33,206 nucleotides of DNA, taken from the NCBI GenBank assembly GCA_026982705.1, contig JALSGP010000004.1, forward strand, positions 1 through 33,206. The letters are read 5' to 3'. Source of the stretch: Alphaproteobacteria bacterium (GTDB lineage Bacteria > Pseudomonadota > Alphaproteobacteria > Geminicoccales > Geminicoccaceae). Position numbers and translations under genes: made by a program. Shown here one piece after another: positions 1 to 33,206 of the stretch. The notes under the pieces are model-generated. The model ran no database searches. It was given only the letters and a program-made list of their open reading frames with translations, and was not told the origin of the DNA. Every line of letters begins with the position of its first letter. Positions within the stretch are counted from its first letter, which is position 1.

Positions 1-941
<941 letters not shown>

Positions 942-942
<1 letters not shown>

Positions 943-1529
943 TGGACGCGCTCGAGGCTCTCCGCACGCGTCGGACCTTCCCGCTGCCCAAGCTGGGCGA
1001 GCCGGGGCCGGACGACGCGCTGCTCGCCCGCTGGCTGGAGGCGGCGGTGGCGGCGCCCGATCACGGCAAGCTGGTGCCCTTCCGTTTCCTCGTGGTCCGC
1101 GGCGAGGGGCGGCGCCGCCTGGGCGAGCTGTTCGAGCGGGCACTGCTCGCCGAACGGAGGGATCCGCCCGCCGCCGAACGCGAGAAGATGCGCACCAACC
1201 CGCTGCGGGTGCCGCTGGTGCTGATCGCCTGGGCGGCGGTGCGGCCGGACCATCCGAAGATCCCGGAGATCGAGCAGATCGAAGCGGTGGCGGCGGCCGT
1301 GGAGAATCTGCTGGTGGCGATCCACGCGAGCGGCTTCGGCGCCAAGTGGGCGACAGGCTTTCCCGCCTACAGTCCGACGGTGCGCGAGGGACTGGGGCTG
1401 CCGCCGTCCGCCCGCATCGTGGCCATCGTCTACGTGGGCACGCCCCGTCTGGGACAGGAGATCCCGCCGCGACCGGGACCCGGGGAGATCGCCCGGCTGT
1501 GGCCGGAGGATCGACCCTTCCCGGGTTGA
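942..1529 (+). CDS. nitroreductase family protein, YdjA type
   Basis: FMN-dependent NAD(P)H oxidoreductase of 195 aa, close in length to E. coli YdjA (about 180 aa). The N-terminal RTRRTFPLP stretch stands in place of the usual RRS flavin-binding motif. AAPDHGKLVPFRF near residues 37-49 is the hallmark of this subfamily, and a second conserved block, ASGFGAKWATG, follows near residue 128. The ATG at 942 was chosen because it overlaps the AhpD-like stop (TGATG) and the protein begins directly at the family N-terminus; the same frame is open far upstream but reads as non-coding there. It could act on nitroaromatics, quinones or another flavin substrate; the sequence does not decide. Confidence 0.88.
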
Positions 1530-1560
1530 CGGTTCCCGCGATGGACGGACGGCCGGGAAG

Positions 1561-1586
1561 GGGGGATCGCCACGGGCGATCGCCCC
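1561..1586. terminator. stem-loop in the convergent nitroreductase/icd gap
   Basis: GATCGCC (1565-1571) and GGCGATC (1575-1581) form a perfect 7-bp stem with a 3-nt loop. It is extended by GGGG (1561-1564) and CCCC (1583-1586) across one bulged G. It lies 32 nt after the nitroreductase stop and between convergent genes. No T-run follows, so it would be a GC-only or bidirectional terminator, or only an mRNA end structure. Confidence 0.45.
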
Positions 1587-1702
1587 TCACGCCCGGTGTC
1601 GGGATCGGATGCGGCATCGAGGTCCGGAGCGGGACGCGTGCGCCGCCGGTGAGAGGCGATCGCCGTTGGGACGGGGCACGCCTTCACCGTCCGGACCCGC
1701 CG

Positions 1703-1723
1703 GGGGCGGTCGCCGGCCGCCCC
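1703..1723 (-). terminator. stem-loop just after the icd stop
   Basis: GGGGCGG (1703-1709) pairs with CCGCCCC (1717-1723) around a 7-nt loop. In the icd direction it begins 11 nt after the stop codon, a typical terminator position. There is no U-tract, so intrinsic termination is only a possibility. Confidence 0.4.
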
Positions 1724-1734
1724 GCGACCCGTCC

Positions 1735-2952
1735 TCAGGCGCCGAGCCGGCGCCGCAGTTCGGCCTCGATCTCGTCCATGAAGCGGGTGGTGGTGAGCCA
1801 CGGATGGTCGGGAGAGACGAGCAGGGCCAGATCCTTCGTCATCTTCCCGGATTCCACCGTGTCGATGCACACCCGCTCCAGCGTCTCGGCGAAGCGCACC
1901 ACCTCCGGCGTGCCGTCGAGACGGCCCCGGTGGGCGAGACCGCGGGTCCAGGCGAAGATGGAGGCGATGGGGTTGGTGGAGGTCTCCTGGCCCTGCTGCC
2001 AGAGGCGGTAGTGGCGGGTGACGGTGCCGTGGGCGGCCTCCGCCTCCACCGTGCGCCCGTCCGGGGTCATCAGCACCGAGGTCATCAGCCCCAGCGAACC
2101 GAAGCCCTGGGCGACGGCGTCGGACTGGACGTCGCCGTCATAGTTCTTGCACGCCCAGACGAACCCCCCCTCCCACTTGAGGGCCGCCGCCACCATGTCG
2201 TCGATGAGACGATGCTCGTAATGGATCCCTCGGGCCTCGAAACGCTCCTTGTATTCCTTTTCATAGACTTCCTGAAAGATGTCCTTGAAGCGTCCATCGT
2301 AGGTCTTGAGGATGGTGTTCTTGGTCGAGAGATAGACCGGATAGCCCCGCTCGAGTCCGTAGTTGAAGCACGCCCGCGCGAAATCCCGGATGCGGTCGTC
2401 CTGGTTGAACATTCCGAGCGCGATGCCGGGTCCCGGGAACTCGTGCACCTCCCATTCCTCGGCGGCACCCCCGTCGGCGGGCTCGAAGCGCAGCACCAGC
2501 CGTCCCCGGCCGGGAATGCGCACGTCGGTGGCCTTGTACTGATCGCCGAAGGCGTGACGGCCGATGACGATGGGCTTGGTCCAGGTCCGCACCAGCCGCG
2601 GCACGTTGCGGCAGATGATGGGTTCGCGGAAGACGGTCCCGCCGAGGATGTTGCGGATGGTGCCGTTGGGCGACTTCCACATCCTCTTGAGGCCGAATTC
2701 GGCCACCCGGGCCTCGTCCGGCGTGATGGTGGCGCACTTGACGCCCACGTTGTGTGTCTTGATCGCCTCGGCGGCCTCGACGGTGATCCGGTCCTCGGTG
2801 GCGTCGCGGTTCTGGATCGAGAGGTCGTAATAGATCAGCTCGATGTCCAGAAAGGGCAGGATCAGGCGCTCGCGGATCATGTGCCAGATGATCCGCGCCA
2901 TCTCGTCGCCGTCGAGCTCGACGACGGGATTGACGACCTTGATCTTGGCCAT
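1735..2952 (-). CDS. icd: NADP-dependent isocitrate dehydrogenase (dimeric, type II)
   Basis: TCA-cycle enzyme that oxidatively decarboxylates isocitrate to 2-oxoglutarate with NADP+. The 405 aa product has the length and sequence of the eukaryote-like type II homodimer found in many alphaproteobacteria. It begins [21 protein letters not shown] and contains the substrate loop [20 protein letters not shown] near residues 94-113 and the strand [15 protein letters not shown]. The metal-binding region [30 protein letters not shown] carries the Asp cluster, and [10 protein letters not shown] is the NADP-binding signature. The gene stands alone, convergent with the nitroreductase. An inverted repeat sits 54-78 nt upstream. 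Identification is secure. Confidence 0.97.
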
Positions 2953-3005
2953 GCGGGATTCTCCGATCGTGTACGGGACGATGCCGCGTTCGCCGGCCTT
3001 CTAGC

Positions 3006-3030
3006 CGCCTTTTGCGGTGCCGAAAAGGCG
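3006..3030. promoter_or_regulatory. perfect 8-bp inverted repeat upstream of icd
   Basis: CGCCTTTT (3006-3013) and AAAAGGCG (3023-3030) are perfect inverted repeats separated by 9 nt, in a T/A-containing patch that stands out from the GC-rich surroundings. The repeat lies 54-78 nt upstream of the icd start and also downstream of the unknown gene at 3135. It could be an operator for icd or an extra terminator for the upstream gene. Confidence 0.35.
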
Positions 3031-3095
3031 CCCACGGCGACCCGCGACGGCTCGTGATGACCCGCCCGTCCGCTCGCCCGCGATGCCGCCGACGC

Positions 3096-3125
3096 GGGGC
3101 GCCCCTCTCGCGGGAGAGGCGCCCC
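3096..3125 (-). terminator. long GC stem-loop after the 3135 gene
   Basis: GGGGCG (3096-3101) pairs with CGCCCC (3120-3125), and after a two-base bulge CCTCTC (3104-3109) pairs with GAGAGG (3114-3119), leaving a 4-nt loop. This gives 12 bp of stem starting 10 nt after the stop of the minus-strand gene ending at 3135. No U-run is present. Confidence 0.5.
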
Positions 3126-3134
3126 GATCGACCC

Positions 3135-3545
3135 TCAGCCGGCGCCGGCCGGTCCGAAGTCGGCGGTCAGCACCGTCGACCTGCCGCAGCTCCCGCTCGG
3201 CTCGAAGGGCTCGAGACAGACCTCCGCGTACACTTCGTCCTTGTTCCCGATCACCCAGCCGAGGATGATGGTGTCGGGATCCTCGTCCAAGGTGCTCGAG
3301 GCCACGGTCCGCACCAGCCGGCGCTCGGCACACCCCTGAGAGGCGCGCACGCAGTCGCTGCGCAGCGTGATCAGGTGATCGTCCCAGCCGGGATCGTCGC
3401 CGCGAAGGACGACCCGCTCGCGGAACACGGATCCCGCCATCCCCTCGCACCGCGAGAAACACACGGTCCAACGGACCTCCACGCGACGGCGGTTGCGGTC
3501 GTCGGCACGACCGATTTCGAGCTGGACGTTGGTGACGGTCGCCAT
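3135..3545 (-). CDS. hypothetical Cys-rich beta-strand protein, 136 aa
   Basis: I do not recognise this family. The 136 aa product has no signal peptide or membrane segment and starts MATVTNVQLEIGR. It shows alternating hydrophobic residues typical of beta strands and six cysteines at 29, 33, 65, 72, 110 and 120, which could pair or bind metal. The ATG at 3545 has CGGAGAAG about 7 nt upstream, and a weak promoter-like pair lies just before it. GC-rich third positions and a terminator-like stem behind it support a real, separately transcribed gene. It follows the amine dehydrogenase operon on the same strand, but a strong stem-loop separates them, so a functional link is not shown. Confidence 0.7.
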   Translation of the reverse strand: MATVTNVQLEIGRADDRNRRRVEVRWTVCFSRCEGMAGSVFRERVVLRGDDPGWDDHLITLRSDCVRASQGCAERRLVRTVASSTLDEDPDTIILGWVIGNKDEVYAEVCLEPFEPSGSCGRSTVLTADFGPAGAG

Positions 3546-3593
3546 GTTCGCTTCTCCGGTGTCTGCGACCCCGCCTCATGGCAGAATCACAGT

Positions 3594-3622
3594 CGAATAC
3601 CATGGAGCACGCCTGTGCACAA
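3594..3622 (-). promoter_or_regulatory. possible sigma-70 promoter for the 3135 gene
   Basis: On the minus strand TTGTGC (3622-3617) and TATTCG (3599-3594) are separated by exactly 17 bp, about 50 nt before the start at 3545. Each matches its consensus at only three positions, but the patch is AT-richer than its surroundings. The -35 element overlaps an 8-bp palindrome, TGTGCACA. Confidence 0.3.
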
Positions 3623-3654
3623 GTGGCGCGGACATGAAACGCGACGGCGTGGTC

Positions 3655-3697
3655 GTCCGCACGACGCCCGGTGTCTCAGGGCGCCCGTCGTGCGGAC
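3655..3697 (-). terminator. 12-bp perfect stem spanning the end of the amine dehydrogenase operon
   Basis: GTCCGCACGACG (3655-3666) and CGTCGTGCGGAC (3686-3697) are perfect inverted repeats around a 19-nt loop that can itself pair CCC with GGG. One arm lies in the last codons of the cytochrome c gene, the stop codon (3676-3678) sits in the loop, and the other arm lies just downstream. It lacks a U-tract; it is either the operon terminator or a 3'-end-stabilising structure. Confidence 0.55.
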
Positions 3698-4200
3698 ACG
3701 AGTCCGTCCTCGCCCGGCGGCAGCAGGCCGCGCCGCTGCATCTCCGCGATCAGTCGGGCGCGCTCGGTGGCCACTCCGGCGAGGGGGCGGCGGCGAGCGC
3801 GGCGGATCTCGTCCACCGTGTAGGGGCGGAAGTCGGGGGCCAGCTCCTCGGGGCTGTAGGTGCGGAGCATCCAGTTGACGAGGCGGGTGAGCCGCGTGTC
3901 GTCCAGCATGGCCCACACCACGCCGGGCACGCGGATCAGATAGTCGCGTCCGCCCGGAACGCGGGTGAACAGGCCGACGAAGCCGCGCAGCCGCGGCACG
4001 CTGCCGAAGGCGCCGGTGCCGTCGGCGCGATGGCAGCCCTGACAGTTGCGGGCGTAGTCCTCCAGCACCCCGGAAACGCGCCGCTCCTGCGCGCCGGCGG
4101 ATCCCGCCGTCGAGAGGAGGACCACGATCAGGGCCGACGCGAGCTCACGCCCGCCCCACGAGCCCCGCCGTGGTGCAGTGATAGACCATGCTCTTGGCAC
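3676..4200 (-). CDS. small periplasmic monohaem cytochrome c of the amine dehydrogenase operon
   Basis: Likely electron acceptor for the TTQ amine dehydrogenase encoded just upstream. The mature part begins near QERRVSGVLEDYARNCQGCHRADG and carries a single CxxCH haem site; candidate Met ligands lie in VWAMLDD and NWMLRTY. A hydrophobic stretch, LIVVLLSTAGSAGA, precedes the mature part and looks like a signal peptide. The start is unclear. In frame there is a GTG at 4200, used here, which overlaps the light-chain gene by 56 nt without an obvious ribosome site, and a GTG at 4125 that would truncate the signal peptide. A GTG at 4148 overlapping the previous stop (GTGA) would be ideal but is out of frame by one base; see findings. 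Only one haem motif, so it is not MauG. Confidence 0.8.
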   Translation of the reverse strand: MPRAWSITAPRRGSWGGRELASALIVVLLSTAGSAGAQERRVSGVLEDYARNCQGCHRADGTGAFGSVPRLRGFVGLFTRVPGGRDYLIRVPGVVWAMLDDTRLTRLVNWMLRTYSPEELAPDFRPYTVDEIRRARRRPLAGVATERARLIAEMQRRGLLPPGEDGLVSARRAP

Positions 4201-4678
4201 CGAAACACCAGTCGATGTCGTTGGAGAGCTGGGGACGGTAGACGGGCATCTCCCCCTCGGTGGACAGACAGGGGCAGCGACCGCACACGCCCTTGCCGCA
4301 GCAGTCCCGGTAGGCGATGAGATAGACCTGTCCGTCGTCGGGGTTGATGCAGCTCCCCACCCAGGAGGTGGGCGAGGGTTCCGACCCCGGCGGACATTCG
4401 GCGACCCCGCCGTTGCAGCAGGTGCAGAGATAGCCGTCCATGGCGCAGTAGCGCCAGTAGTTGCAGGCGGTGTCGTCCCGCGTCTGTGCCTGCTCGGCGA
4501 AGGCCTGGGCGTGGGCACGCCGCAACCGGCCGCTGCGGTCCACGGGCAGCAGCGGCAGCATCACGCCTCCCACCACCGTGGCGCCGAGGCGGGCGAGGAA
4601 GCCGCGGCGCGAGCTCTTCTGGGCGACGCGGCGCGTGACCCGTTCCACCAGTCGGTCGAGCAAGCTCGGCTCTCTCAT
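4145..4678 (-). CDS. mauA: TTQ amine dehydrogenase light chain (methylamine/aromatic amine type)
   Basis: Catalytic beta subunit of a periplasmic quinoprotein that oxidises primary amines to aldehyde plus ammonia. The 177 aa precursor has a twin-arginine signal (SSRRGFLARLG, residues 22-32) and a mature domain with 14 cysteines for the disulfide network. The two Trp that form tryptophan tryptophylquinone are W106 (TSWVGSC) and W157 (NDIDWCFG), 51 residues apart as in the Paracoccus enzyme. Asp81 and Asp125 sit at the same offsets as its active-site Asp32 and Asp76. The middle (PPGSEPSPTSW, DCCGKGVCGRC) resembles aromatic amine dehydrogenase as I remember it, while PVYRPQ and WCFGA resemble methylamine dehydrogenase, so the substrate is uncertain and aauA is an equally fair name. 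It starts in an ATGA overlap with the mauD-like gene. Confidence 0.95.
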   Translation of the reverse strand: MREPSLLDRLVERVTRRVAQKSSRRGFLARLGATVVGGVMLPLLPVDRSGRLRRAHAQAFAEQAQTRDDTACNYWRYCAMDGYLCTCCNGGVAECPPGSEPSPTSWVGSCINPDDGQVYLIAYRDCCGKGVCGRCPCLSTEGEMPVYRPQLSNDIDWCFGAKSMVYHCTTAGLVGRA

Positions 4679-5319
4679 CGATTCTGCCCCCCTGTGCCGT
4701 CGGGCCCGGCCGTGCCGGCCGCGGGCGCCGGTTCCCGTTCGCCGAGATACTGCTGGATGCTCACATAGCCCGTTTCCTTCGCCACCAGCAGGCTCTCCAG
4801 ATGCTCGCGGGAGTTCACGAGGCCCTTGGCGCGGACGATGCCCTGCTCGTCCACGAGGATGGCGTAGGGCAGCTTCCCCACCTGGAAGCGCATCCCCACC
4901 TCCGGGGCGATCACGTAGGGCACGTCCTGCAGGCGGTGGCGGCGGATCAGCTCCTCCTGGGCCCGACGCTCGCCGTCGCCCACCAGCACCAGATCGAGAT
5001 GGCGCTTCTCGTCGCGTACGAAGTCCCGCACCAGCCCGAGCAGCTTCTTGCACACGGGACAGGTGGGGGAGACGAACAGCAGCATCGTCGCCCGCGGCCG
5101 CGGGCCGCCGATGGTCACCGGCCGCCCGCTCAGGTCGGTGAGCTCGAACTTCGGGGCGGCGTCGCCCACGTCGATGCCGCCGTCCATCATGAGCGCGCCC
5201 AGAGGGGCGACCCGCTCGTGCAGCACGCCGATCTGCCGGGCCAGGGCGAGGGTCACCAGCGCCAGGGCCACGAAGCCGATCCACAGCAGGATCTGCGAGA
5301 CCAGCAGGGCTTCCGTCAC
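4675..5319 (-). CDS. mauD: MauD-like thioredoxin-fold maturation protein
   Basis: Membrane-anchored periplasmic thiol-disulfide protein needed for folding the Cys-rich light chain, as known for MauD and AauD. The 214 aa product has one N-terminal membrane segment (about residues 5-27, QILLWIGFVALALVTLALA) followed by ARQIGVLHERVAPLGALM, a very typical MauD sequence. A thioredoxin-like domain then carries the CPVC redox motif in SPTCPVCKKLL. The GTG start at 5319 overlaps the mauE stop (GTGA), and its stop overlaps the light-chain start (ATGA), so expression is coupled. The longer open frame upstream is low-complexity and was not used. The C-terminal Pro/Ala/Gly tail is probably disordered. 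Confidence 0.95.
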   Translation of the reverse strand: MTEALLVSQILLWIGFVALALVTLALARQIGVLHERVAPLGALMMDGGIDVGDAAPKFELTDLSGRPVTIGGPRPRATMLLFVSPTCPVCKKLLGLVRDFVRDEKRHLDLVLVGDGERRAQEELIRRHRLQDVPYVIAPEVGMRFQVGKLPYAILVDEQGIVRAKGLVNSREHLESLLVAKETGYVSIQQYLGEREPAPAAGTAGPDGTGGQNR

Positions 5320-5846
5320 CGCCGTTCTCCCGGTGCGGGCAGTTCGAGCAGCCGGCTCAGGGCGGCATGGCTCGCCGTCAGCACCACCACCGCCGCCGCC
5401 ACCGTGAACAGGTCGAAGGGGCCGAGAGGGCGCGGAGCGACCGGCAGCCACGGCAGCACCGCCGCCAGCGCCAGCACCAGATTGCGGGCCACCAGCGGCC
5501 AGCCGATGCGCTGGCGCAGGAAGCCGACGAAGCAACCGCAGTCGATGTCGGTCCGTCCCCGCAGGATGTTGACCGTCATGGCCCCGGCGAAGAGCAGCAG
5601 CAGTCCCGCGGCGAGGAGGCCGCCCGCCCGCGCCGTGGTCGGAACGATCAGCAGCACCACCGTCGCCAGCTCCACGAACGGCAGGGCACGGGCGAAGGGA
5701 AGCGCCAGTCGTTCCGGCAACAGCCGGTAGTTGGCGACGATGCCCTCGAAGGCCTCGCGCCGGCGCAGCTTGCCCACGGCGGCGGTGGCGAAGACGGCCG
5801 CCAGCAGCAGGCGCGCCACCAGGACGGGCACGGGATCCAGCGTCAC
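5316..5846 (-). CDS. mauE: MauE-like membrane protein for light-chain maturation
   Basis: Polytopic inner-membrane protein of the MauE/DoxX-like group that works with MauD in exporting or oxidising the light chain. The 176 aa product shows four hydrophobic segments (about residues 8-23, 50-70, 74-92 and 118-160 in part). The conserved DIDCGCF motif lies near residues 100-106 between segments; its CxC cysteines are expected to relay disulfides. The GTG start at 5846 has AGGGAGG about 7 nt upstream, 13 nt after the large-subunit stop. The gene overlaps the mauD-like start by 4 nt. Confidence 0.93.
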   Translation of the reverse strand: MTLDPVPVLVARLLLAAVFATAAVGKLRRREAFEGIVANYRLLPERLALPFARALPFVELATVVLLIVPTTARAGGLLAAGLLLLFAGAMTVNILRGRTDIDCGCFVGFLRQRIGWPLVARNLVLALAAVLPWLPVAPRPLGPFDLFTVAAAVVVLTASHAALSRLLELPAPGERR

Positions 5847-5859
5847 CGGCCGCCCTCCC

Positions 5860-7047
5860 TCACGGCGCGAAGGAGTCGAGGAGGAAGGGCGTGACCCCGG
5901 CGCCCTCGATGCGGCGGCGGCGCTCGCCGGTTCCGGGATCCAGCACCGACAGCACGCCGGTGTCGGTGAGGGTGACCAGGAGCGGCGAGTCGTCGCCCGT
6001 GATCGCCAGGCTCACCGCCGGTTCCTCCAGCGGAATGCGGGCCACGCGCCGGTTCGCCTCCGGATCCAGCACCCAGATCTCCTCTCCCGGCCATTTGTGG
6101 GACCATTTGGGCCCCTTGTGCATCAGCAGATAGAGGTGTCCGTTGCCGGGATGGCGGGCGACGAGCTGCCAGCCGCCGGGCCGCCAGCCCTCGGCCGCAT
6201 CCGCTTCCGTCAGCACCGACCAGCTCTCCCGCGGTGCCGTGCGCCCGCGCGCATCGTAGCCCACCTCGTGGATGCGGCCGTCGTAGGATACGAAGTACCA
6301 GGTGCGGCCGGCGGCGTCACGGGCGGCATGTTCGAACACGGGATCGTTCTCGGCATCGAAGAAGGGATCGTTGTCCACGACCTCGGCGGTGCCCGATGCG
6401 TCGAAGCGCACGTCGGCGAGGGAGCCGTCGGGGCACAGCATGGAGAAACTGCGGGCACCGGTGGGATAGACCAGAGAGCAGCCGGGGGCCTCGATCTCGC
6501 CCACGTAGGCCCGCGCCTCGAGGTCCACCACGCTCACGCTGGTGGCGGGCGAGAGATTGAAGGAGAGGAGAAAGCGGCCGTCGTCGGAGAGCTGGGCCAC
6601 CGGCTGTTTGGAGACGATCAGGGCGCGGCCCTGCGGGAGGGGGATCTCCGCCACGGGCTCGAGGGTGCGGGCGTCGAACACCGTGACCAGATCCTCGCGG
6701 CGACCGCGGGTACCGTGGGTCCAGTAGGTCTCCACCACGTAGACCTCACGGCGGTTCGGCGCCGGCAACACGTTGGGCACGTAGCCGGAGTGGAGAACGC
6801 CGAGGAAATCGCCGGAATCGCCGTCGAAGATGTTGACCCGCGAGGCGACGAGATTGTCGAAGGCGACGTCGAGGACGTAGATCCAGTGCGGCGTGGGCGC
6901 GGGCAGGACGCGGGTTCCGAACGCCTCCTCGGGCACCAGCCGCGCCTCCTCCGGCAGCACCTCGATGTCCTGCCGGGCCGTCGCCGACATGGCCGCCAGC
7001 AGGACGAGGGCGGTGGCCGTGCACAGGATCCGTCCGCGCCGCTGCAT
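5860..7047 (-). CDS. mauB: TTQ amine dehydrogenase heavy chain (methylamine/aromatic amine type)
   Basis: Large alpha subunit of the alpha2beta2 periplasmic amine dehydrogenase; in this family it forms a seven-bladed beta-propeller that binds the TTQ light chain. The 395 aa precursor has a Sec signal (MQRRGRILCTATALVLLAAM, probable cleavage after SATA). It then shows family blocks including HWIYVLDVAFDN, VVETYWTHGTRG, DLVTVFD, LSPATSVSVVD, a GCSLVYPTG segment, and HLYLLMHKG followed by KWPGEEIWVLD. Length agrees with known MADH/AADH heavy chains (about 390 aa plus signal). It is the first gene of the structural operon, 90 nt after the sensor kinase gene on the same strand. Whether it prefers methylamine or aromatic amines such as tyramine cannot be settled from the sequence alone. 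Confidence 0.95.
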   Translation of the reverse strand: MQRRGRILCTATALVLLAAMSATARQDIEVLPEEARLVPEEAFGTRVLPAPTPHWIYVLDVAFDNLVASRVNIFDGDSGDFLGVLHSGYVPNVLPAPNRREVYVVETYWTHGTRGRREDLVTVFDARTLEPVAEIPLPQGRALIVSKQPVAQLSDDGRFLLSFNLSPATSVSVVDLEARAYVGEIEAPGCSLVYPTGARSFSMLCPDGSLADVRFDASGTAEVVDNDPFFDAENDPVFEHAARDAAGRTWYFVSYDGRIHEVGYDARGRTAPRESWSVLTEADAAEGWRPGGWQLVARHPGNGHLYLLMHKGPKWSHKWPGEEIWVLDPEANRRVARIPLEEPAVSLAITGDDSPLLVTLTDTGVLSVLDPGTGERRRRIEGAGVTPFLLDSFAP

Positions 7048-7137
7048 CGCCTCCCTCCCGAACCGTCCTGGTCGTATCGCGTCGTGTCCCCTCCCCGTAC
7101 CACGAACCCTTCGAGGGGTAAAGGATCGGACCGGCGC
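7048..7137 (-). promoter_or_regulatory. leader of the amine dehydrogenase operon with a near-palindrome
   Basis: This 90-nt gap separates the sensor kinase stop from the heavy-chain start on the same strand. It contains the near-palindrome ACCCTTCGAGGGGT (7106-7119; 12 of 14 positions symmetric). On the minus strand TTTACC (four -35 matches) lies just inside it, but the hexamer 17 bp further is a poor -10. The gap is long enough for an operon promoter or operator, but none is convincing. Confidence 0.3.
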
Positions 7138-8598
7138 TCAGCGGGGCAGGATCAGCGTGGCGCGGAGGCCGCCGCCGGGCCGGTTGGCGAGGCGGACATC
7201 GCCGCCGTGGGCCCGTGCCACCGTACGGGCGATGGCGAGTCCGAGACCGCTGCCGCCGGTGGTGCGGGAGCGGCTGGTCTCGAGGCGGACGAAGGGTTCG
7301 AAGACGGCCTCCATCCGCGCCTCGGGAATGCCGGGGCCGTCGTCGTCCACGTGGATGCGCACCTCGCCGGCCTCGGACTCGATCCGCACGCGGGCACGGT
7401 GACCGTATCGGATCGCGTTCTCCACCAGATTGCGCAGCGCCCGCCGCACCGCGCCCGCCCGCATTGGCACCACCACCGGCTCCGCCGGCACCGTCGCCTC
7501 CGCCGGATCGCCGCGTTCGGCGAGGTCGTCCACCACGCTCGCCACCAAGGCGCCCACGTCCACCGGCCGCACCGGCTCGTCGGCGTGCTCGGCCCGCAGG
7601 AAGGCGAGGGCGGCTTCGACGGTGGCCCGGATCTCCTCCACGGCGGCGAGGATGCGGTTGCGGGTGTCCTCGTCCTCCACGAATTCGGCGCGCAGCCGCA
7701 GGCCGGTGAGCGGCGTCTTCAGATCGTGGCCGATGGCGGCCAGCACCTGGGCGCGATCGCGCAGCAGCCGCTCCAGCCGCTCGTGCATGCGGTTGAAGGC
7801 GCGGACCAGGGTGCGGACCTCCTCCGGGCCCCGCTCGGGCAGCCGGGGTACCGGACGGCCACGGCCGAGATCGTCGGCGGCGCGGGCGAGGGCGGCGAGC
7901 GGTCGCGTGAGCCCGGAGAGGGCGAACCAGGCCACCGCGGCCACCGCGATCCCCGCCGCGGCGGTGAGCAGGGCGCCGTGGAGGGCGAAGAGGGTCGGCA
8001 GCCGTTCGAAGGCCAGGACGGCGTTGAGGCGAAGCCCGTCACCGACGGGTACCGAGACCAGCAGCGCGTGACGGGCGCGGCCCAACAGGCGCAGGGCGTC
8101 GAACCAGCGAGGCTCGAAGAGGGGGAGGGGATCTTCCCAGGGCAGGGGATCCGTCCACGGTTCCTCGGCGAAGGGCTCCAGGAGGAGTTCCACCGGATCC
8201 AGCGGCGGCGGCTCCGCCGGCAGCGGTCGCGGGAGGGCGGTGGCCACCCGCACGTGGACCACGGCCGACGGCAGATGGAGCCGTCGCGCCAGCATCCGGG
8301 CGAGTCCCGGCTCCGGCTCGCCCCCCAGCCTCTCGGCCAGATCGCGCGGGTCCAGGACGAACAGCAGATCGCGGGTGGAGGCGGCGGCGAGCAGGGCCGG
8401 CCGCGACTCCTCGGGGACCACCGCGAGCAGATCGGCCAGTTCGACGGTCCGCTCCACCAGTTCGTCGTAGCGCGCCGTCAGCAGGGCGAAGCGTCGCTCG
8501 TCGGCCAGGAGCAGGAAGGTGAGGGTCTCGGCCACGGCCACCGCCAGCAACAGCAGCAGCACCAGCCGGGTCTTCAGACGGCGGGGGAGGAATCGCAC
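7138..8598 (-). CDS. membrane sensor histidine kinase (EnvZ/RstB-like)
   Basis: Inner-membrane sensor of a two-component pair, 486 aa. Order: TM1 (about residues 11-31), a Pro/Glu-rich periplasmic domain of about 175 residues, TM2 (about 207-227), HAMP, then DHp with AAIGHDLKTPLTGL (phospho-acceptor His291). The ATPase has an N box (NLVENAIRYG), G1 (VDDDGPGIP), an F-box-like FEPFVR and G2 (GGSGLGLAI), all intact. The GTG start at 8598 lies inside the 3' end of the response regulator gene (25-nt overlap), so the pair is coupled. It sits directly upstream of the amine dehydrogenase operon and divergent from the EF-hand/cytochrome b561 genes, which are its likely targets by position. Confidence 0.93.
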   Translation of the reverse strand: MRFLPRRLKTRLVLLLLLAVAVAETLTFLLLADERRFALLTARYDELVERTVELADLLAVVPEESRPALLAAASTRDLLFVLDPRDLAERLGGEPEPGLARMLARRLHLPSAVVHVRVATALPRPLPAEPPPLDPVELLLEPFAEEPWTDPLPWEDPLPLFEPRWFDALRLLGRARHALLVSVPVGDGLRLNAVLAFERLPTLFALHGALLTAAAGIAVAAVAWFALSGLTRPLAALARAADDLGRGRPVPRLPERGPEEVRTLVRAFNRMHERLERLLRDRAQVLAAIGHDLKTPLTGLRLRAEFVEDEDTRNRILAAVEEIRATVEAALAFLRAEHADEPVRPVDVGALVASVVDDLAERGDPAEATVPAEPVVVPMRAGAVRRALRNLVENAIRYGHRARVRIESEAGEVRIHVDDDGPGIPEARMEAVFEPFVRLETSRSRTTGGSGLGLAIARTVARAHGGDVRLANRPGGGLRATLILPR

Positions 8599-9308
8599 AG
8601 AACTTCCTCGACCGGCGCGATGAAGGCGTAACCACCCGTGCGTTCGGTGCGGACGAAACGGGGACGGCGGGCGTCGTCTCCCAGCTTGCGGCGCAGCCGG
8701 CTCACCAGATTGTCCACGCTGCGGTCGAAGGGACCGGGTTCGCGCCCCCGGGCCACGTCCAGCAGCTCCTCGCGGCTCAGCACCACGCCGGGATGGCGCA
8801 CGAAGGCGGCGAGCAGCCGGGTCTCGGCGGTGGAGAGGGAGACGACGCGGCCGTCCTCGTGCTCCAGCTCGCCGCGGGCGGCATCGAAGGTCCAGGGCCG
8901 GAACCGGAAGCGCCCGCGTTCGGTGCGCCGCCCCGGCGGCAGACTGTGCACGCGGCGGAGGACGGCGCGGATGCGGGCCAGCAGTTCGCGCGGGTTGAAG
9001 GGCTTGGGCACGTAATCGTCGGCACCCAGTTCGAGGCCCACGATGCGGTCCGTCTCCTCGCCGAGGGCGGAGAGGAACACCACCGGCGGCCCGCGGCGGG
9101 CGCGCAGCTCGCGACAGAGAGCGAGGCCGTCCTCGCCCGGCAGCATGATGTCCAGCACCACCAGATCGACGGCGTGCCGGGCCAGCACCCGCCGCGCCTC
9201 GGCGGCGTCGGCGGCCATGGAGGTGCGGAAGCCGTGGCGGCGCAGATAGCGGGCGAGGCCCTCGCGGATCTCGCGATGATCGTCCACCACCAGCACGTGC
9301 GGCAGCAT
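8574..9308 (-). CDS. OmpR/PhoB-family response regulator
   Basis: DNA-binding partner of the kinase that follows it. The 244 aa product has a receiver (acidic pocket DD at 9-10, phospho-site Asp53 in VLDIMLPGED, Lys102 in YVPKPF). A winged-helix output domain follows, with LSTAETRLLAAFVRHPGVVLSREELL, RSVDNLVSRLRRKL as the recognition helix region and the wing GGYAFIAP. The ATG at 9308 opens exactly at the receiver. On the minus strand, a 9-bp stem with 5-nt loop (9319-9341) covers the GGAG nearest the start. Divergent from the EF-hand gene; tandem TTCGTCGC repeats in the shared intergenic region are a plausible binding site. Confidence 0.93.
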   Translation of the reverse strand: MLPHVLVVDDHREIREGLARYLRRHGFRTSMAADAAEARRVLARHAVDLVVLDIMLPGEDGLALCRELRARRGPPVVFLSALGEETDRIVGLELGADDYVPKPFNPRELLARIRAVLRRVHSLPPGRRTERGRFRFRPWTFDAARGELEHEDGRVVSLSTAETRLLAAFVRHPGVVLSREELLDVARGREPGPFDRSVDNLVSRLRRKLGDDARRPRFVRTERTGGYAFIAPVEEVLCDSSPAV

Positions 9309-9367
9309 GGCGTGGATTCCCGTCTCCGTGCGGGAGATGGGAAGTCCACGGCGGGGATCGAGACGAG

Positions 9368-9385
9368 TTCGTCGCGATTCGTCGC
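9368..9385. promoter_or_regulatory. tandem TTCGTCGC direct repeat, candidate response-regulator box
   Basis: TTCGTCGC occurs at 9368-9375 and again at 9378-9385, a 10-bp period matching one helical turn. OmpR-family regulators usually bind such head-to-tail repeats. The site lies in the 185-bp divergent region between the regulator (start 9308) and the EF-hand gene (start 9494). Assignment rests on position and spacing only. Confidence 0.45.
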
Positions 9386-9493
9386 AGGAGGGGCCGGGCG
9401 CGAGGAATCCCGACCGATGGGAATCCGCGCCCCGCTTTTCCCGGCTCCGGAGGCCGCCATCTCCCGGGACGTCCGGCAGGAGGAGAGCGAACC

Positions 9494-9964
9494 ATGAGGA
9501 AGCGGACGAGAACGACCGGGAAGGCCCTGTTCGGAGCCATGATCCTGAGCCTGGGCGCAGCCGCGCCGGTGTCCGCCGATTCCGACCACCGGGAGGCCTT
9601 CGGTCCACGGGTGATGCGGTTCTTCGAGACCTTCGATCTCGACGGCGACGGGCGCATCACCCGCGAGGAGGCACGCCGGTTCCGCGACGAGCGTTTCACC
9701 CGCTTCGATGCCGACGGCGACGGCACCCTCGGCCTCGAGGAATACGAGAAGCTGTGGCTGGAGGCCATGCGCCGGCGCATGGTGCGGCGCTTCCAGATCC
9801 ACGACGTGGACGGTGACGGACGCATCACCCGCGAGGAGTTCGCGCGTCCGGGCGAGGCCATGTTCTGGCGTCTCGACCGCGACGGCGACGGGGTGATCAC
9901 CCGCGACGAGGTGCGGCGCGGTCGCTGGATGAAGCGCCGCGACCACGACGAGGACGACGACTGA
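9494..9964 (+). CDS. secreted protein with four EF-hand calcium-binding motifs
   Basis: Probable periplasmic calcium sensor or buffer, 156 aa. A Sec signal (MRKRTRTTGKALFGAMILSL, cleavage after VSA near residue 28) precedes four canonical EF loops: DLDGDGRITREE, DADGDGTLGLEE, DVDGDGRITREE and DRDGDGVITRDE. Each has acidic or Gly residues at the expected loop positions, and a highly acidic tail ends the protein. GGAGGAG about 8 nt before the ATG supports the start. It is divergent from the two-component pair and followed by cytochrome b561 on the same strand, separated by a strong stem-loop, so the two are probably one transcript. No enzymatic domain is visible. Confidence 0.92.
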   Translation: MRKRTRTTGKALFGAMILSLGAAAPVSADSDHREAFGPRVMRFFETFDLDGDGRITREEARRFRDERFTRFDADGDGTLGLEEYEKLWLEAMRRRMVRRFQIHDVDGDGRITREEFARPGEAMFWRLDRDGDGVITRDEVRRGRWMKRRDHDEDDD

Positions 9965-9969
9965 CACCG

Positions 9970-9997
9970 GGCGGGGCGTCGGTGGCGGCGCCCCGCC
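9970..9997 (+). other. 9-bp perfect stem-loop between EF-hand and cytochrome b561 genes
   Basis: GGCGGGGCG (9970-9978) pairs perfectly with CGCCCCGCC (9989-9997) around a 10-nt loop. It begins 5 nt after the EF-hand stop and ends about 20 nt before the b561 start. There is no T-run. It may lower downstream expression relative to the EF-hand gene, or protect the upstream message from decay. Confidence 0.45.
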
Positions 9998-10016
9998 GAT
10001 CCCGGGGGCGATGGCG

Positions 10017-10652
10017 ATGACTCTGCGCGACGGACCGGATCGCTACGGTCTCGTGAGCCTGATCCTGCACTGGGGGCTCGCGGGCTCGATGCTGGCCTCC
10101 TGGCTGCTGGGCCAGCTCGACGAGGAAGGCGGCGGCTTCGCCCTCCACGTGTCCCTCGGCCTCCTCGCCCTCGCCTTCGCCGGCGGCTGGCTGGTCTGGC
10201 GTCTCCGAATGCCGCGGCCGCAGCCGGTGGTCTCCTCGCCGCTGGAGCGCACCCTGGCGCGGACGGTGCAGGCGGGGCTGGTGGCGACGGCCCTGATCGG
10301 CGCTCTCTCCGGCATCCTCGCCCAGCGGGCGGAGGGGGACGCGGTGCGTTTCTTCGGCGTGCCGGTGGCGGTGCCGGAGATGCCGTCACCGGTGCCCGCG
10401 GCCCGCGCCGACGGGGACGGGGAGCGGTGGGGAGACCTCTGGGACGAAGAGGAGAGCGCCGGCGAGACGGCCGGGTCCGGTTCCGGCGAATTCTGGGAGG
10501 AGCTGCACGAACTGGTGGTCCAGCCGCTGTTCCTGCTGCTGCTGGCGCTGCACCTGGCGGGCGTGGTCAAGCACCATCTGTGGGACGGGGTCCCCATCCT
10601 CCGACGCATGCTGGGATGTCCGCTGCTGCCCGCGGGGCCACCGGGACACTGA
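10017..10652 (+). CDS. cytochrome b561-family di-haem membrane protein
   Basis: Four-helix inner-membrane b-type cytochrome that passes electrons across or within the membrane. The 211 aa product has helices near residues 11-31, 42-61, 83-103 and 165-184. Candidate haem-ligand His are H18 (LILHWGL), H44 (ALHVSLG), H164 (LHELV) and H179 (LHLAGVV). An unusual Gly/Glu/Asp-rich acidic insertion (about residues 130-160) sits between helices 3 and 4 on the side that probably faces the periplasm. ATG codons occur at 10011 and 10017; the second was chosen because the GGGGG before them is well spaced only for it. It follows the EF-hand gene, a pairing that suggests a calcium-linked or regulated redox module. 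Confidence 0.9.
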   Translation: MTLRDGPDRYGLVSLILHWGLAGSMLASWLLGQLDEEGGGFALHVSLGLLALAFAGGWLVWRLRMPRPQPVVSSPLERTLARTVQAGLVATALIGALSGILAQRAEGDAVRFFGVPVAVPEMPSPVPAARADGDGERWGDLWDEEESAGETAGSGSGEFWEELHELVVQPLFLLLLALHLAGVVKHHLWDGVPILRRMLGCPLLPAGPPGH

Positions 10653-10668
10653 GGGCCGCGATCCGCCG

Positions 10669-11262
10669 TCAGCCGGGCGGGGCGGTGTCGTTGGCCGGTG
10701 CGCCGCCGCCCCGCAGCACCCGGGCGATGGCCACCGCGCAGGGGCCGAGGAGGTCGGCCGCCTCCGCCAGCAGCTCTTCCAGCACCGCCTCGTCCTCCAC
10801 CGCCACCTCCTCCGGCAGCTCGCCGCCGGTGGCGGCGAGGAGGATGGTGGTGATGGCCACCATGCCCTCGTCGTCCTCGAACGCCGGCTGCCAGGCCTCC
10901 GGCCGGAACTGCATGGCCTCGACGAAACCGCGGGCCCAGGGACCGGGGTCGGCCTCGCCCTCCTCGTCGGCCCAGAGGATGGGGGCGAAGGCGTCGGGCC
11001 GCGCCGCCAGCTCCTCCCGGATCTGGGCGTAGCGGGCGAGGGCGATCTCCTTCGCGCGCACCAGTCGCGGATCCTCCTCGCCGCGACCGTCGCCGTCGCC
11101 GAAGGCGAAGTCCAGCCAGGCCTCCGGCACCGCCTCCGCGGGCGCCGCCGCGATGCCGGTGAGGAAGCCGTCGAGCTCCGAGATGTCCATGGCCTCCGCC
11201 GGCGCCGCGTCGGATGCCAGGAACTCGGCCAGATAGTCGAGATCCGCGTCGTGCACCTCCAT
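10669..11262 (-). CDS. UPF0149 (YgfB/YecA) family protein
   Basis: Cytoplasmic all-helical protein of unknown biochemical role, 197 aa. The N-terminal LDYLAEFLASDAAPAEAMDISELDGFLTGIAAAP is the family signature, and a second conserved block, DAFAPILWADEEGEADPGPWARGFVEAMQ, gives the typical W-x-x-GF region. The strongly acidic composition is also typical. The C-terminal SEC-C zinc motif present in E. coli YecA is absent, so it is the short YgfB-like form. It ends 16 nt from the convergent cytochrome b561 gene and its start is 92 nt from the divergent HAD gene. Function cannot be inferred from its neighbours. Confidence 0.88.
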   Translation of the reverse strand: MEVHDADLDYLAEFLASDAAPAEAMDISELDGFLTGIAAAPAEAVPEAWLDFAFGDGDGRGEEDPRLVRAKEIALARYAQIREELAARPDAFAPILWADEEGEADPGPWARGFVEAMQFRPEAWQPAFEDDEGMVAITTILLAATGGELPEEVAVEDEAVLEELLAEAADLLGPCAVAIARVLRGGGAPANDTAPPG

Positions 11263-11354
11263 GCCCGCCTCCCGCCGGCCGCGCCCGCCGCTTCCACCTC
11301 CCGGACGAGCATGGCATGGATCGGCGCGGGGGGAAAGGGGCGAGGAGAGGATCC

Positions 11355-12125
11355 GTGGCCGCCGCGCTCGCGCGCTTCCGCATCCTCAGCTTCGACTGCT
11401 ACGGCACGCTGATCGACTGGGAGGAGGGGATCGCCCGCGCCCTCGCCGGGTTCGCCGCCCGCCACGGGCTCGACCGCGAGGCGCTGCTCGCCCTCTTCGC
11501 CCGCCACGAGACCCGCCAGCAGCAGGAGACCCCGCATCTCCGCTATCCGGACCTTTTGGCGCGGGTGCTCGCGCGCATGACCGCGGACCTGGGGAGCAGG
11601 GTGGATGCGGCGGAGGCCCGCGCCTTCGGCGCCTCGGTGGGGGAGTGGCCGCCCTTTCCGGATTCGCCCCCCGCCCTGCGCCGCCTCGCCCGCCACGCGA
11701 CGCTGGTGATCCTCTCCAACGTGGACCGGGCCAGCTTCGCGGCGAGCGCGAGGCGTCTGGGCGTGCGTTTCCACCGGGTGCTGACGGCGGAGGAGATCGG
11801 CGCCTGGAAACCGGATCCGCGCAATTTCGCCGCCCTCGCGGAGACGGTGCGGGCGCTCGGCTTCGCCCCGGAGGAGCACCTCCACGTGGCCCAGAGCCTC
11901 TACCACGACATCCGGCCGGCCGCCCGGGCGGGCATGGCCACCGCCTGGATCGACCGCCGCGGCGGACGCGGTGGCGGCGCCACCCCGGAGGTGGCGGAGG
12001 CGGTGCGGCCCGACTTCCGCTTCGAGTCCCTCGCGGCCTTCGCCGACGCCTATCTCGCCGCCCGCGCCGGCGGCACCGGCGATCGCGGGGCCACCGCCTC
12101 CGGCCGGCCGTCGACGAGCCGGTAG
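11355..12125 (+). CDS. haloacid dehalogenase type II-like HAD hydrolase
   Basis: HAD-superfamily hydrolase of 256 aa resembling L-2-haloacid dehalogenase. Motif I is RILSFDCYGTLIDW, with nucleophile Asp14 and Tyr in place of the second Asp of phosphatases, which is the dehalogenase-like pattern. Motif II is VILSNVDRAS, motif III contains the Lys in IGAWKPDPRNF, and the last motif is HVAQSLYHDIRPA. The GTG at 11355 was chosen because GGAGAGG lies 5 nt upstream and the protein starts just before motif I. Its 3' end overlaps the convergent lolD gene by 76 bp, and the residues encoded there (Gly/Ala/Ser/Arg) look unconstrained. Real substrate unknown; relatives include phosphatases. Confidence 0.88.
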   Translation: MAAALARFRILSFDCYGTLIDWEEGIARALAGFAARHGLDREALLALFARHETRQQQETPHLRYPDLLARVLARMTADLGSRVDAAEARAFGASVGEWPPFPDSPPALRRLARHATLVILSNVDRASFAASARRLGVRFHRVLTAEEIGAWKPDPRNFAALAETVRALGFAPEEHLHVAQSLYHDIRPAARAGMATAWIDRRGGRGGGATPEVAEAVRPDFRFESLAAFADAYLAARAGGTGDRGATASGRPSTSR

Positions 12126-12766
12126 ACCACGTCGCAGCGCACCGCGAGTTCGGGATTGTGGGTGGCCAGCAGCACCGCCGCCCCCTCCTCCCGCACCACC
12201 TCCAGGAACAGGGCGAAGACCTCCTCGGCGGTGCGGGGATCGAGATTGCCGGTGGGCTCGTCGGCCAGGAGCAGGCGCGGACCGTTGGCGAGCGCCCGGG
12301 CGATGGCCACCCGCTGCTGCTCGCCGCCCGAGAGACGCCCGGGGCGGTGATGGCGGCGGTCAGCGAGGCCGAGGCGATCCAGCAGCGCTTCCGCCCGCGC
12401 CCGCGCCCGGCGGGGGGAACGGCCCGCCAGGAGCTGCGGCAGCATCACGTTCTCGAGGGCGCTGAAGTCGGCCAGCAGATGGTGGAACTGGTAGACGAAG
12501 CCGATGCGCTCGCGGCGCAGGCGGGTACGCTCGCCGTCGGCGAGACGACCGGCCTCGATCCCCTCCACCCACACCCGGCCGGCGCTGGGCGGCTCCAGCA
12601 GGCCGGCGATGTGGAGGAGCGTCGACTTGCCGGACCCCGAGGGACCCACGAGGGCGGCGAGGGTCCCGGCGGGAAGGTCGAGATGGACGCCGCGCAGCAC
12701 CTCCAGCTCCCGGTCGCCCTGACGGAAACGGCGGTGGACGTCCTCGAGACGGAGTGTCGGCGCCAT
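12050..12766 (-). CDS. lolD: lipoprotein-releasing system ATPase
   Basis: ABC ATPase that powers extraction of outer-membrane lipoproteins from the inner membrane for the Lol pathway. The 238 aa product has Walker [10 protein letters not shown] (41-49), a Q-loop with [18 protein letters not shown], which is a hallmark of LolD, the signature [15 protein letters not shown] (145-159) and Walker B LLLADEPT. The start follows the LolC/E stop by 4 nt on the same strand, so proS, lolC and lolD form a tight operon. The last 25 codons overlap the convergent HAD gene and encode a Pro/Arg/Ala-rich tail not seen in typical LolD, suggesting stop-codon drift. Confidence 0.95.
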
Positions 12767-12770
12767 GCCC

Positions 12771-14012
12771 TCACTCCCAGCGCAACGCCTCGACCGGGTC
12801 GAGGCGGGCGGCGCGGAGCGCGGGGTAGAGACCGGCCAGCAGCGACAGCACCAGGGCCATGACGGCCACGCTCGCCACGTCCCAGGGCTCCACCCGCGCC
12901 GGCAGGGCCGAGAGGAAGCGGATCTCGGCGCTCCACAGCTCGAACCCCGTCAGTCCCTCGAGGAAGCGGCGGACGGCGTCGATGTTGAGGGCGAAGGCGA
13001 GGCCGAGGGCGGTGCCGAGGGCGGTGCCGGTGACGCCGACGGCGGCGCCGGCGAACAGGAAGATGCGGCCGATGGCGGCCCGGGTGGCGCCGAGGGTGCG
13101 GAGGATGGCGATGTCGCGACCGTGGGTGCGGACCAGCATGGTGAGGCCGGTGACGATGTTGAAGGCCGCCACCAGCACGATGAGGGTGAGGATCAGGAAC
13201 ATGACGTTGCGCTCCACCTCGAGCGCGGCGAAGAAGTGGGCGTTGAGCTGCTTCCAGTCCACCAGCGCGAGATCTCCGACCACGGCCTCGAGCGGCGGCC
13301 GCCAGCGCTCGACCCGTTCGGGATCGGCGACGAAGACCTGGATCGTGTTGATGCGTCCGGGCATGGCGAAGTAGCGCTGGGCGTCGGCGAGGGGCATGTA
13401 GACGAAGCCGTTGTCGTAGTCGTACATGCCCACCTCGAAGATCCCCCCCACCACGAATCCCTCGATCCGCGGCACTGTGCCGAAGACGGTGGTCGTCCCC
13501 CGCGGCGAGATCAGGGTGAGCCGGTCTCCCACGGCGAGCCCCATGCGCTCGGCGAGACGGCTGCCCACCAGCACCCGGCCCGGTCGCAGGAGCGCCTCGA
13601 GGCTGCCGGCTCTGAACGCCCCGCGGAACAGTTCAAGACGGGCGAGATCCTCCGCCTCGACCCCGCGCACCACCACGCCGCTCGCCACGCCGTTGGCGGT
13701 GGCCAGGGCCTGCCCCTCCAGATAGGGGAAGACGGTGGTGACGCCGTCCACGGCCCGCAGACGCGCCACCCGCGATTTCCAGTCCTCGATGCCGGCGGGT
13801 CCCGCCACCACCGTGAGATGGCCGTTGAAGCCCAGCACCCGCTCCAGCAGTTCGGCCCGGAATCCGTTCATCACCGCCATCACCACCACGAGGGTGGCGA
13901 CGCCGAGGGTGATGCCCAGAAGGGCGAAGGCGGCGACGAAGGAGACGAAACCCTCCTCGCGCCGCGGCCGCAGATAGCGCAGCGCGATCAGGCGCTCGGC
14001 CCGCGGGAGCAT
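12771..14012 (-). CDS. lolC: lipoprotein-releasing system permease LolC/LolE
   Basis: Membrane component of the Lol exporter, 413 aa, the usual length. TM1 near residues 26-48 (FVAAFALLGITLGVATLVVVMAVMNGF) leads into a large periplasmic domain (about 50-265) containing LERVLGFNGHLTV. Three C-terminal membrane segments follow (about 270-295, 318-345 and 377-400), with the coupling region RTHGRDIAILRTLGATRAAIGRIF between them. Only one LolC/E gene is present, as in organisms that use a LolF-type homodimer; a second copy elsewhere cannot be excluded. It is 6 nt after the proS stop and 4 nt before lolD. It could equally be named lolE or lolF. Confidence 0.94.
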   Translation of the reverse strand: MLPRAERLIALRYLRPRREEGFVSFVAAFALLGITLGVATLVVVMAVMNGFRAELLERVLGFNGHLTVVAGPAGIEDWKSRVARLRAVDGVTTVFPYLEGQALATANGVASGVVVRGVEAEDLARLELFRGAFRAGSLEALLRPGRVLVGSRLAERMGLAVGDRLTLISPRGTTTVFGTVPRIEGFVVGGIFEVGMYDYDNGFVYMPLADAQRYFAMPGRINTIQVFVADPERVERWRPPLEAVVGDLALVDWKQLNAHFFAALEVERNVMFLILTLIVLVAAFNIVTGLTMLVRTHGRDIAILRTLGATRAAIGRIFLFAGAAVGVTGTALGTALGLAFALNIDAVRRFLEGLTGFELWSAEIRFLSALPARVEPWDVASVAVMALVLSLLAGLYPALRAARLDPVEALRWE

Positions 14013-14018
14013 GGAAGG

Positions 14019-15308
14019 TCAGGCCGTGAGGCGGGCGAGGACCGACTCCGGCGAGAGTTCGGCGCTCTCACCGGTGCGGCGGCGGCGCAGCTCCACCGTG
14101 CCCTGCCGGGCTCCCCGCGGTCCCACCACCACCTGCCAGGGGATGCCGATCAGCTCCATGGTGGCGAATTTGGCGCCGGGCCGTTCGTCGGTGTCGTCGT
14201 AGAGCACCTCGAGACCGGCCGCGCACATCCGCTCGTAGAGTTCCTCGGCCATCCGCCGACAGTCGGCGTCGTCGAGGCGCAGGCCGATCAGCGCCACCCG
14301 GAAGGGGGCCACGGACTCGGGCCAGACGATGCCCTTCTCGTCGTGGTGCGCCTCGATGATGGCGCCCACCAGCCGCGAGACGCCGATGCCGTAGGATCCC
14401 ATCTCCACCGGCACCTCGCGTCCGTCCGGACCCATGACGGTGGCCCCCATGGGGGCGGAATACTTGGTGCCGAAGTAGAAGATGTGGCCCACCTCGATGC
14501 CGCGGGCCTTCTTCAGGCGTTCGGGCGGCACCGGGCAGCGGGCGGGATCGTGGCGCTCCTCCACGGCGGCATACAGGGAGGTGAGACGCGCCACGTCCAC
14601 CTCCTCGCCCGTGAGGTCCAGTTCCTCGAAGGCGGCGTCGTAGTACACCACGCTCTCGCCGGTGGCGGCGAGGATCTGGAACTCGTGGCTCATGCTGCCG
14701 CCGATGGGACCGCTCTCCGCCAGCATGGGAATGGCGACCAGCCCCATGCGCCGGAAGGTGCGCAGATAGGCCACGAACATGGTCTCGTAGGAGCGGCGCG
14801 CACCCTCGTAGTCGTAGTCGAAGGAATAGGCGTCCTTCATCAGGAACTCGCGCCCGCGCATGACGCCGAAGCGCGGACGGATCTCGTCGCGGAACTTCCA
14901 CTGGATGTGGAACAGGTTGAGGGGGAGCTGGCGGTAGCTCTTCACGTGGCGGCGGAAGATGTCCACCACGTTCTCCTCGTTGGTGGGACCGTAGAGCATC
15001 TCACGGTCGTGGCGGTCGCGGATGCGCAGCATCTCCTTGCCGTAGGCCTCGTAGCGACCGCTCTCCTTCCACCAGCTCGCCGGCTGGATGGTGGGCATGA
15101 GGATCTCGATGGCGCCGGCGCGCTCCATCTCCTCGCGGCAGATCCGCTCCACCTTCCTGAGCACGCGGAAGCCCAGCGGCAGCCAGTTGTAGATGCCGGC
15201 CGCCGCCTGCTGGATCATGCCGGTGCGCAGCATCAGACGGTGGGAGACGATCTCGGCCTCGGCCGGATCCTCCTTCAGCACCGGCATGAAGTATCGCGAC
15301 ACCCGCAT
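14019..15308 (-). CDS. proS: prolyl-tRNA synthetase, short alphaproteobacterial type
   Basis: Charges tRNA-Pro with proline. The 429 aa product has class II motif 1 in the region around [18 protein letters not shown], motif 2 in [26 protein letters not shown] and motif 3 in [13 protein letters not shown], followed by an anticodon-binding domain ([10 protein letters not shown] to VELRRR). The roughly 180-residue editing insertion of E. coli-type enzymes between motifs 2 and 3 is missing, as known for alphaproteobacterial ProRS, so Ala-tRNA-Pro must be cleared in trans. The ATG at 15308 fits the family N-terminus MRVSRYFMP. The frame stays open far upstream without conserved sequence. A leader with an intrinsic terminator lies 87-113 nt upstream of the start. 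Confidence 0.97.
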
Positions 15309-15500
15309 GGATCCGCCGCTCCCGCGTCGTTGCGCTCCCGCCGCGGCCAACTTAGGCCCCGCCGCCGGCAGCGGCAACGGCCGCGGCGGCCGTGAAAAAA
15401 GCGGCCGGGCGAACCCGGCCGAGTCCTCGTCAGGGGAGGCTGTGGAGTGCACCCCGGCGCCCGACCCGCCGGGGGCACCGGCAGAGGTAGGACCTCGCCC
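15309..15500 (-). promoter_or_regulatory. structured proS leader, possible attenuator or small RNA
   Basis: Reading on the minus strand toward proS, the region holds a GAGGT/ACCTC hairpin (15484-15496). Next is a 12-bp stem with one bulge (15447-15459 with 15467-15478, 7-nt loop), then an intrinsic terminator (15395-15421). A 7-bp ACGGCCG/CGGCCGT hairpin (15377-15393) follows. The repeated CGGCCG blocks could pair in alternative ways, as in attenuation. Alternatively the segment upstream of the terminator is a short independent RNA and proS has its own promoter (TTGCCG, 17 bp, TAAGTT near 15380-15352, weak). I do not recognise a known RNA family. Confidence 0.4.
15395..15421 (-). terminator. 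canonical intrinsic terminator upstream of proS
   Basis: On the minus strand CGGCCGGG pairs perfectly with CCCGGCCG around a TTCG tetraloop, followed after one C by six T. It is the only stem in the window with a proper U-tract. It points toward proS and ends 86 nt before its start, with no minus-strand gene upstream (the next gene, at 15580, is on the plus strand). It must therefore act on a leader or small RNA. Confidence 0.8.
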
Positions 15501-15579
15501 GCGGGATCTCAACGGTGGCATGGGGACGCCCCGCGCCGCCCTTCGCTCCCGCGCCGCCGCGGACCATATGGAGCGGACC

Positions 15580-16653
15580 ATGACCCGGGAGACCGCCCTC
15601 CACCTCACCACCCATCCCGGCCTCGAGGACGTGGTGGTGGCCGAGTTCCGCGAGCGCGCGCGGGCGGCGGGGCTGTCCGGAGCGGCGGTGCGGGCCGCGC
15701 CGTCCGGCTTCCGCGGCCGCGTCGAGGTGGCGGCCCCGTGGCCGGAGCGGGAGCTCGTGGCCCTCGTCCGCCGTCTCCGGTCCATCCATCACGTCCTGCG
15801 GCCGGTGCTGCAGCTGGAGGTGGCACCGGGGGAGGAGCTCGCGGCGCTGGATGCGGCCCTGCGACGGGCGGAGATCCCGGGGTTGGGGCCCGCCACCTCC
15901 TTCCGCATCACGCCCACCCGTCACGGCCACCACGACTTCACCAGCATGGATCTGGCGCGGGTGGCGGGTGCGGCGGTGCAGGCCGCCACCGGCGCGCCGG
16001 TGGACCTCGAGGGCTTCGCGGTGGAGATCCGGGTGGACCTGGTGGAGCGGGATCTGGCGGTGGCCGTCCAGCTCACCCGCGAACCGCTCAGCCGCCGCTT
16101 CGAGAAGATCTACGGCCAGCGGGTCTCCCTCATGGCCGACATGGCCTATGCCATGCTGCGCCTCGCCGGCCGGCCGGAAGCCGGGGCGGCGCTGCTGGAT
16201 CCCTTCTGCGGCAGCGGCACCATCCTGCTGGAGGCGGGGGCGGTGTGGCCCGGGGTGCGGCGGGTGGGGAGCGATCGCGATCCCCGTGCCGTCGAGGGGA
16301 CGTGGCGCAATCTCGTCCACAACCGTCTGGAGGCGGGGGCCCGGGTGGTACGGGCCGATGCCCGGGCATTGCCGCGCGAGCTGGGCGAGCGCGACTTCGC
16401 CCGCATCGTCACCAATCCGCCCTTCGGCCGTCTGCTGGGCACGCGGCTGCGCTTCTTCGACTTCTACGCCCGCTTCCTCGACGCCGCGGCGGCGGTGCTG
16501 CGGCGGGACGGGCGCATGGTGCTGCTGGCCCAGCGGCGCGACGCCCTGCGGGCGGCGGTGGCGCGCCACGGCGGCTTCCGCATCGTCCACGCCCGGGTGG
16601 TGGACATGAGCCGGCTGTTCGTGGGCCTGTTCGTGCTGGCCCGGCGCGGGTGA
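15580..16653 (+). CDS. THUMP-domain class I RNA methyltransferase (RlmL/Trm14-like)
   Basis: Probably methylates guanine N2 in tRNA or 23S rRNA. The 357 aa product opens with a THUMP-type RNA-binding region (about residues 5-170), including [21 protein letters not shown] at its end. The Rossmann methyltransferase domain follows: SAM-binding [14 protein letters not shown] (207-220), the acidic strand [18 protein letters not shown], and catalytic NPPFG (279-283), typical of N2-guanine or N6-adenine enzymes. It lacks the second RlmK domain of E. coli RlmL. ATG codons occur at 15568 and 15580; the second was chosen because GGAG is well spaced only for it. It is divergent from proS and upstream of gluQ, making a translation/tRNA-modification neighbourhood. 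Confidence 0.88.
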
Positions 16654-16673
16654 ACCGTGGGACGGACTTGCCG

Positions 16674-16788
16674 GTCGGCTACCGTGTGCGCATGATCGCG
16701 GGGGAACCCACCGCGGTCGGGTACCGCTTCCGGTGATCGACGAACCCCTCGTCCGCCTCCAGGGGGCCGATCGGGTACCGCTGCCGGG
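16674..16788 (+). repeat. three imperfect copies of a TCGGGTACCG-type repeat around the gluQ start
   Basis: GTCGGCTACCGTGTGCGC (from 16674), GTCGGGTACCGCTTCCGG (from 16716) and ATCGGGTACCGCTGCCGG (from 16770) share a TCGGsTACCG core and similar following bases. The first two are also followed by TGATCG. They flank the gluQ GTG start, one before it, one ending across it and one inside the gene. The middle part also encodes a 14-codon frame (16692-16736) whose stop overlaps the gluQ start (GTGA). Confidence 0.4.
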
Positions 16789-17665
16789 CCCCGGCGAGCC
16801 GCCCCACGTCACCCGCTTCGCGCCCAGCCCCACGGGCTATCTCCACATCGGCCACGCCTATTCCGCCCTCTTCGCCTTCGAAGCGGCCCGACGCAGCGGC
16901 GGCCGCTTCCTGCTGCGGATGGAGGACATCGACGGCCAGCGCTGCCGCCCCGAGTTCGTCCGCGGCATCGAGGAGGACCTGCGCTGGCTGGGACTCCACT
17001 GGGACGGGGCGGTCCGCCGCCAGAGCGCGCACTTCGACCTCTACCGGGCGGCCCTCGAGGAGCTGGACCGTCTCGGGGTGGTCTATCCCTGCTTCTGCAC
17101 CCGCCGCAGCATCCGTCTCGAGGTGGAACAGGCGGGGCGCGCCCCCCACCGCGGTCCCGCCGGCGAACTCCTCTATCCGGGCGTCTGCCGCGCCCTGCCG
17201 CGGGCCGAGGCGGAGCGGCGCATGGCCCGGGGCGAGCCCTTCGCCTGGCGTCTCGACGTGGCGCGGGCGCGGGCGCTGGTGGGCGAGCTCGTCTGGTTCG
17301 ACCATCGCGCCGGCGAGGTGCGGGCGCGGCCGGAGATCTTCGGCGACGTGGTGATCGCCCGCAAGGACGTGCCCGCCTCCTACCATCTGGCCGTGACCCT
17401 CGACGACCACATGCAGGGCATCACCCTGGTCACCCGCGGCGAGGATCTGTTCCCGGCCACCCACGTCCATCGCCTGCTGCAGGCGCTGCTGGGGCTGCGC
17501 ACGCCCCGCTACTACCACCACAATCTGGTGGCCGACAGTCACGGCCGGCGGATGGCCAAACGCAACCGGGCCGTGACCCTGCGCCATCTGCGCGGGCTCG
17601 GCCACACGCCGGAGGACGTGTGGCGGCTGCTCGGCCTGTCGGTGACGGCACCGGCCGCCTCGTGA
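16733..17665 (+). CDS. gluQ: glutamyl-Q tRNA(Asp) synthetase
   Basis: Truncated glutamyl-tRNA synthetase paralogue that attaches glutamate to queuosine-34 of tRNA-Asp. The 310 aa length fits, and the anticodon-binding half of GluRS is absent. Visible elements are VTRFAPSPTGYLHIGHA with HIGH at 38-41, the zinc ligands C120, C122, Y148 and C152 (PCFC, LYPGVC), LVTRGEDLF, and the KMSKS equivalent RRMAKRN (272-278). Only a GTG at 16733 is available as start; it lacks a ribosome site but forms a GTGA overlap with a 14-codon frame, and gives about 20 extra residues before the usual N-terminus. The stop overlaps the hydrolase start (GTGA). Confidence 0.95.
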   Translation: MIDEPLVRLQGADRVPLPGPGEPPHVTRFAPSPTGYLHIGHAYSALFAFEAARRSGGRFLLRMEDIDGQRCRPEFVRGIEEDLRWLGLHWDGAVRRQSAHFDLYRAALEELDRLGVVYPCFCTRRSIRLEVEQAGRAPHRGPAGELLYPGVCRALPRAEAERRMARGEPFAWRLDVARARALVGELVWFDHRAGEVRARPEIFGDVVIARKDVPASYHLAVTLDDHMQGITLVTRGEDLFPATHVHRLLQALLGLRTPRYYHHNLVADSHGRRMAKRNRAVTLRHLRGLGHTPEDVWRLLGLSVTAPAAS

Positions 17666-18813
17666 TCCGGATCGCGGCCGCCCTGCTGTGGGTGGTGGTG
17701 CTGACCGGCTGTGCCGTGGACCGACGGTGGCCGCCGCCGGGACCGCCGCCTCCGCCCGCCGTCTGGGCACCGGCGGGCACACCGCGCGCGGTGGTGCTGG
17801 CGCTCCACGGTCTCAACGACCGCAGCGCCGCCTTCGCCCGCTTCGGACGCTGGGCCCGCACCCGCGGTCTGATGGTGGTGGCCCACGACCAGCGGGGCTT
17901 CGGCGGCTGGCCCGACCGTGGCCGCTGGCCCGGCGGCGACGTGCTGGTGGCCGATCTCGCCCGCCGGGTGCGGACCCTCGCCGCCGGGCGGCCGGAGGTG
18001 CCGGTGATCGTGCTGGGCCACAGCATGGGCGCGGCGGTGGCGACGGTGGCGCTGACGGAACCACCGGGACTGCCGGTGCGCGGACTGATCCTGGCGGCGC
18101 CGGCGGTCTGGGGCGGGGAACGCTTTCCCCTGCTCTGGCGCCTGCTGCTGGATCTCTTCGCGGCGCTGCTGCCGGATCTGGAGGTGAGCGGGCGCGGTCT
18201 CGGCCGGCGCGCCAGCGACGACGACGCGGTGCTGCGGGAGCTGGCCCGGGATCCTCGCTTCCTGAAGACCACGCGCCTCGCCACCCTCGCGGGCGTGGTG
18301 CGGCTGATGGATCGAGCGTGGGCGGCGGCGCCGCGGTTGCGGGTGCGGACGCTGGTGCTGGTGGGTGCGCGCGACGAGATCGTGCCGCCTGAGGTCCAGG
18401 TCGCCTTCGCGCGCCGGCTCGCGGCGAAGGACTGTACACTGGTGGTGTATCCCGCCGGTTGGCACCTGCTGCTGCGCGATCTCCAGCGCCGGCGGGTCTA
18501 TCGCGACATCCTCGCCTGGGTGGAGGGGAGACCGCTGCCCTCCGGGCTGGGCGGGCCCTGCCGTGGCGACGGTCTCAGGCCCCGAGACCCAGCCGTCGGC
18601 GCAAGTCGCTCTCGCCGGCGGGGCCGAACAGCCAGTCGAGGATCACCTCGTGGACGGCGCGCCGGATCTCCTCCGGATAGCGGTCGAGCTGGCGCATGGC
18701 CTCCGCCACCAGATCGGCGTCGCGGCGTTCCAGCGCCCGGTCGAAGCGGGCGGCCAGCAGGCTGTCGCGGCCGAGGGCCGCGCGAAGCCGCGCGCGGAGC
18801 GCGTCGAGGCTGA
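17662..18813 (+). CDS. lipoprotein alpha/beta hydrolase (monoacylglycerol lipase-like)
   Basis: Membrane-anchored serine hydrolase of the lysophospholipase/monoglyceride lipase group. A short signal ending in lipobox LTGC (Cys17) and a Pro-rich linker precede the hydrolase fold. Conserved features are LALHGLNDRS, HDQRGFGGW, nucleophile Ser121 in GHSMGAA, acid Asp238 in GARDEIV and base His268 in PAGWHLLL, all in order. The family should end near residue 295. Instead the frame runs on to 383 aa through low-complexity Arg/Gly/Pro sequence that is antisense to the small gene at 18575-18832, so the last 85 or so codons are probably a read-on tail rather than a domain. Start coupled to gluQ by GTGA. 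Confidence 0.88.
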   Translation: MIRIAAALLWVVVLTGCAVDRRWPPPGPPPPPAVWAPAGTPRAVVLALHGLNDRSAAFARFGRWARTRGLMVVAHDQRGFGGWPDRGRWPGGDVLVADLARRVRTLAAGRPEVPVIVLGHSMGAAVATVALTEPPGLPVRGLILAAPAVWGGERFPLLWRLLLDLFAALLPDLEVSGRGLGRRASDDDAVLRELARDPRFLKTTRLATLAGVVRLMDRAWAAAPRLRVRTLVLVGARDEIVPPEVQVAFARRLAAKDCTLVVYPAGWHLLLRDLQRRRVYRDILAWVEGRPLPSGLGGPCRGDGLRPRDPAVGASRSRRRGRTASRGSPRGRRAGSPPDSGRAGAWPPPPDRRRGVPAPGRSGRPAGCRGRGPREAARGARRG

Positions 18814-18832
18814 CGATCCGGTGTTCGGTCAT
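18575..18832 (-). CDS. hypothetical helical protein, 85 aa
   Basis: I do not recognise this family. The 85 aa product starts MTEHRIVSLDALRARLRAALGRDSL and is predicted by eye to be three or four amphipathic helices rich in Arg, Leu, Asp and Glu, with a DRYPEEIRRAVHEVILDWLFG stretch that looks conserved in character. There are no Cys, signal or membrane segments. Its residue composition is natural, whereas the opposite strand frame (the hydrolase tail) is low-complexity, so this is more likely the constrained reading of the overlap. It is cytoplasmic and possibly a small adaptor; no neighbour suggests a role. Confidence 0.65.
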   Translation of the reverse strand: MTEHRIVSLDALRARLRAALGRDSLLAARFDRALERRDADLVAEAMRQLDRYPEEIRRAVHEVILDWLFGPAGESDLRRRLGLGA

Positions 18833-18920
18833 GGGCGGGTCTCCCGTGCGGCTTCGAGGACGCGTGGATTTTGCGCGAATTTTCGAGGTTTTGCCAGAAC
18901 CGGCGGGACGGCGGCCGCCC

Positions 18921-18949
18921 TTGCGCGCGACACCCGGATGCGCTTTAAC
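18921..18949 (+). promoter_or_regulatory. candidate promoter for mlaA
   Basis: TTGCGC (18921-18926) and TTTAAC (18944-18949) are separated by exactly 17 bp and each match their consensus at four positions, 75 nt before the mlaA start. The -10 overlaps TTAACC (18945-18950), a half-site type associated with CtrA in alphaproteobacteria. Three phased T-tracts (18869, 18880, 18889) lie just upstream. Confidence 0.4.
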
Positions 18950-19023
18950 CACGAAGGAACGTCGTCGCGGGCGCGGGCCCGCGGATGTGGAGGCGTCGGC
19001 CTCCGTTCCCCGCCGCCGGCCGG

Positions 19024-19791
19024 ATGTCGCGCACCATGGCACCGAACCCACGGACGCGGGCCGCTCTGGCCCTCCTCGCCGCCCTGCCGCTCATGCTGCG
19101 CGTCGCGCCGGCCGCCGCCGAGCCGGTGGACGATCCGCTGGAGCCGCTCAACCGTGCCGTCTTCGCCCTCAATCGCGTGATGGACGGCACCGTTCTGGAA
19201 CCCCTGGCCGAATTCTACGACTATGCGGTGCCGGACTACGGCAAGCGGCGGGTGGCGGATTTCCTCGCCAATCTGCGCGCACCCGTGGTGTTCGTGAACG
19301 ATCTGCTGCAGGGCGAGCGCGAGCGCGCCGGCGTCGCGCTCGGCCGCTTCCTGGTCAACTCCACCCTCGGCCTCTTCGGTCTCTTCGACATCGCCGCCCG
19401 CCTGGGGCTGCCGCCCCACGAGGAGGACTTCGGCCAGACGCTGGCGGTGTGGGGAGTGGAAGAGGGGCCCTATCTGGTGCTGCCGGTGCTGGGCCCCTCC
19501 AATCCCCGCGATCTCGTGGGTCTGCTGATGGACGGCTTCGTCTTCGATCCCGCCGCCTGGGTGGCGCCGGGCCGCTTCCGTCTCGGCCGGGCCGCCGCCG
19601 CCGCGGTGGTGCGGCGGGCCGAGCTGGACCCCTTCCTGGACGAACTCCGCGCCCGCAGTCTCGACGAATACGCCGCCCTGCGCTCGGCCTACCGTCAGCG
19701 GCGGGCGGCGGCCATCCGCAACGGCCGCGTGGCCGTGGACGAATCCCTCTACGAACTCCCGCTCGAGGACCCGGGGGAGGAGACGCCGTGA
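19024..19791 (+). CDS. mlaA: MlaA/VacJ-type outer-membrane lipid asymmetry protein
   Basis: Removes phospholipids from the outer leaflet of the outer membrane for retrograde transport. The 255 aa product has a signal peptide (hydrophobic ALALLAALPLML, cleavage near AAAE) then the family core: DDPLEPLNRAVFALNRVMDGTVLEPLAEFYDYAVPDYGKRRVADFLANL, FLVNSTLGLFGLFDIA, HEEDFGQTLAVWGVEEGPYLVLPVLGPSNPRD and a LYELPLED end. No lipobox Cys is seen, unlike E. coli MlaA, so it may be soluble or anchored otherwise. ATGs at 18985, 19024 and 19036 are possible; 19024 and 19036 both give a sensible signal. The stop overlaps mlaC (GTGA). Confidence 0.93.
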   Translation: MSRTMAPNPRTRAALALLAALPLMLRVAPAAAEPVDDPLEPLNRAVFALNRVMDGTVLEPLAEFYDYAVPDYGKRRVADFLANLRAPVVFVNDLLQGERERAGVALGRFLVNSTLGLFGLFDIAARLGLPPHEEDFGQTLAVWGVEEGPYLVLPVLGPSNPRDLVGLLMDGFVFDPAAWVAPGRFRLGRAAAAAVVRRAELDPFLDELRARSLDEYAALRSAYRQRRAAAIRNGRVAVDESLYELPLEDPGEETP

Positions 19792-20429
19792 GCGCGCCGG
19801 GGTGCTGGACGCGGCGGGCGGTCCTGGGGCTCCTGCCGATCGCGGCGGTGGCGACGGCTGCCCCGGCCCCCGCGCCCGAGGCGGCGGCCGCCTTCGTCCG
19901 CCGTCTCGGCGAGCGGGCCTTCGCGGTGTTGCGCCGGCGCGATCTCGACCGCGCCGGCAAGCTGCGGGCTCTGGAGGTGCTGGTGGAGGAGGCGACGGAT
20001 CTGGAACTGTTGGCCCGGCTGGTGCTGGGCCGCTATTGGCGGCGGGCGACGCCGGCCCAGCGCGCACGCTTCGTCGATCTCTTCCGCCGCCTCCTGCGCA
20101 AGAGCCTGGCCGAGCGGCTCGACGACTACGGCGGTCAGACCCTCGAGGTGGTGGGCGCGGAGCCGGTCGGGCGTGCCGACGTGCTCGTCCACACGCGCGT
20201 GCGCGGCCCCGGAACCGGCAAGGCGCTGGCGGTGGACTGGCGGGTGCGGCGGCGGAACGGACGCTTCGTCGTCATCGACGTGATCGCCGAGGGGGTGAGC
20301 CTGCTGATCACCCAGCGCTCACAGGTGGCCGAGGTGATCGGCCGCGAGGGCATCGACGGACTGCTGCGGGTGCTGGAGGAGCGGCTGCGCCGGCCCGGCG
20401 GGCCCACTCCCTCACCCCGCCCGTCGTAG
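19788..20429 (+). CDS. mlaC: MlaC/Ttg2D-family periplasmic phospholipid carrier
   Basis: Periplasmic lipid shuttle between MlaA and the inner-membrane MlaFEDB transporter. The 213 aa product has a TRRAVLGLLPIAAVATAAPA signal with a twin-arginine-like start, then the family pattern: FVRRLGERAFAVLR, LLARLVLGRYWRRATPAQRARFVDLFRRLLRKS, a VHTRVRG strand, VDWRVRRRNGRFVVIDVIAEGVSLLITQRSQ and a final VIGREGIDGLLRVLEE helix. Those last blocks (W-x-v, IDVIAEGVS) are diagnostic. The GTG start overlaps the mlaA stop. The MlaFED genes are not here. The 3' end overlaps the convergent symporter-kinase gene by 18 bp. Confidence 0.92.
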   Translation: MSAPGCWTRRAVLGLLPIAAVATAAPAPAPEAAAAFVRRLGERAFAVLRRRDLDRAGKLRALEVLVEEATDLELLARLVLGRYWRRATPAQRARFVDLFRRLLRKSLAERLDDYGGQTLEVVGAEPVGRADVLVHTRVRGPGTGKALAVDWRVRRRNGRFVVIDVIAEGVSLLITQRSQVAEVIGREGIDGLLRVLEERLRRPGGPTPSPRPS

Positions 20430-23123
20430 CGTCTCCGCCGCCGGCAGGGTGAAACAGAAGGCGGCGCCGCCCAGGCGCGAGTCCTCGCACCAGATGCGGC
20501 CGTCGAAGCGGCGCAGGATCTCGCGACAGACGGCGAGCCCGAGGCCGCTTCCCCGCGGCTTGTCGTGGAGGGCGCGGGCGCCCTGCCGGAACTTCTCGAA
20601 GACGGCGTCGCGCAGCTCCGGCGGCACGCCCGGGCCGTTGTCCTCGATGCGCACCAGATACTGGGCCCCGAGCGAGCGCAGCTCCAGATGCAGCCGTCCG
20701 CCCGCGGGCGGCGCGAACTTGGCGGCGTTGGAGAGGAGGTTGAAGAGGACCTGCAGGATGCGGTCGCGGTCGCACACCAGCGGAGCCCGTGCGAGGGCGA
20801 AGTCGGTGGTGACCTCCACCCCCCGTCCGCGCAGCAGTCCGCCGGCCCGCACCAGCGCCGTCTCCACGATCTCGCGGAGATCGTGCAGGCCCACCTCCCA
20901 CTCCATGCGACCCGCCTCCAGCCGCGAGAGATCCAGCACGTCGTCCACCAGCCGTCCCAGCCGCTCCACCTCCTCGGCGACGATGGCGAGGAAGCGCTGC
21001 CGTTCGGCCGGGGCGAGATCCGGATGGTCCCGGAGGATCTCCACGAAGGAGCGGATGGAGGTGAGGGGGGTCCGCAGCTCGTGGCTCACCGTGGCGATGA
21101 ACTCGTCCTTGAGGGCATCGAGTTGGCGCAGGCGCGCGTTGGCGGCGCGCAGCTCGGCGGCGAGGCGCTCGAGCTCGCGCGACTTCTGCTCCAGCCGCTG
21201 GCTGTACTCGATGGCCTGACTGGTCTCGTCCAGCAGCTCCAGCAGCGATTCCGGCCCCGGCACCTCGCCGCGGACCACCGACCCCACCACCAGCCGCGCC
21301 GAAGTGGCCCCCACCGCCCGTGCCAGCTCCCGCTCGGCGCTCTGGACCAGCTCCGCGTCCACCCGATCGGAAGGAAGGAGCTCGCGGCCGCGCCGCCGGC
21401 CCTCGCGCCGGAAGAAGGCGGCGGTACGGCCGGGACCGAGGAAGCGGGCCAGCAGTTCCTGCAGCGCCGCCACCCGCGCCTCGCCCCGCCAGGGCCGCAC
21501 CGAGCGGGCGCCGTAGTGGACGTCCACGAAGAAGAGGGCCTGCACCCGCTGCAGCGGATCGGCCTCGGTGGTGAGGGAGATCACCAGCAGCGCCACCACG
21601 TTGGCGCCCAGCGACCACAGCACGGCGTGGGTGACGGGATCGAGTCCCTCGAGCCCGAAGAGGGCCTGCGGTCGCAGCAGGTCCCAGCCGAAGGGGCCGC
21701 CCTCGAGCAGGCTCCGGTCCAGCAGTCCCGCCTCGGCGGCCATGGGCACCACCAGCGTGTAGGTCCACAGCAGCATGCCCACGCCGAGGCCGGCGACGGC
21801 ACCGGCGAGATTGGCCCTTCGCCAGTAGAGGCCGAAGAGCAGCGCCGGCGCCACCTGGGAGACGGCCACGAAGGAGACGAGGCCCAGCCGCACCAGCGGC
21901 AGGTCGGGCGGCGCCAGCCGGAAGACGCCGTAGCCCGCCAGCATCAGCAGGACGATGGCGGTGCGGCGGATGCCCAGCACCAGACCGGGGACTTCGGGGC
22001 GCCGCTCGAGCCCCAGGCGCGGGATGCGCAGCAGCGCCGGCATCACCAGATCGTTGGAGATCATGGTGGCCACCGCGACCGTCGCGACGATGACCATGGC
22101 GGTGGCGGCCGAGAGACCGCCGATGAAGGCGAGAAAGGCGAAGAAGCGGGCATCGGCGGCGAGCGGCAGCTCCAGCATCAGCATGTCGCCGCCGCGCCCC
22201 GCGAGTCGCCCCACCAGCGCCACCGGCAGCACGAACAGATTGATGGCCAGCAGATAGAGGGGGAACAGCCAGCTGGCGGTGCGCAGGTGATCGATCTCCA
22301 GATTCTCGATCACCGCCACCTGGAACATGCGCGGCAGCACGATGAAGGCGAGTGCCGCGAGCAGCGTGTAGCCGAACCAGTCGGTGTAGGTGAAGCCGGT
22401 GGCGGCGAAGCCCAGCAGCTCCTCGAGTCCCGCCGCCACCACCCGGCGGTGCAGTTCGCCGAAGCCCCCCACGAGGCCGTAGACCACGAACAGACCCACG
22501 GCGAGAAAGGCGGCGAGCTTGACCAGGCTCTCGAAGGCGACGGCGAAGACCATCCCCTCGTGATGCTCGGTGGCGTCGATCCGGCGGGTGCCGAAGAGGA
22601 TGGCGAAGAGCGCGAGGAGAATGGCCACGAGGAGGGCGGTGTCGGCGCCGAAGCCGTGCAGCGCGCGGGCCATCTCGTCACCCAGCATGGCCTCGAGGCT
22701 GGCCGCCACCGCCTTGAGCTGGAGCGCCACATAGGGGGTGGTCCCGGCGACCATCACCAGGGTGACGAAGCCGCCGAGGAGGCCGCTCTTGCCGTAGCGG
22801 GCGGCGACGAAGTCGGCGATGGAGGTGAGGCCGTAGGCCTTGCTCACCCGCAGCAGCTTGAGGTGGAGCAGCGGGAAGAGGAAGGCCACCACCGTGGGCC
22901 CGAGATAGATGGGCAGGAAGGCGACGCCGCGTTCGGCGGCGAGGCCGACGCTGCCGTAGAAGGTCCAGGCGGTGCAGTAGACCCCGAGGGAGAGGGTGTA
23001 GACGACGGGGTGGGCCACGAGGCGCCGGCCCGCCGCCGCCCGTCGGTCGGCGTAGAGGGCCAGCAGGAACAGCAGCGCCAGATAGGCGAGGGCGGTCAGG
23101 AAGGCGATGCCGGTGAGGTTCAC
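20412..23123 (-). CDS. sodium/solute symporter-type sensor histidine kinase (CbrA/CrbS-like)
   Basis: Nutrient-sensing transporter-kinase fusion of 903 aa. About 13 hydrophobic helices of an SSS (PutP) transporter occupy residues 1-510 (for example LVAHPVVYTLSLGVYCTAWTFYGSVGLAA and SKAYGLTSIADFVAARYGKS). A STAC-type linker (about 550-625, ELLARFLGPGRTAAFF to ARLVVGSVVRGEV), a coiled coil, DHp (TVSHELRTPLTSI, His681) and a complete ATPase (NLLSNAAKF, EDNGPGVP, GSGLGLAV) follow. No PAS domain and no C-terminal receiver are present. CbrA and CrbS control carbon or acetate use in gammaproteobacteria, so a similar input is likely, ligand unknown. It starts in an ATGA overlap with a small membrane protein gene. 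No DNA-binding partner is adjacent. Confidence 0.93.
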   Translation of the reverse strand: MNLTGIAFLTALAYLALLFLLALYADRRAAAGRRLVAHPVVYTLSLGVYCTAWTFYGSVGLAAERGVAFLPIYLGPTVVAFLFPLLHLKLLRVSKAYGLTSIADFVAARYGKSGLLGGFVTLVMVAGTTPYVALQLKAVAASLEAMLGDEMARALHGFGADTALLVAILLALFAILFGTRRIDATEHHEGMVFAVAFESLVKLAAFLAVGLFVVYGLVGGFGELHRRVVAAGLEELLGFAATGFTYTDWFGYTLLAALAFIVLPRMFQVAVIENLEIDHLRTASWLFPLYLLAINLFVLPVALVGRLAGRGGDMLMLELPLAADARFFAFLAFIGGLSAATAMVIVATVAVATMISNDLVMPALLRIPRLGLERRPEVPGLVLGIRRTAIVLLMLAGYGVFRLAPPDLPLVRLGLVSFVAVSQVAPALLFGLYWRRANLAGAVAGLGVGMLLWTYTLVVPMAAEAGLLDRSLLEGGPFGWDLLRPQALFGLEGLDPVTHAVLWSLGANVVALLVISLTTEADPLQRVQALFFVDVHYGARSVRPWRGEARVAALQELLARFLGPGRTAAFFRREGRRRGRELLPSDRVDAELVQSAERELARAVGATSARLVVGSVVRGEVPGPESLLELLDETSQAIEYSQRLEQKSRELERLAAELRAANARLRQLDALKDEFIATVSHELRTPLTSIRSFVEILRDHPDLAPAERQRFLAIVAEEVERLGRLVDDVLDLSRLEAGRMEWEVGLHDLREIVETALVRAGGLLRGRGVEVTTDFALARAPLVCDRDRILQVLFNLLSNAAKFAPPAGGRLHLELRSLGAQYLVRIEDNGPGVPPELRDAVFEKFRQGARALHDKPRGSGLGLAVCREILRRFDGRIWCEDSRLGGAAFCFTLPAAETLRRAG

Positions 23124-23326
23124 GGCTCCTCGCCCCGGCCGGGCCGACGGCTCAGCAGCGCCATGGCCACGACCGCGAGCAACCAGACGGCGAAGAGATG
23201 GAGGGGCAGAAGGGCGGGTCCCAGATGGCGGGCGAGCTCGTCCACCACCGCCAGGGTCGGATAGAGGAAGGCGAGGGTCACCAGGAAGGCGACGGCCGCC
23301 GCCCTATGGCGCAGTCTCTCGTCCAT
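23120..23326 (-). CDS. small two-helix membrane protein, CbrX/DUF3311-like
   Basis: A 68 aa protein with two hydrophobic segments (about residues 10-26 and 38-58, AVAFLVTLAFLYPTLAV and LLPLHLFAVWLLAVVAMALL) and a charged tail. Small membrane proteins of this size and layout are typically encoded just before SSS symporters and symporter-kinases (CbrX upstream of cbrA is the model), where they couple translation or act as a small subunit. Here the stop overlaps the kinase start (ATGA). Start codons at 23335 and 23326 are possible; 23326 is better spaced from the GGGAG upstream. The gene begins inside the 3' end of the exonuclease fusion gene (23-nt overlap). The family name is inferred from position and shape. 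Confidence 0.75.
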   Translation of the reverse strand: MDERLRHRAAAVAFLVTLAFLYPTLAVVDELARHLGPALLPLHLFAVWLLAVVAMALLSRRPGRGEEP

Positions 23327-25418
23327 CGCCCGCATCTCCCGCGGCCGGTGTCACCGTGCGCCGGCGAATCCTAGCCATGCGCCGGCAGGCTTCCAAGGCC
23401 TCGCCCAGGGTGCGGATCCCGCGGGCGGCCAGGAGGTCGAGGAGCGCCACCAGGATCTCGGCGGTGGCGAGGGCATCGCCGGGGGCGGTGTGGCGCCCCT
23501 GGATGTCGATGCCGAGACGGGCGGCGAGGCCGTCGAGAGCGAGGTCCTCCGCCCGCTCGTCGAGGGCGGCGGCCAGCAGCAGGGTGTCCAGCACCGGCTG
23601 GTCGAAGCGGACGCCGGCCTCGGCCTCGTGGCGGCGCAGGAAGGCCATGTCGAAGGCGGCGTTGTGGGCCACCAGCACGCGGTCGCCGCAGAAGGCGTGG
23701 AAGCGCTGCAGCGCCACCGCCGGCGGTGGCTTGCCCCGCACCATCTCGTCGGTGATGCCGTGGAAGCGGGTGGAGGCCGGCGGGATCGGCCGGCCCGGAT
23801 CCACCAGCGTGTCGAACAGCTCGCCGCGCAGCACCCGCCGCCCCAGCACCCGCACCGCCGCGATCTGCACGATCTCGTCACGCTCGGGGTCGAGGCCGGT
23901 GGTCTCGAGGTCGAAGACCACACAGGCCAGCTCGCCGAGGGGGCGGTCGGCGGTCGGTGGTCGGGTCCGCGGGGCGATGTCGAAGTCGTAGAATTCGGGC
24001 CGCGGCGGCAGGGCGGTGCGGCCGCGGCGGGCGTGCAGGGCCCGCGGGGGCGGCAGGGTGAAGGCGAGGACCACGCCGCCGGTCGTCCCCGGCATCAGGA
24101 CGGGACGGGCGCCGTGGCGGGCGAAGAGCTCGTCCACTTCCACCCGCGGGCGGGCGAAGAGAGAGCCCTCGAGCCAGGCCCGCACCCAGGCGGCGGCCTG
24201 CCCTTCCGCCTCGTCCCAGCCGATCTCCAGCGCCACGCCCTCCTCGCCGGCCCGGGCGAAGACCTCCACCGCCGCACCCGGCCGCCGCCGGTCGATCTCG
24301 GTGCAGAGGGAGACCAGGAGTTCGGTGAGGACGAAGCTGTCGGCCGCGAGCCAGACGTCGGGGGCGCGGTCGCGGAGGGAGACGCCGACCCCGCGCTCGG
24401 CGAGACGGTCGCGCACCGCCTCCAGCACGTCGGCGAGGCGCACGTCCTGCAGCGGCCAGCGGGCCAGCACGTAGGTCCGTCCCGTATCGGCGAGGCGATG
24501 GAGGATGGCCTCGAGGGCCTCGGCGTCGCCGACGATGCCGCGGGCGAAGCCGTGCAGCCCGGGGTGGTCCGCGAGTTCCCCCTCCAGCACCTCGGCGGCG
24601 GCGCGCAGGGAGGCGAGGGGACCGCGCCAGGCCGTCTCCAGCCGGTCGAGGAAGTCGCGGGTGGAGCCCTCGGCGAGGGCGGCGCCGGCCTCGCGCAGGA
24701 GCAGCACGAAGCCCTGGGTCGTCCCGTCCTCCTCCACCACCAGGGCGAGGCGGCAACGGAACAGCCGCTCGCCGTCGCGGCCGGCGCAGAGGAAGTCCTC
24801 CCCCACCGTGCCTTCGCCGCGGGCGCGGCGCCGCTCGATCTCGCGGAGCTGGTGGAGGATCGGGCGGCGCATGAGCAGGGCGTAGAGGGAGTGGCCGAGG
24901 CCCAATTCCGGCGGTGCTCCCAGCAGGCGGACCGCGGCCTCGTTGTAGAGGACGATGCGACCGTCGAGGGTGCAGCCGAAGAGGCCGTCGGCGAGATCGC
25001 GGATGACGGCGGCGAGGCGCGAGCGCTCCCGGGCGAGCCCGCGGGTGGCCTCCTCGCGGGCCGCCGCCGCCCGCCGCTCCACCTCGTCCAGATGGTCCAC
25101 CAGGCGGTGGACGGCGGCGACCAGATCGGACAGGAGCGGGAATGCCGCCGGCGCGGGCACGCGGTCACGGCGCCGCCGGGCGGCGGGCAGGGTGGCGAGG
25201 ATCTCCGCCAGCCGGCGGGCCCGCCCCACCAGCTCGCGGTCGAGCCGGGCGCCGACGGCGAGGGTCCACAGCAGCCCCAGGAACCCCGCCCAGGCGAGGA
25301 GACGGGCGAGATCGGGATCGGCGGCGAGACGGCGGTGGGCCAGGACCCAGAGCGCCAGCGGCAGGGGGAGCGCGGCGGCGACGACGATGGCCCACAGCCG
25401 CCGGCGTGGTCCGCTCAC
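23304..25418 (-). CDS. membrane pseudo-histidine-kinase fused to a DEDDh 3'-5' exonuclease
   Basis: Unusual 704 aa fusion. Two N-terminal membrane helices (about 8-27 and 42-58), a coiled coil (108-138) and a PAS-like region (135-245, DLADGLFGCTLDGRIVLYNEAAVRLLG) lead to a DHp-like pair of helices (254-312). There the usual SHELRTPL reads ETAWRGPL (261-268), so the phospho-acceptor His is replaced by Thr. The ATPase-like part (325-460) lacks N and G1 motifs but ends GTTGGVVLAFTLP. The C-terminal exonuclease (496-665) is intact: Asp503 and Glu505 (FDLETTGLD), Asp590 (AHNAAFD), His643 and Asp648, as in DnaQ-type epsilon proteins. It is not the main replicative proofreader. The GTG start overlaps the receiver gene stop (GTGA). 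Confidence 0.88.
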   Translation of the reverse strand: MSGPRRRLWAIVVAAALPLPLALWVLAHRRLAADPDLARLLAWAGFLGLLWTLAVGARLDRELVGRARRLAEILATLPAARRRRDRVPAPAAFPLLSDLVAAVHRLVDHLDEVERRAAAAREEATRGLARERSRLAAVIRDLADGLFGCTLDGRIVLYNEAAVRLLGAPPELGLGHSLYALLMRRPILHQLREIERRRARGEGTVGEDFLCAGRDGERLFRCRLALVVEEDGTTQGFVLLLREAGAALAEGSTRDFLDRLETAWRGPLASLRAAAEVLEGELADHPGLHGFARGIVGDAEALEAILHRLADTGRTYVLARWPLQDVRLADVLEAVRDRLAERGVGVSLRDRAPDVWLAADSFVLTELLVSLCTEIDRRRPGAAVEVFARAGEEGVALEIGWDEAEGQAAAWVRAWLEGSLFARPRVEVDELFARHGARPVLMPGTTGGVVLAFTLPPPRALHARRGRTALPPRPEFYDFDIAPRTRPPTADRPLGELACVVFDLETTGLDPERDEIVQIAAVRVLGRRVLRGELFDTLVDPGRPIPPASTRFHGITDEMVRGKPPPAVALQRFHAFCGDRVLVAHNAAFDMAFLRRHEAEAGVRFDQPVLDTLLLAAALDERAEDLALDGLAARLGIDIQGRHTAPGDALATAEILVALLDLLAARGIRTLGEALEACRRMARIRRRTVTPAAGDAGDGRETAP

Positions 25419-25798
25419 CGCGTCCGCTCCCCGTCCAGCAGCGCGTTCACCCGCCGGATCAGTTCTCGGGTGGAGAAGGGTTTGGTGACATAGAGATCGG
25501 CCCCGAGGGCGAGGCCGTGCTCGCGCTCGCTCGCGCGTCCCCGGGCGGTCAGCAGGATCACGCGCACGTCGCGCCACTCCGGCCGCGCCCGCATGCGCCG
25601 CAGCAGTTCGAAGCCGTCGATGCCGGGCAGCATCACGTCGAGGATCACGAGATCCGGCGGTGGTCCCCCGAGGCGGTCGAGGGCGGCGGCGCCGTCGGTC
25701 ACCGATTCGACGACATGCCCGGCCTTCTTCATGAGGAACTCGAGGGAGAGGACGATGTTGGGCTCGTCGTCGACGATGAGGATGCGTCGGGCGGTCAT
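25415..25798 (-). CDS. stand-alone receiver domain protein
   Basis: Single-domain response regulator of 127 aa with no output domain. The acidic pocket is Asp10/Asp11 (LIVDDEPN), phospho-acceptor Asp54 (VILDVMLPGIDG), Thr in LLTARG and Lys107 (YVTKPFS), so it should be phosphorylatable. It heads the four-gene cassette with the exonuclease fusion (GTGA overlap), the small membrane protein and the symporter-kinase, which is its likely phosphodonor. As it lacks a DNA-binding domain, it probably acts by protein contact. The ATG at 25798 has GGGAGGGAAG just upstream. A nested inverted repeat lies in the gap before it. Confidence 0.93.
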   Translation of the reverse strand: MTARRILIVDDEPNIVLSLEFLMKKAGHVVESVTDGAAALDRLGGPPPDLVILDVMLPGIDGFELLRRMRARPEWRDVRVILLTARGRASEREHGLALGADLYVTKPFSTRELIRRVNALLDGERTR

Positions 25799-25823
25799 GC
25801 TTCCCTCCCGCCTATGACGGTCT

Positions 25824-25854
25824 CCGTGGGAGGCTCGGGAATCCCGTCCACGGG
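25824..25854. promoter_or_regulatory. nested inverted repeat before the receiver-exonuclease cassette
   Basis: CCGTGG (25824-25829) and CCACGG (25849-25854) flank an 11-base hyphenated palindrome, CGGGAATCCCG (25836-25846). It lies in the 83-nt gap between the Kef-type antiporter stop and the receiver start. It may terminate the ettA-antiporter message or be an operator for the cassette. Confidence 0.4.
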
Positions 25855-25881
25855 AGCAAGCGTTCCGGATGCCGCAGGCCC

Positions 25882-27618
25882 TCAGCGGGAGGCGGCGGGG
25901 CGGTCCAGCTTGGAGAGGGCCGGGCGGGCCCGCAGCATCTCGAACGCACGTTCGTGCAGCCGATCCACCAGCTCGACGGCGTCCACCTCCGCCACGCCCA
26001 TGTGGCGCAGGACGTAGCTGCCGAGGGTGAAGGCCAGTTCCAGGGCCTCGGGAATGGCCTCGCGGGCGCCCAGTGCCAGCAGCCGTTCGCGCTCGGCGAA
26101 GTCGCGGGCGCGGGCGACGATGGCGATGTCCGGATAGAAGTTGTGGACGGTGCTCACCACCCGTTCGGCCACGGCGGGATGGTCGAGGGTGACCAGGACC
26201 AGCCGCGCGCGGCCGGTGCCGGCGGCCTTGAGGATGCGCGGATCGGTGGCGTCGCCGAAGAGGATGGGGTGGCCCTCCCGCCGCATCTCCTCCACCCGTT
26301 TCGGGTCGTGGTCGATGGCGACGAAGGGGATGCGCAGGGCATCCAGCATGAGCCCCACGGTGCCGCCGATGCGGCCGAAGCCGCAGATCACCACATGGGC
26401 GTCGAGATCGGCGATGCGGGCCTCGGGGGTGGCCGCGGGCGGCCGCGACGGCTCCAGCCGCGCGGCGAGGCGGTCGGCGAGGCGCGCGAGGAGCGGCGTC
26501 GCCATCATCGACAGCGAGATCAGCAGCACCGCAGGCGTGTACGTCTCGGGCGCGAGGATGCCGAAGGCGAGGGCGGTGCCGAACAGGACGAAGGCGAATT
26601 CGCCGCCCTGGGCCAGCAGCAGGGCCATGCGCACGGCGTCGCCGCGCCGACTGCCGAACAGACGGGCGAGGAGGTGGAGGATCCCGGCCTTGACCAGCAC
26701 CAGCGCCAACAGGACCGGCAGCAGTCGGGGCAGGTCCCGCAGCAGGCGCTCCACGTCGAGGCTCATGCCGACGGCGATGAAGAAGAGTCCCAGGAGGATG
26801 CCCTTGAAGGGCGCGATCTCCGCCTCGAGCTGGTGATGGTAGCGGGTACGGGAGAGGAGCAGCCCCATCAGGAAGGCCCCGAGGCCCATGGAGAGACCGG
26901 CACGCTGGACGGCCCAGGCGGCCAGCAGGGCGGCGAGGAGCGCGAGGCCGGTGAAGGCCTCCATGTTGCGTTCCCGGGCCACCAGATCCAGGAGGCGCGG
27001 CAGCAGCAGGGTGCCGGCGAGGATGACCAGCCCCACGGCGAGACCGGCTTCCAGCAGGCGCAGGCCGAGGCCGAACTCGGCGCCCACCTCCAGCCGGCCG
27101 GCCAGCAGCGGCACCAGCGCCAGGAGGGGGACCACCGCCAGGTCCTGGAAGAGGAGGACGGCGACGCTGCCGCGTCCCCATTCGGTATAGAGATCGCCCC
27201 GCTCTTCCAGGAGCTGGATGCAGAGGGCGGTGGAGGAGAGGGCGAAGCCGGCGGCGAGGACGAAGGCGGCCGGAGGGGCGAGCCCGAGCAGCAGGCCCAT
27301 GGGAAAGAGCGCGAGGGTGGTGAGCGCGAGCTGCAGGCCGCCCAGGCCGAACACCAGACGCCGCATGGCCCAGAGGGTCTCGGGCCGCATCTCGAGGCCG
27401 ATGGCGTAGAGCAGGAAGACGACGCCGATCTCGGCCACCCGCCGCAGTTCCTCACCGCCGGCCAGGACGCCGAGGCCGTGGGGACCGATGGCCATGCCCA
27501 CCACCAGCAGCCCCAGCACCGAGCCGAAGCCGAGGCGGCGGAAGATCACGAGGCCGGCCACGCCGCCGGCGGCGAGGGCCACGGTCGCCGTCAGCAGGTC
27601 GGATTCGCCCACCGCCAT
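25882..27618 (-). CDS. Kef-type monovalent cation:proton antiporter with RCK domain
   Basis: CPA2-family potassium-efflux-like antiporter, 578 aa. Twelve or so membrane helices cover residues 5-385, with family signatures GLEMRPETLWAMRR, ALSSTALCIQLLEE, LLFQDLAVVPLLAL and LLAQGGEFAFVLFG. A cytoplasmic RCK-N domain then starts DAHVVICGFGRIGGTVGLML (a Rossmann nucleotide-binding GxGxxG) and continues with FVAIDHDPKRVEE, LFGDATDPRIL and VSTVHNFYPDIAIVARARD. This is the KefB/KefC arrangement, although glutathione gating and ion choice cannot be read from sequence. It follows ettA by 11 nt and likely shares its transcript. Confidence 0.92.
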   Translation of the reverse strand: MAVGESDLLTATVALAAGGVAGLVIFRRLGFGSVLGLLVVGMAIGPHGLGVLAGGEELRRVAEIGVVFLLYAIGLEMRPETLWAMRRLVFGLGGLQLALTTLALFPMGLLLGLAPPAAFVLAAGFALSSTALCIQLLEERGDLYTEWGRGSVAVLLFQDLAVVPLLALVPLLAGRLEVGAEFGLGLRLLEAGLAVGLVILAGTLLLPRLLDLVARERNMEAFTGLALLAALLAAWAVQRAGLSMGLGAFLMGLLLSRTRYHHQLEAEIAPFKGILLGLFFIAVGMSLDVERLLRDLPRLLPVLLALVLVKAGILHLLARLFGSRRGDAVRMALLLAQGGEFAFVLFGTALAFGILAPETYTPAVLLISLSMMATPLLARLADRLAARLEPSRPPAATPEARIADLDAHVVICGFGRIGGTVGLMLDALRIPFVAIDHDPKRVEEMRREGHPILFGDATDPRILKAAGTGRARLVLVTLDHPAVAERVVSTVHNFYPDIAIVARARDFAERERLLALGAREAIPEALELAFTLGSYVLRHMGVAEVDAVELVDRLHERAFEMLRARPALSKLDRPAASR

Positions 27619-27629
27619 CGCGTGCCGCC

Positions 27630-29309
<1,680 letters not shown>

Positions 29310-29338
29310 GGCGGGTCCGGAACGCGGTGGTGGGGACG

Positions 29339-29353
29339 TTAACCGTTTGTCAG
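29339..29353. promoter_or_regulatory. AT-rich TTAACC element in the ettA/cheA divergent region
   Basis: TTAACC at 29339-29344 is followed by TTGTCA (29347-29352; five -35 matches on plus) and, on the minus strand, CTGACA (29353-29348; five -35 matches toward ettA). No convincing -10 accompanies either. TTAACC resembles a CtrA half-site, which would fit control of chemotaxis genes in alphaproteobacteria. It is one of only two TTAACC I noticed in this GC-rich window. Confidence 0.35.
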
Positions 29354-29411
29354 GAAATGTGTGCGAGGGTGGGCGGTGCAAGGGAACCGGGAACCGTGGA
29401 GCGAGCTGCCG

Positions 29412-29600
29412 ATGCCGGCATCCCCTTCGAACCCGCCGGTCGACGACGACGCCCGGGAGGGCGCGGACGGATCCGGGCGGGCGCCTCCACCGGAGGACGA
29501 CATCCTCGCCCCCTTCCTCGGGGGCGAGGTGATCGGGCTGCCGCGCCGTCGGCGACAGGCTCGTACCCCAGCCGCGGGGGGGCGTCGATGGAGGAGCTGA
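29412..29600 (+). CDS. possible small protein overlapping the cheA start, 62 aa
   Basis: An open frame starting at an ATG (29412) encodes MPASPSNPPVDDD, a Gly/Ala/Pro-rich stretch, then EDDILAPFLGGEVIGLPRRRR and an Arg-rich end. It stops 13 nt inside cheA. The central stretch has G or C at essentially all third positions and hydrophobic residues in a natural pattern, which favours coding. The final part looks less constrained and there is no close ribosome site. It could be a small chemotaxis-operon protein, a decayed gene end, or chance. I do not recognise a family. Confidence 0.35.
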   Translation: MPASPSNPPVDDDAREGADGSGRAPPPEDDILAPFLGGEVIGLPRRRRQARTPAAGGRRWRS

Positions 29601-32245
29601 TCGCGGAATTCGTGGCGGAGACCCGCGAGGGGCTGGAGCGGGTCGAGGAAGGCCTGCTGGCGCTGGAACAGGGGGACGTGGCGCCGGAGACGGTGCACGA
29701 ACTGTTCCGGGTCCTGCACACCATCAAGGGCACCTGCGGCTTCCTCGGGCTGGAGCGTCTGCGGGAGGTGGCCCATGCCGGCGAGAACGTGCTGGCCGCC
29801 GCCCGTGACGGCGAGCTCGCCTGGAGCGAGGAGGCCATCGGCGTCGTCCTGGAGGCGGTGGACCGCATCCGCGAGATCGTCGACGTGCTGGAGCGGGAGG
29901 GCAGGGAGCCCGCGGGCGACGATCGCGCCCTCATCGCCCGCATCGAGGCGGTGCTGGCCGGAAGCGGGGCCGCCCCGGCGGCACCGGCCACGGGCGCCGG
30001 GAGCGGTGCGAACGGGGCGAGGGACGACGGGGCCGCGGAGGATGCCGGCATCGGGACGGGGGAGCGCGAATCCTCCGCCGGATCGGGGGAGACCGTGGCT
30101 CCGGCGGGTGCCGCCGACGGTGGATCCGGAGCGCCGGAGAGCGGCACGGCGCACACGGCCGCCCCGAAGGAGGCCGCCAAGGAGCGGGGATCGACGGCGG
30201 CCGGGGACGACGTCCCGGGGACGGCCGCGGGTGGCGGGGCCGATCCCCAGCGGGCGACGCTGCGGGTGCCGGTGGCGCTGCTGGACACCCTCATGAGCCA
30301 GGTGAGCGAGCTGGTGCTCACCCGCAACCAGCTGCTGCGCGCCTGTCAGGGCGGAGGCGAGCTGGACGGGACGCTGCAGCGTCTCGACCACGTGACCACC
30401 GAGCTGCGCGAGGCGGTCATGCGCGCGCGCATGCAGCCCATCTCCCAGGCCTGGACGGGGCTCTCGCGCATGGTGCGGGATCTCTCGCGCAGCCTCGGCA
30501 AGAAGGTGCGGCTGGTCACCGAGGGCGGCGAGACCGAGCTCGACCGTCAGATGCTGGAGGCGATCCGCGATCCCCTCACCCATCTGGTGCGCAATGCCGT
30601 CGACCACGGCATCGAACCGCCGGAAGAACGGCACGCCGCCGGCAAGCCGCCGACGGGGACCTTGCGCATCCACGCCCGTCAGCACAGCGGCGTCATCGTG
30701 GTGACGGTGGAGGACGATGGCCGCGGCATCGACGTGGAGCGGGTGCGGCAGAAGGCGGTGGAACGCGGACTGGTGGCGCCCCACGAGGCGGCGGCCATGC
30801 CGCGGGAGCGGGTGCTGGACCTGATCTTCCTGCCCGGTTTCTCCACCGCCCGGCAGGTGAGCGACGTCTCCGGCCGCGGTGTCGGGATGGACGTGGTGCG
30901 GAGCCGCCTCGAGAAGTTCGGCGGCAAGGTGGAGGTCCGCACCGAGCCGGGGCGCGGCACCACCTTCCTCCTCACCCTGCCTTTGACCCTCGCCATCATG
31001 CCGGCGCTGCTGGTGGAGACGGCGGGCCTGCCCTTCGCCGTGCCCCAGATCGCGGTGGAGGAGGTGGTGCGCATCGCCGATCTCGCCGAGGACGAGAAGG
31101 CCCCCCGCATCGACGGCACGCGGGTGCTGCGGCTGCGGGACGAGCCGCTGCCGCTGGTGTCGCTGGCCGCCGTGCTCGGCTTCGCCGAGGCCCAGGAGGA
31201 GGAGCGGCTGGCCCTGGTGCTGGGCGTCGACCGTCGGCGGGTGGCGGTGTCGGTGGCGCGCATCCGCGACACCGAGGAGATCGTGGTGGAGCCGGTCTCC
31301 AGTCTGCTGCGCGACTTCGGGGCCCTCGCCGGCACCACGGTGCTGGGCGACGGCTCGGTGGCCATGGTGCTGGAGCCCAAGGGCCTGGTCGCCCGGGCCT
31401 CGGTTCCCTCGCGGGAGGATCTCGACGGCGGACCCGAGGCCGCGACGGTGCGCGAACGGGTCACCCTGCTGCGCTTCGACGCCGGCGACGGCACCCGCTG
31501 GGCCATTCCGGTCTCCTTCGTCGGTCGCATCGCCCGTCTCGAAACGGTCGATGCGGGCGGCGACACCGCGTTGCTGGACGACGAGCCCCTGCCGCTGGTC
31601 CGGCTCGAGGGCTGCGAACCCGAGGGCGGCCTCGTCCTGGTGCTGGAGGCGGAGGGACGGCGCATGGGGCTGCGCATCGCCGCGGTGCGGGACGTGGCCG
31701 AGGCCGAACTCGATCTCCACCCGGCCACCAGCCGCCGGGACACCCTCGGCTGTACGGTGGTGGACGGCGAACTGGTCCACGTGGTGGACGTGGCCAGCCT
31801 CGCCGAGCGGGTCTTCGGGCCGTGGACGGCGCCCCGTCTCGACGTGGGCGACCGGCCGCGACGGGTGCTGGTGGTGGACGACAGCCGCTTCTTCCGCGAG
31901 CTGCTGGCGCCGATCCTCGAAGGGCACGGTTTCGAGGTGGAGACGGCGGCCGACGGTCGCGAGGCCTGGGCCCGCTTCGAGGCGGGCGAGCGGTTCGACC
32001 TCCTGGTCTCGGATCTGGAGATGCCGGAGATGGACGGCTTCACCCTGGCGCGGCGGCTCGCGGAGTCGCCGTGGGCCCACGTGCCGCGCATCGCCCTGAG
32101 CTCCAGGGCCGAGCCCGAGGACGTGGAGCGGGCGCTGGCGGCCGGTTTCCACGCCCATGTGTCCAAGCTGGACCGGCGCGCCCTGTTCGCCGCCCTGGCC
32201 CGGGCGGTGGGACGTGAACACGGCCTGCGGGAGGAGGCGGCATGA
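29588..32245 (+). CDS. cheA: hybrid chemotaxis histidine kinase CheA with C-terminal receiver
   Basis: Central kinase of a chemosensory array, 885 aa. HPt domain with phospho-acceptor His44 (VLHTIKGTCGFLG); a long Ala/Gly/Glu disordered linker (about 125-220); dimerisation/ATPase domain with ARMQPISQAW, HLVRNAVDHGIEPPEERHAAGKP, VEDDGRGID and VSGRGVGMDVV. Two CheW-like regions follow (ALLVETAGLPFAVPQ onwards and VTLLRFDAGDGTRWAIPVS onwards), then a receiver with DDSRFFRELLAPILEGHG and LLVSDLEMPEMDGF. The receiver position after a second CheW domain marks it as a hybrid CheA. No membrane segment or separate CheY-binding P2 domain is obvious. The ATG at 29588 opens at the HPt domain. The stop overlaps cheW (ATGA). 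Confidence 0.95.
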   Translation: MEELIAEFVAETREGLERVEEGLLALEQGDVAPETVHELFRVLHTIKGTCGFLGLERLREVAHAGENVLAAARDGELAWSEEAIGVVLEAVDRIREIVDVLEREGREPAGDDRALIARIEAVLAGSGAAPAAPATGAGSGANGARDDGAAEDAGIGTGERESSAGSGETVAPAGAADGGSGAPESGTAHTAAPKEAAKERGSTAAGDDVPGTAAGGGADPQRATLRVPVALLDTLMSQVSELVLTRNQLLRACQGGGELDGTLQRLDHVTTELREAVMRARMQPISQAWTGLSRMVRDLSRSLGKKVRLVTEGGETELDRQMLEAIRDPLTHLVRNAVDHGIEPPEERHAAGKPPTGTLRIHARQHSGVIVVTVEDDGRGIDVERVRQKAVERGLVAPHEAAAMPRERVLDLIFLPGFSTARQVSDVSGRGVGMDVVRSRLEKFGGKVEVRTEPGRGTTFLLTLPLTLAIMPALLVETAGLPFAVPQIAVEEVVRIADLAEDEKAPRIDGTRVLRLRDEPLPLVSLAAVLGFAEAQEEERLALVLGVDRRRVAVSVARIRDTEEIVVEPVSSLLRDFGALAGTTVLGDGSVAMVLEPKGLVARASVPSREDLDGGPEAATVRERVTLLRFDAGDGTRWAIPVSFVGRIARLETVDAGGDTALLDDEPLPLVRLEGCEPEGGLVLVLEAEGRRMGLRIAAVRDVAEAELDLHPATSRRDTLGCTVVDGELVHVVDVASLAERVFGPWTAPRLDVGDRPRRVLVVDDSRFFRELLAPILEGHGFEVETAADGREAWARFEAGERFDLLVSDLEMPEMDGFTLARRLAESPWAHVPRIALSSRAEPEDVERALAAGFHAHVSKLDRRALFAALARAVGREHGLREEAA

Positions 32246-32712
32246 CGGCGCTGCTGATCGTGGAAGTCGCGGGTGAACGGCTGGGCGTGAGCGTGGACGA
32301 GGTCCACCACGCCGTCTCCCGCACCTCGCTGCAACCCCTGCCGGGAGCCCATGGCGCCGTGGCGGGCTTCGTCTCGCTGCGCGGGCGCGTGGCCACGGCC
32401 GTGGACTTCGCCGTCTGTCTCGATCTCCGTCCCTCCGCGGCTGCCGAGCGCGGCGATCGGCCCGCCGTCGTCATCCAGCGCCGTGGCGAACTGTTCGCGC
32501 TGCTGGTGGACGGCATCGAGGATCTGTTCGAGCCCGAGCGTGATCCGCTGGACGGCGAGGCGGTGGAGGGATTCACGCCGCGCTGGCGGCATCTGGTCCG
32601 GGCGCTGCATCCCGACGGACGCGGCCTCGTCGCGGAACTCGACGTGGAGCGGGTGCTGGCGGCGGCGCGGCGACGGGCCCGGGAGAACGAAGCATGTCCC
32701 ACCACTGCCTGA
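32242..32712 (+). CDS. cheW: CheW-like chemotaxis adaptor
   Basis: Scaffold that links chemoreceptors to CheA. The 156 aa product has the two-lobed CheW beta-barrel pattern: LLIVEVAGERLGVSVDEVHHAV at the start, GAHGAVAGFVSLRGRVATAVDFAVCLDL with the conserved G-x-x-LRG-x-V segment, AVVIQRRGELFALLVDGIEDLF, and FTPRWRHLVRALHPDGRGLVAELDVERVL at the end. It is coupled to cheA by ATGA and overlaps cheY by 19 nt, so all three are co-translated. The FTPRW stretch before the last strand is longer than in E. coli CheW. Confidence 0.9.
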   Translation: MTALLIVEVAGERLGVSVDEVHHAVSRTSLQPLPGAHGAVAGFVSLRGRVATAVDFAVCLDLRPSAAAERGDRPAVVIQRRGELFALLVDGIEDLFEPERDPLDGEAVEGFTPRWRHLVRALHPDGRGLVAELDVERVLAAARRRARENEACPTTA

Positions 32713-33062
32713 TCGTGGACGATTCGCCCACGCTGCGTCGCATCCTGCGGCAGATGCTGGAGAGAATCGGTCTTCGGACGGCGGAAGCGGAGAACGGGGT
32801 CCGAGCGCTGGAATACTGCCGCGAACGCATGCCCGATGTCATCTTCCTCGACTGGAACATGCCGGAAATGGACGGTCTCTCCTTCCTGCGCGCGCTCAGA
32901 CGCGAGCCCGACGGTACCCGGCCGGTGGTGATCTTCTGCACCACCATGGACGACATCGCTCACATCGAGCAGGCCCTCGAGGCCGGGGCCGACGAGTACA
33001 TGATCAAGCCCTTCGATCAGGAACTGGTCCGGCTCAAGCTCCAGCAGACCGGGGTGCTGTGA
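32694..33062 (+). CDS. cheY: CheY-like single-domain response regulator
   Basis: Chemotaxis output regulator of 122 aa. It has an acidic pocket Asp9/Asp10 (LIVDDSPTLRR), phospho-acceptor Asp53 (VIFLDWNMPEMDG), a Thr in IFCTTMDD and Lys in YMIKPFDQE. Its start lies in the end of cheW and its stop overlaps the next gene (TGATG). Since the following CheB lacks a receiver, this protein may regulate either the motor or CheB in trans. Sequence is a clear CheY-type receiver with nothing after it. Confidence 0.92.
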   Translation: MSHHCLIVDDSPTLRRILRQMLERIGLRTAEAENGVRALEYCRERMPDVIFLDWNMPEMDGLSFLRALRREPDGTRPVVIFCTTMDDIAHIEQALEAGADEYMIKPFDQELVRLKLQQTGVL

Positions 33063-33206
33063 TGGGCGGTGCGGTGGCCGTCCCCGCCCGCCGGCATCGC
33101 CCCCATGCGAGGGTACCGGCGGCGGTGGTCGTGGGCGCCTCCACCGGAGGCCCGAGGGCGCTGGCGGAGTTCCTGCGGGCCATGGGCGCACCCGGGATCC
33201 CCGTCT
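33062..33206 (+). CDS. cheB: CheB methylesterase domain without receiver (cut by window edge)
   Basis: Receptor demethylase/deamidase for adaptation; 48 codons are visible. After about 20 Arg/His/Pro-rich residues the protein goes straight into AVVVGASTGGPRALAEFL, the start of the catalytic domain with the nucleophile Ser27 in GASTGG. Classical CheB has about 130 residues of receiver and linker before this point; here that part is missing, and a separate CheY sits directly upstream with a one-base TGATG overlap. The catalytic His and Asp are beyond the window. Confidence 0.85.
   Translation, partial: MGGAVAVPARRHRPHARVPAAVVVGASTGGPRALAEFLRAMGAPGIPV

Follow-up and report, generated by a model that had tools for sequence, protein, structure and literature searches.

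The window analysed here, a 33,206-nt stretch of DNA, carries the proline-tRNA ligase gene proS on its minus strand and, facing away from it, a methyltransferase gene on the plus strand, with an intrinsic terminator between the two. The features discussed below are as follows:

14019-15308, minus: proS, proline-tRNA ligase (NF008979, 709.5 bits; cutoff 550)
15349-15377, minus: predicted proS promoter, TTGCCG (15377-15372), 17 nt, TAAGTT (15354-15349)
15395-15421, minus: intrinsic terminator, with an 8-bp all-GC stem, UUCG loop, C and U6
15395-15478, minus: predicted small RNA (sRNA), ~84 nt, based on its anatomy, a match to the type B model and the pattern CCTCCC-N20-50-T6; start predicted
15422-15441, minus: weak hairpin AG-CCUC/GAGG-CU, based on folding
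15433-15439, minus: CCUCCCC, an anti-Shine-Dalgarno-like motif, based on the pattern site and folding
15447-15478, minus: 5' hairpin, starting at the predicted +1
15484-15512, minus: promoter-like site of the predicted sRNA, TTGAGA (15512-15507), 17 nt, TACCTC (15489-15484)
15580-16653, plus (divergent): THUMP/UPF0020 methyltransferase gene (PF01170, PF02926)

The terminator before proS is real. On the minus strand its letters (15421-15402) read CGGCCGGG-TTCG-CCCGGCCG, followed by a single C and then T6 (15400-15395), and the hairpin has a folding energy of -16.9 kcal/mol. This T6 is the only run of at least five T on either strand of the window, and a perfect stem of at least 7 pairs followed by T6 was found in 0 of 200 Markov-1 random windows, confirming the original prediction that this is the sole stem in the window with a true U-tract. 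A looser scanner, applied to two overlapping 20-kb stretches, returned three distinct sites, namely the terminator and two weaker ones with 5-pair stems (3477 and 20472), but is uninformative because its own shuffles yield more sites than the real sequence; the strict definition alone is informative. The remaining layout was also as described: the T run ends 86 nt 5' of the proS ATG (15308), two further hairpins precede the terminator (15478-15447 and a weak one at 15441-15422, both found by folding) and no minus-strand gene lies upstream, the adjacent gene (15580) being on the plus strand. The stretch 15478-15444, which contains the 5' hairpin, has a folding energy of -26.0 kcal/mol, with 3 of 500 mononucleotide shuffles equally stable, compared to 29 of 500 for the stretch 15478-15422. 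Folding of the whole 252-nt leader is unexceptional (z -1.45; 16 of 200 shuffles as stable).

Comparison with relatives points to a promoter for proS between the terminator and the gene. The arrangement TTGNNN-17-TANNNT occurs before proS in 16 of the 18 family relatives scanned, with the first base of the second hexamer 36-59 nt upstream of the start. Distances were taken to the start motif, from which the true start may differ by a few bases at some loci. Five of the 23 proS loci were left out of the scan because their start motif could not be located (L015, L017, L025, L027 and L029), and two of the 18 scanned (L023 and L024) had no good proS promoter and were omitted from the matrix. The window's site scored 13, a value reached by 0.6% of shuffled upstream regions. 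Among 66,348 positions on both strands, it ranked first using either the relatives' proS matrix, which was built without the window copy, or the pooled matrix, and second using the sRNA matrix. A generic sigma-70 scan gave no site here and none at 15512-15484. Elsewhere in the window, a promoter-like match was observed at 6854 on the plus strand (13.2 versus 14.2 for proS), antisense inside the minus-strand ORF 5860-7047.

Based on these comparisons, a conserved promoter between the terminator and the gene most likely drives proS. The transcript would start near 15342, which would leave the terminator outside the proS messenger. The original prediction had placed the terminator and hairpins in the proS leader, and proS transcription starting downstream of 15395 had been named beforehand as evidence against that placement; such a start is what the relatives' promoters, as opposed to mapping, indicate.

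On the other side of the terminator, the promoter-like site at 15512-15484 has its predicted +1 (~15478) at the first base of the 5' hairpin. Among the same 66,348 positions, it ranked first with a matrix of five sister sRNA promoters, 3-4 when the training sets were pooled and 17-22 with the 16 proS promoters only; the five sister promoters were chosen by eye, and scoring came after the site had been spotted. The matrix scan yielded no good match for a promoter of the divergent plus-strand gene. We lean, at slightly better than even confidence, toward reading the terminator as the 3' end of a stand-alone sRNA gene of ~84 nt with its own promoter, with proS started separately further down.

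In the mechanism we propose, the sRNA would be transcribed from the promoter at 15512-15484 and would end at the intrinsic terminator (minus 15478-15395), and proS would be transcribed separately, with the site at 15377-15349 as its promoter. Judging from CCUCC-motif sRNAs of alphaproteobacteria, the RNA may bind Hfq by its U-tail, and its CCUCCCC may pair with the Shine-Dalgarno sequences of mRNAs encoded in trans and so reduce their translation. An hfq gene is present in the same genome (103.4 bits). We infer each of these elements, namely transcription of the sRNA, the start sites, Hfq binding, the targets and the effect. Accessibility of CCUCCCC for pairing is uncertain because its CCUC is predicted to be paired (unpaired probability 0.06-0.07), with the last CCC predicted to be free (0.94-0.98).

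Similar sites are present elsewhere in the genome. Searching its 2.66 Mb for CCTCCC-N20-50-TTTTTT gave 10 rows, corresponding to eight distinct sites with the window site included, compared to none for the reversed pattern and one for GGGAGG. On reading the sequences, a stem precedes the T run in seven of the eight sites, and the site at C27:51658 is not terminator-like. Among the seven sites outside the window, three are recognizable as sRNA-like from Rfam scores below gathering, plus one near twin: C18:4872 is mmgR-like (RF00519, 32.7 bits), C27:77664 matches both mmgR (30 bits) and SorX (28.8 bits), the first C12 site is SorY-like (29.9 bits) and the second C12 site is the near twin of the first. 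The C9 and C19 sites had no Rfam match at E 0.5. Because the tested sites are either below Rfam gathering or unmatched, routine annotation would miss these several CCUCC-motif sRNA-like sites, which are testable as regulators.

The two C12 sites (L097, ~1317-1370 and 1501-1555) are in tandem, 184 nt apart, and have the same terminator stem. A separate element, GTCAAGTCAGACGGTGCCTCCCTCCCT, followed by a terminator, is shared by four genomes (L099, which is C19 of this genome, L109, L111 and L117), and the loci L099 and L117 had no Rfam match at E 0.5.

Across 30 genomes, all 18 family members had more rows of the pattern than of the reversed control, and so, often by a narrow margin, did 9 of 12 other members of the class. 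Using the relaxed form CCTCCC-N15-50-T5 within 1.5 kb before proS, we found the pattern at 9 of 80 named proS loci, compared to 0 for the GGGAGG control. At four of these nine (L203, L209, L214 and L232), it falls within an ar9 gene of the opposite strand; outside the bacterial family, the pattern can mark other things than the ends of co-directional sRNAs.

The predicted RNA also resembles a group of sister sRNAs, termed type B, which was chosen as the comparison after the likeness had been seen. Both carry AGCCUC-CCUGA-..ACU-GGCCGGG, but the window RNA has an extra C in the motif and a different 5' part. Using a covariance model of 19 sister sequences from 14 genomes of the bacterial family, the predicted sRNA site ranked first in the window (14.7 bits, rough E 0.0075), followed by a match of 6.1 bits. 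In a wider set, it ranked directly behind the weaker sister sites (15.3-30.3 bits), with matches outside recognized sRNAs reaching 11.8 and 11.6 bits and the C9 site 8.7; the type B copy of the same genome, itself part of the model, scored 76.8 bits. With a type B profile HMM, the site again ranked first in the window (8.2 bits, E 0.076). When the terminator was held fixed, 6 of 2,000 linker shuffles reached the real profile score, in a test where 864 of 2,001 sequences were scored and the remainder set to -20. The evidence for kinship with the type B sisters is moderate and the resemblance is weak.

Comparison with named families placed the predicted RNA close to, and outside, several of them. 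No Rfam family, riboswitches included, reached gathering in the window, and six matches in a 361-base stretch (E 0.8 to 8.5) were all far below gathering. The alphaR8/MmgR/SisA-D group (RF00519, suhB) likewise consists of short RNAs with a 5' hairpin, CCUCCC and a strong terminator, has several copies in some genomes and, for alphaR8, lies directly upstream of proS in some relatives. However, the window RNA does not contain the 10-mer UUUCCUCCCU and reads CACAGCCUCCCC, and its CCUC is predicted to be paired, at the low unpaired probability given above, whereas the alphaR8/MmgR core is single-stranded. RF00519 had no match in the window at its gathering threshold of 41 bits and none in the 361-base stretch with a cutoff of E 10, and none of the genome's RF00519 matches among those listed (4 of 8) was in C4. 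The alphaR8-like gene elsewhere in the genome, C18:4872, does carry UUUCCUCCCU, the core through which Caulobacter siblings of alphaR8 are reported to act with Hfq (PMC12559287).

SorX (RF02784) aligns with the window RNA in its hairpin, CCUCCC, spacer and GC-rich terminator. The score was 14.3 bits (E 0.8) versus a gathering threshold of 46.6, and, in a further difference, the window RNA has no adjacent co-directional gene upstream. The alphar14/cuckoo RNAs are described as having three hairpins, each with an unpaired CCUCCUCCC motif, and one of the RNAs covered by the same source, NfeR1, is reported to use CCUCCUCCC motifs to occlude a ribosome binding site (PMC10746234); the window RNA has a single CCUCCC, part of which pairs in a weak stem. 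Neither strand of the window matched ar9 (RF02343). The predicted RNA is most likely an anti-Shine-Dalgarno sRNA of a known kind, apparently lineage-specific and outside the named families, and not a proS attenuator.

DNA searches found no ortholog of the predicted RNA in the genus mates G001, G002 (89% complete) and G003 (74% complete) or in the other relatives searched, and none was present among the CCTCCC pattern sites listed for G001-G003. Outside the locus itself, matches in the first search were 22-74 nt long (E 8.0e-7 or worse) and mostly covered the GC-rich stretch between terminator and proS; those listed from the second search were 15-43 nt long (E 8.7e-4 or worse). In the best match listed that covers the motif (G008, L088), no T run follows.

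The absence of an ortholog from these searches also fits an alternative in which the terminator is a relic or an insulator. A former co-directional gene or sRNA would have stood before proS until a rearrangement brought in the methyltransferase gene, leaving the terminator only to shield the proS promoter from stray minus-strand transcription. We consider this unlikely, yet it is the main rival, and a fair one because proS neighborhoods differ among relatives and full-length relatives of the methyltransferase are found in only G001 and G003 of 20 other genomes searched, where the upstream flank is different. As read from the sequences, G003 has a GST-like gene as a neighbor of proS, and G001 has a Fur-family gene (PF01475) beside proS followed by what by eye is a terminator-like stretch. 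Against a relic, the terminator is preceded by a promoter-like site with a stable hairpin at its +1 and by CCUCCC at an sRNA-like spacing, of which the genome has eight pattern sites, and the DNA-level searches found no long match of the intergenic region in relatives to mark a gene remnant. The methyltransferase itself has archaeal Trm14 as its best NCBIfam model (141 bits; cutoff 280).

Conditional attenuation would require the distal promoter at 15512 to feed proS as well, with the terminator gating read-through, perhaps via translation of a Pro-rich frame. The site at 15512 is indeed on the same strand, and a frame from a GTG at 15478 has 8 Pro in 28 codons, a richness equaled by 33 of 2,090 start-codon stretches and 477 of 9,464 sampled stretches of the window. 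This frame, however, has no evident Shine-Dalgarno sequence at the usual distance and, unlike a leader peptide, continues through the terminator into proS. Nor does folding favor a switch. The CGGCCG blocks that the original prediction saw as permitting alternative pairing are present, but CGGCCG occurs 101 times in the window; the four copies within 15309-15500 comprise the two arms of the terminator and two blocks downstream. The alternative pairing is not favored: blocking the 3' arm of the terminator costs the best fold 13.8 kcal/mol without altering the 5' hairpin, which disfavors an antiterminator built from these blocks. When the 5' hairpin is disregarded, the 5' arm of the terminator can pair with a stretch farther upstream (-14.6 kcal/mol). 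Given the predicted proS promoter past the terminator and no homologous leader found by DNA search of relatives, attenuation appears improbable.

A T-box, already thought unlikely in the original prediction, had no Rfam match in the window or the 361-base stretch, and the single TGGNACCNCG match in the window is inside proS (14125). No tRNA gene was found ahead of the terminator. Finally, the terminator could end long antisense transcripts against the methyltransferase and gluQRS genes, as the strict scan shows no other minus-strand terminator in the window; the nearer promoter-like site and hairpin account for it better, and we give this reading very little credence.

Of the two options raised in the original prediction, an attenuator of another kind and a small RNA, the stand-alone sRNA is favored by the promoter-like site whose predicted start is the first base of the hairpin, the CCUCCC, the terminator and the similar sites in the genome, whereas placement in a proS leader is not supported, given the proS promoter predicted downstream. 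What was suspected to be a tRNA-synthetase attenuator would then belong to a more ordinary class, the small RNAs.

Other alphaproteobacteria have sRNAs near proS. In four of eight named loci searched (L203, L209, L232 and L214; 46.6-121.1 bits), proS is preceded by an ar9 gene on the opposite strand; the eight had been picked, out of 80, from the nine that carry CCTCCC-N15-50-T5. We take sra32/smrC9 to be ar9 (RF02343), given the same position before proS. In Sinorhizobium, sra32/smrC9 is reported in divergent placement before proS (PMC2245857, PMC2573895); like the window RNA it comes from the intergenic region before proS, but it is transcribed away from the gene and the window RNA toward it. 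It is doubtful, though conceivable, that unrelated sRNAs of alphaproteobacteria recur in the region upstream of proS (ar9 divergent, alphaR8 co-directional and a new lineage-specific CCUCC sRNA here), with the motif of the last masked by its own GAGG so that Hfq or a partner RNA would be needed to open it.

In G005, G007 and G010, an RF00519-like sRNA immediately precedes proS on the same strand; G020 has one beside a proS fragment and G011 one ~1.9 kb upstream of proS. One was also found at proS in Caldovatus aquaticus (35 bits), whose locus, L187, is part of the later search model. The search of 74 of the 80 named loci additionally identified Azospirillum picis (L160; 33.4 bits, ~1.8 kb upstream) and the MAG L182 (22.5 bits).
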